A stretch of 64,000 bases of DNA from Nitrospira sp. CR1.1. GTDB lineage: Bacteria > Nitrospirota > Nitrospiria > Nitrospirales > Nitrospiraceae. The number at the start of each line of letters is the position of its first letter. The first letter of the stretch is position 1. Below the pieces are notes generated by a model. It was given only the letters and a program-made list of their open reading frames with translations, was not told where the DNA came from and did not search any database. The stretch covers positions 186,001 through 250,000 of the forward strand of contig WIAF01000001.1 of assembly GCA_014055465.1 (NCBI GenBank), read 5' to 3'. The translations under genes were made by a program, and so were the position numbers. Below, one piece after another: positions 1-64,000 of this stretch.

Positions 1-1639
1 TCATGCCACGTAGGTCACTCCCGGTCATGAGCCGGGGATTCGCCAGGCCGACTTGTCGCCCCACATGGGCCGCCACCAACCCCTGATCTCCCGTCACCAT
101 TTTTATCGACACCCCCAGCCGCTGGAGAAGGGCAATCGTGTCGACAATGCCGGCTTTCGGAGGATCGACGAAGACCAACAAGCCCAGGAACGTCATCCCT
201 GCTTCATGCTCCTTGGAAACGCGGTCGATGACGCCCAGATCACGGCAGGCCAGTCCGAGCGTGCGAAAGCCCTGCCCGCTGAGACCCCGCACCCGGTCCC
301 TGATCGACTCGCAGACCTGATCCATCGGCAGCAGGGTCCCGTCTTTCTGCTCCGCGTGCAGGCAGACCGCCAGCATACTTTCGACGGCGCCTTTGGTAAT
401 CAGAAGATGGGTGTGCGGAGTGGCCACCAGGACGGACAGCCGCTTGCGAACAAAATCGTAGGGCTCCTCTTCCACTTTACGATAGCCGGAGAGATCGAAG
501 GCGCGGTGACGACGCAGGGCTTCATCCAAGGGGTTCGGAAAGCCGGTTTCGAACATCGCGTTGATGTGACCATGGAACAACACCCGCTCGCTTGGCTGGC
601 CGTCGAGATCCAGCGCGGCATGGAGCCGCATAGAACCTTCGGTCAAGGTGCCGGTCTTGTCGGAGCACAACACATTCATGCTCCCGAAGTTTTCGATCGA
701 CGCCAGCCGCTTGACGACGACATGCTGCCGGGCCATGCGCCTCGCGCCGTGCGAGAGATTCACGCTGATGATGGCCGGCAGCAACTGCGGCGTCAGTCCG
801 ACCGCCAAGGCCATAGAGAAGAGAAAGGATTCGAGGACCGGCCGCTCAAGATAGACGTTCACGGCAAAGATCGCGAAGACGAGGAGGAGCGTCACTTCGA
901 GCAGCAGATAGCCGAATCGCCGGACTCCCCGCTCGAATTCCGTTTCGGGGGCCTTCAGCGCCATGCGGTGGGCGATACGGCCGAATTCCGTCTCCTGTCC
1001 CACCGCGACGATGACGACCCGGGCCTGCCCGCTGACGACATGGGTGCCGAGAAACAGACTGTTGGTACGGGTGGCCAACGGTGCGTCAGCAGCCAGCGTC
1101 GCCACTGATTTTTCGACCGGATACGTCTCCCCTGTCAAGGTGGCCTCATCGACGAACAGATCTTTCGCCTCCAGAAGCAACGCGTCGCCGGGGAGACTCG
1201 ATCCGGCCGACAGTTCAATGACGTCGCCTGGCACGATGTGGTCGGCCGGAACTTCGCACAGCTCGCCATCCCGCCATACGCGAGCCGTGATTTGCACGAG
1301 TGCCAGCAGTCCGGCGACGGCGCGCGCGGCGCTGTACTCCTGCCAGAAACTCAAACACGCGCCGGCCAGGATGATGCCCAGGATAATCAGCGCATCGCCG
1401 CGTTCTGCGAGGAAAAACGATACGCCTGAGGCAAAGAGCAAGATAAGGACGATGGGACTTCGAAACTGCGCCAGAAGGAGCCGCAACGGCCGGCCATTCC
1501 GCTGAGGCCTGAGCCTGACGGATGCACAGGTTGCCTGTCGCGCTTCAGCCTCGGCCGTGGCCAGCCCCTTTCGCGTGGCAGACAACTCTCGCAGCACATC
1601 ATCCGCAGACAGGGCCCAGAATGGTGTCTCCTTCAGCAT
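1..1639 (-). CDS. P-type cation ATPase, Mg2+-transporter (MgtA-like), 3' end cut by window edge
   Basis: Reading the minus strand from ATG 1639 gives an open frame of 546 codons with no stop before the left edge, so the gene is partial. Visible in order: an N-terminal cation-ATPase segment, two hydrophobic stretches, the actuator motif LTGE near residue 170, a membrane pair containing a Pro-Gln-Leu-Leu-Pro stretch where most P-type pumps have Pro-Glu-Gly, and the phosphorylation motif DKTGTLT with the acceptor Asp at about residue 327, followed by the nucleotide-binding and the start of the phosphorylation domain (MVTGD). The PQLLP motif is typical of type IIIB Mg2+ ATPases, so magnesium is the likely cargo. 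It starts 20 bp after the RND pump gene and is probably the last visible gene of that operon. Substrate is inferred from family only. Confidence 0.85.
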   Translation of the reverse strand, partial: MLKETPFWALSADDVLRELSATRKGLATAEAEARQATCASVRLRPQRNGRPLRLLLAQFRSPIVLILLFASGVSFFLAERGDALIILGIILAGACLSFWQEYSAARAVAGLLALVQITARVWRDGELCEVPADHIVPGDVIELSAGSSLPGDALLLEAKDLFVDEATLTGETYPVEKSVATLAADAPLATRTNSLFLGTHVVSGQARVVIVAVGQETEFGRIAHRMALKAPETEFERGVRRFGYLLLEVTLLLVFAIFAVNVYLERPVLESFLFSMALAVGLTPQLLPAIISVNLSHGARRMARQHVVVKRLASIENFGSMNVLCSDKTGTLTEGSMRLHAALDLDGQPSERVLFHGHINAMFETGFPNPLDEALRRHRAFDLSGYRKVEEEPYDFVRKRLSVLVATPHTHLLITKGAVESMLAVCLHAEQKDGTLLPMDQVCESIRDRVRGLSGQGFRTLGLACRDLGVIDRVSKEHEAGMTFLGLLVFVDPPKAGIVDTIALLQRLGVSIKMVTGDQGLVAAHVGRQVGLANPRLMTGSDLRGM

Positions 1640-1658
1640 GGGTTCAAACCGGAGTTGT

Positions 1659-4600
1659 CTACACCCACTCCGGAGCATGTTCCTTCGCAACGTCCTGTTC
1701 GGCGAACGTGCGGTACAAGGCAGGCAGCACCAGCAATGTCAAGGCGGTCGACGTGAACAGGCCTCCGACAACCACCGTCGCCAAGGGCCGCTGCACTTCA
1801 GCGCCAATCCCCTGCGCCATCACCAGCGGGAGGAGACCCAGGAGGGTCGTCATCATCGTCATCACGACCGGACGAAGCCGCAGGACGCACCCCGTCACGA
1901 TCGCCGCCTCCGTCTGCTGCCCCTCGTTCCGCAACTGATTGATATACGAGACGAGCACGATGCCGTTGCCGACCGCCAACCCGAACAGTTCGATGAAGCC
2001 GATCGACGCAGGCACGCTCAAATACTGATCGCTGAGCCACAGCGAGACCACGCCTCCGATCAACGCGAACGGCAGATTCAGAATAATCAACCCGGCATAC
2101 CGCAGCGAATGAAACGCCCAAAAGAGCAGAAAGAACACCAACCCGAGCGTGACCGGCACCACCAGTAGCAACCGCGCGTTCGCCCGTTCCATATTCTCGA
2201 ACGCGCCGCCCCAGGCCACGGTATATCCTTGCGGCAATCGAATGTGCGCAGCCAACCGCTTCCGGCCTTCGTCCACGACACCGCCGATGTCGCGCCCCAC
2301 GACATTGAACCCGATATAGATCCGCCGCTTCGCGTGTTCGCGGCTGATTCTCGCCGGACCTTCCCGCATCTCGATCGCGGCGAGTTCGCTCAAGGGAATC
2401 GGCGCGCCCGATGCCGATCGTACCCGAATGTCTCCGATCGCGCCGATGCTGTTGCGCGAGTGCTCCGGGAACCGGAGGATCAGCTGAAATCGCCGCTCCC
2501 CCTCATACACCTGCGTCGCAGGTTTCCCCCCGACCGCCGTGGTTATGATGTCCTGCACATCCGAAACGTTGATCCCGTATCGCGCGATCTTCTCCCGGTC
2601 GATATCGATCGTCAGATACGGCTGACCGGCCACCTGTTCAACCTTGACGTCTTTCACTCCCCCGATCGTCCGCATGAGGTCTGCGATCCGTTCGGCATGC
2701 TGATACAGCAGATCGAGATCGTCGCCGAACAACTTGATGGCGCATTCGGTCCTGATCCCGGAAATCAGCTCGTCGACCCGTTCCTGGATCGGTTGGCTCA
2801 TCAGCACGGAAATGCCGGGAATTTCCGCCAGGCGGTTCCTGATCGCATCGACCAGATCGGCCTGCGTGTGCGCAGTGGTCCAGGTCTCGCGCGGGCGTAG
2901 CGTCACGATCGGGTCGCTTTCATTAGGCTCCTCCGGACCGACCGCGATGTCCGCCCGCCCGATCTTGCTCACCGACATCCGCACTTCCGGAAACTCCAGC
3001 ATGACTTGTTGTGTCTGTTTTTCTATCGCGATCGATTCTTCCAGTGATACACTCGGCAACCGCACGATCTGCGGCGTCAGCGCGCCCTCCTCCAGAATCG
3101 GAATAAACTCCCGCCCGACGAACGGCAACAGACTCACACTGGCCAGCACGATCGCCGTCGACCCCAGCAACACTAGGGCGCGATGGTCCAGCGTCCACCG
3201 AAGCACCGGCTGATACCGCATCTTCATCCACCGGGTCAGCCGGGTCTCTTCCGGATGGTCGCCGCGCAAGATCAGCGAGGCCAGGACCGGAGACAGGGTC
3301 AATGTCACGAGCACCGAGGCCAACAGGGAAATGACCAACGTGTAGGCCAGGGGGGCGAACATCTTTCCTTCCATGCCGTGCAATGTCATCAAGGGCAGAA
3401 ACACGACGCTGATGATGAGGATCCCGAAGAGGATCGGCCGCCCCACCTCGTTCGTCGCCCGCAGAACCACCTCCAGCCGGGAACGTTCCTGCATCCGGTT
3501 CTCCGACAAATGGCGATAGATGTTTTCCACCACGACCAGCGAGCCGTCGGCGATTTCGCCGATGCCGATCGCCAGCCCCCCCAGGGTCATGAGGTTGGCG
3601 GACAATCCCAGCCGCTGCATCACCACAAACGTGATCAACGGCGTCACCAGCAGCGAGACTGTCACGACGATCGCGCTTCGCACATGGCCGAGGAACAGGA
3701 AAAAAACCAGCGTGACCAGCACGACGCCCTCGATCAACGCATCGCGCACGGTATGAATGGCGGCTGTCACGAGCTCGATACGGTCGTAGAACGGCACGAT
3801 GGCGAGCCCTTCGGGCAGGATTCCCTCCCGCTGAATCGCGTCGGCTCGTTGCTTCACCGCCTGAACCACCTCCCGGGCATTGCCGCCTCGCAGCATCAAC
3901 ACCGTCCCAGCCACCACCTCCCGCTCCCCGTTCAGCACGGCGGCCCCATGGCGCACCGCATGGCCGATACGGACGTCCGCCACATCCCGCACGAACACCG
4001 GCACCCCGCCTGCTTCCTTGACCACGATGCGCTCGATGTCGGCCAGGCTTTTGATGAGCCCCAACCCGCGCACGATGGCGCGTTCAGCATGCCGTTCGAG
4101 TACATTGCCGCCGGCATTGGCATTGTTGCGTTCCACGGCATCAAAAATATCGCGCAACGTGAGGCCGTATTTCCGCAACCTGTCGGGATCCACCAGTACC
4201 TGATACTGCTTGACCAAACCGCCGAGGCCGTTCACCTCGATGACGCCCGGCACGCTCTTCAATAAGGGACGCAGCACCCAGTCCTGCACCGTCCGCTGAG
4301 AGGTCAGCTCGTCCTCCACCAGCGCAGCATCGCGCGCCGGATGCTGTGCGCTATCGAGATAATACTGATAGATCTCTCCGAGCCCGGTCGTCACCGGCGC
4401 GAGAACCGGCTCCATGCCAGCCGGCAACCGCTCCCGCACCGCCATGATCCGTTCCAGCACAAGCTGACGGGCGAAATACACATCCACATCGTCCTCGAAC
4501 ACCACCGTCAATTGAGAGAGCGCAAATTTGGAGATGGAGCGAATTTCCGTCAGTCCCGGCAATCCGTTCATTTGCAGCTCGATCGGATAGGTAATGAACC

Positions 4601-4787
4601 GCTCCACTTCAACCGGGGAGAGGCCGGGCGCTTCCGTCAGCACCTGCACTTGCACGTTGGTCACGTCGGGATAGGCGTCGATGGGAATCGATTGGAAGGC
4701 GAAGAGGCCTGCCGCCGCGCAGAAACAGGCCAGGCCCAGGATGAGAATTCGCTGGCGCAGGGAGAATTCCAGCAGGGCGGCAATCAT
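1659..4787 (-). CDS. Heavy-metal efflux RND pump, inner-membrane subunit (CusA/CzcA family)
   Basis: A 1042-residue protein, the usual length for HME-RND pumps. It has one N-terminal membrane helix, a large periplasmic porter domain, a central block of helices including the intramembrane motif around GIGEIADGSLVVVEN (the Asp and Glu needed for proton relay are present), a second periplasmic domain and a last block of helices. It should export a metal cation across the envelope by proton antiport together with the adaptor encoded just upstream. The ATG overlaps the adaptor stop by 4 bp (ATGA), so the two are translationally coupled. No outer-membrane channel gene lies next to them in the window; it could be beyond the left edge or elsewhere. 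Whether Cu/Ag or Co/Zn/Cd is the substrate cannot be decided by eye. Confidence 0.93.
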   Translation of the reverse strand: MIAALLEFSLRQRILILGLACFCAAAGLFAFQSIPIDAYPDVTNVQVQVLTEAPGLSPVEVERFITYPIELQMNGLPGLTEIRSISKFALSQLTVVFEDDVDVYFARQLVLERIMAVRERLPAGMEPVLAPVTTGLGEIYQYYLDSAQHPARDAALVEDELTSQRTVQDWVLRPLLKSVPGVIEVNGLGGLVKQYQVLVDPDRLRKYGLTLRDIFDAVERNNANAGGNVLERHAERAIVRGLGLIKSLADIERIVVKEAGGVPVFVRDVADVRIGHAVRHGAAVLNGEREVVAGTVLMLRGGNAREVVQAVKQRADAIQREGILPEGLAIVPFYDRIELVTAAIHTVRDALIEGVVLVTLVFFLFLGHVRSAIVVTVSLLVTPLITFVVMQRLGLSANLMTLGGLAIGIGEIADGSLVVVENIYRHLSENRMQERSRLEVVLRATNEVGRPILFGILIISVVFLPLMTLHGMEGKMFAPLAYTLVISLLASVLVTLTLSPVLASLILRGDHPEETRLTRWMKMRYQPVLRWTLDHRALVLLGSTAIVLASVSLLPFVGREFIPILEEGALTPQIVRLPSVSLEESIAIEKQTQQVMLEFPEVRMSVSKIGRADIAVGPEEPNESDPIVTLRPRETWTTAHTQADLVDAIRNRLAEIPGISVLMSQPIQERVDELISGIRTECAIKLFGDDLDLLYQHAERIADLMRTIGGVKDVKVEQVAGQPYLTIDIDREKIARYGINVSDVQDIITTAVGGKPATQVYEGERRFQLILRFPEHSRNSIGAIGDIRVRSASGAPIPLSELAAIEMREGPARISREHAKRRIYIGFNVVGRDIGGVVDEGRKRLAAHIRLPQGYTVAWGGAFENMERANARLLLVVPVTLGLVFFLLFWAFHSLRYAGLIILNLPFALIGGVVSLWLSDQYLSVPASIGFIELFGLAVGNGIVLVSYINQLRNEGQQTEAAIVTGCVLRLRPVVMTMMTTLLGLLPLVMAQGIGAEVQRPLATVVVGGLFTSTALTLLVLPALYRTFAEQDVAKEHAPEWV

Positions 4788-6022
4788 TGCGTGGGCTCGA
4801 TCTTGTGAATATCGAGTTCGGACTTGATCGCAAAGGCTCCCTTGACGACCACGTCTTCCCCTTCGCGCACCCCCTCCAGGACGATGACCTGCCCGTCTTG
4901 TTCATCGCCCAGCAAGACCCGGCGCGGCTCGAATCGATTTTCTCCCTGCCGCACGAACAGGACCTTGCCCCCTCCGTCCTGTTGTATGGCGGCCAGCGGC
5001 ACCGCCACCGCAGCCGGTCGCGGCGAGGCATCGACGCGAACCATCGCGAACATCTCCGGCTTCAAGGCCCGGTCCGGATTGGGCACGGTGACACGGATGC
5101 GCATCGTTCTGGTTGCCGGGTCAAGCACATCGCTGATGTAGGTCATGCGGCCGGAAAATAAACCATGGGGGTACGCCGCGACGACGACGTGGACCGTCTG
5201 ATTCGGATGAATAAACTGAACGTCTTTCTCCGGGACGCTGGCGACGACCCAGACATCGGACAGGTCGGCGATGGTGAAACAGTTCCGCGAGGTCTCTACG
5301 ACTTCGCCGCGCGTCAGATTGCGCATGATCACGCGCCCCGCGAACGGCGCCCGGATCGCGATGTCGGAACGGATCGTCCGCTCCCGTTCGAGACGTTGAA
5401 TTTCCTGATCCGCCACACCAAGAAGGGTGAGCCGATGACCCGCCTCCCTCGCATCGGCCTGCGCCGTTTTCATCTCCGCCTCCCGGCGTTGCAATTCGGC
5501 CACACTGATGGCGCGATGCTCATGCAGATTGGCCGCCCGCTCATGCGCGAGCTGGGCTTCGTGCTGCCGCGCCACCGCCTTGAGATAAACCCCCTCCGCC
5601 ATGCCCAATTCCGTGCTATCGAGCAATGCCAGCCGTTCGCCTTTCCTCACGTCCTTGCCCACATCGACCAGCACGTCAACCACCCGGCCCCGGATCAGCG
5701 TCGTGACTTCTGCCAATTCGTTTTCATTGGCATGCACCGTTGCTGGAAACTCGCGATGCGGGACAAACGGCTCTTTCTTCACGGTCAGGATCTGAATACC
5801 TGCCCGGGCCATTTCGGAAGCAGTCAGCTCCACCACTCCATCGGTAGCTCTGTTTGCGGGTTTGGCGGTTGGCGGCGGAGCCACCGGATCCCGGTCACAA
5901 CCCATCCCGCCCATCAGGAGCGGCAGCGACAGCACCGCGCAACCCGCGAGGCGAAGCGAGCCGCCAGGCCGCCAAAGCCGCCGCCTGAACTCAGACGTGA
6001 AGGCCGCTACTCGAAAGGTCAT
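4784..6022 (-). CDS. RND efflux periplasmic adaptor (membrane fusion protein, CusB/CzcB-like)
   Basis: 412 residues. The N terminus has a long hydrophobic export signal ending near Cys42, which may be a lipid anchor although the lipobox is not canonical. Then come the biotinyl/lipoyl-like half motif (VRKGERLALLDS), a helical hairpin rich in Glu, Ala and Arg, the second lipoyl half (IRAPFAGRVIMR) and the beta-barrel and membrane-proximal domains (LKPEMFAMVRV). This is the classic adaptor order. It links the RND pump to an outer-membrane channel. It is the first gene of the operon; a perfect inverted repeat sits 20-60 bp upstream of the start and could be an operator. There is no His/Met-rich N-terminal metal-binding extension. 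Confidence 0.92.
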   Translation of the reverse strand: MTFRVAAFTSEFRRRLWRPGGSLRLAGCAVLSLPLLMGGMGCDRDPVAPPPTAKPANRATDGVVELTASEMARAGIQILTVKKEPFVPHREFPATVHANENELAEVTTLIRGRVVDVLVDVGKDVRKGERLALLDSTELGMAEGVYLKAVARQHEAQLAHERAANLHEHRAISVAELQRREAEMKTAQADAREAGHRLTLLGVADQEIQRLERERTIRSDIAIRAPFAGRVIMRNLTRGEVVETSRNCFTIADLSDVWVVASVPEKDVQFIHPNQTVHVVVAAYPHGLFSGRMTYISDVLDPATRTMRIRVTVPNPDRALKPEMFAMVRVDASPRPAAVAVPLAAIQQDGGGKVLFVRQGENRFEPRRVLLGDEQDGQVIVLEGVREGEDVVVKGAFAIKSELDIHKIEPTQ

Positions 6023-6041
6023 GCGTTAATGGTCTGATCCA

Positions 6042-6081
6042 GCATGTTCCCTGCTGTTCTCAGACACAGCAGGGAACATGC
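6042..6081. repeat. Perfect 16-bp inverted repeat upstream of the efflux operon
   Basis: Arms at 6042-6057 (gcatgttccctgctgt) and 6066-6081 are exact reverse complements around an 8-bp spacer. The site lies between the stop of the universal stress protein gene (6216) and the efflux adaptor start (6022), both on the minus strand. There is no run of T after it in either direction, so a simple intrinsic terminator is unlikely; an operator for a metal-responsive repressor, or a processed RNA hairpin, fits better. Confidence 0.6.
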
Positions 6082-6215
6082 CGCGGGGGAGTCGGGATTT
6101 CACGGGGAATGACACGTCCATCGCAGCGTTTTGCTACGCTACCGGGAGGGGAAACGGGGTGAAATGCCACAGCGGCCTTCTTCGCCTCCAGGAATGCGCC
6201 GCTGGAGAGTCCGCC

Positions 6216-7070
6216 TTATCGGACCACAAGAACCGAACAGGTGCTGTGCTGCACGACCTTGGTGGACACGCTCCCAAGCAGGAACCGGGCGACCGCGCCC
6301 ATCCCCTTGGCCCCGGTCACAATCAGATCCACCTTTTTCTTGGACGCCACTTTCAAGATCTCATCAGCCGGTTTGCCAAGTTGCACGACTTCATCCACGA
6401 CGTAGCCGGCCTTGATCAGTTTGTTGGCGCATTGCTCCACCAGGCGGGCGCCAGCCTCTTTCAACTCCGGATACTTCAGGAACGGCATCGCATGCATTAC
6501 CACCACATCGATCGGCTCCAATCCTTCCCGGGCTTCAGGCTGAAGCCTGGTCAAGAGAAACCGCAGGGCTTTGTCCGACGCCTTCGATCCATCCGCTGCG
6601 AAGAGAATCCGGCTCACCGGACGCGGCTCCTCCTTCACGACCAGCACCGAGCAGGGGGCATGCAAGGTGACCTGTGTCGAGATACTGCCCAGCATCAACC
6701 GGTCGAGGGCATCCAAGCCGCGACTTCCGATCGCCACCACGCCGTCCCGCTGAGGAGCCCGATCCAGAATCGTCGGACCGGCAGGACCGCGCACCGACAC
6801 CAGCTTTCCCTTCAGCTTCAGGGATCCCATTTGAGCCTTGGCTTCGGTCATGGTCTTTTTTCCGCGCGCCTCGATACGCTTGATTTCTTCTTGAATGAAC
6901 GGCTCGTTCCCGATCACCACGGGCTGAAACATGAAGGGCGCGCGCAAGGCCTCGACATCTGTCACATGCAGGAGCGTCACGTCCGGCTTCTCCGCAAAGG
7001 GCATTCTCGCCACCCACTCCGTCGCCCACTTGCCGTACTTTGATCCATCAGTCGCAATCAACACTTTCAT
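6216..7070 (-). CDS. Tandem universal stress protein (two UspA domains)
   Basis: 284 residues from ATG 7070, which follows a GAGGGA site; the frame remains open upstream to a TTG but that segment has no USP character. Two UspA domains of about 140 residues each are visible, both starting with the typical beta strand (MKVLIATDGS; RILFAADGS) and both ending with the ATP-binding pattern G-2x-G-9x-G-S (GSRG...GSIST and GAKG...GSVST). It is therefore of the nucleotide-binding class. These cytoplasmic proteins are stress or dormancy factors of mostly unknown mechanism. It is monocistronic by position, 190 bp upstream of the efflux operon. Confidence 0.92.
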   Translation of the reverse strand: MKVLIATDGSKYGKWATEWVARMPFAEKPDVTLLHVTDVEALRAPFMFQPVVIGNEPFIQEEIKRIEARGKKTMTEAKAQMGSLKLKGKLVSVRGPAGPTILDRAPQRDGVVAIGSRGLDALDRLMLGSISTQVTLHAPCSVLVVKEEPRPVSRILFAADGSKASDKALRFLLTRLQPEAREGLEPIDVVVMHAMPFLKYPELKEAGARLVEQCANKLIKAGYVVDEVVQLGKPADEILKVASKKKVDLIVTGAKGMGAVARFLLGSVSTKVVQHSTCSVLVVR

Positions 7071-7846
7071 AGGTTGTCCCTCATCGTTCAATCTGTTGCC
7101 GGGAATATCACTAACGTCCAGCAAGACCCGCGCCAGGTTGCCGCATCTTCGCCTCAACCGGTCGGCGGGTCAAGAGTCACTTTCCGGTGGCACTGAAGAG
7201 AGCAGGCTCCACGAGGCCACCTCGACCACAACATCTCTTCGTGGGCAACTGCCGGTGTGATTTCAGACAGGGAGCGCGCAGGCAGACCGGGGAAGGAATA
7301 GGAGGATAGACAGGACGCGAGTAGCAGCAACCAGGGCGCGCGCGATCAGTTCATGCGGCCATAGACTCCGACAGAGCGTGGCGCCGTGCAACCGATATTT
7401 TCCTGCTGCCAGGCACAGCGTTTTTCGGCTCCTTCACCCGCCTTGCGCCGGGTCGCGTTGCGCAGCAGAGACCAGACTGACCGCAAAAATTCCCAACTGA
7501 ATAAGGGCGGGCGGGCGTCTTTCCCTTCGGCATGGCACCAGGCGCTCCACCTCCCTGAGCGCACCTTCCGTGACGCCGCGACTCGAGACATTCGCCGTTG
7601 ACTATTCACGTGTCATCCTCCTTCATGTCGCTGAAGATCCTGAGCAACGTCCTGCGCCTTATCGATCGGATCTCACGATCATGACCGTAGCACGCGATCG
7701 TCGATCCTCAAATCGGAATTGAATTTGATCCGGTCCACGATCGGTGGCATCGACCCGGCATCGCACAAGCCTGGATTCGTCCGGTTGATTCTTACGGCAA
7801 TTGGAGTCACAGTACCTGTCGGGGATTTCTTGGAGGGTACGCATTG
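7071..7846. other. Intergenic region with one doubtful small ORF
   Basis: Apart from the 87-codon minus-strand ORF listed separately, nothing here looks coding. The region holds the divergent upstream sequences of the USP gene (minus) and the GNAT gene (plus), so promoters for both are expected, but I see no convincing consensus. A plus-strand stretch near 7590-7650 would read V-D-Y-S-R-V-I-L-L-H-V-A-E, USP-like by chance or as a relic. Confidence 0.4.
7346..7609 (-). CDS. Small basic hypothetical protein, doubtful
   Basis: An 87-residue frame starting at GTG 7609, seven bases after a very strong Shine-Dalgarno AAGGAGG. The product is Arg- and Trp-rich with no signal peptide, membrane helix or known motif, and its composition looks like translated random G+C-rich DNA. 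The ribosome-binding site is the only real evidence for it. It may be a genuine small gene, a decayed gene whose start survives, or chance. Confidence 0.35.
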   Translation of the reverse strand: MNSQRRMSRVAASRKVRSGRWSAWCHAEGKDARPPLFSWEFLRSVWSLLRNATRRKAGEGAEKRCAWQQENIGCTAPRSVGVYGRMN

Positions 7847-8302
7847 ATGCCGAAGACTGACGCACACATCCGCGTAGAGCTCGTCGGCTGGCCCCAGGCC
7901 GAACGGTTGATTCGGCCCATCCGGAAAATCGTCTTTATCGATGAGCAGGGGGTACCGAAGGAGCTGGAGTGGGATGGGCTCGATTCACATTGTGCCCATG
8001 TGCTGGCCTTGAACGAACGCCGTGACGCCATCGGCACAGCGCGCATGCAAGCGAACGGCACGATCGGCAGAATGGCCGTTCTCAAAGACTGGCGCGGTCG
8101 CGGCGCGGGCCGCGCGTTGCTTTCCGCATTACTCGACCTCGCGGTGAGACAAGGGCTCGCCCGCGTCACTCTCTCGGCCCAAACCCACGCGATCGGTTTC
8201 TATGAGCAGGCAGGATTCCGCATAGTCGGCGAGCCGTTCATGGATGCCGGTATTCCGCATCGGAAGATGGTGAAGGACCTACTGAAGCCGGAAGCGGGAT
8301 AA
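7847..8302 (+). CDS. GNAT-family N-acetyltransferase
   Basis: 151 residues from ATG 7847, nine bases after TGGAGGG; a TTG one codon earlier is less likely. The N-terminal part carries the FIDEQGVPKELEWDGLD block typical of a widespread group of small GNAT enzymes, then the acetyl-CoA-binding motif A (RMAVLKDWRGRGAGRALL, with the R-x-x-G-x-G/A loop) and the C-terminal FYEQAGF motif B. It transfers an acetyl group from acetyl-CoA to an unknown amine. It stands alone, ahead of the methyltransferase gene by about 90 bp. Confidence 0.9.
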   Translation: MPKTDAHIRVELVGWPQAERLIRPIRKIVFIDEQGVPKELEWDGLDSHCAHVLALNERRDAIGTARMQANGTIGRMAVLKDWRGRGAGRALLSALLDLAVRQGLARVTLSAQTHAIGFYEQAGFRIVGEPFMDAGIPHRKMVKDLLKPEAG

Positions 8303-8392
8303 CAGAACCGTGGGCAAGCGCCCTCGTCAGCCGATGCTCTCCATTGCGTTTTTCATTGGAAAAGCCGGCGACCTACGAGACACTTTCCCGGT

Positions 8393-9223
8393 ATGACGAC
8401 GGCACCGCTCACGACACCGGACGCCTCACCCGCATGGCCGCCGCAGGATCACCGCTACTCTCTCGTTCAGCGCTGCCGCTCGCTCTATCATGCGATGTGG
8501 TATCGCCTCTCCGAGCGGATGCGGTGGTCGAGACGGCCGTATCATGAAACGCCGATCGGCTGCCTCTCCGGGTTGGCATCCTGGCAAATCACGCGCATTG
8601 ACGAATTGCGGACGCGGTATGACGTGCGCTTCGAGTCTCAGTACGGCCACCATACCGCGCTGGCCAACTATGCCTATCTCGATCTGCTGGACCGGGCCTG
8701 GACGATCGCGAACCGGCCGGTTCCTCAGGGGATCGTCGTCACGGATGTGGGGTGCGCAAACTTTTGGTACGCGCGAACCCTTCACGCATTCTTTCGTCCG
8801 GTGGCGTTGACCGGTGTGGATGTGGAAGGCTTCCGGCTCTACCCGACCGGATACAGCCGCTATGATGCCGCCTGCGGATACATAGCGCATCTTCCGCAGA
8901 CGACATTTCTGGTGGCGAACTATTGCGAGGTGGAGCGTCCGACTGACGTGGTCACCGCCTGGTACCCCTTCGTGACGCCGTCGCCTGTCCTCGCATGGCG
9001 ACTTCCCCTGACGGTCTTTTCACCTGCACAATTGTTTCATAGGATCGCGCGCAACCTGACAGCGCAAGGCCTGTTCTTCATGGTGAACCAGGGGGCCGGG
9101 GAGGCTGCAATCGCCGCGCGCTACTGCCGCACAGCGGGGCTTCATTTCCTGGGCCAGTGGGTTCATCCACGCCCGCTGCGCGCAAGACCCCATCCTCCGG
9201 TCGCTTCCTGGTGGACCGCCTAG
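8393..9223 (+). CDS. Putative class I SAM-dependent methyltransferase
   Basis: 276 residues. Around residues 115-130 is a glycine-poor version of motif I (VVTDVGCANFWYA) followed by an acidic strand end (LTGVDVEG), as in Rossmann-fold methyltransferases; the later VTAWYPFVTPSPVLAW would correspond to motif IV. The rest is unfamiliar. The ATG at 8393 has no clear ribosome-binding site, so the true start could be downstream. Substrate unknown. A general Rossmann-like protein without methyltransferase activity is the alternative. Confidence 0.7.
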   Translation: MTTAPLTTPDASPAWPPQDHRYSLVQRCRSLYHAMWYRLSERMRWSRRPYHETPIGCLSGLASWQITRIDELRTRYDVRFESQYGHHTALANYAYLDLLDRAWTIANRPVPQGIVVTDVGCANFWYARTLHAFFRPVALTGVDVEGFRLYPTGYSRYDAACGYIAHLPQTTFLVANYCEVERPTDVVTAWYPFVTPSPVLAWRLPLTVFSPAQLFHRIARNLTAQGLFFMVNQGAGEAAIAARYCRTAGLHFLGQWVHPRPLRARPHPPVASWWTA

Positions 9224-9617
9224 CCCGCTACTGTGGCTACTTGGCCGGTCAGATGATTGAGGGCGCCACGCTCCACGATGGGAGAGCAAGGTCCGGGCGA
9301 TCTTCACGATGTTGACGATGTGGTCGTCGAGATCGACTTCGAAACGCACAAAGTCCCCCTTCGCACACGATTCCCGCTCATCATGACCGCCTCTCCCGTG
9401 CCGGGTGCACGACCAGGCATGAGTTCCTTACCGAACATCCTCACTCTGCTCCCCACCCCTGATGCAGTCTGTTGCCGATGGTGATAATCCCGACTATCCG
9501 TCGCAACGTGAAGTCGTCTGCGCGACGCAACGGTCTGATGGTGTCGACGGAAAAGAGAGTTGCAGAAACTCCAGGCGGCGGAAACACACGAGATTGGAGC
9601 ACAGAAGCTCCGCGCGG
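9224..9617. other. Gap with a possible decayed small minus-strand gene
   Basis: No intact gene. On the minus strand, after AAGGGGG at the right distance, GTG 9349 opens a frame that begins with a protein-like, amphipathic stretch (RFEVDLDDHIVNIVKIARTL) and then loses that character; in the next frame the sequence continues plausibly as ALNHLTGQVATVAG to a TAG near 9222. A single-base indel near 9260-9270 would join them into a product of roughly 42 residues. This is suggestive only. Confidence 0.25.
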
Positions 9618-11528
9618 CTATCGTGAAAAAATCAGGATGCTGTTCGCGGGGAGAACAATGTCGGCGGAGTAGTCAAATCCATGCAGAGGCTGCGCCTGTG
9701 CAACCACGCGGCCGTTGTTGCCCGCCACACCCGCATTGATCCAATTTTCATACACATCGCTGTTGAACACTTCGCGCCAGTCTCCTCCACCGGGCAGGCC
9801 CATGCGGTATCCGACGCGGGTGAAGTTGGCTAGGTGCACCATGACCATCACATCATGCCCCTCGCTTTCAACCCAGCGATGGAAAGCCAGCATCCGGTTG
9901 TGATCGTGCACGTGTGTCACGCGGAACCCGCGGCCTCGCAACCCGGGCAAACGACGGCGGACCGCCAACAATTCCCGGGTGAAGCGCAGGTGATCGAGCA
10001 TCTGCCTGTCACCCCGATCGAGACCCGCCCAGTACAGCAGCAAGTTGCGGTGTGACACGAAATCATCCGACCACTGTTTGTCTTCCAGGAACTCCTGCCC
10101 CATGAACAACATCGGAATCCCCGGCGCCGTCAGACTGAGACCAGTCGCCACGCGCGCGCGGCTGCGGGCAAACCAGGATCGAGGATGGTCGGGATCGCCC
10201 AGCCGCGCGATACGCGGTTCGCGACCGTCATAGACAATATCGTGGTTCTCCGGCCCTTGCACGAAACGCCACGGCTCAGCAAATCCTTCGGGCCACAGAC
10301 TTTGCGCCAGCCCTGTCATGTTGAGCGGCCGTTCGTCCGGAGCGCTGGCGCTGCCGATCACGGCGCGAAGGGCAATGCGAAGGCCGTCGGTCAGTGTCGT
10401 ATCAAACCCGGCCCCGGCCGGCGGCGGCGTGACGATGAACGGGTTTACATCCCAATACTCGGCATGGTGCAACGTCGCCGGCCGGTGCGCGTGTACGGTG
10501 GACGTGAGGTCCTGACAAAATCGCCAGCCGTCCGGCGCGCCGTCATGGTCGATCACGCTGACCTGGTCATACCGGAAACCATCGATCCGGTATTCACTGA
10601 GAAAAAACCTGGCATTTTGAATCAGAAAGTCGCGCACCTCCGGCTTGGCAAAATCAAACACCAGGCCGCCCGCGTGCCCCTTGTCCGTGAAGTAGAGGGA
10701 ATTCCGCTGACCGCCTGCCGGATCCTGCCGGTCGAAGAAATACAAACTTTGGTCGCCAAACTCCCCGCCCGCATGGTTGTACACCACATCGAGCAGCACG
10801 GCCAATCCGTGAAGATGGGCCAGGTCTACCAGCGCCTTGAGCTGATTCATTTCACCGCGTACGTCAGCCGCCTGATACCGGCGCAGGCCCTTCGCGTCCA
10901 GCAGCTTGTTCACCTCCGCCACATAGGCAGGCAGCCCGGCATCGGCCACGGCAAAATCCATTTCAGGCGAAAAGTAGTCGGTGCCGTTGTAGCCCAGGCT
11001 GAAACTGGTCTGAAATTCCTGGATGGGCATGAGCTGCAACGCGGTCACGCCAAGTTCGGCTAGATAGGGCAGCTTGCGCGCCACATCGAGAAACGTCCCG
11101 CCTTTGTGCGGCAGGTTCGGCGTGAAAAAGGTGCCGACATGGAGCTGATACATAACGAATTCATGAAACGGCGGCGTGACATAGCCGCTCTCGTGCCAGG
11201 GGAAATCGGTGCGGCGAATAAGACATTCTGCGGGAAACGGCGATTCCAGTTCGCGGGCATAGGGATCCCGCTTGAGCCCCTCACCCCCCTCGCCAACCAC
11301 GTAGAACATGTATCGTTGACGGTCCTCCACGCCGGGGATGAAGCCACGCCAATGGCCCTGCTGGTCCCGTGTGAGCAGAGCCGCATCATTGCGCACGCGA
11401 TGGTTGAAGTCGCCCACCACATACACGGCCCTGGCATGCGGAGCCCAACAGCGGAACGTCGCGCCGCCGGCGATCAGGGTCGCCCCCATCGGAGTATCAG
11501 GATGTACATGGTTGAGTGACGCGGGCAT
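9618..11528 (-). CDS. GH13 alpha-amylase-family enzyme (branching-enzyme / trehalohydrolase-like)
   Basis: 636 residues from ATG 11528, five bases after GGAGGG; the longer GTG start is not needed. An N-terminal CBM48-type beta domain (about residues 10-100: FRCWAPHARAVYVVGDFN) precedes a GH13 barrel with conserved regions DVVYNHAGG, GFRYD (nucleophile Asp321), HAEYWD (acid Glu357) and ENHD (Asp430), and a C-terminal beta domain ending in NSILIFSR. All three catalytic carboxylates are present. The layout fits glucan branching enzyme or malto-oligosyltrehalose trehalohydrolase; I cannot choose between them. No glgA, glgP or treY lies nearby. It probably serves glycogen or trehalose reserve metabolism. 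Confidence 0.88.
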   Translation of the reverse strand: MPASLNHVHPDTPMGATLIAGGATFRCWAPHARAVYVVGDFNHRVRNDAALLTRDQQGHWRGFIPGVEDRQRYMFYVVGEGGEGLKRDPYARELESPFPAECLIRRTDFPWHESGYVTPPFHEFVMYQLHVGTFFTPNLPHKGGTFLDVARKLPYLAELGVTALQLMPIQEFQTSFSLGYNGTDYFSPEMDFAVADAGLPAYVAEVNKLLDAKGLRRYQAADVRGEMNQLKALVDLAHLHGLAVLLDVVYNHAGGEFGDQSLYFFDRQDPAGGQRNSLYFTDKGHAGGLVFDFAKPEVRDFLIQNARFFLSEYRIDGFRYDQVSVIDHDGAPDGWRFCQDLTSTVHAHRPATLHHAEYWDVNPFIVTPPPAGAGFDTTLTDGLRIALRAVIGSASAPDERPLNMTGLAQSLWPEGFAEPWRFVQGPENHDIVYDGREPRIARLGDPDHPRSWFARSRARVATGLSLTAPGIPMLFMGQEFLEDKQWSDDFVSHRNLLLYWAGLDRGDRQMLDHLRFTRELLAVRRRLPGLRGRGFRVTHVHDHNRMLAFHRWVESEGHDVMVMVHLANFTRVGYRMGLPGGGDWREVFNSDVYENWINAGVAGNNGRVVAQAQPLHGFDYSADIVLPANSILIFSR

Positions 11529-11671
11529 GGATGCCCTCCGAGGCACGATCACGATAACGGATTCATCCTATAGAACCCTGTGGCGGCGAGCAAGGAGCGA
11601 TACGCGAATGGTGCCATGCAAAATGGCCTCACGAGAATCATGACGGCAGTCCTGCGCGGCGCTGATCGTGC

Positions 11672-12208
11672 TCACCCCTGACGACGGGAACGAATCAACG
11701 CGACAATCTGATCGGCTGCCGCATCGGGCAACAGCGCCGTCGTATCGATGATCAGGTCCGGTGAAAGCGGCGCTTCATACGGCTCCTGCAAGCCGGGCAC
11801 AGTGGAAGATTCGCCTTGCAGACCCCGCCGATAGGTTCCCTTCTTATCCCGCTCCATGCAGATCTGCAAGGGGCATTCGACAGAGACTTCCAATAGATCA
11901 GGGATCAGCGCGCGGGCAAAGTTCCGATAGGCGCGACGGCTCGCGGTTGCATCGATGATCACATTCACCCCGTGCGCCAGCAATCGCGCACCCATGAAGC
12001 CCAACGCCCGGTAGAACAGGTCCCGCTCCTCTTTGGCATAGCTGGCCTCCGGCGTCAGGATCCGGCGGACGGCATCGGACTCCAACACCTCGACGGTGAT
12101 GCCCGACGAGGCGAGCTTCGGCAGCAACCGGGCGACGATCGAGCTTTTCCCGGAGGCCGGGAGACCGGTGAGCCATAGGGCGAAAGGAGAACCAGCCATG
12201 AGCGCCAT
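11672..12208 (-). CDS. cysC: Adenylylsulfate kinase-like P-loop kinase (CysC-like)
   Basis: 178 residues with a Walker A GLPASGKSS at about residue 15, a DAVRR segment matching the APS-kinase D-x-x-R region, and the C-terminal layout of CysC (VSVECPLQICMERD..G.Y, then PYEAPLSPDLIIDT). It would phosphorylate adenylylsulfate to PAPS, or a related small nucleotide-sugar substrate. There are no sulfate-assimilation genes next to it; instead it is 49 bp downstream of an APH-type kinase gene, so a role other than sulfate assimilation is possible. Two ATGs (12208 and 12199) are equally likely starts. Confidence 0.82.
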   Translation of the reverse strand: MALMAGSPFALWLTGLPASGKSSIVARLLPKLASSGITVEVLESDAVRRILTPEASYAKEERDLFYRALGFMGARLLAHGVNVIIDATASRRAYRNFARALIPDLLEVSVECPLQICMERDKKGTYRRGLQGESSTVPGLQEPYEAPLSPDLIIDTTALLPDAAADQIVALIRSRRQG

Positions 12209-12257
12209 GTGGTGGTTGCTTCATTGCGCGATGCAACGGGCAATCCTCAGTCCTGAT

Positions 12258-13346
12258 TCAGTCGCAGTACCGATTCACATCGGCCGGATCGAAACGCGGA
12301 ACCGCCAGCACATTTTCAATGAACCGGAATATTTTCCGCCGCACAGCCAGGGTCAACTTCGGATACCAGAGCGGACTGGCTAACACCAATCCCCGGAAGG
12401 CAAAAAATGGCGCCGTTGCAGCCAGCACGTCCTGATCGCGGCTCTTGATGAGATAGCGATCCCAAAACGAATGAAACAACACCTCCAGCGGCCCCTTCAA
12501 GGCGCCATGCCGGCAGAGCGAGAAAAACAGATAATTGATCGACATCGAGGTCACGTCGTCGGCCGGTTCACCCCATTCCCCCCGCGACCGGTCCAGGACG
12601 GAAAAGTCTATCCCCCGGCGGAACAGCACATTCCAGGGATGAAAATCTCCATGCACCTGCGACAGGCGGGCATGGTGGCCGCGCAGGCGCCAGCGCCAGG
12701 CATTACAGGCGACTTCGATGCGTTGCAGCAGATCCTCCGTGATGAAGCCACACTTATCGGGGTAGCTGTCGGTGAGGCCCATGATGCATTCGCCATGGCC
12801 GAGCAGCTCGCGCAGTCGGCGGCGGTACAGTTGCGGATCTTTGTGTTTCACCCGGTGAATGGTCGCCAAATAGTCAGCCAGCACCTGGGTCCGCTTCCGG
12901 TCCAATGCCGTCGGCCTGATTGCATCGGCCAGTCGTTCGAGATCCTTGTGATAGGTTTCCCCTTCCGACCATTGGGTCAGCAGGAAAAATTCCCTGGCCC
13001 CGGCAACCGACATCAACTCGCCGCGCGCGGTGAACGCACCCACATCCAGCGCGGCGATATGGCCGGGAAGCCGGCCGTAACAGTCGTAGTCCCACAGCAT
13101 GGCCTGCGCCCGATCAGCCGGATGCTCATGGCCGAACGGACCGGGACTCATCGTGCCCAGCACGACCTGGCGGGTTTTTTCGCCTGGTGTGTGAAAGGTC
13201 AATCGGACCGGAGCGCCATATCCATATTGCTTGTATCGCGCGCCTTTCGTCTCCTTTCCGATCGGGCCATAGGCCAGCAGTTCTGTCGCCGAACCGAACC
13301 GTGCCTTGACATAGGCCTCCAGGGCGGATTTCTTCAATACCGGCAT
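12258..13346 (-). CDS. Aminoglycoside-phosphotransferase (APH)-family kinase
   Basis: 362 residues from ATG 13346. The key kinase motif is VHGDFHPWNVLF near residue 230 (H-G-D-x-H-x-x-N), followed by FSVLDRSRGEWGEPADD, the metal-binding D with the usual D-[LF]-D changed to LDRSRG. The N-terminal lobe has an ATP-binding sheet with VRLTFHT. Family members phosphorylate small molecules or sugars; drug resistance is not implied. The frame stays open for another 430 codons upstream, but that stretch is antisense to the hibernation-factor gene and is not coding. It likely forms an operon with the CysC-like gene. Confidence 0.85.
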   Translation of the reverse strand: MPVLKKSALEAYVKARFGSATELLAYGPIGKETKGARYKQYGYGAPVRLTFHTPGEKTRQVVLGTMSPGPFGHEHPADRAQAMLWDYDCYGRLPGHIAALDVGAFTARGELMSVAGAREFFLLTQWSEGETYHKDLERLADAIRPTALDRKRTQVLADYLATIHRVKHKDPQLYRRRLRELLGHGECIMGLTDSYPDKCGFITEDLLQRIEVACNAWRWRLRGHHARLSQVHGDFHPWNVLFRRGIDFSVLDRSRGEWGEPADDVTSMSINYLFFSLCRHGALKGPLEVLFHSFWDRYLIKSRDQDVLAATAPFFAFRGLVLASPLWYPKLTLAVRRKIFRFIENVLAVPRFDPADVNRYCD

Positions 13347-13625
13347 GCCACGATCCCACGCAAAACATGTTCCTGAAAACAGCCGCACGGGCCGGTCAGA
13401 TCGGGAGGCGACTGGCGCATTGGGCTTCAGCCCGGCCCAGGCAAGTGAGGAATTATGCGCCAGTGGTACGAACGCCGCTCCACGGCAGAGATAATCGACA
13501 CACGCAAATGCCTCACTTTCAGCCGATTCATCCTTAAGCCGACCGCAGTGGCGGACGATCGACAGGGCATGTGCCTTGCTGAGACAGGGGGGGGACCCGT
13601 TCCATCTGAGACGAGAGGAGGACGC

Positions 13626-14171
13626 ATGAATCTGGAAGTGGAAAGCCGCAATGTCGAAATGACCCCGCGCTGGAAAACCGAGATCGAAGAACGTATGGCC
13701 GCTCTGCAACGCGGCCATGACGACATTGTTCATGGCCGCGTGACGCTCACCAAGAACCGTCATCATAAGAAACTGGACAACGTCGCGGAGGCGCTCGTGC
13801 TCGTCACGGTTCCGACCCGGCAGACGATCACCTCCCGCAAGGAGGATAAGACCTTTGAGGAAGCGATCCGGTCCGCCTTCGACGCCGTGGCGATCGAATT
13901 GCGGAAATTTCGCGAGAAACGCGCCGATAAGGTGATCCGGGTGGAACCTCTGCCGCAGCTCCGCGGCGTGGTGAGCAAGGTCTTTCCTGAACTCGGGTAC
14001 GGGTTCATCCTGAAGGACGGCGGGGGAGACGTGTATTTCCACAAGAATGCGCTCAAAGGCATCGCATTCACGGAAATGGAGGACGGGGTTGAAGTCTTGT
14101 TCGAAAGCGAGCCCGGGGAGAAGGGTCTGCACGCCACCATCGTTCAGCCACCGCATCTCCCCAAGCTGTAG
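13626..14171 (+). CDS. Ribosome hibernation-promoting factor (RaiA/HPF) fused to a cold-shock domain
   Basis: 181 residues from ATG 13626 after GAGGAGG. Residues 1-100 match the S30AE/HPF fold (MNLEVESRNVEMTPRWKTEIEERM at the start, FEEAIRSAFDAVAIELRKF as the last helix). Residues 112-175 form a cold-shock domain with recognisable RNP motifs (GYGFI and VYFHKNAL). In place of the dimerising tail of long HPF it therefore carries an RNA-binding module. Expected role: bind the 30S decoding site and silence ribosomes during starvation or stress. It is 10 bp ahead of the Lon-like protease gene and surely co-transcribed with it. Confidence 0.9.
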   Translation: MNLEVESRNVEMTPRWKTEIEERMAALQRGHDDIVHGRVTLTKNRHHKKLDNVAEALVLVTVPTRQTITSRKEDKTFEEAIRSAFDAVAIELRKFREKRADKVIRVEPLPQLRGVVSKVFPELGYGFILKDGGGDVYFHKNALKGIAFTEMEDGVEVLFESEPGEKGLHATIVQPPHLPKL

Positions 14172-14181
14172 AAGAGGCACG

Positions 14182-16593
14182 ATGCTGGACAACCATAGAC
14201 TACCGGCTTCTCTCCTGGCTCCTACGGTCGATCCCGCCCGGCTGGGTTTCGAAGATACGAGCCAGATGGAGCCCCTCGACGAGACGATCGGCCAGGAACG
14301 GGCGGTCGAGGCGTTGGAATTCGGCCTGCAGATGAAGAGTCCCGGCTTCAACATCTTCGTCTCAGGGCCGGTAGGGACCGGGAAGGGAACACTGGTGCGG
14401 CAGATGGTCAAACGGCTGGCCCAGACGGCGCCGTCCCCGCCTGACTGGTGCTTTGTCCATAATTTCCAGGATGCGTCGCGCCCGGCCTGCCTCTCGTTTC
14501 CGGCGGGACAAGGCGCGACGTTCAAACGCGACATGGGCGCGTTTATCGAAAGCCTGCGCCACGACATTCCCGCGGCCTTCGAAGGGAAGAAATATCTCGA
14601 TGCCAAGGCGAAAATCATCGAGGAGACAGAAGGCAAAAAGAAGAGTCTCTTTCATGACCTCACCACCCTGTGCCGCCAGCGCGGCTTCATATTCGAGGAG
14701 ACGCCGGCAGGTTTCGGACTGGTTCCCCTCAAAGACAACCGCCCGATGAACGAGAAGGAAATGGAGGAGCTCTCCGAAGCGGTCCAGCAGGAACTGACCG
14801 GACAGCGGCAATCGCTGGAGAGCGACATCCGCGAGTTTCATGTCCGGATGCACAGCCTAGAACGGGAAGCCGAGCAGGCCTTGCATCACCTGGACCACCA
14901 AATCGTCGCCAATGTCATGAAAGTCGCCTACGACGCGCTTCAGCAAGCCTATCAATACTCGCAGGCCGTCCTCACCTATTTGCAACGGGTCCATGACGAC
15001 ATCGTGCATCAGTACAGAGACTTCCTGCCTCACAGTGGACCGGTCCTGTCGATCCCGGGCCTGGAGCAGTCACGCCGCCCCGACATGACACGGTTTGCCG
15101 TGAACCTGATCGTGGCCAGGGATGCTGCGGCCGGCGCGCCGGTGGTAGACGAATCGCATCCGACCTACAGCAACCTTATCGGCAAAATCGAGCGACGCGC
15201 CCATCTGGGCGTGATGTATACCGACTTCACCGAGATCCGGGCCGGCGCCGCGTTGCAGGCCAACGGCGGCTACCTGATCCTGCAGGCGCTGGATGTTCTG
15301 CGCCAGCCCTTCTCCTGGGAGGCCTTGAAGCGCGTCATTAAAACCGGGGCCGTGACCATTGAGGACCCGGCGGAATTCTACGGCTTCGCCACCGCCGGCC
15401 TGCGCCCGGAACCGATCCCTGTCTCGGTCAAGGTCATCCTGGTCGGCACCGCCGGCATCTACCATCTGCTGCAGGCGTACGAGGAGGATTTCTCCAAACT
15501 CTTCAAGGTGAAGGCCGACTTCGATGTGGAAGTCGCGCACGATGAGCAGCAGGAACGGCAGTATGCGCGATTCGTGTCCCGGTTATGCCGCGAGGAAGGG
15601 TTGCCGCACTTCGGCGCGGACGCGGTGGCGGAAGTCATCCGTCAGGGCTTCCGGTTTGCCGACCGGCACGACCGGCTGTCCCTGCGGTTCAGCCTGGTCA
15701 GCGACTTGATTCGCGAAGCGGGGTATTGGGCCAAGAAGGCCGGGCATCCATTGGCGACACGCGCGGACGTCGAGTCAGCTCTGGCGCACCAACGGCGCCG
15801 CGCCGATCTGCCCGAGCAGTGGCTCCAGGAAGAGATCCGCGAGGGCACGCTAATGGTGGACCTCCAAGGCGACGTCATCGGTCAAGTCAATGGATTGTCC
15901 GTCTATGAGCTCGGCGACTATTGCTTCGGCCGCCCCATCCGGATCACCGCTCGCACCTACGTTGGCACAAAAGGCGTGATCGACATTCAACGGGAAGTCG
16001 ATCTGGCCGGCGAAATTCATAGCAAGGGCGTCATGACCCTGGCCGGGTTCCTGGCGGGCAAATTCGCCGGCATGCAGCCATTCGCCCTCAGCGCCACCTT
16101 GACCTTCGAGCAAACCTACTCCGAAGTCGAAGGCGACAGCGCCGCCGTGGCCGAGCTGGCCGCTGTGCTCTCCAGCCTGGCCGATCTGCCTATCCGGCAA
16201 TCTCTGGCAGTCACCGGTTCGGTGAATCAGCTCGGGGAAATCCAGCCCATCGGGGGTGTCAACGAAAAAATCGAAGGCTTTTTCGAGTCATGCAAGCGGC
16301 GGGGCCTCACAGGCGAGCAAGGCGTGATCATTCCCGCGCGAAACATCAAGCATCTGGCGCTCAATAGAGAGGTCGTCACGGCAGTGGAAGACGGCCGATT
16401 TGCCGTCTACGGGGTCGATACGGCGGACCAAGCCCTCGAGTTGCTCATCGGAGTTCCTGCGGGAGAACGCGGAGCGGAAGGAGACTTTCCTCCCGAGAGC
16501 ATTTATGGGCGAACCGCCGCCCGCCTGCAAGAGATGGCACAGATCGTCGCGACGTGGGGCGAGGCGGAAGAGGACCGCAAGGTCAAAGATTAG
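14182..16593 (+). CDS. Lon-like ATP-dependent serine protease (LonB-type, AAA_32)
   Basis: 803 residues from ATG 14182, after GAAGAGG and just past the preceding stop. Walker A is GPVGTGKGT (residues 62-70). A helical insertion with a coiled-coil-like Glu/Gln-rich region (about 150-270) follows, then the rest of the AAA module and a C-terminal Lon protease domain with the Ser-Lys dyad at Ser653 (EGDSAAVAEL) and Lys696 (GGVNEKIEGF), 43 residues apart as in Lon. There is no N-terminal LAN domain, so it is not canonical LonA. It degrades unfolded or regulatory proteins. Pairing with a hibernation factor suggests a role in shutdown or recovery. Confidence 0.92.
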   Translation: MLDNHRLPASLLAPTVDPARLGFEDTSQMEPLDETIGQERAVEALEFGLQMKSPGFNIFVSGPVGTGKGTLVRQMVKRLAQTAPSPPDWCFVHNFQDASRPACLSFPAGQGATFKRDMGAFIESLRHDIPAAFEGKKYLDAKAKIIEETEGKKKSLFHDLTTLCRQRGFIFEETPAGFGLVPLKDNRPMNEKEMEELSEAVQQELTGQRQSLESDIREFHVRMHSLEREAEQALHHLDHQIVANVMKVAYDALQQAYQYSQAVLTYLQRVHDDIVHQYRDFLPHSGPVLSIPGLEQSRRPDMTRFAVNLIVARDAAAGAPVVDESHPTYSNLIGKIERRAHLGVMYTDFTEIRAGAALQANGGYLILQALDVLRQPFSWEALKRVIKTGAVTIEDPAEFYGFATAGLRPEPIPVSVKVILVGTAGIYHLLQAYEEDFSKLFKVKADFDVEVAHDEQQERQYARFVSRLCREEGLPHFGADAVAEVIRQGFRFADRHDRLSLRFSLVSDLIREAGYWAKKAGHPLATRADVESALAHQRRRADLPEQWLQEEIREGTLMVDLQGDVIGQVNGLSVYELGDYCFGRPIRITARTYVGTKGVIDIQREVDLAGEIHSKGVMTLAGFLAGKFAGMQPFALSATLTFEQTYSEVEGDSAAVAELAAVLSSLADLPIRQSLAVTGSVNQLGEIQPIGGVNEKIEGFFESCKRRGLTGEQGVIIPARNIKHLALNREVVTAVEDGRFAVYGVDTADQALELLIGVPAGERGAEGDFPPESIYGRTAARLQEMAQIVATWGEAEEDRKVKD

Positions 16594-16623
16594 CAGGAAC
16601 AGGCTTCACCGAGTGAGGTGCCT

Positions 16624-16788
16624 ATGCCGATGTACGACTACACCTGTCTGGATTGCGGAAAAGAATCCCTGATCGTCGTGACGCTGAAGCAACACGAAAA
16701 AGGCGAGGTACAATGTCCGGCCTGCGGCAGCACCAAGCTGCAGCAACATTTCTCATCGTTCATCGCGCATACGACCAAGAAAAGTTGA
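16624..16788 (+). CDS. FmdB-family zinc-ribbon protein (54 aa)
   Basis: A short gene with GAGGTG five bases ahead of ATG 16624. The product starts MPMYDYTCLDCG and contains a second pair CPACG, giving the four-cysteine zinc ribbon of the FmdB/CxxC_CXXC_SSSS regulatory family (PF09723 type); it ends in a Lys-rich tail. Function of the family is not settled; members are often small regulators or RNA/protein-binding accessories. It lies 30 bp after the Lon-like gene and 17 bp before the cytochrome gene, so it is part of this plus-strand operon. Confidence 0.85.
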   Translation: MPMYDYTCLDCGKESLIVVTLKQHEKGEVQCPACGSTKLQQHFSSFIAHTTKKS

Positions 16789-16805
16789 AGGAGGCGCAGC
16801 GATCT

Positions 16806-17189
16806 ATGCGGACTGTCACGCCCATCGGTATCCGTCACATGCTCCTCGCCGCCATGGTGGGTCTGACTTGTTCGGCTGCCTGTGAATCCGCAGACGCCCA
16901 AGAATTTCCGCCGGATGTCGTGAACGGCAAGGCGGTCTACGAGCGTCATTGCCTCGCTTGCCACGGCCCCGGCGGCCGGGGGGACGGGCCCGATGCCGCC
17001 GCGTTGAAAGTCCCGCCGGCCGACTTTCACCGTTTTAAATCCGTCCTCAAATCAGATGAAGAACTGCTCCGGACCATCGAGCACGGCATTGTCTTCAGCC
17101 CCATGCACGCATGGCAGGGACAATTGACCGAAACTGAGCGGCAAGACGCGCTTGCCTACATCCGCCTGCTCGTACAGCACGGGCAATAG
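16806..17189 (+). CDS. Periplasmic mono-heme cytochrome c
   Basis: 127 residues from ATG 16806, with a GGAGG about 12 bases upstream. The N terminus is a signal peptide (hydrophobic HMLLAAMVGLTCSAA), followed by the heme-binding CLACH (Cys49, Cys52, His53) and a probable axial Met in FSPMHAWQGQL. The fold is a small class I cytochrome c, expected to carry electrons in the periplasm. It is clearly paralogous to the cytochrome at 62478, sharing the spacing and the FSPMH...G.L block. Confidence 0.9.
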   Translation: MRTVTPIGIRHMLLAAMVGLTCSAACESADAQEFPPDVVNGKAVYERHCLACHGPGGRGDGPDAAALKVPPADFHRFKSVLKSDEELLRTIEHGIVFSPMHAWQGQLTETERQDALAYIRLLVQHGQ

Positions 17190-17222
17190 GAGGCGGGAGA
17201 GCCTGCCTCCGCAGAGGGCGCC

Positions 17223-17804
17223 ATGAATTACCTTCGACCAGGGGATGCGCTGCTCGTGGTGGACGTGCAGAACGATTTCTTGCCCGAGGGAACACTCGCA
17301 GTGCCGGAGAGCCAGGAGGTCATCACGGCCCTGCAACGATATCTCGACGTCTTTGTGGAAGCGAGCGCACCCGTGTTCGCGACACGCGACTGGCATCCGT
17401 CCAACCACTGTTCCTTCCATGCCCAGGGAGGGCCTTGGCCGGCACATTGCATCGCACAGACCCACGGCGCCGATTTCCCCTCATCGCTCCACCTGCCGCC
17501 CTCGTCCATCGTCATCTCCAAAGGCGCCGACCCCGCACGCGAAGCATATTCCGGATTCCAAGGCACGTCGCTGCATGATCAACTCCAGGCCGCCGGCATC
17601 ACCAGACTGTTCGTCGGAGGCCTGTCGACGGACTATTGCGTCCTTCACACCGTGAAGGATGCCTGCCGCCTGAACTATGTGGTCTACCTGCTCATCGACG
17701 CCGTGCGGGCCGTGAACGTCCTCCCGGACGACGGAGCGCGGGCCGAAGAATCGATGGTGTCAGCCGGGGCAATCCCTCTCCGTTGGGAGCAACTGGTCGT
17801 ATGA
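17223..17804 (+). CDS. pncA: Nicotinamidase
   Basis: 193 residues of the isochorismatase-like fold. The catalytic triad is in place: Asp14 (VVDVQNDF), Lys100 (VISKGAD) and Cys139 (STDYCVLHT); the metal site Asp56-x-His58 with His62 is RDWHPSNH. It hydrolyses nicotinamide to nicotinate, the first step of NAD salvage. Its stop overlaps the start of pncB by 4 bp (ATGA), so the two salvage enzymes are made together. Confidence 0.95.
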   Translation: MNYLRPGDALLVVDVQNDFLPEGTLAVPESQEVITALQRYLDVFVEASAPVFATRDWHPSNHCSFHAQGGPWPAHCIAQTHGADFPSSLHLPPSSIVISKGADPAREAYSGFQGTSLHDQLQAAGITRLFVGGLSTDYCVLHTVKDACRLNYVVYLLIDAVRAVNVLPDDGARAEESMVSAGAIPLRWEQLVV

Positions 17805-19135
17805 ACGCCGCATCCGAGACACTCCTCACCGACCTGTACGAACTGACGATGGCCCAAGCCTACCTCGCCCGCGACATGACGGGTGAAGCCGTCTTCGAAT
17901 TTTTTGTCCGCAAGCTGCCGGCTCGCCGGAATTTCTTCATGGCGGCAGGACTGGAGCAGGTTCTCACATATCTGGAGACGTTTCATTTCGCCGAAGGCGA
18001 TATCGGATGGCTCGAGCAGACGGGCAGTTTCACTCCGTCGACACTCGCCGCCCTCCACGCCATGCGCTTCACCGGCGATGTCCACGCCATGCCGGAAGGC
18101 ACGGTCTTTTTCCCGCACGAGCCGATCCTCCGCATTACCGCGCCTCTTCCGCAAGCGCAGCTCGTCGAAACCCGGGTGATGAATCTGCTGAACTTTCAGA
18201 CCATGGTCGCCTCCAAAGCCTGCCGCTCCATGCTTGTGGCAGAGGGGAGACCGCTGATCGATTTCGGCCTGCGCCGGTCGCATGGCGCGGAAGCCGGACT
18301 GCTGGCCGCCCGCGCCTGTTACCTGGCCGGATTCGACGGCACCTCCAACGTCCTGGCCGGAGCGAGGTTCGGCATTCCCACCTACGGCACAATGGCGCAT
18401 TCGTTTGTACAGGCGCATCACGACGAAGCGGACGCATTCATGCACATTGCCCAGGCGCACCCGCGCAATGTCGCCCTCCTCATCGATACCTACGACACGG
18501 AAGCCGCGGCGCAAAAGGTGGTCGCGCTGGCCCCCCGCCTGAAGAGCCAGGGCATTTCGATCCACGGGGTGCGTCTCGATAGCGGAGACTTGGCCGACCA
18601 TGCGAGGAAGGTACGACAGATCCTCGATCGCGGAGGTCTCGCCGACACCAAGATCCTGGCCAGCGGGAACCTCGATGAGGATCGGGTGGAGGCGCTGGTG
18701 AGGAGCGAGGCGCCGATCGACCGGTTCGCGGTGGGCACGGCCATGACCACCTCGGCCGATGCGCCCTACCTGGACTGCGCCTATAAACTTCAGGAATATG
18801 CCGGGAGAGCCTGCCGCAAGCGCTCTGAGGGCAAGGCGACCTGGCCCGGCAGAAAGCAGGTCTATCGCCTGAGCGGACGCGACGGACGACTGGACGGAGA
18901 CACGATCACTGTCGAAGGCGACACTCAGCCGGGCCGGCCTCTCCTGCGACAGGTCATGCAGAATGGGCGCCGACTTGCGCCGGGCCCCTCCATCCAGGAG
19001 ATTCGCCACCACGCAAAGTTGGCTTTGGCGGAACTTCCGGATACCCTACGCCGGATAGACCAGGCCGCGCCCTACGAAGTCCGGATCGCCAAGGCGCTGG
19101 AACATATGGCACAACAGGTCGACCGGCACACATGA
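17801..19135 (+). CDS. pncB: Nicotinate phosphoribosyltransferase
   Basis: 444 residues from ATG 17801. Typical N terminus LLTDLYELTMAQAYL, the conserved DFGLRRSHG region with the catalytic-loop His, a FDGTSNVLAG strand and the PRPP-binding GVRLDSGDLADHA and ILASGNLDE motifs. It condenses nicotinate with PRPP to nicotinate mononucleotide, using ATP. Translationally coupled to pncA. A longer upstream frame exists but only overlaps pncA out of phase and is not credible. NAD salvage in this context would conserve cofactor during stress. Confidence 0.95.
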   Translation: MNAASETLLTDLYELTMAQAYLARDMTGEAVFEFFVRKLPARRNFFMAAGLEQVLTYLETFHFAEGDIGWLEQTGSFTPSTLAALHAMRFTGDVHAMPEGTVFFPHEPILRITAPLPQAQLVETRVMNLLNFQTMVASKACRSMLVAEGRPLIDFGLRRSHGAEAGLLAARACYLAGFDGTSNVLAGARFGIPTYGTMAHSFVQAHHDEADAFMHIAQAHPRNVALLIDTYDTEAAAQKVVALAPRLKSQGISIHGVRLDSGDLADHARKVRQILDRGGLADTKILASGNLDEDRVEALVRSEAPIDRFAVGTAMTTSADAPYLDCAYKLQEYAGRACRKRSEGKATWPGRKQVYRLSGRDGRLDGDTITVEGDTQPGRPLLRQVMQNGRRLAPGPSIQEIRHHAKLALAELPDTLRRIDQAAPYEVRIAKALEHMAQQVDRHT

Positions 19136-19172
19136 ACCGATACACACCATGCTGCCGCTGCAGCCCGGCACG

Positions 19173-19204
19173 GCACCGATGTTGCTGTGCACCGATGTTG
19201 CTGT
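19173..19204 (+). repeat. Exact tandem duplication of 16 bp ahead of the pentapeptide gene
   Basis: The unit gcaccgatgttgctgt occurs twice without gap (19173-19188, 19189-19204) and ends directly at the AAGGAGG ribosome-binding site of the next gene. Such a duplication can expand or contract by slippage and would change the 5' leader of the mRNA. Confidence 0.8.
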
Positions 19205-19217
19205 AAGGAGGTCCTTG

Positions 19218-20648
19218 ATGAATCAGCATCCCCTGTCCCTCACCCTCGTCGCGAGTTGGGTGCTCACCGCCCTGCTCTCCGTGCCTGCCGATGCAGCTAC
19301 CGCGGCGAAGCGCGCCGCCAAACCCGCACCGGCTCCTGCCTGCGAGAGCCCCTTCACACATCAACGCCCGGCCGGCAAGCAACTAGACAAGGTCCTGCGG
19401 TCGCATGCGCGCTGGCTTGAAGATCGTGACTCCGCCGATGGCCGCCGCGCCAACCTGTGCCGAACGGACTTGCGCCAACTCCGGCTGGCGGGGGCGAATC
19501 TCGAGCGAATCAACCTGGAAGGGGCGAGTCTTAAACGCGCAAATTTACGGACCGCCAGTCTTGTGCAGGCACACCTGAAGGGCGCCGACCTGTCCCAGGC
19601 GATGCTCGACGATGCGAACCTGGAGGGGGCGGACCTGCGGAAGGGCCTGCTGATCAGGGCCCATCTCAATCGAGTCGCCGCGGACGAGGCGGCCTTTTAC
19701 GGAGCCAATCTCCAGGGCGCACTGTTCCGGGAAGCGCTGTTGGAGCGGGCCCATTTTGAGGACGCGGATTTACAGCTCGCGGACCTCAGCGGAGCCAGCC
19801 TCCTTGACGGATACTTCTACGGCGCCAACCTGTCGAAGGCCAATCTCAGGGATGCCGACCTGGCCGGATCCGACCTGCGCCGGACCAATCTCCGCCAGGC
19901 CAATTTGCGCCGGACCAATCTCCAGGGCGCGCTCCTGGACAGCGCCACACTCGACGGCGCCTCACTGGTCGAGGCCGATTTGGAAAGCGCCTATCTGGAT
20001 GACGCATCGTTGGCTCAAGCGGATCTTCACGAGGCCAGCCTGCGAGGCACGGATTTTCGTTACGCGCGCCTGACCGGCGCCAACCTGCAACGGGCCAATC
20101 TCGAAAATGCGAATCTGGAAGGAGCCAATCTGGCCAAGGCGCGCCTGGATTCCGCCACCATGACCATGACCGTGCTTTACAAAGCCAATCTGTCCGCCGC
20201 CAACCTGCACGGAGCCCGGTTGCATCATGCCGTCCTCATTGGCGCTCGCCTTTCGCAGACCGATCTGCAGAAAGCCGACCTGACCGAGGTCTATGCGCCG
20301 AAAGCCCATCTGCAGCAAGCCCGGCTCGCCGAGGCGAATCTTGAACTGGCGAATCTCGTTTCCGCCGACTTGAGCGATGCCGACATGAGTCACACCATCC
20401 TGGTCCAAACCAATCTGCAGGAAGCCACTCTGCGAGGAACAAACTTGAGCGCCGCGGATTTGACGGGAGCCCAGCTCGATAATGCCGACCTTCAACAGGC
20501 CAACTTGCGCGGGGCGAACTTGAGCGGCGCGCTGGGACTCGTGCAAGCACAACTGGACCAGGCCTGTCTGAATGAGGCCACCCAAATCCCTGCGGACCTT
20601 CAGCGGCCGAAGGCCTGCCCCTCGCCACAACAACGGCGCAAGTCGTAA
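19218..20648 (+). CDS. Secreted pentapeptide-repeat protein
   Basis: 476 residues from ATG 19218 after AAGGAGG. A signal peptide (cleavage probably after DAATA or nearby) and a short basic linker precede about 380 residues of nearly unbroken pentapeptide repeats of the A(D/N)Lxx type, which should fold as a long right-handed quadrilateral beta helix. The chain ends in a Cys-containing cap (AQLDQACLNEA) and a basic tail. Export points to a periplasmic or surface role, unlike the cytosolic gyrase-protecting Qnr/MfpA proteins. Function unknown. It follows pncB by 82 bp and may belong to the same transcript. Confidence 0.9.
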   Translation: MNQHPLSLTLVASWVLTALLSVPADAATAAKRAAKPAPAPACESPFTHQRPAGKQLDKVLRSHARWLEDRDSADGRRANLCRTDLRQLRLAGANLERINLEGASLKRANLRTASLVQAHLKGADLSQAMLDDANLEGADLRKGLLIRAHLNRVAADEAAFYGANLQGALFREALLERAHFEDADLQLADLSGASLLDGYFYGANLSKANLRDADLAGSDLRRTNLRQANLRRTNLQGALLDSATLDGASLVEADLESAYLDDASLAQADLHEASLRGTDFRYARLTGANLQRANLENANLEGANLAKARLDSATMTMTVLYKANLSAANLHGARLHHAVLIGARLSQTDLQKADLTEVYAPKAHLQQARLAEANLELANLVSADLSDADMSHTILVQTNLQEATLRGTNLSAADLTGAQLDNADLQQANLRGANLSGALGLVQAQLDQACLNEATQIPADLQRPKACPSPQQRRKS

Positions 20649-21000
20649 GGTGATCGATGGAACGCCGGCCCGGACCACTTCACCACAGAGGCCGGTCGCC
20701 AGTCGAGCCCTCAACATTCACACCTCTGCCCTGCCCGCCCTGGATGACGAGTGGCGTTGCGCCCTCTCTGTCACTGGTACGAGCCCGATCAAGACAGCCG
20801 ATCGGAAGTCAGGATCGACCGCCACGAGAACGGCCCGTCCCGTCGATGTCACGCGGTGCGGCTGGAGGCAGGAAACCGATCTGCTGGCGCTGCATCCGAA
20901 CCTGCGGAATTCGGCATGACAGAGCTGCATCGCATTTTCTATAATCCGTATCGCGGAAACGCCGCACCAGCCCACCCGTCGCAACGATGCGCCGACTCTG
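20649..21000. other. Intergenic region, no gene seen
   Basis: Open frames here have no family resemblance and lack ribosome-binding sites. The region should hold the promoter of the MFS transporter gene. I see no repeat, hairpin with T-run or RNA gene. Confidence 0.4.
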
Positions 21001-22209
21001 ATGCCCAGATCTCCCGCCCATTCGTTTCGCCGACTGCCCTCCGGAATCTGGGTCCTCGGCTTCGTCAGTCTGTTGATGGACGTGTCTTCGGAAATGATCC
21101 ACAGCTTGCTGCCGTTGTTCATGGTGACGACGCTCGGCGCGGGAACGATTGCGGTGGGCTTCGTGGAAGGGCTGGCAGAGTCACTGGCCCTCGTGGTCAA
21201 AATCTTTTCAGGAACGCTGAGCGACTATCTGGGCAAGCGGAAGGAGCTGGCCCTGTGCGGGTATGCGATCGGAGCGCTGACCAAACCGCTCTTCGCCTGG
21301 GCTCCTGACATTGCCACCCTCCTTAGTGCGCGTCTGCTGGATCGACTGGGAAAGGGAATCCGGGGCGCGCCTCGCGACGCGCTGGTCGCAGACATCGCGC
21401 CGCCGGAGCTCAGGGGAGCCGCGTTCGGCCTCCGGCAATCACTCGACACCGTGGGCGCCTTTCTCGGGCCTCTGCTCGCGACCGGACTGATGCTCCTCTG
21501 GGCCGACAATTTTCGGGCGGTCTTCTGGGTAGCCGTCATACCGGGCATGATGGCCGTCGCACTGTTGTTCTTCGGCATACAAGACCCTGTCTCACCGCCA
21601 TCATCCCATCGAGCCAATCCGATCAGCCGTGACAATCTGAGGCGCCTCAGTCAGGCCTTCTGGTGGGTCGTGGGAATCGGCGCCGTATGTACGCTGGCGC
21701 GCTTTAGCGAAGCGTTTCTCGTGTTGCGCGCCCAACAAGGCGGCATTCCTCTCGCCTTCATTCCTCTGGTGATGGTCGCAATGAACCTGGTGTATGCCTC
21801 CTCTGCCTATCCCTTCGGTAAGCTCTCGGATAGGACCAGCCACAAGACGCTGCTCACCTTCGGCCTTCTTGTCCTGATTGCAGCCGATGTGGTGCTGGCT
21901 GCCGCCAATCACTGGGGCGTGCTGTTAGGAGGGGTGGCGCTGTGGGGCGTTCACATGGGGATGACGCAGGGCTTGCTTGCCGCCATGGTGGCGGACCAGG
22001 CGCCGCCAGACCTGAGAGGAACCGCATATGGATGCTTCAACCTGGCCTGCGGACTGGCCATGCTCATCGCCAGTGTGCTGGCGGGATTCTTATGGGACCG
22101 GCTGGGTGCGGCCTTCACGTTTTATGCGGGCGCACTGTTTTCATTCATCGCCGTTACCGGAATTCTCCTGTCTCCCGGCGTGAGCGCCTCACGCCGGGAG
22201 ACCGGCTGA
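21001..22209 (+). CDS. Major facilitator superfamily transporter
   Basis: 402 residues with about 12 predicted membrane helices. The signature loop between helices 2 and 3 is GTLSDYLGKRKELALCGY (G-x-L-x-D-x-x-G-K/R), and motif RLLDRLGKGIRGAPRDALVAD follows helix 4, as in a group of bacterial MFS proteins of unknown substrate. Start ATG 21001 lacks a clear Shine-Dalgarno. The last codons lie inside a strong inverted repeat and the 3' end overlaps the end of a convergent pseudogene by about 20 bp. Confidence 0.88.
   Translation: MPRSPAHSFRRLPSGIWVLGFVSLLMDVSSEMIHSLLPLFMVTTLGAGTIAVGFVEGLAESLALVVKIFSGTLSDYLGKRKELALCGYAIGALTKPLFAWAPDIATLLSARLLDRLGKGIRGAPRDALVADIAPPELRGAAFGLRQSLDTVGAFLGPLLATGLMLLWADNFRAVFWVAVIPGMMAVALLFFGIQDPVSPPSSHRANPISRDNLRRLSQAFWWVVGIGAVCTLARFSEAFLVLRAQQGGIPLAFIPLVMVAMNLVYASSAYPFGKLSDRTSHKTLLTFGLLVLIAADVVLAAANHWGVLLGGVALWGVHMGMTQGLLAAMVADQAPPDLRGTAYGCFNLACGLAMLIASVLAGFLWDRLGAAFTFYAGALFSFIAVTGILLSPGVSASRRETG
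22170..22202. repeat. Perfect 15-bp inverted repeat over the MFS 3' end
   Basis: Arms 22170-22184 and 22188-22202 are exact reverse complements around a 3-bp loop, G+C-rich, and encode the last residues of the transporter. The hairpin has no T-run. It probably acts as a bidirectional transcription barrier or RNA-stabilising structure between convergent genes. Confidence 0.65.
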
Positions 22210-22860
22210 GCGAATCGCCGCCTGAATTGTTTCATGGAGCTGTTCAATCGCGGCTTCCATGGTCAGAAAAGCCACCGCTCCCGCGTCCCGCAGCACCACC
22301 GTCATTTCGTGCCAACGCATCTGCTCCGCGAGCTATTTGATCGCAACCACCAACCCGAACTCACGGAGTACGGGAGGACTCAATTACGCGACTAACGACC
22401 TGGTGTAGGTCAACGCTTCGTCCAGCATGTCATCCAATTCCTTCACCAGGGCTATGGCCGGACGAGATTGCGTCGCCTGGCGTGACTGAGCTTCATGCGA
22501 CCGGACACCAGGAGCTGCGCCAGATCGTCGTGCAGTTCGGCCGCGAGACGTTGACGTTCCCGTTGTTTGGTCAACGTCAGATCTGAAGCGAATGCCCGCG
22601 GGCGAGTACGGGACAGCAGCAACTCTTGCGTCCGTTCCGATACGCGCTGCTTACACGCGATCGTCTATTGCCGGATTTGCTCTTGAACCTTCTTGCTCTC
22701 CGTGATGTCGCGAAGCCCCACTCCGCCTGGAAGGGCAGGATCGGCATCCCATCCACTGGAGCCGTTTCTCAGAGAGATCCGTGCAGCGGTGCGAAGCCAG
22801 GAAGCCGGGCGCATCATGACCATGAAACGAGTCGCTGATATTTTTGGGAGAGGTGGTTTG
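22189..22860 (-). pseudogene. Decayed hybrid sensor histidine kinase (PAS - HisKA_3 - receiver remnants)
   Basis: Read on the minus strand, one frame gives a PAS-domain end (GLRDITESKKVQEQIR), an in-frame TAG at 22665-22667, then a HisKA_3 dimerisation helix with its phospho-accepting His (RLAAELHDDLAQLL). That frame closes at 22452. The next frame continues with KELDDMLDEALTYTRSLV, a TAA at 22384-22386, LSPPVLREFGLVVAIK, a TAG at 22333-22335, and finally GAVAFLT..EAAIEQLHETIQ, the typical C-terminal end of a receiver domain, closing at TGA 22189-22191. The ATPase domain and most of the receiver are missing. So the gene carries at least three nonsense changes, a frameshift and an internal deletion. 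The 5' limit is approximate. Confidence 0.8.
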
Positions 22861-22906
22861 CCGCACTCGAAGAAGAGCGATGACTACCCCAAACCGTAGC
22901 GTTGCG

Positions 22907-23341
22907 CTACGACCAATATTCCGACGCCTTCATGTACCCGCGCAACAGATCCCGCCTCGCCACGATGCCCACGAGCTGCGTGCCCCGCACGACCGGCAGG
23001 CGCGTGACGTAGCGATCTTGAAAGAGATTCGCCACTTCTTCCAGCTTCATTTCCTCACGGGCCGTCAGTGGATGGGTCGTCATAATTTCCGACGCCGACA
23101 CCTTGCGCAGATCCCGCCCCTCGATCATCGCTTGCAACAAATCGTATTCCGTCACGAGACCGACAAGACCACCGTCCTCACCCACCACGGGCACTCCGCC
23201 GAAATTCTGGTTCGTCATCAGACGCCCGATGGTGAGCGCGTCCGTGCGAGCCGTACAGGTAAACAACGCATCCTGCATGAGCTGACCGACCGTGAGCGTT
23301 GCGGGATCACACGCCTGAGTCAGCAGATCGATTCGACGCAT
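22907..23341 (-). CDS. Two-CBS-domain protein
   Basis: 144 residues, ATG preceded by AAGGAG. Two CBS motifs: VGQLMQDAL...GGVPVVGEDGGLVGLVTEYDLL and ASEIMTTHPL...TRLPVVRGTQLVGIVARRDLL. Nothing else is attached, so it is a free-standing Bateman module that probably senses adenine nucleotides and regulates a partner. It is similar along its whole length to the protein encoded at 39228, a paralogue. It forms a minus-strand pair with the next CBS gene, 33 bp upstream. It may once have been followed by the decayed kinase. Confidence 0.9.
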   Translation of the reverse strand: MRRIDLLTQACDPATLTVGQLMQDALFTCTARTDALTIGRLMTNQNFGGVPVVGEDGGLVGLVTEYDLLQAMIEGRDLRKVSASEIMTTHPLTAREEMKLEEVANLFQDRYVTRLPVVRGTQLVGIVARRDLLRGYMKASEYWS

Positions 23342-23374
23342 AGGCGCTCCTTTCCTCCCGGGACATCGCTCCGT

Positions 23375-23845
23375 TCACCCGTTAGATCGCCGCTTCGCAG
23401 CGGGACGCAATGCCGCCCGCACCACATCCCGGCGGGTGACCACGCCCAGAAGCCGGTTTGTGTCATTCACCACAGGCACCGAGAGCAGATCGCTCTCCGT
23501 CAGCACATGCACCAGCGTAGGCAAACTGGTTTCCGGCCGAACGGAATAGGGGTTCGCACTCATCAGCTCGTTCACCGTCCGAGCGCCCCACGCATGCCCC
23601 TCATTGAGAGCCAGCAGCACATCATGTTCGCTCACCACACCCAACAGCTGTTTCGACTGGTCCACGACCGGCACCGCGCCACCGGCCTTCAGCAGCAACG
23701 ACGCGACCTTGTCGCCTGTGAATTCAAGACGAGCCGATGGGACGCGTTGATTCACGATATCCTTCACCGTCAGGTCTTCGAACCGCACGGGTGTGCGCCT
23801 TGCGCTTGCGGATCGCCTCGTCTGGGCCTGCCGCTTCGTCACCAT
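23375..23845 (-). CDS. Two-CBS-domain protein with basic N-terminal tail
   Basis: 156 residues, start after GAGGAGG. A basic tail of about 20 residues (Arg/Lys-rich) leads into two CBS motifs (VKDIVNQRV...GAVPVVDQSKQLLGVVSEHDVL and VNELMSANP...LSVPVVNDTNRLLGVVTRRDVV). The tail could bind nucleic acid or a partner. Co-transcribed with the CBS gene downstream. Ligand not predictable, adenosine derivatives are usual. Confidence 0.88.
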   Translation of the reverse strand: MVTKRQAQTRRSASARRTPVRFEDLTVKDIVNQRVPSARLEFTGDKVASLLLKAGGAVPVVDQSKQLLGVVSEHDVLLALNEGHAWGARTVNELMSANPYSVRPETSLPTLVHVLTESDLLSVPVVNDTNRLLGVVTRRDVVRAALRPAAKRRSNG

Positions 23846-23891
23846 ACTTCCTCCTCATCATCGCCCCATGGGCTTGGCATCACTTCCGCTG

Positions 23892-24422
23892 CTACTCGGC
23901 TTGCGCAGGTAACGCCGGACTCCGGTCCTCGGCCCAACGGATATGCCGAGTCAGGACCTGTCCCTGCCGCACTGTGAGGTTGTTGACCTGCTGCGTCACG
24001 CCCCCCAACGTGGCCGCTATCTCGTATGTGCCGTCGGGCAAGTCGATAAACAACCAGGGTCCGCTGTTGTGCTCCTTCGGCACCGTCAGCACCGTTCCGC
24101 CCTTGGCCTGACGAAGCGTCACGGCCACACCCGAAACAAACGGCTTTCCGCCCGCGGTAAAGACCAGCTTCAACGGGAACGGGGGATAATTCGCTTCGCG
24201 CTCAACCTGACCGATCCCGGCGCTGAAGTAACGAACCGTCCCGCTGCGATACAGCGGCAGGCGCTCCTTCTGCACACCAATGTCCGTCGGAATCTCCAGC
24301 TCGACCGCCTCTCCGTCCGGAAGCACGCGGACCGCCACCGCCGAGGCACTCACGTCCGCCGCCAGCCCGAGACTCATGATCAAACACCCGCCCGCCAATC
24401 CATTCAGGTATCTCTGCCGCAT
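23892..24422 (-). CDS. Secreted protein with carboxypeptidase-regulatory-like beta domain
   Basis: 176 residues from ATG 24422, six bases after GGAGGG; the longer frame is not supported. A signal peptide (GLAGGCLIMSLGLAADVSASA) is followed by a beta-rich domain with LKLVFTAGGKPFVSGVAVTL and LFIDLPDGTYEIAATLGGVTQQV, resembling prealbumin/carboxypeptidase-regulatory folds. Periplasmic, function unknown. It precedes the CBS pair on the same strand by 46 bp, so it could be the first gene of that operon. Confidence 0.75.
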   Translation of the reverse strand: MRQRYLNGLAGGCLIMSLGLAADVSASAVAVRVLPDGEAVELEIPTDIGVQKERLPLYRSGTVRYFSAGIGQVEREANYPPFPLKLVFTAGGKPFVSGVAVTLRQAKGGTVLTVPKEHNSGPWLFIDLPDGTYEIAATLGGVTQQVNNLTVRQGQVLTRHIRWAEDRSPALPAQAE

Positions 24423-24741
24423 GTCGGTCCCTCCCGTCCAATTGGCACGCAATCGTGATGCCCAGCACAGGCAACTGGTTCAGTCTACACCACCGCATGC
24501 GCGGACACATCCGGCCTGGCAAACCGCCGGGCGCGAACAGAGCCACTGAGGCCAATTACCCCAGAAGACGGCCTGGCACTGCTGCAAAACGCCGCAGCTC
24601 CATGATCCGTAAGACTACGCCCGGGTGGCCTGCCGTTCGCCATCGAGGAGAATACCCCGGCCGGGATGCAACCTCATCCAGGCATATCCAATGCAGACCG
24701 TACTCCGGAATGGAAAACCAGACCATGGAGGAGCTGCAGCA
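24423..24741. other. Divergent intergenic region
   Basis: Separates the minus-strand secreted/CBS group from the plus-strand USP-ATPase-CBS-TerC group, so it should hold two divergent promoters. Frames through it are open but have no protein character. No hairpin or repeat noted. Confidence 0.4.
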
Positions 24742-25647
24742 ATGAAGATGTTCATCGCGGTCGACGGATCGGAATTCGCCGAGTGGAGCGTGCAACTGCT
24801 GGAAGCGGTCGCCGGCCGGCCGCCTGATAGCGTGACATTGCTGCATGTCGTCGACAGCGCGTCGCTCAAATCCTCCGCCCGCAAACAGGCTTCTGTCTCG
24901 AAGCAGGCCATTGCCGCCATGACGAAAGCCGGCGATCAGATTCTGCGCCGGTTCGAGGGCCTGGCGAAAACCGCGCTGAAGCAAGCCACCACGAAACCCC
25001 GCACCACCATCGACACGATGCTCGCCCACGGGCGCGTGGCCGACACCATTACAAAAGTCGCCAGGCAAAAAAAGGCCGACCTGCTCGTCGTGGGCTCGCG
25101 CGGGCTCAGCGACGCGGAGCATTACCTGCTGGGCAGTGTCTCGCGAAAAGTCAGCGCCCTGGCTCCCTGCCCGGTGCTGGTGGTGAAACGGCCGCTCACA
25201 CATCTCTCCCACGTGCTCTTCGCGGCCGATACGTCGAAACACTCGCAAGGCGCCTGCAGCTTTCTGTGCAAACAATTCCTCCCCGATTCCGCCCGGGTCA
25301 CGGTTCTTTCCGTTGTCGAGCCCGCCGTGACCGAACTGGCGAGTACATATCTGTCGCGGGACCAGGTGGAACAGATTTCCGCGCCGAAGCGTCAGGCAGC
25401 CGAGCAGCTGGTGGATACCTTGCGCGACCGCTTCCTGGCCGAAGGGTACGCCGTCAAGCCAGAGGTCCAGTTTGACCATGTGACCGACGCGCTCCTCCGG
25501 CAAGCCGCCTCACGCACCATCGACTTGCTCGTGGCAGGCTCGCGAGGATTGACCGGGTCCGAACGGCTGCAGTTGGGAAGCGTATCGGAAAACCTGCTGA
25601 AATACGCGCCCTGCTCGGTCCTCATTGTGCGAGGATGGCGTGCCTGA
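24742..25647 (+). CDS. Tandem universal stress protein (two UspA domains)
   Basis: 301 residues from ATG 24742, ten bases after GGAGG. Both halves begin with the UspA strand (MKMFIAVDGS; SHVLFAADTS) and both keep the ATP-binding G-2x-G-9x-G-S pattern (GSRGLSDAEHYLLGS; GSRGLTGSERLQLGS). First gene of a plus-strand group; its stop overlaps the start of the P-type ATPase by 8 bp, so the two are coupled. Such USP-pump coupling suggests that the USP modulates or accompanies ion transport under stress, which is inference. Confidence 0.92.
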   Translation: MKMFIAVDGSEFAEWSVQLLEAVAGRPPDSVTLLHVVDSASLKSSARKQASVSKQAIAAMTKAGDQILRRFEGLAKTALKQATTKPRTTIDTMLAHGRVADTITKVARQKKADLLVVGSRGLSDAEHYLLGSVSRKVSALAPCPVLVVKRPLTHLSHVLFAADTSKHSQGACSFLCKQFLPDSARVTVLSVVEPAVTELASTYLSRDQVEQISAPKRQAAEQLVDTLRDRFLAEGYAVKPEVQFDHVTDALLRQAASRTIDLLVAGSRGLTGSERLQLGSVSENLLKYAPCSVLIVRGWRA

Positions 25648-28420
25648 ACTGACTGCGTTGGACATCTGTCGCTTGGCGCCGAGCCAGGTGTTTCGTGCGC
25701 TCGCCACATCGCCGCAGGGCCTCTCCGCGGACGATGTACGGCGAAGAACGCTCAAGCACGGACCGAACAGTCTGCGGGCCTTGCGCCGCGCGCCGCTTAT
25801 CGGCCGGTTTGCCCGTCAATTCACACATTTTCTCGCGCTGCTGTTGTGGGTGGCCGCAGGCCTCGCCTTCCTCGCCGACGCCCTCCATGCCGGCGAAGGC
25901 ATGGCAACGCTGGGATGGGCGATTCTCGGCGTCATTCTCATCAACGCCGTCTTCGCGTTCTTCCAGGAGTATAGAGCCGAGCGCGCCGTTCAGGCCCTGC
26001 GCAGCATGTTACCCGCCAAAGCCTGGGTGATTCGCGACGGGCAACAACAACAGATCGCCCGCAGCGAGCTCGTGCCCGGTGACGTGCTCGTGCTGGAAGA
26101 AGGCGAGCAGGTGCCCGCCGATGCCCGGCTCACCGAGGCCAGCGGGATGCGCGTGGATAATTCGTCCCTCACCGGTGAATCGAAACCGCAACGGCGGACG
26201 GCCGAGCCCATCACCGACGGCCATCCGCTCGATATCGCCAACCTGGCGTTTGCCGGGACTACGGTTCTTTCAGGCCATGGTCAGGCCGTGGTCTTTGCCA
26301 CCGGCCTCAACACCGAATTCGGGAAAATCGCCCATTTGACGACCTCCGTCCAATCCGGATTGAGCCCGCTCCAGCAGGAAATCGTGAAAGTAACGCACGT
26401 CGTGGCTGGCCTGTCCCTCGCCATGGGTCTGGTGTTTTTTGCCATCGGCGTCGGCATGGGGCTGGGATTCTGGAGCAGTGCGATTTTCGGCATCGGCATC
26501 ATCGTCGCCAACGTCCCGGAAGGGCTCCTGCCGACCGTCACCCTCGCCCTGGCGATGGGCAGCCAGCGCATGGCCGCGCGTAAGGCGCTGATCAAACACC
26601 TCGCCTCCGTCGAAACGCTGGGCTGCACCACCGTCATCTGCACCGACAAGACCGGCACGTTGACGGAGAACCGCATGCGCCTCGACAAATTGTATGTCGA
26701 TGATCTCATTGTCGAATCCCGGGAAGGCTGCTTGTTTACGAGAAACCGCCTCATCAGCGCCGCCGAGGCCGAACGGTGGCGTCCGCTGTTCGACGCCATG
26801 ATCCATTGCAACAATGCGAAACGTACGCGCCGCCCCGATGGCCGCAGCCAGGCCAGCGGCGATCCCACGGAAACGGCGCTCCTGAATTTTGCCGCAGACC
26901 ATGGACTGCTCCACCGGCCCCTCCTGCGGCGCATGGGCGAATGGCCTTTCGATGCGGATCGCAAGCGAATGACGACGCTGCACTGGAGCGAGGGCCGCTT
27001 GCTCGCATTCACCAAAGGCGCGCCGGAGTCGGTCCTCCCCCGATGCACCATGCAGCAGGGCTCATCGGCCGCCACGGAACTCACTCTCGACGGGCGCAAG
27101 AAGGTCCTGGCACAGAGCCAGACCTTCGCCCGGCAGGCGTATCGGGTGTTGGCGTTGGCCATGCGCGAAGTGGACCGCGGCATGGATGAACTCGAGGCCG
27201 ACAGCCTCGAACAGGGCCTGACGTTTCTCGGGCTCGTGGCCATGATGGACCCGCCGCACCGGGAGGTGCCGGAAGCCATCCAAAAATGCCGGAAGGCCGG
27301 CATTCGCGTCGTGATGATTACCGGCGATCATCCGATGACGGCCCTGGCCATCGCGAGCAAAATCGGCCTGGCGCCGGAATCTCCGGTGGCAGAGCCGGGC
27401 CGCTTTGTGCCGGTGATCGAGGGCGCGCAATTGGATACATTCAGCGATGAGCAACTCCGCCGCCTCCTCACCCCGACGTCTCCGGGCGAGCCGGACCCGG
27501 TGTTCGCCCGTATGGCGCCGCGGCATAAAATGCGCATTGTCTCGACGCTCAAAGAGATGCGCGAGGTGGTGGCCGTCACCGGCGACGGCGTGAACGATGC
27601 GCCGGCGCTGAAAATGGCGGACATCGGGATTGCCATGGGCGCAGCCGGCACGGACGTGGCGAAGGAGACGGCGTCGATGATTCTGCTCGACGACAATTTT
27701 TCCACCATCGTGAGCGCCATTGAAGAGGGCCGGGCGGTGTTTCTCAATATCCGTAAATTCATGACCTACGTCCTGGCCAGCAACGTCCCCGAGGTCGTGC
27801 CCTACCTGGCCTACGGGCTGTCGTCGATTCCGCTGGCCTTGACCGTCCCGCAAATACTCGCCGTAGACCTGGGAACGGACATGGTGCCGGCCTTGGCGCT
27901 GGCCGCCGAACGGCCGCACAGCGGCGTGATGGATGAACCGCCACGGCCAAGAACCGAACGGCTCCTGAGCCGGGATGTCCTCATAAGGGCCTATGCCTTT
28001 CTAGGCATGATCGAGGCCGGCATTGCCATGGGAGGGTTTTTCCTCTACCTGTACAGCGAAGGTTGGACCTGGGGAGAGCCGCTGGACTGGAACTCTCCGC
28101 TCTACAAGGAAGCGACGACCGTGACCTTCGCCGGGATCGTCGCGGCCCAGGTAGCCAACGTCTTTGCGTGCCGGTCCGATCGCCTCCCGGCGTTCCGGCT
28201 TGGCTGGGTCAGTAATCCGTTATTGCTGGTGGGAATTGCCGTCGAACTGACCATCCTGCTCATCATGACCTACAGTCCTCTCGGACATCTGGTGCTCGGC
28301 ACGGCGCCCCTCCCCGCCTGGATCTACGGGCCGCTGGCACTGGGGGCCATCGGACTCTTGCTGGCCGATAGCTTCAAGAAATCTCTGGTCGGGCGCGTGC
28401 AGATGCGGCAGGCCGGTTGA
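25640..28420 (+). CDS. Cation-transporting P-type ATPase (type II)
   Basis: 926 residues from GTG 25640 (GAGG five bases upstream). N-terminal cation-ATPase domain, TGES actuator motif (SSLTGESKP), the ion-site helix with PEGLLPTVTLALA, phosphorylation motif DKTGTLTEN (Asp336), the KGAPE nucleotide-binding motif, GDGVNDAPALK hinge and a C-terminal block of helices. All catalytic motifs are present. The PEGL form and the full C-terminal domain place it with Ca2+/Na+,K+-type (P2) pumps; the ion is not certain. Similar pumps accompany USP genes in low-oxygen loci of other bacteria. A TTG at 25625 is a second possible start. Confidence 0.92.
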   Translation: MPELTALDICRLAPSQVFRALATSPQGLSADDVRRRTLKHGPNSLRALRRAPLIGRFARQFTHFLALLLWVAAGLAFLADALHAGEGMATLGWAILGVILINAVFAFFQEYRAERAVQALRSMLPAKAWVIRDGQQQQIARSELVPGDVLVLEEGEQVPADARLTEASGMRVDNSSLTGESKPQRRTAEPITDGHPLDIANLAFAGTTVLSGHGQAVVFATGLNTEFGKIAHLTTSVQSGLSPLQQEIVKVTHVVAGLSLAMGLVFFAIGVGMGLGFWSSAIFGIGIIVANVPEGLLPTVTLALAMGSQRMAARKALIKHLASVETLGCTTVICTDKTGTLTENRMRLDKLYVDDLIVESREGCLFTRNRLISAAEAERWRPLFDAMIHCNNAKRTRRPDGRSQASGDPTETALLNFAADHGLLHRPLLRRMGEWPFDADRKRMTTLHWSEGRLLAFTKGAPESVLPRCTMQQGSSAATELTLDGRKKVLAQSQTFARQAYRVLALAMREVDRGMDELEADSLEQGLTFLGLVAMMDPPHREVPEAIQKCRKAGIRVVMITGDHPMTALAIASKIGLAPESPVAEPGRFVPVIEGAQLDTFSDEQLRRLLTPTSPGEPDPVFARMAPRHKMRIVSTLKEMREVVAVTGDGVNDAPALKMADIGIAMGAAGTDVAKETASMILLDDNFSTIVSAIEEGRAVFLNIRKFMTYVLASNVPEVVPYLAYGLSSIPLALTVPQILAVDLGTDMVPALALAAERPHSGVMDEPPRPRTERLLSRDVLIRAYAFLGMIEAGIAMGGFFLYLYSEGWTWGEPLDWNSPLYKEATTVTFAGIVAAQVANVFACRSDRLPAFRLGWVSNPLLLVGIAVELTILLIMTYSPLGHLVLGTAPLPAWIYGPLALGAIGLLLADSFKKSLVGRVQMRQAG

Positions 28421-28519
28421 CGACGTGACCTATGCGTGAACGAATCCAATGCATCATACACCATCGGCACCGGTTGCACTGTGCCGCCAATCCACGGCAG
28501 ACCGGGAAAGGAAGCGCGT

Positions 28520-29365
28520 ATGACAACCCCGTCAGATTTCCGCGTCAGTGATTACATGCACCGGCAATTGGAGGTGGTTCCGCAGGATACCTCCGTGGTG
28601 ACCGTCGCCACTAGAATGCGAACGCGAAACATCGGCTCGGTGTTGATCGAATCCTTCGATCGCCCCCACAACGATTGCCGGATTGCGGGCATCGTGACTG
28701 AAACCGATCTTGTCTCCAAGGTCCTGGCGCCGGGCCGCGTTCCGTCCCGCACCAGCATGGTCGACATCATGAGCAGCCCGCTCATCACGATTGCGCCGGA
28801 TCGTCCGATGGTCGATGCCAGCCATCTGATGCAAGGCAAGAATGTGCGGCACCTTGTCGTGAGCGAAGGGACGGACGTGCTCGGCGTCATTTCCGTCCGG
28901 GACCTCGTGCGACATTTCGTGGATGCCGACGGAGGGCCGGTCCAGGCGCTGACGAATGTCTACCGTCCGCTGAGCGTCCTCATGCAAACAGCCATTGAAA
29001 CCATCGGCAGCGAAGAAACCGCCATGGCCGCCGCGCAACGGATGGCCGACAAACACATCGGGGCGCTCTTCGTGATCGAAGCGGACGAACTCGTGGGAAT
29101 CATCACCGAAGGTGACCTGGTGCGAAAGCTGCTCGCCTATCAGCTCGATCCGGAGTCAATGCGCGTCGGCGCGCTCATGAACTCGCCGCTGCTCGACATC
29201 GACATCAACCGCACCATTCGCGACGCCAGTGAACGGATGGCGGCCAAACGCATTCGCCACCTGGCCGTGACCGAACATGAGAAGGTCGTCGGCGTCCTCT
29301 CGATTCGGGATCTAGTCAAGATGGTCGCGATTCGTGACCGCCCGGATTTTCTCCGGCGAACCTGA
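28520..29365 (+). CDS. Four-CBS-domain regulatory protein
   Basis: 281 residues from ATG 28520, with AAAGGAAG upstream. Four consecutive CBS motifs (VSDYMHRQL, VDIMSSPLI, LSVLMQTAI, VGALMNSPL), each followed by a GVISVRDLV / GIITEGDLV-type strand. Two Bateman modules in one chain, no catalytic or DNA-binding domain. Probably a soluble sensor of adenine nucleotides working on a neighbouring protein, perhaps the pump or TerC protein. It follows the ATPase gene by 100 bp and precedes a strong hairpin. Confidence 0.9.
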   Translation: MTTPSDFRVSDYMHRQLEVVPQDTSVVTVATRMRTRNIGSVLIESFDRPHNDCRIAGIVTETDLVSKVLAPGRVPSRTSMVDIMSSPLITIAPDRPMVDASHLMQGKNVRHLVVSEGTDVLGVISVRDLVRHFVDADGGPVQALTNVYRPLSVLMQTAIETIGSEETAMAAAQRMADKHIGALFVIEADELVGIITEGDLVRKLLAYQLDPESMRVGALMNSPLLDIDINRTIRDASERMAAKRIRHLAVTEHEKVVGVLSIRDLVKMVAIRDRPDFLRRT

Positions 29366-29369
29366 TCGA

Positions 29370-29408
29370 CCGGCCGCAAGGGGGAGCACAGCCCCCCCTC
29401 GCGGCCGG
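29370..29408 (+). terminator. G+C-rich hairpin, likely terminator after the CBS gene
   Basis: CCGGCCGC at 29370-29377 pairs with GCGGCCGG at 29401-29408, extended inward by runs of G (29380-29384) and C (29391-29397). It begins five bases after the CBS gene stop. Only a short TTTT follows about 20 bp later, so termination may be partial or factor-assisted, with some read-through into the TerC gene. Confidence 0.55.
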
Positions 29409-29543
29409 GATCGCCCAGGACCCACGTTTTGATTGCGCCGCCCTGTCCGGAACGGTAGACTCCTCACATCCGTGTTGTTCCCACACCTGCGCGCATGACA
29501 GAGTGAATCATTTCCCCCCCCTCTTAGATGAACGGAGCCGCTG

Positions 29544-30299
29544 ATGTTGGACTGGCTTGCCAATCCTGAAGTCTGGATCGCCTTGGGAACGCTGACCGCG
29601 TTAGAGATCGTGCTGGGCATCGATAACATCATTTTTCTGTCCGTGCTCGTCGGCCGCCTGCCGGAATCTCAACGCGCCATCGCGCGTAAAGTGGGCCTGG
29701 GACTCGCCATGATGGCCCGCCTCGGACTTCTCTTTTCGATCTCTTTTGTCATGGGCCTGACCAAACCTTGGGTGACGGTCCTCGGCCACGGGGTCTCAGG
29801 CCGTGATCTGATTTTGGTCGGTGGCGGGCTGTTCCTGATGGCGAAAGCCACGCATGAGATTCATAACAGCCTGGAGGGTGTCGAGGAAGGCCACTCGCCG
29901 ACTGCCGCCGCCAGCCTGGGGATAGTACTGCTCCAGATCGCGCTTCTGGACATCGTCTTTTCGTTGGACTCCGTCATCACGGCAGTCGGACTGGTCGAGC
30001 ATGTATCGATCATGGCGGTGGCCATCATCCTGGCCGTGGTGGTAATGCTGGTGGCGGCGAAGGCGATCGGTGATTTTGTGGAAACACATCCGACGATCAA
30101 GATTCTGGCCCTGTCATTCTTAATTCTCGTCGGCGTGACGTTGATGGTCGAAGGATTCGACGTGCATGTGCCGAAGGGCTATATCTATTTCTCCATGGCC
30201 TTTTCCGTGACTGTCGAAATGCTGAATATCCGCATGCGCAAAAAGCGGACTGCACCGGTCAGGCTTCATAGCCGCTACGCGGACGATCAGCGGCGATGA
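29544..30299 (+). CDS. TerC-family integral membrane protein
   Basis: 251 residues, ATG after GGAG. About seven or eight hydrophobic helices with the TerC signatures LEIVLGIDNIIFLSVL and LLDIVFSLDSVITAVGL (acidic residues in the membrane, characteristic of the family), then a basic cytosolic tail. TerC proteins are linked to tellurite resistance and, more recently, to manganese export and metal supply to exported enzymes. Substrate here unknown. It closes the USP-pump-CBS group. Confidence 0.92.
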   Translation: MLDWLANPEVWIALGTLTALEIVLGIDNIIFLSVLVGRLPESQRAIARKVGLGLAMMARLGLLFSISFVMGLTKPWVTVLGHGVSGRDLILVGGGLFLMAKATHEIHNSLEGVEEGHSPTAAASLGIVLLQIALLDIVFSLDSVITAVGLVEHVSIMAVAIILAVVVMLVAAKAIGDFVETHPTIKILALSFLILVGVTLMVEGFDVHVPKGYIYFSMAFSVTVEMLNIRMRKKRTAPVRLHSRYADDQRR

Positions 30300-30326
30300 T
30301 CTGGCGCGCGCCCGCTACCGATCGGG

Positions 30327-30869
30327 TTATTCTCCGTGGAGGCCTTCGGGAACGGAGAGGAGATAATTGGCATCCACCGACTCCTCCCAGGCCCCTCCTC
30401 CCTGCGCGTTCCCCATGGCCCACCCTCGCATGAAGACTACGCCCAGCACCGGCTCACTCGCCGGCACCGCCGGCGGCCTGGCCTCCTTCTGATCCGCGAC
30501 GCGCCCCACCACCGTCACCCGCGCCCATTGCTTCCATTTGGGAGGCAGGAGGGATGCGTCCTGGACGACCACCCAGTAATACCCTGCTTCTGGCCCTTCG
30601 TTGATGGTCGGACGATGAGGCCGGTAATCCTTATCCAGCGGCCGGTTTTTCAGATGGAGCCAGAGCCGCGGACCATTCTGCTGCTGGTCTACCACAACCC
30701 CGCCGAGAATGACCGTCTTGCCTTGATAGGTGTCCGGCGAGGCGGCAAGGGAGGTCAAGGTGACTCCCGGCTCCGCCTGCTGAATGTACCGGGATGGCAA
30801 ATTCCCGCACCCCGTCACGAGAAAAAGGCCCGTGAGGCCTGCCAGTAGTCGAGAGAACCGTCCCTTCAC
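30327..30869 (-). CDS. slp: Slp-family outer-membrane lipoprotein
   Basis: 180 residues from GTG 30869, exactly five bases after GGAGG; longer starts are unnecessary. A lipoprotein signal ends in the lipobox VTGC. The mature part contains YQGKTVILGGVVVDQQQ and RVTVVGRV, the OB-like core of starvation-inducible Slp proteins. Outer-membrane anchored. In enterobacteria slp is induced on carbon starvation; here the role is inferred. It converges with the TerC gene, 27 bp apart. Confidence 0.85.
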   Translation of the reverse strand: MKGRFSRLLAGLTGLFLVTGCGNLPSRYIQQAEPGVTLTSLAASPDTYQGKTVILGGVVVDQQQNGPRLWLHLKNRPLDKDYRPHRPTINEGPEAGYYWVVVQDASLLPPKWKQWARVTVVGRVADQKEARPPAVPASEPVLGVVFMRGWAMGNAQGGGAWEESVDANYLLSVPEGLHGE

Positions 30870-30909
30870 ATCATCCTCCATTCGTCGAGACGCCAAGAAC
30901 CCGTAACGA

Positions 30910-31707
30910 TCACGCCCGACCACGCTTCCAACCACTGAGCGCGCACCGCTGGGCAGTCAACGGCATCATGCGCTCAACATCTCCGGCTACGCTGGCCATG
31001 ACCGTATCGGCGAGCCGGGGGTCTTCGAAACATTCATAGGCATCGTCGAGAAATCCACCACGTAAGAGCGGATGCTGGAGAAACCGCTGCCCGGACCCGC
31101 TCGCCACTTCAAGCGGCCGCTCGATCACCCCGATGCGCTCCATGTTCAGCTGTTCGAGCCATCCCCTCGCCTCCACCGCCGACGGCCGCTCCGCCACATG
31201 CGCGGCCAGACGTTCACGCTCGATCGTCAGCCCGTGCCGGCTCATTTCGCAATCAATCCGTTGCCAGATGGAATCGAATGTTCCCAGCGACGGAAAGGTC
31301 AACACCACTTGGCCTCCAGGCTCGAGATGTTCAATCAATCCCCTCATCGCCTCGAACCGGTGCGGCCGGAGAAACATGACGGAGAGATTACCGGTGATGC
31401 GTTGGAAGTCGGGGAAGGACGGGGGCAAGGCGCGCATGTCGACACATTCGAAACGGAGCCAGGGCAACTCACCCCGCTGTAGCGTTCTGGCATTCCCCAC
31501 CTGGCCGCGGCTCACGTCGATCCCGAGGACGGAGCCGGTCGGCCCCACCTGTTCCGCCAGATGGAAGGCCGGGATGCCATGGCCGCAGGCGATATCGAGG
31601 ATGGTGAGGCCGGGACGCAGATCAAGCTGCTCCAACAGCAGTTCCGCGAACGGAGTCGACCAGTCATCCTCTGCGGGAAGGGGCCATTGTTGCGCCTGAA
31701 CCATCAT
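30910..31707 (-). CDS. Class I SAM-dependent methyltransferase
   Basis: 265 residues, start taken at ATG 31707 (a second ATG follows at once). Motif I is ILDIACGHG (about residues 36-44) with the acidic end of the next strand in GSVLGIDVS, and the later GGQVVLTFPS fits motif VI. Small-molecule methyltransferase of the UbiE/Methyltransf_25 type; substrate unknown. The gene ends 41 bp before the Slp gene start. Confidence 0.85.
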   Translation of the reverse strand: MMVQAQQWPLPAEDDWSTPFAELLLEQLDLRPGLTILDIACGHGIPAFHLAEQVGPTGSVLGIDVSRGQVGNARTLQRGELPWLRFECVDMRALPPSFPDFQRITGNLSVMFLRPHRFEAMRGLIEHLEPGGQVVLTFPSLGTFDSIWQRIDCEMSRHGLTIERERLAAHVAERPSAVEARGWLEQLNMERIGVIERPLEVASGSGQRFLQHPLLRGGFLDDAYECFEDPRLADTVMASVAGDVERMMPLTAQRCALSGWKRGRA

Positions 31708-31797
31708 ACCTGGCCATCTTACTCGAAGAGCCAGGAGAAAATCAGAAGACTCTCCCACTCGATCAGGCGTTGAATAGGGCGAGCCTCGCCGCCTCCG

Positions 31798-32616
31798 TCA
31801 CAGCCGGTCCAACAATTGCTGCTTCTTCGCCCGGTACTCCTCTTCCGTAATCAACCCCTGCTCGTGAAGACGCTTGAGCACAGCAAGCCGTTCCTCCAGT
31901 GAGGGCGGTGGGCCCGGTTGAACAGAGGGCTCTGGAGCCGTCACCTGAGTTCCACCCATTGCGCCATGGTATTCGATCGCCAGTTCGTCCGGGTCGGAAC
32001 GAAATGGATTCCCGCCGCCCCTGGTCGGGCGTATCAACGCCTGCCCTTCACCCGGCACGAATTCGTAAAATGCTCCGGCTTGCGCAAACAGCGGATCCTT
32101 CCAGATCTGTTTTCTAATCGCCGGCATGGTCACGGCAATCCGGCAGTTAGCCAATCGCAGATGGATTCGACCCTCCTCGACAACCCAGACTCCCGAAGTC
32201 ACCTGTTCCAATCCCAGATCCGACGGCCTCGCCAGCGCGAACACCACTTGCTCTTGCGCGGTGGCCTGCTGAAATGCCCGTTGTAACGATTCGCCCAGGT
32301 ACCGGACTTCCTCTTCGGAAAACGCCGGTTCGGTATCTCCCCGATACGATGCGCCAAGGAGGGGCCTGTGAACGCTTCGTACCTTTACCATTCGCAGCAG
32401 GGATTCCCATTCCTGCCGCTGCAGCTCGAATGGGTGATGGAGCCGTTGTTGTTGATCATGCCCTTGTGTGAATGGAACGATCCTGACCAGCCGCTGGTCG
32501 TCACAGGAGACGCAGGGCATCTCCTTGCCAGGAGCCAGGCCAGAACAACCGGGCAGAACGAGACAAAGGAGCCAGAGGACGACGCCATTCGCCCTTCGAA
32601 GGAACAGATGGTTCAC
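31798..32616 (-). CDS. Lipoprotein with C-terminal SHOCT motif
   Basis: 272 residues from GTG 32616, ten bases after GGAAGG. Lipoprotein signal with lipobox LPGC. The middle part is unrecognised beta/alpha sequence (VWVVEEGRIHLRLANCRIAVTM). The last 30 residues, after a Pro-rich linker, form a SHOCT motif (LKRLHEQGLITEEEYRAKKQQLLDRL), a short two-helix element often found at protein ends and thought to mediate oligomerisation. Envelope protein of unknown function. Confidence 0.78.
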   Translation of the reverse strand: MNHLFLRRANGVVLWLLCLVLPGCSGLAPGKEMPCVSCDDQRLVRIVPFTQGHDQQQRLHHPFELQRQEWESLLRMVKVRSVHRPLLGASYRGDTEPAFSEEEVRYLGESLQRAFQQATAQEQVVFALARPSDLGLEQVTSGVWVVEEGRIHLRLANCRIAVTMPAIRKQIWKDPLFAQAGAFYEFVPGEGQALIRPTRGGGNPFRSDPDELAIEYHGAMGGTQVTAPEPSVQPGPPPSLEERLAVLKRLHEQGLITEEEYRAKKQQLLDRL

Positions 32617-32647
32617 GTGCGCGCGACCTTCCTTCTGACCGGACAAT

Positions 32648-34117
32648 TCAGTACGCAAAATCCAATCCGACCAACATGGTTTGCCCTCTCAAATCACCGC
32701 CCGTCGGGCCGACGGCTTGCGTGCGGTAACTATTATATTCCGCGTGCAGCGCCAAATCGGTTCTCGTGGAGTGATGAATGAAATAGCGCGCCAGCACGGT
32801 GTGGGAGTCGACGTCATTGTAGTTGCCTTTGAAGACATCGGTGTTGCCGTCTCCGTGCCGGTCGTTTCGAATCACATCATACCGGTAGGCAAAAAACCAG
32901 TCCGGCATGTCGAAGAACAGAGCCGGCGCATAGTCCAATTCCACGAACGCCCCGTTCCAGGACGCGTTTTGCGGAGTCGGAATCCCCTGCGATGCAAACA
33001 ATTGCGCACTGTCATGTCCGTGCATGATCGCGCCAAAGACATTCCACTCCCCGTTGAAGGTCAGACTCACATCGACGCCGATTCTCGTGAACGGCTTTCC
33101 GCTGCCTGCGACGCCTTGGCAAGTCGGGCAAGTCGCATTGACCATCGTTGGCGCCTGGCCGTAGGCCCCGAAAATTCCCACACGATGCCCGGTCACGATC
33201 CCGTAGCCTCCGAACGACTGCGTGACATGGCCATAGAAATTCACATTACGACCGCCGGTGCCACAAGGCGTGTCCGGAGGGCAACCACCCAACGGCCCTG
33301 AAAACGAGTTGGTGGCCAGCGCGGTCAATGAATACCGCAGGTACCCTTCCGTGGACGGCGTTTTCATGATGCCCGACAGTTCCCCGCCAGGCTGGTTGTC
33401 TCCGAGCAGGAAGGAATTGGGATTCAAATAGGAGCTGGTCGAGGTCCCTCCGATGGTGGCCGTATACGGCACGCCTGGCGTGTAGTGGTACATGACGAAC
33501 GGCGTATTCAAGGTCGGACTGCGTTTTTCGCTGAAGGGAAGATCGAGCTCAAATTTCCCCACGCGCAAGTTCAAGAGGTAGTTGCCGGGGTCGGACTTGA
33601 CGCCGAAATACCGTTCTAAACGCATCAGACGCACAAACGCGCTTTCAAGATCCCCATCCGACGCGCCGGTGCCGAACCCGGCACTGCCGAGTCCCGGCGT
33701 ATACACCACGCCAAAGGCGATGTCTCGGTGCAGCGTGCCGAAACTCAAGAGGTCCAGCCCGGTGAAGCCGAATCCCCCGGTCGTCACACCGCTGCCTTCC
33801 GTCCTCACCTGCGCCGCCTGGTATCCGACCGTCGCGCGAATCGAGACCGGCCAGAAGCCCATCCCGATCCCCTCATAGACCGGCGAATCCGCTTCCGATC
33901 CCAATTGATATCCGCGATCTCTGAAGAGATTGCCGAAGTCATTGAGTTTCGGGAAACCAGGGACGTGGCACACGTTACACTTAAAATCATATTTGCGGGC
34001 AAATGCCGGAATCGCCTCAGCCTTCTGTACCAGCCCGCTCAATTCGTAACTGATCAGCGCCACCAGGACGAGTATGGCGACAATCACCGCCCTGGCGCGC
34101 AACGTTGAGATCTTCAT
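32648..34117 (-). CDS. Heme-bearing outer-membrane porin-like protein
   Basis: 489 residues from ATG 34117, eight bases after GGAGG. A membrane-spanning signal is followed by one c-type heme motif CNVCH (Cys47, Cys50, His51), then by about 420 residues of alternating polar/aromatic strands that end in a C-terminal FAY, as in outer-membrane beta barrels. So a cytochrome plug or head seems fused to a porin. It could pass electrons through the outer membrane or simply position a heme at it. The gene downstream of a secreted regulatory-like protein, 41 bp apart, suggests a two-gene operon. Confidence 0.8.
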   Translation of the reverse strand: MKISTLRARAVIVAILVLVALISYELSGLVQKAEAIPAFARKYDFKCNVCHVPGFPKLNDFGNLFRDRGYQLGSEADSPVYEGIGMGFWPVSIRATVGYQAAQVRTEGSGVTTGGFGFTGLDLLSFGTLHRDIAFGVVYTPGLGSAGFGTGASDGDLESAFVRLMRLERYFGVKSDPGNYLLNLRVGKFELDLPFSEKRSPTLNTPFVMYHYTPGVPYTATIGGTSTSSYLNPNSFLLGDNQPGGELSGIMKTPSTEGYLRYSLTALATNSFSGPLGGCPPDTPCGTGGRNVNFYGHVTQSFGGYGIVTGHRVGIFGAYGQAPTMVNATCPTCQGVAGSGKPFTRIGVDVSLTFNGEWNVFGAIMHGHDSAQLFASQGIPTPQNASWNGAFVELDYAPALFFDMPDWFFAYRYDVIRNDRHGDGNTDVFKGNYNDVDSHTVLARYFIHHSTRTDLALHAEYNSYRTQAVGPTGGDLRGQTMLVGLDFAY

Positions 34118-34158
34118 CGGATCAGCCTCCCATTCCACAATCCGGCTTCATTGGTTGC

Positions 34159-35022
34159 TTATTCAGGCGGAAGCTCGTCTCCGCCACCGGCGACTTTCCA
34201 CTCGACTTCCACCGGCCGGACGGGAAATTCAAACCGGGATTCCACCTGTGCTTTCGGAGACATCTCTAACGGCTGCCGGATGACATGGGGTTCGTCATAC
34301 ACAGGACGAGAGGAACTGAACTTGACGATGTTGAATCCGGGATGCCAAGCAACCAGTGTGTAGGAGCCGGGTGGAATGTCGGCAATTTCGAATCGCCCCT
34401 GTTCATCGGTCACGGCAAAGTAGGGATGGTCGAGCGCCGCCGCCCACGCGTTCATATGGACATGCACATCGCACTGCAGCCGCAATCCGACGCCGCGCGC
34501 CCGCACCAGGGTGGCCGCAATCTCGCGGTTCGCCGTCGGCATGGCAATATTGAAGAGACTGTGTTTATCGCTGAACAGATGCGGATTGTGCAGGATCGGC
34601 TCGAAATTGGTCAGCGCGACCTCCGCCGTGCGGACAAACGGCGTAATCTGCTGCTCGAACTGGCAAGCCTGCCCTGCGGGATGTCCCGCGCTTTTTCCCA
34701 TACGCAGCGGATAGGCAGGCGCGGCGGCCTTTCCACGCTCCACCCGCTCGAGATACACCAGGACCTCCTGAAGGCCGTTCGTGGCCGGATCAATTCGTAA
34801 GGCCGGCGACGGCACATGCGTGCCGCAGGCATCCAGATCGGCAAACACTTTGAGCGGGGGGATTTTCGGAATGCTGCCCTTCCAGACAGCTTGGCCTTTG
34901 ACCGTGCCGCCGTCGGAGACATCGATAATTTCATACTCCGCATAGCCGCTGGTTGCGGTGAGAAGCCCTGCCAGCCAGCACAGAAACAGAAGGTGGTAAC
35001 CGCGATGTCGTCGTGGAGACAT
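34159..35022 (-). CDS. Secreted protein with carboxypeptidase-regulatory-like domain
   Basis: 287 residues from ATG 35022, six bases after GAGG. Signal peptide (LLFLCWLAGLLTATSGYAE). The first 150 residues contain a plastocyanin-like beta sandwich region (GGTVKGQAVWKGSIP near the start); residues near 190-240 hold CDVHVHMNAWAAALDHPYFAVTDEQG and GSYTLVAWHPG, the regulatory fold, with His residues that could bind copper. Periplasmic. Likely partner of the heme porin encoded just downstream. Function unknown. Confidence 0.78.
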   Translation of the reverse strand: MSPRRHRGYHLLFLCWLAGLLTATSGYAEYEIIDVSDGGTVKGQAVWKGSIPKIPPLKVFADLDACGTHVPSPALRIDPATNGLQEVLVYLERVERGKAAAPAYPLRMGKSAGHPAGQACQFEQQITPFVRTAEVALTNFEPILHNPHLFSDKHSLFNIAMPTANREIAATLVRARGVGLRLQCDVHVHMNAWAAALDHPYFAVTDEQGRFEIADIPPGSYTLVAWHPGFNIVKFSSSRPVYDEPHVIRQPLEMSPKAQVESRFEFPVRPVEVEWKVAGGGDELPPE

Positions 35023-35073
35023 GGAAGACCTCATCGACATACCGGGGGCCGGATGACCCAGGGCCGGTGAAGA

Positions 35074-35111
35074 ATAAAAAAAGCCCGAACCTCCGTCTGG
35101 AGATTCGGGCT
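35074..35111 (-). terminator. Rho-independent terminator of the methyltransferase gene
   Basis: On the minus strand a hairpin with arms AGCCCGAA and TTCGGGCT plus an inner CTCC/GGAG stem (35082-35111) is followed at once by seven T (35075-35081). It lies about 110 bp after the stop at 35222, and separates that gene from the secreted protein gene downstream. Confidence 0.88.
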
Positions 35112-35221
35112 CTAGAGCTGGTCGCTCGTTGGCCTCAATTATGTGCGCACGAGAGGGAGAGTAATCAACCGCACTCCGGCCTGTCAAGTATGCTACGCGC
35201 CAGTGTCGAACGGCGTCGAGT

Positions 35222-36235
35222 CTACTTGAAACCGATGACCATGGAATCCGGCCCGGCAAGGGGTTCGACTTTCGTGCGGGTGAAGCCGGCCTGCTTCATC
35301 CATTGCCGGCAATCCGCGCCGGTGAAATCGAATCCGCCGGGGGTCTCGATGAGCATATTGAGACTCATCAGCAAGCCAAACGCATTGGTTTTCCGGGCAT
35401 CATCGATCAAGGACTCATGGACGATCAGCGCGCCGCCTTTTGGCAACGCCGCATAGGCCTTGCGCAACAGCATCATTTTTTCTTTGCGGTCCCAGTCGTG
35501 CAAGATGTGCCCCATGATAAGCACATCCACCTCCGGTAGCGGTTCCTGGAAAAAGTTCCCTTCGTGAAACGCCACGCGCTGCGCTAGTTTCCTGCTTTTG
35601 ACATAGGCCTCGAAGACCGGCCGCACAGCAGGAAGATCCATGCCCTGGCCGTTGAGGTGCCGGTGAGCCAGCGCAATCTCCACGGCCACGCCGCCTTGAG
35701 CGCAGCCGATGTCAGCAAACGAGCGATAGCGCTTCCACGGGAACTTTCCCGCGATGGATCGGGCCGTACCCCGACTGAGTCCGGTCATGGCCTTGAGGAA
35801 TCCTTCCAGCCGTTGCGGATCGGCGTACAGGGCACCGAAAAAATCTTCACCCGTTTTGACTTCGTTTTGAGGCTTGCCGGTCCGCAAGGCCTCCGTCAGC
35901 GATCCCCAGAATCCATACAAGCGGGCATTACACATCTCCAGCATGCCACCGGCATAGGACGGTTTGGCGCGATCGAGAAAGAGGGCGGTCTCCGGCGTGT
36001 TGGCATAGCGCGTCCCGCTCCGTTTCAGCAGGCCAAGCGCCACCAAGGCATCGAAGAAATCCCGCGCGCTTCGCGGATGCAATTTCAGTTTGGCAGTCAA
36101 GGCTTTGTGGTCGAGCCGGCGCTTGGCCAACTCCGTGAAGAGGCCCAGTTCCACCGCAGTCAGTAACGTCTTTGAACCCCAAAACCCGAACCCGATTTGG
36201 AGCATTCGATCAGGAACCAATTGGCCTCCGGCCAT
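35222..36235 (-). CDS. SAM-dependent O-methyltransferase (acetylserotonin/hydroxyneurosporene type)
   Basis: 337 residues, ATG after AAAGGATGG. N-terminal winged-helix dimerisation domain ([14 protein letters not shown]... [25 protein letters not shown]), then the methyltransferase domain with motif [12 protein letters not shown], an acidic QGMDLPAV, and the catalytic-region [26 protein letters not shown] typical of this family. It probably methylates a hydroxyl of an aromatic or isoprenoid metabolite. It stands alone with its own terminator. Confidence 0.88.
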
Positions 36236-36504
36236 GATGCCATCCTTTCATAAGACACAAAGAGCCAGAGGCTACGCGGGGAACCGGGTGCTGTCAACTT
36301 CGATGCCGATCCTAAACTGCAGACCGTATCTCTTTTTCCTGCGCCGTATCGAGAGAGATACAGCTACGCGCCCACGCGTTGCTTGCAATTCCACGATAAG
36401 ACAGACAGAGCGATCACCCCACACGCGCGACGGGAAGGCAAGCTCCTTGCTACAGAGTGACGGTACATCCGCACATTTGACCATCAGGCAAGGGGGACAT
36501 TGAC

Positions 36505-37269
36505 ATGACTACGTATATCCACGTGAAGGCCGCCATGATGACCGTCTTGCTGCTCGGCACGATGGCCGCGGCCGTCCAGGCCGAACAATGGAACGGACCG
36601 CACACTCCGACGGGAGCCATTTGGCGACCGGGCAGCGTGGCGTTAGGATTCGAACCAACGGCGGGCGGAAGCAAGAAGCCGCTACTCGAGATACAGCGCC
36701 CCCTCTCCGGCGATGAAGACATTCTCCTCAGCCTCCGTTCAACCTTTAGAGACGCGACAGCCACGGTTCTCCAGGCCGACACGAAACGAGTCTATATCGG
36801 CGGCGCGGCCACCAGAACTTCCCTGGTGCCGGATGGCGTCTTCGACCTAGCTGTCGGGCGCGGGATCGCCGTCGGGGTCAACAGCGTGACCGAACGGCTG
36901 CCGACCGATTATCGATTGGTGGTGGGAGGGAAGGTGCTTGCCGAGGAAGTCCGCATCAAGCTCATCAAGGATTGGGCGGACTCTGTCTTTCAACCGGACT
37001 ACCGACTCGCCGCCCTTCCTGAAGTGGCAACCTATATCCGCGACCATCATCACTTGCCGGAGATGCCGAGCGCCGAAGACGTGGCGGAAACCGGCATCAA
37101 CCTTGGTGACATGCAGGCGAAACTTCTCCGAAAAATCGAAGAACTGACGCTGCATGCGATCGAGCAACACCGTACCATCGCGACACTGCAAGCACAGCTT
37201 CACCGCTTGGAGCAGGACCGGTCGTCCCACCAGATGCAAGGACAGGTACGCGCGATCGATTCGCACTGA
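36505..37269 (+). CDS. Secreted protein with Bacteroidetes-type C-terminal coiled-coil module
   Basis: 254 residues, ATG after GGGGGAC. Signal peptide (MMTVLLLGTMAAAVQA). Residues about 140-230 carry a module common in large surface proteins of Bacteroidetes: VLAEEVRI, WADSVFQPDYRL, LPEVATYI, HHLPEMPSA, TGINLGDMQAKLLRKIEELTLH, followed by a Gln-rich coiled coil. The module resembles the chaperone region of tail-fibre-like proteins. Function unknown, probably an exported structural or adhesive protein. The next gene, 21 bp on, also encodes a secreted protein, so they form a pair. Possible horizontal origin. Confidence 0.78.
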   Translation: MTTYIHVKAAMMTVLLLGTMAAAVQAEQWNGPHTPTGAIWRPGSVALGFEPTAGGSKKPLLEIQRPLSGDEDILLSLRSTFRDATATVLQADTKRVYIGGAATRTSLVPDGVFDLAVGRGIAVGVNSVTERLPTDYRLVVGGKVLAEEVRIKLIKDWADSVFQPDYRLAALPEVATYIRDHHHLPEMPSAEDVAETGINLGDMQAKLLRKIEELTLHAIEQHRTIATLQAQLHRLEQDRSSHQMQGQVRAIDSH

Positions 37270-37289
37270 TTCAGAGAGAGGACGTATCC

Positions 37290-38204
37290 ATGACGCGACT
37301 CACCACAGTAGCAAGTGCGATACTACTGGCGGCGCTGGCCCATCCAGCGGCGGCCACCACCGGAGTGACGTTGAACCAGGTGATCAAGGAGGGCGCCGTT
37401 CGCTACTACGACCACCCGCAGGAGTTGACGCTCTCAGAAGGGTTTTGGGCGCAGGCCGGGTCTGACGTAACCGCCACGATCCATACCCAGCAGGGCTACT
37501 ATGTGGACAAGAGCCCGCTGGACGCGAAGGACAAGCAATACACCTCCAACGACGGTCGCACCTTCGTGGTCGCCGGCTGTGTGCCGAAACATTTACCCAT
37601 CAAGGGACCGGTGGGATCGGTGTGGGTGGCCTGCAACGACCTCGATTACCTCAAGGACAAGGTTGTGGAAAGCCGCTTCATCTCCTGTCTCGATCTCTTC
37701 CCCAACGGCGTGGTTTCCGGCGTCTCGATCAAGGAAATTAACAATCGGACATGGGAATCGTTCCGGTTCTCCTGCCGCGACATGGCGCCGGACGGGAACA
37801 TGGTTGGAACCGCTCAGAAATCGGATTTTCTCTTCAACTATGACCGGGAGGGCACACTGTACGAAACCACGGCGGCCAGCCGATACCTCACCTTCGGAAT
37901 CTTCGAAGTCGGCAACCGCCTCACCAGTACGAAGAGCCTGTTACAACTCGCCCTGGAACTCACCGATGCCGCGGCGATTCAGGCTGCCGGAATCAACGGT
38001 CGGCAAGTCGACGGCTTCACGCTCAGCGATAAAGTCCCGGATGCGTTTGGATTGGGCGGCATGATCAGAGTCGATTATTGGACATGTCCCCCGGGCATGG
38101 TCATCACCGGTATGGCCATCGGGCACAACCCGGATAATACAGGCAACGACACGCGGCCGGTCTACATTCTGGCCGAGTGCCGGAAATTGCTGTACACCCC
38201 GTAA
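37290..38204 (+). CDS. Secreted protein of unknown function
   Basis: 304 residues, ATG after GAGGACG. Clear signal peptide ending ...HPAAA. The mature chain has five or six cysteines (VAGCVP, WVACND, FISCLD, FSCRD, YWTCPPG, LAECRK), likely paired in the periplasm, and three repeated-looking units in which a Cys-bearing strand follows GP.GSVWVAC / SFRFSCRD / VDYWTCPPGMVITGMAIGHN. I recognise no family. It is in an operon with the preceding gene and may be its partner at the cell surface. Confidence 0.7.
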   Translation: MTRLTTVASAILLAALAHPAAATTGVTLNQVIKEGAVRYYDHPQELTLSEGFWAQAGSDVTATIHTQQGYYVDKSPLDAKDKQYTSNDGRTFVVAGCVPKHLPIKGPVGSVWVACNDLDYLKDKVVESRFISCLDLFPNGVVSGVSIKEINNRTWESFRFSCRDMAPDGNMVGTAQKSDFLFNYDREGTLYETTAASRYLTFGIFEVGNRLTSTKSLLQLALELTDAAAIQAAGINGRQVDGFTLSDKVPDAFGLGGMIRVDYWTCPPGMVITGMAIGHNPDNTGNDTRPVYILAECRKLLYTP

Positions 38205-38614
38205 CAGATTTCTCCCATGCGATGAGATGGTTGCCGCTGCGACCTCGACGAAGTCCCGCAACACTCCCCCGCTCGCCCTCCAATGATGCCTTAGGTGACG
38301 GTGAGAGCCGGGGGCGAGCCAGCCGGCCGAAAGCCCGTCGTAGCAGTACATCGGCGATGGCAGCAGAGGTGCTCTTGAATAAGGCGGGCTAGAGACTATG
38401 CGCGAGGTGCCACTGCGCCTGCCTGGTGAAATCCGGGGGTCGCCCTATCGCAACCTCCTCTTTTGTCCTCCGGACAGAAAACTCCATTATCGCCACCTCA
38501 ACCCGCCTTGACGGCGCGGCCGCCGGCTTCGCAACCCTTCGCATATTCGTCGGCCACGGCGTGGGAACCATGACCAGCCCTCCGGCAGGATGTCCCTGCC
38601 TAATGGGACTGCGC
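38205..38614. other. Intergenic region carrying one dispersed repeat
   Basis: No gene recognised. It contains repeat copy D1 (38305-38392). The rest is unassigned G+C-rich sequence between the convergent ends of the secreted gene and the small lipoprotein gene. Confidence 0.5.
38305..38392 (+). repeat. Dispersed ~88-bp repeat, copy D1
   Basis: About 80% identical by eye to 61469-61557. Shared blocks include gggcgagcc, gccggccgaa, gcccg, tcggcgat, gcagaggtgctc/gcagaagtgctc and the end gcgggctag. Both copies are intergenic and end with CTAG. A REP-like or regulatory RNA element is likely; no protein is encoded. Confidence 0.75.
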
Positions 38615-38833
38615 TCACCCATGACGAGTCGGCGTTGTGACGCCCTCCTCTCGAACCATCGGGCGAAATGACTGGTCTACCTCGTGAGCAGGGCCCTGAG
38701 GTCTTTGCTCGATGCGCGGCGGGACTGCGGCCGGCCCCTGTTGAATCTTCGGTGTCGGCGGCGCGCAAGCGGCAACGGAGAAGAATAGCCCTGCCACGAC
38801 ACTCAACACGACACTGGCGGTGATTGGCATCAT
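38615..38833 (-). CDS. Small lipoprotein (72 aa)
   Basis: ATG 38833 lies four bases after GAGGAGG. The signal (VVLSVVAGLFFSVAAC) ends in a good lipobox at Cys23; the mature part of about 50 residues is Pro/Arg/Gln-rich and probably disordered. Outer- or inner-membrane anchored, function unknown. Confidence 0.72.
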   Translation of the reverse strand: MMPITASVVLSVVAGLFFSVAACAPPTPKIQQGPAAVPPRIEQRPQGPAHEVDQSFRPMVREEGVTTPTRHG

Positions 38834-39227
38834 CCGTCCTCCTCGTCGATCCCAGGATTCTGCTCCGCTTCACGCTTGTTCCCCCGCAAGCGGATGCTCC
38901 GAACCTCTTCGCTACCTCATGACATACGCGCAACAGACATGCCAGCACCCACGCATTGCGGAAGGAGCGAATCAGACAGAATTGTTCCATCACCGGCCAA
39001 TGGCGAAGCAGAACTGCGGATATTTTCCGCAGTTCGAAGACTTTGACCTGGCGCGAATGTCCACAGCCGGAGTAGCGGCAATACCGGAACACCGGCTTAT
39101 TCCTGCGTTTTTGGCGACGGTGGGGAGAACGACCAGGGCATCGGGCTTGCTCCTCTCCGTTTCCAGGAGAGTGCGTCGAATCCTGGCGTCCTGCTTCACT
39201 CCAACAGAGCAAAAGAAGGAGGATCCT
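38834..39227. other. Divergent intergenic region with a small inverted repeat
   Basis: Lies between the small lipoprotein (minus) and the CBS gene (plus). Frames are open but not protein-like. A 10-bp inverted repeat gaactgcgga / tccgcagttc (39011-39020 and 39026-39035, 5-bp loop) is the only structure seen; it could be an operator or hairpin. Confidence 0.45.
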
Positions 39228-39665
39228 ATGAGGGCAACAGAATATTTCGTTCGAGGCTGTGATCCGAACACGCTGATCGTAAGACAAATCATGGAGGATG
39301 CCGTCGTCACGACTCATCCGGCATCGAGCGCCATGGTTGTTGCGGAGCTTTTAAGCGAGCATGCCTTTGGAAGCTTGCCGGTGGTTGAGGGAGATGGGAC
39401 CTTGCGCGGGCTCGTCACGGAGTTTGATTTGCTGAAAGCCGTCGAGCAGGGAAGAGATCTCCGAACGGTTCCCGTGTCGGACATTATGACCAGAGAGGTG
39501 GTCACCACCACTGAAGACACACCGCTCATGAATCTGATTCACCTGCTGCAAGAGCGGCACCTCATCCGCGTTCCGGTCGTGAAGGCGCAAAAACTGGTCG
39601 GGATGGTCGCACGGCGTGATGTTGTCTTTGCTTACGTGAAAGCCCGGGCGATCTACTGGCCGTAG
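39228..39665 (+). CDS. Two-CBS-domain protein
   Basis: 145 residues from ATG 39228 right after AAGGAGG. Two CBS motifs (VRQIMEDAV...GSLPVVEGDGTLRGLVTEFDLL and VSDIMTREV...IRVPVVKAQKLVGMVARRDVV). Alignable end to end with the CBS protein at 22907 (both start with ...CDP.TL.V.Q.M.DA and end in YW), so a duplicated pair of free Bateman modules. Presumably senses adenine nucleotides. It stands alone. Confidence 0.9.
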   Translation: MRATEYFVRGCDPNTLIVRQIMEDAVVTTHPASSAMVVAELLSEHAFGSLPVVEGDGTLRGLVTEFDLLKAVEQGRDLRTVPVSDIMTREVVTTTEDTPLMNLIHLLQERHLIRVPVVKAQKLVGMVARRDVVFAYVKARAIYWP

Positions 39666-39719
39666 CAGCGCCCTGCGACAGAGGCCTCCGAGCGGCATGA
39701 TGCTCCACGCGCAGAAATC

Positions 39720-40400
39720 TTACTGAACTACGCCCGGCGCAGCGCGGTGCGACCGTTCCTCCTGCGGGTGGCAACGGGTGAACATTCCCGCCGTCAAGAG
39801 CATGGTCAGGACGGCACCGGCAAAGGCCGCGGCCATGTCCTTCTGCGCATCCCACTCGTCGCCCTGGGTCCCAAGATACATACTGCCCAATTCCGGACTG
39901 ACGATCATCGCCACGATCGCTTCAATCACTTCAAAGAACCCGCTCTGCGCGAGAATGCTGCTGACCGGCATTGCATAAGCCCAAGCCCCCTGCAATCCCG
40001 CCAGACGCACCAACAATTCCCGCATGGGATAGACCAGCAGGAGACCATAGGCAAAGTGGACGATTCTATCGAACGGGTTCCGGCTCAATCCCCCCATGTC
40101 CTTGAGCCAAAAACCGAACGGCACCTCTGAATAGGTGTAGTGTGCGCCGATGGCGTGGAGCACCATGAATGCGGCAATGAGTGAGTAGGAGGTGAGAGAA
40201 AACGAGAACCGGCGGTAGGTCAGAACCAGGACCGCCACCAGTCCGACGGCCAGGAGATTTTCCAGAAACCAATCATGGCGATTGACCGGGTTGATGGCCA
40301 GCCAGATCCAGATTGCGCCATAACCACACAACAGCCCCGCCGTGATCCGGCGATGAGCCGCCTGCGCATTGCCCCGTTGCGGAATGGTTGCTCCCAGCAT
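39720..40400 (-). CDS. DUF2238 (YjdF-like) inner-membrane protein, copy 2
   Basis: 226 residues with about six membrane helices. The family block HYTYSEVPFGFWLKD...RNPFDRIVHFAYGLLLVYPMREL and the late LGTQGDEWDAQKDMAAAFAG are both present, with conserved His, Asp and Glu near the membrane. Function of the family is not known. It starts 10 bp after the stop of the adjacent DUF2238 gene and is its tandem paralogue. Confidence 0.88.
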   Translation of the reverse strand: MLGATIPQRGNAQAAHRRITAGLLCGYGAIWIWLAINPVNRHDWFLENLLAVGLVAVLVLTYRRFSFSLTSYSLIAAFMVLHAIGAHYTYSEVPFGFWLKDMGGLSRNPFDRIVHFAYGLLLVYPMRELLVRLAGLQGAWAYAMPVSSILAQSGFFEVIEAIVAMIVSPELGSMYLGTQGDEWDAQKDMAAAFAGAVLTMLLTAGMFTRCHPQEERSHRAAPGVVQ

Positions 40401-40410
40401 GTCCTGCAGG

Positions 40411-41055
40411 CTACTCTGAAAACGCCGCCTCGGACTCCAGCGCGGTCTCCGCCCCTCGAAGCGCGCGCACGACCAACAGCACCGTCATAGACAGGAGGGC
40501 GCCATAGAGCGCGGCGGCCATATCCTTTTGCGCATCCCAGATATCACCCTGCGAACCTAAATACGTCACGCCCAGTTCAGGATGCACTGCGCGAGCCACC
40601 CAGGATTCAATAATTTCCCAGAGTCCGCTCAGACCGAGCACCGTCATGACGGGCAAATAATACACCACCCATCCCCGAATCGTTGCACTCAAACGGAACA
40701 ACTCCTCCATCGGATAGGCGAGCAAGAACCCGAAACTGAAATGCACGATGCGATCAAAATGATTGCGCCCGAGATGCAACACCTTGTCCATCCACAACCC
40801 GACCGGCACCTCGGCATACGTATAGTGCACACCGATCGTATGCAAGGTGAGGAAGGCCGTGATGAGCGCATAGGAGGTATGCGAGAGGGGAAGAAACCGG
40901 TGCGTCACCACCAGGAGGACGACGAAGAGGGCCGGAAGAATGCTCGCCAGCAACCAGAATTGGGGATCGACCGGAGCCTGCGCCATCCAGACCGACACCG
41001 CCAGATACCAGAGGAGCAGCCCGCTCGAGACCAGTTTGTTGCGGCTCACCTGCAT
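40411..41055 (-). CDS. DUF2238 (YjdF-like) inner-membrane protein, copy 1
   Basis: 214 residues, ATG after AAGGAGTC. Same block order as the downstream copy: HYTYAEVPVGLWMDK...RNHFDRIVHFSFGFLLAYPMEEL and LGSQGDIWDAQKDMAAALYG, about six helices. First gene of a two-gene operon of paralogues. The invariant acidic and His residues at both membrane faces suggest metal or proton chemistry, which is inference. Confidence 0.88.
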   Translation of the reverse strand: MQVSRNKLVSSGLLLWYLAVSVWMAQAPVDPQFWLLASILPALFVVLLVVTHRFLPLSHTSYALITAFLTLHTIGVHYTYAEVPVGLWMDKVLHLGRNHFDRIVHFSFGFLLAYPMEELFRLSATIRGWVVYYLPVMTVLGLSGLWEIIESWVARAVHPELGVTYLGSQGDIWDAQKDMAAALYGALLSMTVLLVVRALRGAETALESEAAFSE

Positions 41056-41403
41056 GACTCCTTGTAAGAGGGTACTGGAGAGATTGCTTCCGATCAGACG
41101 GACGAAGGGATTGAATTACTCTACTGGATGATCCCCCTTCCTGCAACCGCCAGCCTCGGAGCGCGATGTCTCCACTGCGGCTCCCCGCCACACATTGAGG
41201 GAACCGCATCGCGCACATCAGACCTCACAACAGATCAGTTCAGCCGGAAACCTCTACACAAACGGTCTTGTTGAAATGGCGGAGAAGGGCATGGGTGAAG
41301 CGATCGCCAGGATGTTGCGGTATGAACAGGCCGAGCAGGCAATCCAATCGGTGAAGACCGGAGTTCCGCAGCAGAGCAGGCTACGGACGGCAAAAGCGGT
41401 GGA
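41056..41403. other. Intergenic region, one very doubtful short ORF
   Basis: Upstream region of the DUF2238 pair. A plus-strand frame ending at 41407 reads GEAIARMLRYEQAEQAIQSV, with a GGAGAAGGG before ATG 41291 (38 codons), but its end overlaps the opposite-strand zinc-ribbon gene and I do not call it. Confidence 0.35.
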
Positions 41404-41574
41404 TTAGGTGGAAGGCCGGGCCTGAGGTTCCTCGTCTTCAATGACGGCCCCGCATTCGAGACATCGGTAGCGAGGAGGGTCCTCGTCGTGCTCGGAACGG
41501 ATACGATCGATGAGTCGCCTGTGGAGGCAGGCGAGTGTCGGTGCCGTGGTCGGATCAAGTTGAGGACTACGCAT
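41404..41574 (-). CDS. Small zinc-ribbon-like protein (56 aa)
   Basis: ATG 41574 is five bases after GGGGAGG, an ideal ribosome-binding site. The product has a helical N-terminal half (LACLHRRLIDRIRSEHDED) and a C-terminal RYRCLECGAVIEDEE with a single CxxC, so half a zinc ribbon that would need dimerisation or the other Cys/His (Cys16, His18) to bind zinc. No family recognised. Confidence 0.65.
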   Translation of the reverse strand: MRSPQLDPTTAPTLACLHRRLIDRIRSEHDEDPPRYRCLECGAVIEDEEPQARPST

Positions 41575-42154
41575 AGAGACCTCCCCGGATCGCGGCGGAC
41601 TATGTCACAACCCAAGCGAATGCGCCCCAACCCTACCAGATTTATCAAGACTTCACACGACGAATTTCCCGCATCTGCAGGCCAGACATTTACTGACACA
41701 ATCCGTGGGATCATTGCGTTCGGCGCCTCTATATCTAGCAGGATGCGGAAAAAGTCCACCAGCGGCGTTCTCGCATCGTTCAGCGGCTCAACGTACGACA
41801 AGAGTACGATTCGCCGCTTCACTCGCTGCGGCCTTGCTGGATGGCCTTTCTGCGCATCCTGCCGACTATACTGATACCAACACGCCACGTGAGCTGATCG
41901 CGGCGTAGCGTGCAAAAAATGAGGTTTTCCGCAGCCTGCTAGAGACTGTGCATTGCCTGTGGTTTGGCCTGCTGGCTGCTGATCCCGCCCTGAACAAATG
42001 TTGTTACGGCGCCGCTCATGGGATTGGCCGCGCCGTCTCAGCGGAATAGGCGCAGGCGAACATATCGAACAGAAGAGCGCTCACCGCTGCCACCTCTCTC
42101 ACGACGTCACCGTCTCCTCAGACACAACCGGCCAACGACGTCTTTCTCTCATCG
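41575..42154. other. Intergenic region holding MITE copy A
   Basis: Contains the 208-bp repeat at 41735-41942. Outside it I see no gene on either strand. Confidence 0.5.
41735..41942 (+). repeat. MITE-like repeat, copy A
   Basis: A 208-bp element bounded by imperfect terminal inverted repeats ctagcaggatgcggaaaa (41735-41752) and ttttccgcagcctgctag (41925-41942), matching at 17 of 18 positions. An internal gcgcatcctgc repeats the end sequence. Nearly identical to copy B at 46394 over most of its length, diverged from copy C at 44368. No transposase inside, so non-autonomous or REP-derived. Confidence 0.88.
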
Positions 42155-42547
42155 TCAGGACGCAGAACGGCGCTGTGATTCGCTCAGAGCCGCCGTGATT
42201 GCCGCCTTGGCGCGTAGACGCTCGCTTTCTGCCACCGTTCGCTCCAAGGCCTTCGATGACCTCGGCTTACGCGGCATATCGGCAGCGCGCTGCGATTCTT
42301 CCATGGCCGCCGTAATCGCCGCCTTTTTATGGCGGAGCTTCGCCGCCTCAACGGTCCGAACCAACGCGGCAGAAATCTTCGGCGAGCTCTCCCCTGCGCC
42401 TTTCCGTTGAGAGAACTCCATCGCTGCCGTCACATCGTCTTTCTTCTGTCGCTGTTTCGCCGCCAAGGCCTTGCGGGCCAACGGGCTAGCGGTCGCGTTG
42501 CGTTTCGCGTTCCCGGCGGACGTCGATGCATCTTGTCTTGTTTTCAT
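42155..42547 (-). CDS. Basic protein made of three internal repeats
   Basis: 130 residues from ATG 42547, nine bases after GGAGG. After a Ser/Thr/Ala-rich head come three units of about 35 residues, each reading roughly L-x-R-T-V-x-A-(6)-(K)-A-A-I-T-A-A-M/L-E-x-S-Q-R: ...DDVTAAMEFSQR, RTVEAAKLRHKKAAITAAMEESQR and RTVAESERLRAKAAITAALSESQR. Highly charged, all-helical, no signal peptide or membrane segment. A nucleic-acid- or nucleoid-associated role is conceivable. I recognise no family. Confidence 0.72.
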   Translation of the reverse strand: MKTRQDASTSAGNAKRNATASPLARKALAAKQRQKKDDVTAAMEFSQRKGAGESSPKISAALVRTVEAAKLRHKKAAITAAMEESQRAADMPRKPRSSKALERTVAESERLRAKAAITAALSESQRRSAS

Positions 42548-42791
42548 CACGTCGTTCCTCCTCTTCATGAGTCCTGTTCGTCCTGCGGTCCGTCACCAAC
42601 AGGATCAACATGCGCCAACATGGACTACGGGATGGTGTCCCATTATACCAGGGCATTCGGCGAAGGATGAACGCTGACAGATCAGACGTCCGGGGACATG
42701 GGGAGTTGTAGGCCAATCAACGGCATTGTGTTCCCGACCTCGCCGCGGCATACTGGGTCTAGCCGTGATTCTTTTCTCAGGACACCACGCG

Positions 42792-43229
42792 ATGCGAACA
42801 CGAGGCTTTGTTTTTGGATTGATCCTGACGCTCCTCCTGTCGACAGCGGCAAGCCCGGCTCCGGCTGACCCGGGCGGCACAGGCCCCGCAACGAAGGGTG
42901 ATGCCGCGCGAGGACAAGGACTCTTTAACGGCAAAGGCATTTGTCATTATTGTCACGGCATCGATGGAGTGATCGACAAGAAACCGTCTCTCGCACCCGA
43001 CACCCGGGCGGTGATTGCGAAGCACGCCGCTTCGGCGCCGGATCTCCGCAATCGTGCGTCGCAGAAGCTGAAAGACAACAAGGCTCGGTTTCGCGCGATT
43101 CGAGAAGGCCATCCGGGGAGCGGCATGTTCCCCGATTCGACCCTGAACGATCAGGACATCTCCGACATCGTTGCCTATCTTGCAGCCCTCAGGCAGAGCG
43201 CCACGGCTCCCGGCAAGAGCCCGTACTGA
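42792..43229 (+). CDS. Periplasmic mono-heme cytochrome c
   Basis: 145 residues. Signal peptide (FGLILTLLLSTAASPAPA), heme motif CHYCH (Cys51, Cys54, His55) and a probable axial Met in HPGSGMFPDSTLNDQDISDIVAYL, a C-terminal helix typical of class I cytochromes. Different from the pair at 16806/62478. The start ATG has only a weak AGGA upstream. Electron carrier in the periplasm; stands alone and converges with the CapA-like gene. Confidence 0.87.
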   Translation: MRTRGFVFGLILTLLLSTAASPAPADPGGTGPATKGDAARGQGLFNGKGICHYCHGIDGVIDKKPSLAPDTRAVIAKHAASAPDLRNRASQKLKDNKARFRAIREGHPGSGMFPDSTLNDQDISDIVAYLAALRQSATAPGKSPY

Positions 43230-43307
43230 CCATTCTCTCCGTCGCGTCACCCGCACCGCTCGCGCTGGTCAGCTCCAGCTTCAACAGGCTTGCGGTATCG
43301 CTCTTCA

Positions 43308-44297
43308 TCATTCAATCGTCACCGTGCCGATCCCTTCTCGAAACAAAACAGCTGTCCCGAATGTCGCGCACTTGGCCTGCATCGTCCGCGCAAGAACGGT
43401 CTGCTCCCGTTCATTGGCCCGCCTGACTCGACAATGCTCGATCCGGACCGGGAGGAGAAGGATCTGCCGGATACGGGTCCGCTCGACCTCCAGGAGAAAC
43501 AGGAAGGACAGATCGTTGCGCTCAGCGCTGTCCACCATGTAGTCATCAACGAAGTCGCCGGTCGAATAGAGAATGGCTTTGCCTTGATACCATTCGATTC
43601 CTTGCGGGGTGTGATTGGAATGTCCCCAGTAGAGGTCCGCGCCCATCTCGATCAATTCATGCGCCAGCGCCCGCATCGCGCGTGACGGCGCCCCCCAATT
43701 GGGTCCCACATGCGCGCTGACCAGCACCAGGTCCGCCTGCCTTCGCGCCAAGGAAAGCGCCCGCGCCATGCGAGCCCGGTAGTTGGGCAGTACGCCGCGA
43801 TCATTGTAGGCGACATAATTGATGCCGGGCTTATTGTGCGTCGCTTCCCACTCCGGCTCATTGTCCGTCAACGCCACAAGGGCCATGGACCGTTCCCCAA
43901 GACTGAACACCGCCGGAGCAAGCGCCTCTTCCAAACTCGCCCCGGCCCCTGCGCGGGTGAGACCGGCTTCATCGAGCCGCCTCAGGCAATCCAGAAACGC
44001 CTCCTGACCATAATCAAGCACATGGTTGTTGGCCAGCATGACCCCGTCAATCCCGGCTGCTCGCAAGACGTCCACCGCCCGAGGCCTGGCGCGAAAATGA
44101 AAGGCTTTTGTCGCCGGGTGCCACGGCGCACCCCGATCACTGATCACACATTCCAAATTGATCAGGCGGCAGTCAGCACGCCGCATTACAGGGAGCATGT
44201 CGCCCCACAGGGCCTCGGGACGCACCGTGCGGTTCTCAATCACTAAGTCATTCACCAGGCGTCCGAGCATGACATCGCCGGTTAGTGCAACTTGCAT
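43308..44297 (-). CDS. CapA/PgsA-type metallophosphatase-like protein
   Basis: 329 residues from ATG 44297, four bases after GAGGA. Motifs: ALTGDVMLGR at the N terminus, NLECVIS, ANNHVLDYG, VSAHVGPNW and GHSNHTPQGIEWYQGKAILYSTGDF, the metal-binding His/Asp/Asn set of the CapA (poly-gamma-glutamate synthesis) family. No signal peptide and no capB/capC genes nearby, so an enzymatic role other than capsule synthesis is likely. Upstream, the space to the PEBP gene is filled by repeat copy C. Confidence 0.87.
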   Translation of the reverse strand: MQVALTGDVMLGRLVNDLVIENRTVRPEALWGDMLPVMRRADCRLINLECVISDRGAPWHPATKAFHFRARPRAVDVLRAAGIDGVMLANNHVLDYGQEAFLDCLRRLDEAGLTRAGAGASLEEALAPAVFSLGERSMALVALTDNEPEWEATHNKPGINYVAYNDRGVLPNYRARMARALSLARRQADLVLVSAHVGPNWGAPSRAMRALAHELIEMGADLYWGHSNHTPQGIEWYQGKAILYSTGDFVDDYMVDSAERNDLSFLFLLEVERTRIRQILLLPVRIEHCRVRRANEREQTVLARTMQAKCATFGTAVLFREGIGTVTIE

Positions 44298-44367
44298 CGT
44301 TCCTCTAGCTCGATCGCTCGCATCCCCACGGTCGCGGAGGCCGTCGCCGGATCGGCCCTTGGCCTCA

Positions 44368-44557
44368 CATGCTGCGGAAAAACTCAATTGTTGCGCAATA
44401 CGCTACACTCACTCCTGTACCGTACTGGTTTAGCAGTCATCCGCAGGATGCGCAGAAAGGCCGCAGCAAGCGAAGAGGCGAATCGTATTTCACACCGTAC
44501 GGTGAGCCTCTGAGTACCACCAGAACGCCGGCCGCGGACTTTTTCCGCATCCTGCTA
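44368..44557 (-). repeat. MITE-like repeat, copy C (diverged, inverted)
   Basis: The reverse complement aligns with copies A and B: it begins tagcaggatgcggaaaaag, has the gattcgcc...gctgcggcc and gcgcatcctgc blocks in order and ends in tttttccgcagca. The middle is clearly diverged. Its outer end at 44555-44557 supplies the TAG stop of the PEBP gene, so insertion fixed or changed the end of that gene. Confidence 0.8.
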
Positions 44558-45019
44558 CCGCGCGAACCGCCCCATCAATTGAGCTTCAGCCAGCACATGC
44601 CCCTTCATCGCCTCCACAACCTGAGCCTTTGTCGCTTTTGGTTTGAGCGGCAATTCACGATCCAGCGCATACAGCGTGAAATAATAGCGGTGAGGTGTTC
44701 CGGGTGGCGGACAGGGTCCGCCATAGCCAACCCGATGGAAGTCGTTCAGGCCCTGATGCGCATCATTCGGCAACCTCTCCTGCAAGGGCAGTCCCTCGGC
44801 CAGCCCGCGCACATCGATAGGAATGTTGAAGAGGACCCAATGCACCCAGATGCCGCCTGGCGCGTCGGGATCGTCCGCGATGAGGACAAAGCTGCGGGTA
44901 CCCGCTGGCGGATGGTCCCAGCGCAACGGCGGCGAACGATCCTCGCCCTCGCAGGTGTGCTGTTTCGGAATCGACTCCCCTTCCCTGAACGTTCCCGCGG
45001 TCAGTTCAAACGGCGGCAT
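44555..45019 (-). CDS. YbhB/YbcL (PEBP) family protein
   Basis: 154 residues, ATG seven bases after GGAGG. Typical PEBP motifs: CEGEDRSPPLRWDHPPAGTRSFVLIADDPDAPGG, IWVHWVLFNIP and GPCPPPGTPHRYYFTLYALD. These cytoplasmic or periplasmic proteins bind phospholipid-like or small anionic ligands; the bacterial role is unclear. No signal peptide. The stop codon lies in the terminal repeat of the MITE-like element C, so the natural C terminus may have been slightly altered. Confidence 0.93.
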   Translation of the reverse strand: MPPFELTAGTFREGESIPKQHTCEGEDRSPPLRWDHPPAGTRSFVLIADDPDAPGGIWVHWVLFNIPIDVRGLAEGLPLQERLPNDAHQGLNDFHRVGYGGPCPPPGTPHRYYFTLYALDRELPLKPKATKAQVVEAMKGHVLAEAQLMGRFAR

Positions 45020-45072
45020 GGTCGCTCCTCCATTTCACCGTTCTTCTCAGCAGGAGATGGCGACGTAGCGGA

Positions 45073-46008
45073 TTATGCCCAGGTCCGTTCCGCATCGAAT
45101 GCCTGCTCTCCCCACAAGGCACTCAACGGCAGATCCAGGAGCGCATGGGCCCCGGAACTCAGGCCCGGTAATGCCCGAGCAGCCGCCACCATGAGGCGCG
45201 CCGTCATTATCGCCTCGTCAAACCGCGCTTCGAACAACAGCCGCTGATGCCCCTTGCTCCCCGGCCCGCTCCGTCGCTCCAGCACGACGCCACGGCCTTC
45301 CTGCTCCAACGCAGCAACACGGTCGACCGGAAAGACCAACGTCTCGTCGTGGAGAAAGAGCGGATCGGCCCGAATGGCCGCGGCCACGTGCGCCATGTCC
45401 ACGCCCGGCTCCACTTGGACATAGACATACCGCTGCCTCGTTCCGTCAGCGGCGACCTGCTCCGTACAGAGCGCTTCCGTCACACCCGTCACCTGACGCG
45501 CCATCGCCGTATGATGCAGGCTGGCCGCGACACGATGCCTGGTCTCCAGTTCCCCTTCCGGCACCAACAAACCAAATAGGGAACGGACGAGAGACAACGC
45601 CCCCGGATCCCACCCGGCGCCGACAATGGCCGGTACATCAAATCGAACGGCGAGCCGATGAATCGCCTCGCGGTGAGCCTGAACCGCCTCTCCGTGCAGG
45701 ATGGACGATTCGACGATAGGGACTCCATGCTGCAGGCAGTCATGCGCGGCCTCGAACACCTGCGCGGTCGGCACGCAAAGGAGCGCGCCATCCATTCCTG
45801 GCGCCTGCGCAGTGTGAGAAATTACCGGCGCCTTGCTGTAGGCCCCAGGCAACGGCTGCGCGACATGGTCGATCTGTCGCACGATCGCCGCTAAGCTCAG
45901 ATCCTTCGCGTCGAGCACGGCGTCCGCACAGGCCCTGCCCACCCGCCCGAATCCCACCACACCAAGCAGCAGACCTTCCTCACCATGCCGCTTTGTCCGT
46001 GCGACCAC
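45073..46008 (-). CDS. NAD(P)-dependent dehydrogenase, meso-diaminopimelate dehydrogenase-like
   Basis: 311 residues from GTG 46008, six bases after GGAGG; the upstream TTG frame has no site. Rossmann motif LLGVVGFGRVGRA at the N terminus, CVPTAQV near residue 100, a GAGWDPGALSLVRSLF block and a DAPDH-like C-terminal region (RYVYVQVEPGVDMAHVAAAIRADPLF). The layout fits diaminopimelate dehydrogenase, which makes meso-DAP in one step, but it could be a related amino-acid dehydrogenase. It precedes the PEBP gene by 54 bp. Confidence 0.78.
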   Translation of the reverse strand: MVARTKRHGEEGLLLGVVGFGRVGRACADAVLDAKDLSLAAIVRQIDHVAQPLPGAYSKAPVISHTAQAPGMDGALLCVPTAQVFEAAHDCLQHGVPIVESSILHGEAVQAHREAIHRLAVRFDVPAIVGAGWDPGALSLVRSLFGLLVPEGELETRHRVAASLHHTAMARQVTGVTEALCTEQVAADGTRQRYVYVQVEPGVDMAHVAAAIRADPLFLHDETLVFPVDRVAALEQEGRGVVLERRSGPGSKGHQRLLFEARFDEAIMTARLMVAAARALPGLSSGAHALLDLPLSALWGEQAFDAERTWA

Positions 46009-46806
46009 GCGCGATTCCTCCGACTCGACTTCACGCAAGCGATCCCACTGATGGAGCAATCGCAATGCCTGCCCGTCATGCCCGGGTTGCGAGGAACCCG
46101 TCCGGCAGTTTCCCGAATAAACTCACTGATATCGGAAGGAGAGTGACGATTAGGATGCGCGACAGCTCGAGGCGGGCCCACTGCCTGGCGATTCTTGCCT
46201 GTGCCCTTTCGCAGCATCACTACCAACAGGCTTGTAGCGGATTTCCGCAGCCCGCACGGAGTAGGACAGGACCAGCCATTGCTTACACGACACAAGGGCA
46301 GCTGGCAGCGGGACGACTCAGCGAATGACGCCGCTCCTGTTGCCCCTATTCGCACCAGCAGATCCGCGTCAGTGGGGCATCCGCCTCAAGGTCTCTAGCA
46401 GGATGCGGAAAAAGTCCACCAGCGGCGTTCTCGCATCGTTCAGCGGCTCAACGTACGACAAGAGTACGATTCGCCGCTTCACTCGCTGCGGCCTTGCTGG
46501 ATGGCCTTTTTGCGCATCCTGCGTACTATCCTGATACCAACACACCTGAGCTGATCGCGGCGTAGCGTGCAAAAATGAGTTTTCCCGCAGCCTGCTAGTG
46601 CCCCACGGGTGGAACTGTCCCATCGATGAGCGGGCTTGCACCACGATAGCGCAGGCTAGCGCTGTCCGAAGGTATGCGACTTGCTGTTGACAGGAGTGAC
46701 TGGAGCCGAGGTGAGCGTGGTATCCGGGGCCTCTCACCAGAGCGCTGAGGAGGGATCCGACGCGATGAGCGAAGCGTGGCTGCTATTCCCGCAGGCGAGG
46801 TAGAGG
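46009..46806. other. Long intergenic region with MITE copy B
   Basis: About 800 bp without a recognisable gene. It holds the 205-bp repeat at 46394-46598; outside that, frames are short and have no family signal. The promoter of the MlaC-like gene should lie in its right part. Confidence 0.5.
46394..46598 (+). repeat. MITE-like repeat, copy B
   Basis: 205 bp, bounded by ctagcaggatgcggaaaa (46394 on) and ttttcccgcagcctgctag (ending 46598). Differs from copy A by a handful of substitutions and small indels only, so the two are recent relatives in the same orientation, 4.7 kb apart. Direct recombination between A and B would remove the genes between them. Confidence 0.88.
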
Positions 46807-47442
46807 GTGCGACGCACACTGCATTGGCTCCGGATCATCACGGCTTATGTCCTGCTGCCGGCCGGACTGCTCTTTCCGGGCGCAGCATCTCCGGCCACCG
46901 GACAGGAGTCTCCCACGGCTGTCGTGCGCGCCACGCTCGATGCCGTGTTTCATATTGTCGACGATCCACTATTGAAACCGGCGACACAAGCGAAACAACG
47001 GCGTCGCCTGCTTGAACAGGTGATCGCGGAGCGGTTCGATTACGAAGAGATGTCCAAACGGACTCTGGCCGCCCGGTGGAAGGCGCTCAACGATCAAGAC
47101 CGGCAGGAATTCGTGCAACTCTTCAAGGCATTTCTCTCGGATCAATATGCGGCACGGATCGAAGGGTATGCCGGCGAGCGGGTCGTCTATCTCTCCGAGC
47201 GAACGGCCAACGGGTATGCGGAAGTCCGCACCAGGCTGGTGTCCGACAAACTCGACTTCCCGATGGACTACCGTCTTACCAACAAGGCCGGCGCCTGGTA
47301 TGCCTATGACGTCATCGTCGATGGGGTCAGTCTCGTCATGAACTACCGCAGTCAGTTCACAAAAATCATGGCGGAGTCGTCGTTTCAGGACCTGCTGCGC
47401 CGCCTGCGGGAGCGCCCCACGAAAGATACGGCCAAGAACTGA
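46807..47442 (+). CDS. mlaC: MlaC-family phospholipid-binding ABC substrate protein
   Basis: 211 residues from GTG 46807 (AGAGG just upstream). Signal peptide (AYVLLPAGLLFPGAASPATG), then the Tol_Tol_Ttg2 domain: VVRATLDAVFHIV near the start, FDYEEMSKRTLAARWKALNDQDRQEFVQLFKAFL, and VDYRL/YAYDVIVDGVSLVMNYRSQFTKIM at the end. MlaC shuttles phospholipids between MlaFEDB and the outer membrane. No mlaD, E or F gene is adjacent, so it is an orphan copy here. Confidence 0.9.
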   Translation: MRRTLHWLRIITAYVLLPAGLLFPGAASPATGQESPTAVVRATLDAVFHIVDDPLLKPATQAKQRRRLLEQVIAERFDYEEMSKRTLAARWKALNDQDRQEFVQLFKAFLSDQYAARIEGYAGERVVYLSERTANGYAEVRTRLVSDKLDFPMDYRLTNKAGAWYAYDVIVDGVSLVMNYRSQFTKIMAESSFQDLLRRLRERPTKDTAKN

Positions 47443-47540
47443 GCAGCCGCCTCCTCTCATCCCTTCAGGCACAGAGAATCCACATGACCATTCCCCCCAG
47501 CGGCAGCAGCTGCCCTGGCCGGCGGGTTCCGCGGCCTGAG

Positions 47541-47933
47541 TCAACTCAGCCGATGAAGATGCCGGGACACATCGTGATACCGGGCCGGCGTCACCACGTA
47601 ACAGTAGTCGAACAGCCGATCCGCCGCCTCCTGCGAAATGCCCGCCTCTCGCGCCTGGAGCATCTCCATGAACCGGTTCATAGTCTGGTACACCGCTTCG
47701 CCCTCGCCGTTGCGCAAGTGCGTGCGCACAGTCGACAGCTGCACGACATAGGGTGTAAAGCGGTCTCCCTCTCCCTCCTCCTTCGCCTGCTCAACCAGTA
47801 CCGCCTGCATCATCGCATCGAGCCAATCATGCTCTCCAGCACCGGCGACACGAACAACGCCGGGCATGATGGTGACGATCGTCAGCAACACGAACGATGC
47901 CGCCATCCACTTCATACCTTCAATGATTCGCAT
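47541..47933 (-). CDS. Small secreted helical protein, unknown function
   Basis: 130 residues, ATG three bases after GGGGGAG. Signal peptide (MAASFVLLTIVTIMPGVVRVAGAGE). The mature 100 residues are helical and charged, with two Cys-free helices and VYQTMNRFMEMLQAREAGISQEAADRLFDYCYVVTPARYHD. No family recognised. Probably periplasmic. Confidence 0.68.
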   Translation of the reverse strand: MRIIEGMKWMAASFVLLTIVTIMPGVVRVAGAGEHDWLDAMMQAVLVEQAKEEGEGDRFTPYVVQLSTVRTHLRNGEGEAVYQTMNRFMEMLQAREAGISQEAADRLFDYCYVVTPARYHDVSRHLHRLS

Positions 47934-48518
47934 GATCTCCCCCTCGCGTCGGCCCCAAAGTCAACAACCTCCTTCAGCTTTCTCCGGCTTGCTCCGAGGA
48001 CCCGGATTCATCGCGAGCAACCCCCATCGCATCACCGGCGCTCGCCGATCGGGAGCCTGGGTGTTGCCTGCCATCCAAGGAATGCAGCATAGGCTGTGCC
48101 AGGATCGGCATCGCAGAGGGAGAGACGAGGTGACTTACAGACATGAAGAACAGACGAGGAAACAAGGGGTTTGCAACCGGAGAGAAAAACCGGGCGCCCG
48201 CTCGCGGATATGCCGCTGCCCTATTCCGCTACAGAGCAGGATTTCTTCTCTCGCCTGGCCCTGCGCCTTGAGGGATGAACCGCTTGACCACTGCTGAACC
48301 GACGTTATCTTGAAAGTGAGCGGAGGCTTCGGTGAGAGGAACAGCGGCGGATACCGAGGTCGAGCGCAGGGGTGGTGAGCAGGCCCGCAGGTGCGAAGTG
48401 GGAAGCCTGAAGCTCCTCCAAGACCTCCAGAGTTGACGGACGCTCTCTGAACCAACCTCCGCTCTGCTGTTTTGTTCCCGCCCTATTTCCCCGGGCGGTA
48501 CTAGCCGCAGAAGTGTTT
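47934..48518. other. Intergenic region with one possible mini-ORF
   Basis: No clear gene. On the plus strand GTG 48332 follows GGAGG by five bases and opens 34 codons to TGA 48434-48436 (charged product ending LKLLQDLQS); I regard it as possible but unproven. The rest shows no hairpin or repeat. Confidence 0.35.
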
Positions 48519-49874
48519 TCATAACCGATTACCCGGAGCCACGGCCGAGGGAGCCACGATGAGCCCCTCGCGGAGCAACACGCGCATCGCGTCATGCGCC
48601 GCGCGCACTTTCGACTCCGCCAGGATATGAACCTGATCGCGGGTTCGTCCCACTCTCGCCAGCCCCTGTTCCTGCGCCTTGGTGGCGGTGGCCACCGCCA
48701 CCCGTATCGGCACCTGCCACTCCTCCATCGTCGGCAGAATACTTTCCTCATGGATGCCGCGCTCCCTGGCGCAGAGCGCCAGTTCATGGGCAGCCGCAAT
48801 CGCCATCTCATCGGTAATGGCCTGTGCCCGCACATCGAGCACGCCGCGAAAGATGCCGGGGAACACGAGCGAGTTATTCACCTGGTTGGGAAAATCGCTC
48901 CGCCCCGTCGCGACGATACGCGCCCCTGCTTCTTTCGCCTCCCAGGGCCAGATCTCGGGGACCGGATTGGCGCAGGCGAACACAACCGCATCCCGCGCCA
49001 TGCCCTGCACCCATTCCGGCTTGATAATGCCGCCCGCCGAAAAGGCCACGCCGACATCCGCTCCCCGCAAGGCCTCCGCGATCCCGCCGCGCAGGCCATC
49101 GGGATTGGTCTGCTCACAGACCTTCCATTGTTCACTGAAGGCCGGATCCAGCTCGTACTCGCGGCGGAAAGTCCCAAGAATCCCTCCCGCATCACAGGCC
49201 ACGATACGGGCGGGATCGGCCCCAGAGGCGGTCAGGAATCGATAGGTCGGAACATTGGCCGCCCCCATGCCGATCATAGCGATCCGCACCCGGGCCATCT
49301 CTTTCCCGACAACCGTCAGCGCATTGATCATGGCAGCCAGCAGAACCGTTCCTGTTCCCTGCTGGTCATCGTGCCAGACGGGAATTGTGCTGGTGGCTTG
49401 CAGCTCGCGCAGAATCCGGAAACACTTGGGCATCGCAATATCTTCCAGGTTAATGGCGCCGAACGACGGACTGAGCAAACGGACGGTCCGGATCAATTCT
49501 TCGGGATCTTTCGTGTCGAGACAGATCGGGACGGCATCGACCCCGCCCAGATATTTGAACAACATCGCCTTGCCTTCCATGACCGGCAATCCGGCTCCCG
49601 GGCCGATGTCGCCCAGCCCCAGGACACGCGTCCCATCAGACACCACAGCGATCATGTTCCCCTTGTTCGTATACTCATAGATCAGATCCGGGTCGGCCTG
49701 AATGGCCTTGCACGGCGCCGCCACCCCGGGCGTGTACCAGACGGAAAAATCCTCCAGGCTTCGGATGGCGCACTTGGGCATCGTCTGCATCTTCCCCTTG
49801 TAGTAGGCGTGCAGGCGCAACGCCTCTTCCGCCGGTTTCGACGCCTTCGCCAACAGTTCGGCTCGCTCTGTCAT
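48519..49874 (-). CDS. NAD(P)-dependent malic enzyme (malate dehydrogenase, decarboxylating)
   Basis: 451 residues, ATG after GGAGGA. Malic N domain with VWYTPGVAAPC (catalytic Tyr) and GKAMLFKYLGGVDAVP (Lys), metal site in GAINLEDIAMPKCF and WHDDQQGT, then the NAD domain with IGMGAANVPTYRF and CANPVPEIWPWEA. Short bacterial form without a phosphotransacetylase tail. It converts malate to pyruvate and CO2 and reduces NAD(P). Pyruvate could feed the dehydrogenase complex encoded at 54111-57392. Confidence 0.94.
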   Translation of the reverse strand: MTERAELLAKASKPAEEALRLHAYYKGKMQTMPKCAIRSLEDFSVWYTPGVAAPCKAIQADPDLIYEYTNKGNMIAVVSDGTRVLGLGDIGPGAGLPVMEGKAMLFKYLGGVDAVPICLDTKDPEELIRTVRLLSPSFGAINLEDIAMPKCFRILRELQATSTIPVWHDDQQGTGTVLLAAMINALTVVGKEMARVRIAMIGMGAANVPTYRFLTASGADPARIVACDAGGILGTFRREYELDPAFSEQWKVCEQTNPDGLRGGIAEALRGADVGVAFSAGGIIKPEWVQGMARDAVVFACANPVPEIWPWEAKEAGARIVATGRSDFPNQVNNSLVFPGIFRGVLDVRAQAITDEMAIAAAHELALCARERGIHEESILPTMEEWQVPIRVAVATATKAQEQGLARVGRTRDQVHILAESKVRAAHDAMRVLLREGLIVAPSAVAPGNRL

Positions 49875-49938
49875 CGTCTTCCTCCTCCAGCCTCATCCCT
49901 ACCGCACGATCAACAGGCCAACAGCGACCGGCTCGTCT

Positions 49939-51669
49939 TCAAGGTTCCATGGTCCGCTTCAACAGCTTTTTTACCTCCGCATAGGATCTCGTATTGACCA
50001 CGTCGGCCTTTCGAAGCCAGCCCCGCCGGGCCTGCGCGATACCGTATCTGCCGTTTTCGAGATCCGCCGTGCTATGCGCATCGCTGCTCACGGCCAGCAG
50101 CACGCCCTCTTCTCGCGCCATCTGGCAATGGATGTCCGTCAGGTCCAACCGCTCAGGATGGGCGTTCACCTCAAGGAAGCAACCGCGCTCCCGGGCTTTC
50201 CGGATGATGCGCGACATGTCCACGTCATAGGGATCACGGCGGCCAATGAGGCGGCCGCTGGGATGGGCCAGAATGGAAAAATGCGAATGGCCCATGGCTT
50301 TCAGGATACGGTCGGTTTGCTTCTGCCGGGAGAGATTGAAGCGGCTATGGACTGCGCCGACCACCAGGTCCAGGCGGCCGAGCACCTCGTCCGGTAAATC
50401 GAGCGCGCCGTCATCGAGGATGTCCACCTCAATTCCCTTCACCAATCGAATTCCGGTGAGACTTTCGTTCAGCCTGTCGATTTCGTCGATCTGTGCCAAC
50501 AACCGTGTAGAATCGAGCCCCCTGGCCATCGTTAACCGGCGGGAATGGTCGGTGATGGCCAGATACTGCAGTCCACGGAGCCGGGCGGCCTCCGCCATTT
50601 CTTTGAGACTGTGCCGGCCATCCGTCGCGGTCGTATGGGCGTGCAGGTCCCCCACCAGATCGCTCAGTTCCACGAGCTTCGGAAGGCGGCCTTCTTTTGC
50701 CGCTTCGAACTCACCCCGGTTCTCTCGTAGCTCCGGGGGAATCCAGGGGAGACCGAGGGCGGCATAGACCGATTCCTCCGTCTCTCCGGCGACACGCTGG
50801 TCTCCACGAAACACGCCATATTCATTCAGCTTTAAGCCGCGCTCCTGGGCCAACTGCCGCAGCACAACGTTGTGATGTTTGCTGCCAGTGAAATACAGCA
50901 AGGCCGCGCCATAACTCTCTTCGGGGACCACCCGCACATCCACCTGCAAGTGACTCTGAAGGCGGACACTGGCCTTCGTCTCACCCTGGGCCAGCACCTC
51001 CTGAACTTCCGGGTAGCGGACAAACCGATCCGTGATGCCCCGCCCTGCGCGCGCCGTCACGAGGAGATCAAGATCGCCGATGGTTTCCCTCGCGCGCCGA
51101 TAACTCCCAGCCACCATGACGCGACCCACGCCGGGAGACAGTCGCAGATACGCCAACAGCGCCTCGGCATAGCGCATGGCGACGGCCAGTTGCATGCGGG
51201 ATTCTTCTCCCGTCCGCGCGGCCAGGGCATCGAGGATATGCCGCTCGGTTTTCTCCCCGAATCCAGAGAGGGTACGCACACGCCCCTCCTGCGCCGCCCG
51301 CTGTAAATCGGACAGGCTGCGTATGTGGAGATGGCGGGCAAGCGCCTGAACGCGTTTGGGGCCAAGCCCGGGAATGCGCAATAACTCCGTCAGTGTGGCT
51401 GGAATCTTTTTGCGTTGCGCCTCCAGGGCGGACGCCGTGCCGGTCTTGACGATTTCTTGGATTTTTCCCGCCAAATCGTCGCCGATGCCGGGGAGGCCGG
51501 TGAGGTCTTCACCCTGCGCCACCATGTCCGCCACCTCGCCGGACAGATCGCGGATCGTTCTGGCAGCAAAACGGTAGGCCCGGACACGGAACGGATTCGC
51601 GCCTTCGATTTCAAGCAGGTCGGCCATCTCCTCAAAGATCGCCGCGACATCGGCATTGTGCACCGTCAT
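49939..51669 (-). CDS. polX: Family X DNA polymerase with PHP domain
   Basis: 576 residues from ATG 51669. Order: N-terminal 8-kDa and helix-hairpin-helix part (TGLPGIGDDLAGKI, IPGLGPKRVQAL), the nucleotidyltransferase palm with GSYRRARETIGDLDLLV (two catalytic Asp) and LQVDVRVVP (third Asp), the fingers/thumb, and a C-terminal PHP domain (GDLHAHTTATDGRHSL, ITDHSR, EVDIL, HPSGR, SSDAHS) with the metal-binding His/Asp set for 3'-5' exonuclease. It fills short gaps in base-excision repair. The longest frame upstream of 51669 is not coding. Two small genes precede it on the same strand. Confidence 0.95.
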   Translation of the reverse strand: MTVHNADVAAIFEEMADLLEIEGANPFRVRAYRFAARTIRDLSGEVADMVAQGEDLTGLPGIGDDLAGKIQEIVKTGTASALEAQRKKIPATLTELLRIPGLGPKRVQALARHLHIRSLSDLQRAAQEGRVRTLSGFGEKTERHILDALAARTGEESRMQLAVAMRYAEALLAYLRLSPGVGRVMVAGSYRRARETIGDLDLLVTARAGRGITDRFVRYPEVQEVLAQGETKASVRLQSHLQVDVRVVPEESYGAALLYFTGSKHHNVVLRQLAQERGLKLNEYGVFRGDQRVAGETEESVYAALGLPWIPPELRENRGEFEAAKEGRLPKLVELSDLVGDLHAHTTATDGRHSLKEMAEAARLRGLQYLAITDHSRRLTMARGLDSTRLLAQIDEIDRLNESLTGIRLVKGIEVDILDDGALDLPDEVLGRLDLVVGAVHSRFNLSRQKQTDRILKAMGHSHFSILAHPSGRLIGRRDPYDVDMSRIIRKARERGCFLEVNAHPERLDLTDIHCQMAREEGVLLAVSSDAHSTADLENGRYGIAQARRGWLRKADVVNTRSYAEVKKLLKRTMEP

Positions 51670-51752
51670 GTTCCCAGGCCTTTGCAGGTGTGACCAGGAC
51701 GCTCGGGTCCGACAATCTGTATGCCGTAAGCAATGAGCAGGCCCGAGCGGTA

Positions 51753-51980
51753 TCAGTGCGGAGAGTGACGGATGAGGATCTCCGGATGGATGGAGTGCCG
51801 GGCGCTGCACACACCAGACGAATTCAACCCGGCCGTTTCACTCTTCGCCATGACCTCCCGAGCCCCTTCCGGCGTGCGCATCTTCCGCCGATATTCGAGA
51901 ATGAGCGGATCGATGTGCTCGCCGTACATGACGCAGCGCCATCCCATTTGCCTGACTTCGCGAATCTCATCAGGCACCAT
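51753..51980 (-). CDS. Small hypothetical protein upstream of polX (75 aa)
   Basis: ATG 51980 is four bases after GGAGGG. The first 45 residues look like real protein (VPDEIREVRQMGWRCVMYGEHIDPLILEYRRKMRTPEGAREVM), the tail less so. A longer GTG start at 52019 is possible. No domain recognised. It sits between another small gene and polX on the same strand, so a three-gene operon is likely. Confidence 0.5.
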   Translation of the reverse strand: MVPDEIREVRQMGWRCVMYGEHIDPLILEYRRKMRTPEGAREVMAKSETAGLNSSGVCSARHSIHPEILIRHSPH

Positions 51981-52036
51981 GAAACCCTCCGCAACGAGGG
52001 CATTGATCTCGACCAACACCCGTGGAGCACGTCACC

Positions 52037-52186
52037 CTATAGCATCAACCTGTCCGTGAAATGGTCATGCTGTCTGCCCTCATGTGAGTCGGACGTACGA
52101 AAAAGAATTCTGGCTGTTTCCTGCTTGATCAATCCGAGCACGGCCGTTTCCGGCAAGTCCTTGCTTGGCTTGGCGCGATTGTCCAC
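52037..52186 (-). CDS. Small hypothetical protein (49 aa), first gene of the polX operon
   Basis: GTG 52186 is four bases after AGGAGGAG, one of the best ribosome-binding sites in the window. The 49-residue product is hydrophilic (KPSKDLPETAVLGLIKQET, then Arg/His-rich) with no motif known to me. It stops 56 bp before the next small gene. Confidence 0.5.
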   Translation of the reverse strand: MDNRAKPSKDLPETAVLGLIKQETARILFRTSDSHEGRQHDHFTDRLML

Positions 52187-52347
52187 GGCTCTCCTCCTGT
52201 CACTGACGACAAATGCTACAGCTACCGGCTCGTCCATTCGTCATCGACGGCAGGGAGACCATCCCATCCAGCCGCGCATTCTTCTTTCCCTTCGCTTTCA
52301 TAGTGGTCTATGCCTTGCAGAACATCTGCTCGAATGTGAGCCGTCCA

Positions 52348-54110
<1,763 letters not shown>

Positions 54111-54114
<4 letters not shown>

Positions 54115-55109
54115 CGGTGTCGATGACTCGCGAACAGGGTTTGGAGTTGCTCCGGCAGATGGTGCGAATCCGCCGGTTCGAAGAGCGGGCGGCGGAACTC
54201 TACCAACTCGGAAAGATCCACGGGTTTCTTCACCTGTACATCGGGGAAGAAGCTGTGGCCGCCGGCTCCATTCCCGCCCTGGCGAGCGAAGATGCCATCG
54301 TCGCCACCTATCGTGAACATGGCCACGCGCTCGTCCGCGGCGCCTCGATGAGATCGTTGATGGCCGAGTTGTTCGGCAAGACGACAGGCTGCGCGCGCGG
54401 GCGCGGAGGTTCCATGCACTTCTTCGACGCCTCACGCCGCTTCTACGGCGGGCTCGCGATCGTCGGCGGCGGGTTGCCGGTGGCGGTGGGGTTGGCGCTC
54501 GCCGACAAGCTGCAAGGCCGCGCACGCGTCACCGCCTGCTATTTCGGCGACGGCGCCGTGGCCGAAGGCGAATTTCACGAATCCTTGAACCTCGCCGCCC
54601 TATGGAACCTGCCGGTGCTGTTCGTTTGCGAGAATAATCTGTACGCCATGGGCACCGCGCTGGCCCGCCACCAATCGCAACCGGACATCGCGGAAAAAGC
54701 GAGAGCTTATGCGCTGACGGCTCACACCGTCGACGGCATGGATGTCCTGGCCGTCGACGTGGCCACACGCCTCGCGGTCGAGTTCGTGCGACAAGGCCAT
54801 GGCCCCTACTTTCTGGAGTGCCGCACCTACCGCTTCCGCGCCCATTCCATGTATGACGCCGAACTCTATCGCACCAAGGACGAAGTGAGCGAATGGAAAC
54901 AGCGCGACCCGATTGTCACATTCCAACAATCACTACGCGCCGCCAAGCTTTTGCACGATGAGGATTGGGACAACCTGGACGCGTCGATTGCCGCCGAGGT
55001 CGCCGACGCCGTGGCCTTCGCGGAGGCCGGACCATGGGAGCCGCTCGAAGATCTCACCAAGGATGTGTACAGCCCTATGCTCGACGATCAGCGTTCACCT
55101 TCTGGCTGA
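54111..55109 (+). CDS. 2-oxo acid dehydrogenase E1 alpha subunit (pyruvate/acetoin type)
   Basis: 332 residues. Family start ([32 protein letters not shown]), thiamine-diphosphate motif [10 protein letters not shown]...[11 protein letters not shown], and the regulatory-loop [19 protein letters not shown]. It forms with E1-beta the decarboxylase that passes an acyl group to lipoyl-E2. Pyruvate is the likely substrate, acetoin a good alternative because AcoA enzymes look alike. Starts inside the synthetase stop. Confidence 0.93.
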
Positions 55110-55156
55110 TGGCTAACTGCTGATCGCTGAATACTGTGCGTCTATCGTTGGATGTC

Positions 55157-56128
55157 ATGACTATCACCTACAGGGAAGCGGTACGGAGCGGCATGCGGGA
55201 GGCCTTGCAGCGCGATCCTCGCGTATTCCTCATGGGGGAAGACGTCGGCAAGTACGGCGGCACCTATGCCTGCAGCAAAGGGTTTCTCGATGAGTTCGGC
55301 CCTGAACGGATTCGAGACACGCCGCTGTCAGAGAGCACCTTCGTCGGCGCGGGCATCGGCGCGGCGCTCGGCGGCATGCGCCCGATCGTGGAGGTCATGA
55401 CCGTCAACTTCAGCCTGCTGGCGCTGGATCAAATCATGAACAATGCCGCCACGCTCCGGCATATGTCGGGCGGACAATTCAGCGTGCCGCTCGTCGTCCG
55501 CATGGCCACCGGCGCCGGCCGCCAAGTGGCCGCGCAACATTCGCATAGCCTGGAAGGTTGGTACGCGCATATTCCCGGCATTACTGTCCTGACACCCGCA
55601 ACCGTCACCGATGCGCGCGGAATGCTGCTCACCGCTCTCGAACAACCGGATCCGGTCTTCATCTTCGAACACGCCTATCTGTATCCCATGGAAGGGCCTG
55701 TGGAAGAGGGACCGCTTGCGGTGGAGATCTCGCATGCGGCAATCCGTCGAGTCGGCAAAGATGTCAGTCTGCTCACCTTCGGCGGCAGCCTCTGGAAGGC
55801 GTTGGCAGCCGCAACACAACTGGCGCAGGATGGCATCGACGCCGAGGTGGTAGATCTACGGGTCTTGCGCCCGCTCGATCGTAACGGCCTTCTGACATCG
55901 GTCCGCAAAACGCACCGGGCCGTCGTGATCGACGAAGCCTGGCGCACCGGAAGTTTCGCCGCGGAAGTCTCCGCCGTGATCATGGAACAAGCCTTTTACG
56001 ACTTGGACGCGCCGGTCGCGCGGGTGTGCAGCGAGGAGGTTCCGATTCCCTATCCGAAACATCTGGAGGAGGCGGCGCTGCCGACGGTGGAGAAAATCGT
56101 GCAGGCGGTTCGCAGGCTGCTGGGATAA
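55157..56128 (+). CDS. 2-oxo acid dehydrogenase E1 beta subunit
   Basis: 323 residues from ATG 55157. Characteristic features: [86 protein letters not shown] and [26 protein letters not shown]. It completes the E1 heterotetramer. The 47-bp gap from E1-alpha contains a run of GCTGAT-like repeats. Pairs with E1-alpha and E2 of the same operon. Confidence 0.94.
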
Positions 56129-56170
56129 TCGATGGCTTGGCTGTTTCTTCATCACTCACCGCCTGTTCCC

Positions 56171-56204
56171 TTTCACATTTCACCCTTCGCGCTTCACGTT
56201 TCAC
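56171..56204 (+). repeat. Short degenerate TTTCAC direct repeats before the E2 gene
   Basis: TTTCAC occurs at 56171, 56178 and 56199, with CTTCAC at 56192, all within 34 bp and ending at the GGAGG of the E2 gene. A similar GCTGAT run lies at about 55105-55130. They look like simple slippage-derived linkers rather than protein-binding sites. Confidence 0.55.
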
Positions 56205-56216
56205 GGAGGCTTGCTC

Positions 56217-57392
56217 ATGGCTGAATTCGTCATGCCCACCCTTGGCGCGGACATGACCGAGGGGACCTTGGTGCAGTGGAAAAAACAGATCGGAGACCGG
56301 ATCACGAAGGGAGACATCATCGCGGAGGTCGATACGGAAAAGGCCGCTATCGAGGTCGAATGCCATGCCAACGGGATCATCGAACAGTTGCTGACCAAGC
56401 CCGGAGACCAAGTACCAGTCGGCACGGTCATGGCGGTGATTCGTGAAGAAGGGCAGGCTGCGGCCGCAGTATCACAACCACAACAGATCGCGCCGCAGCC
56501 GGCGGCCCCTCAGCCAGTTCTCCCGCCCGGCGCCAAGGCCGCGCCCTCACCGTCTCCTGGCAGCCGCCTGCGCATCTCTCCCGCAGCCCGAAAGCTGGCC
56601 ACCGAGCGAGGGTTTGATCCGACAGGCCTGCAGGGAACCGGTCCGGAGAGGGCCGTTACGCTGGAGGATATCGAACGAGCCACCGCCGTCACATCGGACA
56701 TCGTAAAACCAGTCAGTCCCGCCGATCGCCAGGCGCGTATGCGGCAGACCATCGCGGCAGCCATGGCTCGCTCCAAACGCGAGATTCCCCATTATTATCT
56801 GAGCACAACGATCGACATGGGCCGCGCGCTCGCGTGGCTGAAGCAGGCAAATGAACAACGTCCAGTGACGGAACGTCTCCTCTATGGCGTCCTGTTGATC
56901 AAAGCGGTGGCCCTCGCGCTGCGTCAGGTTCCCGAGTTAAATGCGCTGTGGAAGGACGGCGACGCAGGCAGGACTAACCGGATTCATATCGGCACGGCCA
57001 TTTCCCTGCGCCAGGGTGGCCTCGTTGCGCCGGCCTTGCACGACGCCGACCGCGCGAGTCTCGGCGACTTGATGCAACGGTTCCAGGACCTCGTGAAACG
57101 GGCCCGCGCCGGTTCGTTACGGAGTTCAGAACTGTCGGACCCGACCATCACCGTCACCAGCCTGGGCGAACAAGGAGTGGAAACCGTGTTCGGAGTCATT
57201 TATCCTCCGCAGGTGGCCTTGGTGGGATTCGGCAAGGTGGTTGAACGGCCGTGGGTGGCCGACGGGCGGATCGTCCCGCGGCCGGTCGTGACCGCCTCCT
57301 TGTCCGCCGACCATCGTGTCAGCGACGGCCATCGCGGAGGATTGTTTCTGGCGGAAATCGATCGCCTATTACAGGAGCCCCAATCGCTATGA
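56217..57392 (+). CDS. 2-oxo acid dehydrogenase E2 (dihydrolipoamide acyltransferase)
   Basis: 391 residues from ATG 56217, seven bases after GGAGG. One lipoyl domain ([10 protein letters not shown], lipoyl Lys42), an Ala/Pro-rich linker (about 80-120), a peripheral-subunit-binding domain ([33 protein letters not shown]) and the catalytic core ending with [16 protein letters not shown] (active-site His and Asp). No E3 (lipoamide dehydrogenase) gene follows; it must be supplied from elsewhere. Overlaps the acyl carrier protein gene by 4 bp. Confidence 0.94.
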
Positions 57393-57646
57393 CGACCACC
57401 CCATCGGACGCTGACAATCGAGAACAGATCCTACGCCTCCTGGGCGAGATTGCCCCCGAAGCCGATCTGGCCTCGATCAACCCCGAGGTCAGTTTTCGAG
57501 ACCAGCTCGACCTCGACTCGATGGACTTCCTCAACTTCGTGGTGGCCATCCACAAGGCATTCCACCTTGAGATCCCTGAAACCGATTATCCCAAATACAT
57601 GACCTTGAACGGCTGTCTCGCTCAACTCTCAGCCGCCCGATCATGA
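57389..57646 (+). CDS. Acyl carrier protein-like, inside the dehydrogenase operon
   Basis: 85 residues from ATG 57389, overlapping the E2 stop (ATGA). Four-helix acidic carrier with the attachment motif [13 protein letters not shown]; the phosphopantetheine Ser is Ser44. D-S-M-D in place of the usual D-S-L-D/E is a common variant. Free-standing ACPs inside a pyruvate-type dehydrogenase operon are unusual. It might receive acyl groups from the synthetase or the E2, or serve as a regulatory partner. Overlaps the next gene by 4 bp. Confidence 0.88.
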
Positions 57647-58323
57647 CAGACGCACGACCGTCGCCAGCCGATTCCTGCATTTTGAAAGTCGTCGTCGGCT
57701 CGCACGCGCACGGCCTGGCCGGACCGGACAGCGACAAGGATTTTCGCAGCGTCTTCGTGCTGCCTACCGCCGAATTATTCCGAGTCGGTTTCAAATACCA
57801 AGGCACGAGGATGATGAAGGAGGAAGACGACGAGACCGCCTGGGAAATCGGGCACTTTCTCCAACTCGCGTTACAGGGCCACCCGTTGGTGCTGGAGACG
57901 CTGGTCGCGCCGGTGGTGACAATGGATGATTGGGGCACAGAGCTGCGGGGGCTCTTCCCCCGTCTCTGGTCCGCAGACACCGCCTATGAGTCGTTTCTCA
58001 ACTACTGCGAGAACCAGCGCAAGAAGATGCTGGAGAAAAAAGATGGCCGGCCGGCGAAATACGCCGCCGCCTACGTGCGGGTACTGTTTAACCTCTGTGA
58101 ATTACTGGAACGGGGCAGCTTCAGCATCAGGATCTCGGAAACCCCCGTGGGTGAAGCAGTCCGTCGGATCAAAGCCGGACAGTACCGCCCCGGCGAGGTC
58201 ATCGATCTCGGAGAATATTGGAGCGAGGAAGCCGCACGCCGCCTTCGCACCTGTACACAACAGGCGCGCCCGGATCTCGCCGATGCCTTTCTGCTTAAAC
58301 TGCGGAAGGCTTTTCTTTTCTAG
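57643..58323 (+). CDS. Predicted nucleotidyltransferase (DNA polymerase beta superfamily)
   Basis: 226 residues, start overlapping the ACP stop. The N-terminal motif VVGSHAHGLAGPDSDKDFRSVFV has the G-S-x-x-x-G and S-D-x-D signature of the MNT/YcgL-type nucleotidyltransferases (both Asp present). The rest is helical, with KKMLEKKDGRPAKYAAAYVRVLFNLCELLE. Substrate unknown; it may add a nucleotide to a protein or small molecule. Terminal gene of the synthetase-E1-E2-ACP operon, where modification of ACP or E2 would be a natural hypothesis. Confidence 0.82.
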   Translation: MTDARPSPADSCILKVVVGSHAHGLAGPDSDKDFRSVFVLPTAELFRVGFKYQGTRMMKEEDDETAWEIGHFLQLALQGHPLVLETLVAPVVTMDDWGTELRGLFPRLWSADTAYESFLNYCENQRKKMLEKKDGRPAKYAAAYVRVLFNLCELLERGSFSIRISETPVGEAVRRIKAGQYRPGEVIDLGEYWSEEAARRLRTCTQQARPDLADAFLLKLRKAFLF

Positions 58324-58853
58324 CCGGCGACACGACAAGAAAAAACCCGCTTCCGTGTGGAGATCAGACCTGCCGACCGAGCGAGATCCATCCGGACACC
58401 CCGGCACAACGCTCACACCGGATGTCCCGCGCCTCCCGTTCATCGGGCTCCCTTAGAGCCGTGCCTCATACTGGCACCGAGATGGAAGCGCGTCCCTTCA
58501 GAACTGATCCCGAAACCGCCACAGGCGCAACCCCCGAACCAACTCTTCGCTGCACGGAAGCGGGGATGTCGACCTTATCCCGGCTCCACCTCCCTTCATG
58601 TATCGAGTAAGCACGGCCGGCTTGAAATCAATGAGGTAATTGGCACCAATGCCGCACCACCACGCTGCCCCGTATCGCCCCACTGAGATGACGATCCGAC
58701 ACGCCTCTCCGCCAGGCGAATGAACTTCGCGGCTCCAGAGGACAAGACGTTCCACGATGTTTCCTGGCATCGAGCCTGCAATACTTCGAAACAGGCACGC
58801 AGCCGGCTGAACCCTGAGAGGACACCTGCAGAACAGAGAAAGGAGAGACGACC
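58324..58853. other. Intergenic region, no gene seen
   Basis: About 530 bp between the nucleotidyltransferase and Hsp20 genes. Frames are open but not protein-like. It should hold the Hsp20 promoter. I could not recognise a CIRCE element (no TTAGCACTC-type inverted repeat) and no T-rich terminator. Confidence 0.45.
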
Positions 58854-59327
58854 ATGAGTGGACTCACCCGCTGGGAACCATTTCGCACACAGTTCAATCC
58901 CTGGAGAGAGTTGGAAGATGTCGAGAAACGCCTCTCCGCCATGTGGGGCCGGACGCCGGCGAAGGCAGACGGCCAGCAGGAAGCCATTGCAGTCGCGGAA
59001 TGGTCTCCCCTGGTCGACATCACCGAAGACGAGAAGGAATACCTGATTAAGGCGGAGTTGCCGGAGATCAAAAAAGAAGACGTGAAACTGACGGTGCAGG
59101 ACAATGTGCTAGCCATCTCCGGCGAGCGCAAATACGAGAAGGAAGAGAAGGGCAAGAAGTATCATCGCGTCGAGCGCGCGTACGGGAGTTTCCTGCGGAG
59201 CTTCACGCTCCCGGAAGATGCCGACGGCAGCAAGGTCGCCGCGGAATACAAAGAAGGCATCCTCAAAGTGCATCTGCCGAAATCGGAACAGGTCAAAGCG
59301 AAATCGATCGAGGTGAAGGTCTCCTAA
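58854..59327 (+). CDS. Small heat shock protein, Hsp20 family
   Basis: 157 residues, ATG after AAAGGAG. N-terminal arm WEPFRTQFNPWRELEDVEKRLSAMWG, alpha-crystallin domain from about residue 50 (PLVDITEDEKEYLIKAELPEIKKEDVKLTVQDNVLAISGERK) and the conserved A.YKEGILKVHLPK, then a short KAKSIEVKVS tail carrying the I-x-V motif. ATP-independent holdase. First gene of a closely spaced plus-strand stress operon. Confidence 0.95.
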   Translation: MSGLTRWEPFRTQFNPWRELEDVEKRLSAMWGRTPAKADGQQEAIAVAEWSPLVDITEDEKEYLIKAELPEIKKEDVKLTVQDNVLAISGERKYEKEEKGKKYHRVERAYGSFLRSFTLPEDADGSKVAAEYKEGILKVHLPKSEQVKAKSIEVKVS

Positions 59328-59342
59328 CCGAAAGGAGCGCCC

Positions 59343-59492
59343 GTGTTCAAACATCCTCGCTATCTGGATATTCCCTGGGAAATGCATTGGCACCCGGACA
59401 ATGCGCCCGGTCACCACTGGCGGCTGATACTGCTCATGATCGTCGCGGCGCTGTTCCTCATCGGTGTAGGGGTGACGAGCGGATTGTGGTAA
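59343..59492 (+). CDS. Tiny single-helix membrane protein (49 aa)
   Basis: GTG 59343 follows AAAGGAG by six bases. The product has a hydrophilic, His/Trp-rich first half (IPWEMHWHPDNAPGHHW) and one membrane helix (LILLMIVAALFLIGVGVT) ending GLW. It lies 15 bp after the Hsp20 gene and 53 bp before the phosphoribosyltransferase gene. Function unknown; His residues could bind a metal. Confidence 0.72.
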   Translation: MFKHPRYLDIPWEMHWHPDNAPGHHWRLILLMIVAALFLIGVGVTSGLW

Positions 59493-59545
59493 TTCGACTC
59501 ACGGCATCGCTGCAAACCGGGAAGCGCGTAGAGGAGCGGAAGGGC

Positions 59546-60199
59546 ATGTTCAAAAACCGTGAAGAAGCCGGCGAACTCCTGGCGCAGGAACTGGTCGCCT
59601 TTCGCAACGACCCTGATGCCATCCTGCTCGCGCTTCCGCGCGGAGGGGTGACGGTGGCCTATCAAGTGAGCCTGGCTCTGCACCTTCCGCTCGACGTGCT
59701 CATCACCCGCAAAATCGGCGCGCCGGGAAATCCGGAATATGCGCTGGGCGCTGTCAGTGAAACAGGAGCGGTCTACTGGAATCAGGACGCTCTATCCGAC
59801 CTTGCGCTTTCGGAACGTGAACGCGCTGCCGCCGTACAGGCGCAACAAAAGGAAGTCTCCCGGCGGGTGGCGTTGTACCGGCAGGGACGGCCCTTCCCGA
59901 ACCTGAAAGACCGGACCGTCATTATTGTGGACGACGGTTTGGCAACCGGCGCCACTTTCTTTGCCTCGGTCGAGACCGCGCGGCAGGCCCATCCGCGCCG
60001 CATCATCGGTGCGATCCCGGTCGGCCCTCGCAGCACCGTGCAGGAAGCCCGCAGCCTGGTCGATCAACTAGTGGTGCTGCGGGTTCCGGAACCCTTTTAT
60101 GCCGTCGGGAATTTTTACCGGGACTTCGAGCAGGTCGAAGACCGGGACGTGTTGCAGTATCTCAACCTGGCTGAAGAAGCGTTCATCTCCAAATCGTAA
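59546..60199 (+). CDS. Phosphoribosyltransferase-like protein
   Basis: 217 residues from ATG 59546. PRTase fold with an early LALPRGGVTVAYQVSLAL and the PRPP-binding signature RTVIIVDDGLATGATFFAS. An inserted helical region (about 85-120) is typical of this subgroup, often next to stress genes and sometimes fused to hydrolases in other species. The true reaction is unknown. Co-transcribed with Hsp20 and the zinc protein. Confidence 0.9.
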   Translation: MFKNREEAGELLAQELVAFRNDPDAILLALPRGGVTVAYQVSLALHLPLDVLITRKIGAPGNPEYALGAVSETGAVYWNQDALSDLALSERERAAAVQAQQKEVSRRVALYRQGRPFPNLKDRTVIIVDDGLATGATFFASVETARQAHPRRIIGAIPVGPRSTVQEARSLVDQLVVLRVPEPFYAVGNFYRDFEQVEDRDVLQYLNLAEEAFISKS

Positions 60200-60253
60200 C
60201 TCAGGAATGGTTTCCGACGACCGCCACACCGGCGAAGAAAGGAACTGTACGCG

Positions 60254-60748
60254 ATGAACAACCACCCCGAAGGCGGCCACAGCGCGCGCCGCGATCGATT
60301 CGTTGAGGAATATAAACACGATTCGTACAAGATGCCGGGCAAGTTGAAGGAACCGACCGTCTGCAAGACATGCGGCGCCCTCTACCATAAAGGTCGCTGG
60401 ACCTGGGACACCAGGCCGGCGGCCGCCGAGCAGATCATCTGTCCGGCGTGCCTCCGCATCCAGGACAAAAATCCCAAAGGATTCGTGACCCTGAAAGGAC
60501 CGTACAAGGCGCAGCATCGCGATCAGGTGATGGGGCTCATCCATAATACCGAGGCGCAGGAAAAGAAAACCTATCCCCTGGCTCGTATTATGACGATCGA
60601 AGACCGGGATGAGGGTCTGGTCGTCCTCACTACCGATGCCCACTTGCCCCGGCGTATCGGCGAAGCATTGAAACATTCGCACCATGGCGAGTTGGACATT
60701 CAGTACGACCGGGACGAGGATTTCATCCGAATCACATGGACCGGCTAG
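60254..60748 (+). CDS. BCAM0308-family zinc-binding protein
   Basis: 164 residues, start after AAAGGAAC. N-terminal zinc ribbon with TVCKTCGALYHKGRW and IICPACLRIQDK (four cysteines), then an alpha/beta domain (RIMTIEDRDEGLVVLTTDAHLPRRIGEALKHSHHGELDIQY). This matches the BCAM0308 family, first noticed in the low-oxygen-activated locus of Burkholderia cenocepacia; the family resemblance is from memory of its sequence pattern. The second domain resembles the NMD3-like beta fold. Function unknown. Confidence 0.82.
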   Translation: MNNHPEGGHSARRDRFVEEYKHDSYKMPGKLKEPTVCKTCGALYHKGRWTWDTRPAAAEQIICPACLRIQDKNPKGFVTLKGPYKAQHRDQVMGLIHNTEAQEKKTYPLARIMTIEDRDEGLVVLTTDAHLPRRIGEALKHSHHGELDIQYDRDEDFIRITWTG

Positions 60749-60814
60749 GCATCAGGGCCGGACAGCGTGCGCAGGGAGACCTTCACGATCGGACCCGATT
60801 GAAACGAGGTGGTC

Positions 60815-61366
60815 ATGGGTGCGCGGCGTCGGAGATGGACTCAAGGAAGCGGGCTTCTGATCGGTGGAATCCTGGTCATGGCAGCCATGTTGCCGGCAGC
60901 AACGGCCGAGGTGCAACTCCTGCCAGGCGCGGCGGCCGATCTCGATCAGGCGACGATGAACGGAGTGATGAAGACCTTTCAGCAAGCGGATGACGCGCTT
61001 CGGGCGCGTCATGTGGATGGCGTGATGGCGATATATTCCGATCAGTACAACTATCACGGACTGAAGAAACACGACATGCACAAAGTCTGGGTGAATCTGT
61101 TGGATGAATTCCAGGATCTCGCCGACGTTCATCACTTCTCCCGCATGAGCAAAATCGGCTCAGGCTCCAACACCATTATTGAGGTAACCTGCACGGGCAG
61201 CCTGACAGGCCTGTCGAAAACCGGCGGCTTACGCGTGCCGATCGACAGTTGGTATGAGGAAATCCACTATATGACGTGGGAGGACGGACAGTGGCGAATC
61301 CGAGGCAATGTCGGCGATTCACCTCGGCTCATGCCCTTCGGCACGTCACCGCATCCGTTGTTTTAG
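60815..61366 (+). CDS. Exported NTF2-like (SnoaL-type) protein
   Basis: 183 residues from ATG 60815 (GAGGTG just upstream). Signal peptide (GLLIGGILVMAAMLPAATAE). The mature part has the NTF2-like pattern: helix FQQADDALRARHVDGVMAIYSDQYNYHG, then strands IEVTCTGSLTG and EEIHYMTWEDGQWRIRGNVG. Periplasmic, probably a small-ligand or protein-binding domain. It ends before repeat copy D2. Confidence 0.8.
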   Translation: MGARRRRWTQGSGLLIGGILVMAAMLPAATAEVQLLPGAAADLDQATMNGVMKTFQQADDALRARHVDGVMAIYSDQYNYHGLKKHDMHKVWVNLLDEFQDLADVHHFSRMSKIGSGSNTIIEVTCTGSLTGLSKTGGLRVPIDSWYEEIHYMTWEDGQWRIRGNVGDSPRLMPFGTSPHPLF

Positions 61367-61468
61367 CCCCCATGGTCATGACGATTCGTCGCGAAATCGC
61401 CGAGTCACGTTGGGGCACCGGCGCGAGGAGACGGGAGGGGCCGAGGCGTACGCTTGTAGTACGTTGAG

Positions 61469-61557
61469 GACCCGAGGGGCGAGCCCGCCGGCCGAAGGCC
61501 CGACGCAGCGGTGAGTCGGCGATTGCGGCAGAAGTGCTCATGAACCATGCGGGCTAG
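61469..61557 (+). repeat. Dispersed ~88-bp repeat, copy D2
   Basis: Homologous to 38305-38392 in the same orientation, ending gcgggctag. It ends 14 bp before the ATG of the universal stress protein gene, with that gene's AAAGGAG starting three bases after the repeat. So here the repeat forms the 5' leader of a gene and could influence its expression. Confidence 0.75.
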
Positions 61558-61570
61558 TGAAAGGAGTCCT

Positions 61571-62428
61571 ATGCGCGTCCTGATCGCACTCGATTGGTCG
61601 GAACAGGCGTTCGCAGCCGTTCGAGAAGTCTCGTATCTGTATGACCTGCAGGAGGTCGTTCTGGTACATGGGATCGATCTGGGCATGTTTCAATATCCGA
61701 TCGTCGCGGAAGTCAGCAACATGCAAGGCTACGACGAATTCCGCCAGGCCATGGAACGGGCCGGCCAACAACTGTTGGATCATACCGCCACGCTCCTGCC
61801 GCCCCAGGGCCTGTCGGTCACGCGAGTCTGTGAATTCGGCAAACCGGCATCGCTGATTTTGGACAAGGCGCGAGACATGCGGCCGGAGTTAATCGTGATC
61901 GGGGCGCGCGGAAGAGGCCGCGTCGGCGAATTCGTCCTGGGCAGCGTGTCGCATCGTGTCGCGCTGCACGCGGAGTGCACGACCCTGATCGTGAAGGAAC
62001 GGGAGGGACCGGTGAAACGCGTCACCGTTGCCATTGAAGGACACGAGGATGCCGCGCGCATCAAATCCTGGTTGCTCGCTCATCCCTTCAAGAATCCTGT
62101 CGATTTGACGATCGCGAGCGTCGTGCGACCGATCCCGGCCACCGACCCCTTCAGCCTGTTCCCCCTCCAGGATTGGACCGGCATCGCCGTGCGATCGGCG
62201 GAGGATCTCGTCAAAAATCTGGCGGCGTCGGTCATGAATCATCGGTATTCGGTCGGCACACAGGTCGCGGTGGGCGACCCGACTGATATCCTGACGGAGC
62301 GTGCCCGTTCGGCGGACCTGTTGATCATCGGGTCTCACGGACGGAAGGGACTTGAGCGGTTCCTGCTGGGCAGCATTTCCCATGCGCTCTTGCACCGGGT
62401 CCCTTGTCCAGTGTTGTTGGTGCGATAA
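61571..62428 (+). CDS. Tandem universal stress protein (two UspA domains)
   Basis: 285 residues from ATG 61571, after AAAGGAG. First domain starts MRVLIALDWS and carries GARGRGRVGEFVLGS, the second carries GSHGRKGLERFLLGS, so both keep the ATP-binding pattern although the second domain begins atypically (KRVTVAIEGHEDAARIKSWLLA). Third tandem USP of the window. Its leader contains repeat D2; a cytochrome c gene follows 49 bp later. Confidence 0.92.
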   Translation: MRVLIALDWSEQAFAAVREVSYLYDLQEVVLVHGIDLGMFQYPIVAEVSNMQGYDEFRQAMERAGQQLLDHTATLLPPQGLSVTRVCEFGKPASLILDKARDMRPELIVIGARGRGRVGEFVLGSVSHRVALHAECTTLIVKEREGPVKRVTVAIEGHEDAARIKSWLLAHPFKNPVDLTIASVVRPIPATDPFSLFPLQDWTGIAVRSAEDLVKNLAASVMNHRYSVGTQVAVGDPTDILTERARSADLLIIGSHGRKGLERFLLGSISHALLHRVPCPVLLVR

Positions 62429-62477
62429 CCTCCCGGTCGTCCGGCGGCGAGACGTTAAACCATAAAGGAGCCAGCGC

Positions 62478-62840
62478 ATGAAAACCTTCAGCATTCTCTG
62501 TGCCCTCAGCCTTGTGATGCTCGGCAGTTCATGGGCCGCCGGCCAAATCAACCGCGGCAATCCGCGCGAGGGCCAGGCCATCTACGAAAAATACTGCCTG
62601 CGGTGCCATGGTGACAGATTGGATGGCAACGGGCCGGACGGCCAGTATCTCATTGTACGCCCGGCGAATTTTCAATCTGTGAACTCGCGCGCCAAGACCG
62701 ACTGGGAATTGTTGATCACCATTGCAAACGGCGCGCTGTTCAGCCCCATGCACGGCTATCGTGGGAAACTGACGGACCAGCAGATGCTGGATGTCTTGTC
62801 CTATATCCGATCGGTCGCCGCGCCTGACTTCGTGAGCTAA
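62478..62840 (+). CDS. Periplasmic mono-heme cytochrome c
   Basis: 120 residues, ATG after AAAGGAG. Signal peptide (ILCALSLVMLGSSWAAG), heme motif CLRCH (Cys40, Cys43, His44), axial Met in FSPMHGYRGKL. Paralogue of the protein at 16806 with the same layout and length class; both lie next to stress genes. Periplasmic electron carrier of unknown partners. Confidence 0.9.
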   Translation: MKTFSILCALSLVMLGSSWAAGQINRGNPREGQAIYEKYCLRCHGDRLDGNGPDGQYLIVRPANFQSVNSRAKTDWELLITIANGALFSPMHGYRGKLTDQQMLDVLSYIRSVAAPDFVS

Positions 62841-62996
62841 CCGGCCCGCATCATCGATGGACAATGCGCGGAGACATTCCGCGTGGGCCGCGGGAGCGGA
62901 ATTCAGCATCAGCGGCTTGCACCAGTGACTGTGCGCAGTCATGATCAGCGTCGGCGTACTACTGATCGCGACTGTGCGTTTGCGCTCTGATAGCCC

Positions 62997-64000
62997 ATGC
63001 AACGTATTCGTCCCCGCCACATGCCGCCCCTGCGAGAGGAAGGGCCCGATTCGGCCCACACCATCCTACGCGATGGAACAACCGCCCTCCTACGCATTGC
63101 CCAACCGGTCGATGCCGATGAACTGCAGCGCTTCTTCACACGCCTGGCGCCGGCCGCGACGCGGCATCGGTTTTTTTCGGAATCGGCCCCGCCCGGCGAG
63201 GTCATTCGCTCGCTGTGTGACGCGTCGCATCCTGAACGCAGCCTGACCGTGATCGTCCTCCGTCGGCATGACGATACGCTGCGTATCATCGCTTCGGGCT
63301 CCTATCATGCGCGGGCCCCGCACGAGGCAGAGGTAGCGATGGCCGTGGACGATCAACTCCATGGACACGGCCTCGGCACCATTCTCCTCGAACGACTGGC
63401 CCTGCTGGCCATCCGGCAGGGCTTCACAAAACTCTGGGCCATCACCCATGCCGACAACCTGGCGATGCGCGAAGTGTTTGCCACCTCTGGCTTCACTACG
63501 GAAGAGCATGTCGAAGGCGGCGACATGGAGGTCGAGCTGTCGCTGATACCGACCGACCGCAGCGTACGGCAATCCGAATGGCGTGAGCGAGTCGCCACCA
63601 TCGCCTCGCTTCATCCGCTGTTTCATCCACGCGCCGTCGCTGTGATCGGCGCCTCGCGCGCGCCCAGAAGTATCGGCTACCGGTTACTCGAGGCCCTCCA
63701 CGACAACCGGTTTGAGGGCCGCTGTTATGCCGTCAACCCGCATGCCTCCGCCATCGCCGGAGTCGACGCGTATCCGTCCTTGCGCCACCTGCCCGAACCG
63801 GTGGATCTCGCCGTCATCGCCGTTCCCAAAGAAGCCGTGTTGCCCGTGGTGGACGAGTGCGCCGCCATCGGAGTCCGCGCGCTGGTGGTCATCACCGCCG
63901 GCTTTGCGGAGGTGGGAGAGGAGGGCCGGCGGTTGCAGGACCAGTTACTGGAGAAGGTTCGGCAGCATGGGATGCGTATGGTGGGGCCCAATTGCTTCGG
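62997..64000 (+). CDS. GNAT domain fused to CoA-binding (acetyl-CoA synthetase, ADP-forming type), 3' end outside window
   Basis: Open from ATG 62997 (in-frame stop just upstream) to the right edge; the gene is partial, 334 codons visible. Residues about 30-190 form a GNAT acetyltransferase domain (VAMAVDDQLHGHGLGTILLERLALLAIRQGF, with the acetyl-CoA loop H-G-x-G-L-G), then from about 205 a CoA-binding Rossmann domain starts (FHPRAVAVIGASRAPRSIGYRLLEAL, VPKEAVLPVVDECAAIGVRALVVITAGFAEVG, MVGPNCFG). This is the Pat/ADP-forming acyl-CoA synthetase architecture, but with GNAT first. Such proteins acetylate lysines, for example of acetyl-CoA synthetase, or make ATP from acyl-CoA. Confidence 0.88.
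   Translation, partial: MQRIRPRHMPPLREEGPDSAHTILRDGTTALLRIAQPVDADELQRFFTRLAPAATRHRFFSESAPPGEVIRSLCDASHPERSLTVIVLRRHDDTLRIIASGSYHARAPHEAEVAMAVDDQLHGHGLGTILLERLALLAIRQGFTKLWAITHADNLAMREVFATSGFTTEEHVEGGDMEVELSLIPTDRSVRQSEWRERVATIASLHPLFHPRAVAVIGASRAPRSIGYRLLEALHDNRFEGRCYAVNPHASAIAGVDAYPSLRHLPEPVDLAVIAVPKEAVLPVVDECAAIGVRALVVITAGFAEVGEEGRRLQDQLLEKVRQHGMRMVGPNCF

Follow-up and report, generated by a model that had tools for sequence, protein, structure and literature searches.

MITEAba12 of Acinetobacter, attributed to ISAba12, is a short MITE of which 90 copies in all are given in the available parts of its description (PMC6382973). The repeats considered here, three of which lie in the window, i.e., the analysed stretch of 64,000 nucleotides of Nitrospira sp. 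CR1.1, are likewise short, share terminal repeats and target duplications with a full-length IS, and are spread across a bacterial family. They differ from MITEAba12, as described in the same parts of that source, by 4-bp YTAR duplications instead of 9-bp duplications and by a length of approximately 200 bp instead of 111-114 bp, with a core of 123 bp nested inside. The duplication motif of IS5 is YTAR according to the passages available from PMC10359306, and the probable partner IS described below likewise has YTAR duplications and matches the NCBIfam IS5 model. Unlike IS5 in that source, the MITE copies encode no protein, and the likeness of the partner IS to IS5 is one of YTAR duplication and family model.

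Other short dispersed repeats are SPRITE, BOX, and RUP of Streptococcus pneumoniae, for which the likeness is one of description. SPRITE is terminator-like, and MITE-borne terminators are called conceivable, in the accessible text of a review that contains neither "stop codon" nor "Nitrospira" in that text (PMC10969869). Titles and abstract openings, searched mostly outside subscription journals, yielded no description of a Nitrospira MITE or of MITEs landing on stop codons, and no Nitrospira MITE is described in the passages of papers that contain both "Nitrospira" and the MITE phrase.

Limits, likeness, and copy number of the repeats

The first-pass annotation had recorded three repeats within 5 kb, the third of them (copy C) inverted and diverged. 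All are present where they had been placed (Table 1), with 71% identity of copy C to copy A. The terminal inverted repeats reported for copies A and B exist as well (pair I12, 19 nt, 95% complementary, with the target duplication included in the count), but the CTAG that had been assigned to the repeat is the target duplication. The inverted repeat proper starts with CAGG[A/C]TGCGGAAAAA. Copy A extends from 41739 to 41938 (200 bp) and copy B from 46399 to 46594 (196 bp).

Table 1. Repeat copies A, C, and B and neighbouring genes in the window.
Feature	Position	Strand	Remark
Copy A, left target duplication CTAG	41735..41738	.	4-bp rule from 135 elements
Copy A, hairpin core, 123 bp	41739..41861	+	own two ends CAGG...CCTG
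Copy A, extension with outer right inverted repeat TTTTCCGCAGCCTG	41862..41938	+	
Copy A, right target duplication CTAG	41939..41942	.	
Copy C, left flank CTCA	44364..44367	.	diverged target duplication
Copy C, 187 bp, diverged	44368..44554	-	core at 44444-44554
Copy C, right target duplication CTAC	44555..44558	.	CTA is the stop codon of gene 44555-45019 (-)
Phosphatidylethanolamine-binding-protein family gene	44555..45019	-	ends in copy C duplication; Pfam PF01161, E 3e-46
Dehydrogenase-like gene	45073..46065	-	weak Pfam matches: DAPDH_C (below cut-off), GFO_IDH_MocA 24.4 bits (cut-off 24)
Copy B, left target duplication CTAG	46395..46398	.	
Copy B, hairpin core, 123 bp	46399..46521	+	
Copy B, extension with outer right inverted repeat	46522..46594	+	
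Copy B, right target duplication CTAG	46595..46598	.	

Copies A and B had been called nearly identical, which applies to the first 153 nt (97%) but not to the whole element (94.5%): among the 190 pairs formed by the 20 own-genome copies compared, 114 are closer than A and B. Since each of the two has closer copies elsewhere, the recent movement or gene conversion proposed to tie A to B finds no support, and the same applies to a local duplication. Deletion of the segment between A and B is possible in principle; the genes of this segment occur in the same order in two relatives (G018 and G044).

The 4.44-Mb genome contains 45 matches to copy A (best non-self E-value 1.3e-97), and its two strands contain 28 and 32 matches to the end sequence, compared to 0 and 1 for a reversed control. 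These matches support the predicted mobile family with dispersed copies and conserved ends. In total, the family comprises approximately 51 copies or ends, and with 51 elements the occurrence of three copies in 5 kb is mildly unusual (simulated P 0.07). Nineteen full-length own copies, A included, are at least 93% identical to A. The 127-base core is present in 77 of the 79 sampled genomes of the taxonomic family. For the comparisons below, 281 nhmmer rows were reduced to 181 copies by removal of rows that started past model position 3, lay at most 40 nt from the locus end, or had a repeated flank; 107 of the 181 copies score above 90 and reach an outer right end within 225 bp, and 76 copies have flanks of 700 bp or more on either side.

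The element is composite, consisting of a near-palindromic core of 123 bp with its own two ends and an extension of approximately 77 bp with the outer right end. The internal copy of the end sequence, already noticed in the first-pass annotation, appears to have once been the right end of the hairpin core, and two solo cores (L133 and L265) carry CTAG on both sides. Among the 46 copies that lack an outer right end, the 4-mers match at the internal end in only 2, so that few cases bear on this reading.

Target duplications, empty sites, and the probable partner IS

Identical 4-mers on the left and right side were observed for 80 of 135 elements, compared to a mean of 40.8 and a maximum of 55 in 2000 shuffles. 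Age or mis-called right ends may account for the 55 elements without an exact match. The 4-mers agree in 16 of the 19 full-length own copies and in 9 out of 10 copies of G023, where TTAG, CTAG, GTAG, ATAG, and CTAA each match themselves. The site of copy C is empty in G016, G018, and G044. G016 carries an insertion whose empty allele is the TAA stop codon of the dehydrogenase-like gene (45073-45075). In case of L005, another own copy, the site is empty in G009 and G002 with alignments that overlap by exactly 4 bp, and a single CTAG is situated at this site in L327-L333. Both the target duplications and the empty sites anticipated for a mobile family were thus recovered. With a length of approximately 200 bp that leaves no room for a transposase, 45 matches dispersed over the genome, inverted repeats, target duplications, empty sites, and an autonomous element with matching ends in sister species, copies A, B, and C are confirmed as copies of a non-autonomous element (MITE), and this MITE family appears to be new.

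Palindromic, dispersed, and short repeats that are often located at gene ends also recall REP/REPIN sequences, for whose movement a RAYT (Y1) transposase is responsible, and one Y1_Tnp gene (C6:115426-115674) is present in the genome. We consider this explanation exceedingly improbable due to the duplicated targets and exact empty sites of the family and the presence of the MITE ends on a DDE element. Instead of a linked RAYT, as expected for REP/REPIN sequences, nhmmer found no core match in the 3.2 kb surrounding the Y1_Tnp gene. REPs are not known to leave such a target duplication.

Three complete IS elements of sister species (L100, L107, and L111; 1316-1317 bp) have ends as in the MITE and are flanked by duplications of TTAG, CTAG, and CTAG, respectively. 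Additional IS ends of the same type were identified in L163, L165, L183, and L189, of which L165 was counted as an autonomous element. Duplications are exact in seven out of nine IS copies, with YTAR in six cases and ATAG in one. The transposase reaches 282.5 bits with the NCBIfam IS5 model NF033581 (cut-off 140) and matches Pfam DUF772 and DDE_Tnp_1 above cut-off, so that both marks of the IS5 family, the family model and the 4-bp YTAR duplication, are found in this IS. The copy in G023 has an in-frame TGA. Naming the partner IS1182 is not appropriate, as NF033551 gave 202.9 bits, below its curated cut-off of 270. IS701, considered first for its target, was rejected as well: its DDE_5 transposase domain (PF13546) occurs in a single genome out of 41 and is absent from the genus.

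The own MITE right ends are identical to the 5' end of L111 in 18 out of 18 bases, and the own left end differs from it in 2 of 18 bases. Due to the fact that only these approximately 18 bp of ends are shared between MITE and IS, the partner is deduced from ends and duplication alone, and an origin of the MITE by simple internal deletion of the IS is not supported. The full-length transposase with matching ends suggested as a check by the first-pass annotation is thus present in sister species, but no intact one was found in this genome. Three lone ends detected by pattern (L035, L054, and L059) have no second such end within their 3 kb, and none of the adjacent ORFs was recognised by reading as a transposase.

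Transposition itself, the route it takes, and the identity of the partner IS are inferred from the ends, the duplications, the empty sites, and a sister-species IS that agrees in its ends and duplication rule. Taken as a whole, a MITE family moved in trans by an IS5-type DDE transposase is very probably the best explanation. This transposase would recognise the inverted repeats CAGG[A/C]TGCGGAAAAA, and the element would be inserted at a 4-bp NTAR site, mostly CTAG, with duplication of the site. As TAG or TAA is part of YTAR, an insertion at the end of a gene can hit the stop codon, in which case the duplication leaves the gene with a stop. Insertions inside genes are rare, presumably owing to loss by selection. 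With copies approximately 95% alike and the intact matching transposase missing from the search results, the family looks stranded in this genome.

Insertions at stop codons

By the coding model, 25 of the 76 copies with sufficient flanks, about a third of those testable, are situated on stop codons and 1 of 76 lies inside a gene, compared to 22 of 76 inside an ORF by a cruder ORF set (at least 120 aa). Genes were modelled with our own script rather than taken from an annotation, and the genomes, being related, do not represent independent samples. In a first control with ORFs of at least 200 aa, 20 of 71 non-interrupting sites occurred on stop codons compared to 25 of 344 control sites (p 4e-6). 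Under the coding model with a threshold of 25, stop codons account for 16 of 53 CTAG insertions and, among the control CTAGs in non-coding DNA, for 14 of 121 (p 0.004), with counts of 17/52 versus 15/120 at threshold 15 and 15/53 versus 11/132 at threshold 40. Relative to the sites available in the same intergenic stretch, 23 insertions on stop codons were observed where 19.4 would be expected (p 0.043), a comparison open to 67 of the 76 sites.

The CTAG comparison at threshold 25 would agree with an active targeting of stop codons or gene 3' ends in addition to the CTAG preference, as would the stop-codon site of L005, which is occupied by an older copy in the same orientation in two more distant genomes, with seven other relatives empty. 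Such targeting is nevertheless improbable, given the small excess over local intergenic sites and the sensitivity of the test to script-made gene calls. As the effect shrinks under the coding model and the intergenic control, we attribute the placement on stop codons mostly to CTAG preference and purging from genes.

Conservation and possible role of the hairpin core

Compared to copies of 16 relatives, the identity of the core is 0.889 and that of the extension of the same copies 0.699; for G023 the values are 0.887 and 0.553. In an alignment of 42 out of 138 candidate cores (mutual similarity score below 0.93), 94.6% of the cells are paired and 65 both-sided changes were counted versus 16.6 in shuffled alignments; such covariation counts are inflated by the common ancestry of the copies. 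Of the 13 pairs with both-sided changes, 7 are located in helix 1, formed by the terminal repeats, and 5 in the internal helix 4, where the computed fold was supplemented manually with six pairs. Sequence conservation in the core extends to unpaired stretches.

The covarying arms may be a by-product, in that one transposase binds both ends and template switching in replication perfects near-palindromes, with a hairpin that has no host function. The 7 pairs in helix 1 and MITE end variants (GCGGAAAAA, TGTTGACAAA) that resemble the ends of two IS groups are in agreement with this reading, whereas the 5 pairs of helix 4 are remote from the ends and palindrome repair does not explain the conserved unpaired stretches; we regard its chances as even.

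A host function of the hairpin is possible. The core could be a selected useful element, e.g., one that terminates transcription in both directions or stabilises transcript ends (A-tract, GC-rich stem, T-tract), and be spread to gene ends by the MITE, which would add to the explanation by transposition in trans rather than replace it. The higher conservation of the core, covariation beyond the terminal repeats into helix 4, the 25 of 76 copies on stop codons, and a depletion of divergent, promoter-side gene gaps (5 of 51 versus 48 of 186 control sites, p 0.014) point in this direction. On the other hand, convergent gene gaps are not enriched (15 of 51 versus 43 of 186, p 0.36), a terminator scan permitting loops of at most 8 bases found none in A, B, and C, and an Rfam search gave no match. 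Furthermore, transposase binding or palindrome correction can also conserve a hairpin, and shared ancestry raises the covariation counts, so that we consider a selected core rather unlikely. In tandem gaps, 21 elements are oriented one way and 10 the other.

It is tempting to speculate, if with still greater doubt, that the core represents a mobile module for gene 3' ends. As a bidirectional hairpin (terminator or transcript-end stabiliser), it would have been retained throughout the evolution of an order of nitrite oxidisers, its ends changing to follow different IS5-type transposases, and it would reach gene ends because the CTAG/YTAR target is a stop codon restored by duplication. If true, this module would be a selfish element paying its way by the supply of transcript ends.

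Members of Nitrospira are major nitrite oxidisers, some are ammonia oxidisers, and little genetics is available for them. For these bacteria, a mobile repeat is now defined across the family, together with its probable transposase, an exact rule for the target, and empty sites, which is useful for strain comparison and for reading Nitrospira repeats. A transposon landing on stop codons would, should its conserved hairpin affect transcript ends, offer a directly testable way for mobile DNA to provide genes with 3' ends.

Limits, copies and hairpin core of the element

All three repeats claimed for the window (A, B and C) are present, and their limits were set by comparing many copies, which also fixed the first bases of the element as CAGG and the last as CCTG. 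The tetramer CTAG, taken for a part of the inverted repeat in the first-pass annotation, is the duplicated target. The near-identity of A and B had been read as a sign of recent movement or gene conversion. Due to the fact that 114 of the 190 pairs of own-genome copies are closer than A and B (identity 0.945), no local event is needed to link them; deletion of the DNA between them is possible. A repeat-rich basic protein encoded between A and C (window 42155-42568, minus strand) gave no match in a Pfam search and has the same neighbours in several congeners.

Positions of the repeat copies in the window and of the split IS in the same genome
Feature	Position	Orientation	Remark
Copy A	41739-41938		Limits from comparing many copies
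Copy B	46399-46594		Limits from comparing many copies
Copy C	44368-44554	inverted	Limits from comparing many copies
Split second-group IS (ends TGTTGACAAAC)	G000:C1:940-4222 (L181, L173, L161)		Transposase fragments ~2.2 kb apart, other DNA between

Dispersed copies with shared ends were found as anticipated: the 45 own-genome matches to copy A represent 40 elements after we merged split matches, 19 of them, including A and B, full length at 93-100%. An end-sequence search (28 and 32 matches versus 0 and 1 for the reversed control) added 11 lone ends, giving about 51 copies or ends in all.

The internal copy of the end reported earlier exists, and is better read as the right-hand terminus of a 123-bp core, beyond which an extension carries a new outer right end. 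Two of the 46 copies without this outer end (L133 and L265) are solo 123-bp cores with CTAG on both sides. The core is more conserved than the extension, with identities of 0.889 and 0.699 to the same copies of 16 relatives, and of 0.887 and 0.553 to the copies of genome G023 (shuffled extension 0.466). Forty-two diverse cores fold into one hairpin with 94.6% of cells paired versus 33-46% in slid controls. Both-sided changes occur in 13 of 33 hairpin pairs, seven of these in the terminal repeats and five in internal helix 4, and amount to 65 cells versus 16.6 after shuffling, a value reached in 0 of 500 shuffles, with counts inflated by related copies. This covariation may be caused by function, by co-evolution with the transposase or by palindrome repair.

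The solo core L133/L208 (CTAG on both sides; G015 contig 27, CAKKRE010000027.1) ends ~85 bp upstream of a tmRNA gene. Mosaic relatives L147 (G000:C4:118466-118741), L054 and L059 combine the ends and extension of the young element with a different interior. Since the L147 interior resembles those of L059 (82% over 125 bp) and L054 (75% over 120 bp), interiors seem exchangeable.

Target duplication and insertion at stop codons

Among 181 distinct copies, CAGG is preceded by CTAG (95), TTAG (20), CTAA (17), GTAG (7), ATAG (7), TTAA (5) or other tetramers (30). Target duplications and empty sites, the expected marks of transposition, were both observed. Of the 135 elements that have an outer right end, 80 carry identical left and right tetramers (shuffle control: mean 40.8, maximum 55). 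The two tetramers are also identical in 16 of the 19 own copies and in 9 of the 10 from G023, a genome in which TTAG, CTAG, GTAG, ATAG and CTAA are each self-paired. The site of own copy L005 (contig 2, 195871-196079) is empty in seven relatives (L327-L333), which have a single CTAG, and the G009 and G002 alignments overlap there by exactly four bases. This CTAG is the stop codon common to two convergent genes, one of the RNase HII family and the other of the C4 zinc-ribbon kind. Genomes G014 and G041 hold an older family element at the same CTAG, oriented as L005. Relatives with a flank identity above theirs are empty, which suggests that the site may have been hit repeatedly, although the identities of G014 and G041 include the element. 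Copy C is absent from G016, G018 and G044, which have the junction CTA[CT]CG; G016 carries an element on the stop codon of a dehydrogenase-like gene, a site without element in the window.

According to our own gene model (threshold 25), the duplication lies on a stop codon in 25, between genes in 50 and inside a gene in 1 of 76 testable copies. In case of CTAG sites, 0 of 53 insertions fall within genes versus 56 of 177 control CTAGs of the same flanks, and stop codons account for 16 of 53 insertions versus 14 of 121 controls among non-coding sites. Landing on stop codons is thus real. It only slightly exceeds what the sites of the same intergenic stretch predict (23 landings versus 19.4 expected, p 0.043), and is mostly explained by the target sequence and the loss of insertions that break genes. 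Elements are scarcer than controls in gaps between divergent genes (5 of 51 versus 48 of 186); convergent gaps show no enrichment in the same comparison.

A candidate partner IS

Both ends of the MITE kind were found in 9 of 31 transposase loci examined (L091-L121). L100, L107 and L111 are 1316-1317 bp long, start with CAGGCTGCGGAAAAACTC, finish with TTTTTCCGCAGCCTG and are flanked by TTAG, CTAG and CTAG, respectively. A second group (L102, L103, L117, L119 and L120) has the ends TGTTGACAAAC, and L108 a third kind; duplications are exact in seven of the nine, inexact in L119 and L108. The L111 transposase scores 282 bits with the NCBIfam IS5 model NF033581 (cut-off 140); IS1182 was rejected, the score being under that family's cut-off. 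PMC10359306 gives YTAR as the IS5 duplication motif. The L111 end is identical to the right end of own copy L003 in 18 of 18 bases and to the left end of copy A in 16 of 18.

The full-length transposase with matching ends that had been sought is represented by L100, L107 and L111 in sister species; in the own genome the L111 protein matched two fragments of one second-group IS and one distant sequence (30%). An intact partner hidden between contigs is unlikely, since all 60 end-like matches lie at least 10 kb away from the nearest contig end. Of 29 genomes in the genus, 17 have any match to this protein; strong ones (E below 1e-100) occur in G001, G044, G023, G020 and G041, that of G023 with an in-frame TGA. 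Congener G004 has 2 MITE matches, the other 23 congeners compared 19-23; it also encodes a distant IS5-like transposase (28% to the L111 protein) in 14 equal-scoring copies.

Distribution and nature of the family

Of 295 genomes sampled across the phylum, 101 contain the 127-base core. Counted among the genomes listed, and assuming that the other 174, which rank after more distant kin, include no family member, these are 77 of 79 from the taxonomic family of the own genome and 15 of 19 from the rest of the order, with 6 more from other parts of the class and 3 from other parts of the phylum. Outside the order, G156 alone is a strong match (E 1.5e-12), the remaining eight ranging from 2e-6 to 9e-4. 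A 41-base core pattern gave 82 matches in GTDB genomes; among the 80 matches listed, all are named Nitrospira, Nitrospiraceae or Nitrospirae. Genomes G118, G125, G182 and G239 of genus g12 yielded 187-223 unscored first-look core candidates, ~2x the own genome (110), and may hold many more core copies.

The elements make up a MITE family of IS5/YTAR type, new as far as a literature search of partial coverage can tell. Its mechanism is ordinary; what is notable is that it has spread over the order, has a conserved, covarying core and is tolerated at stop codons.
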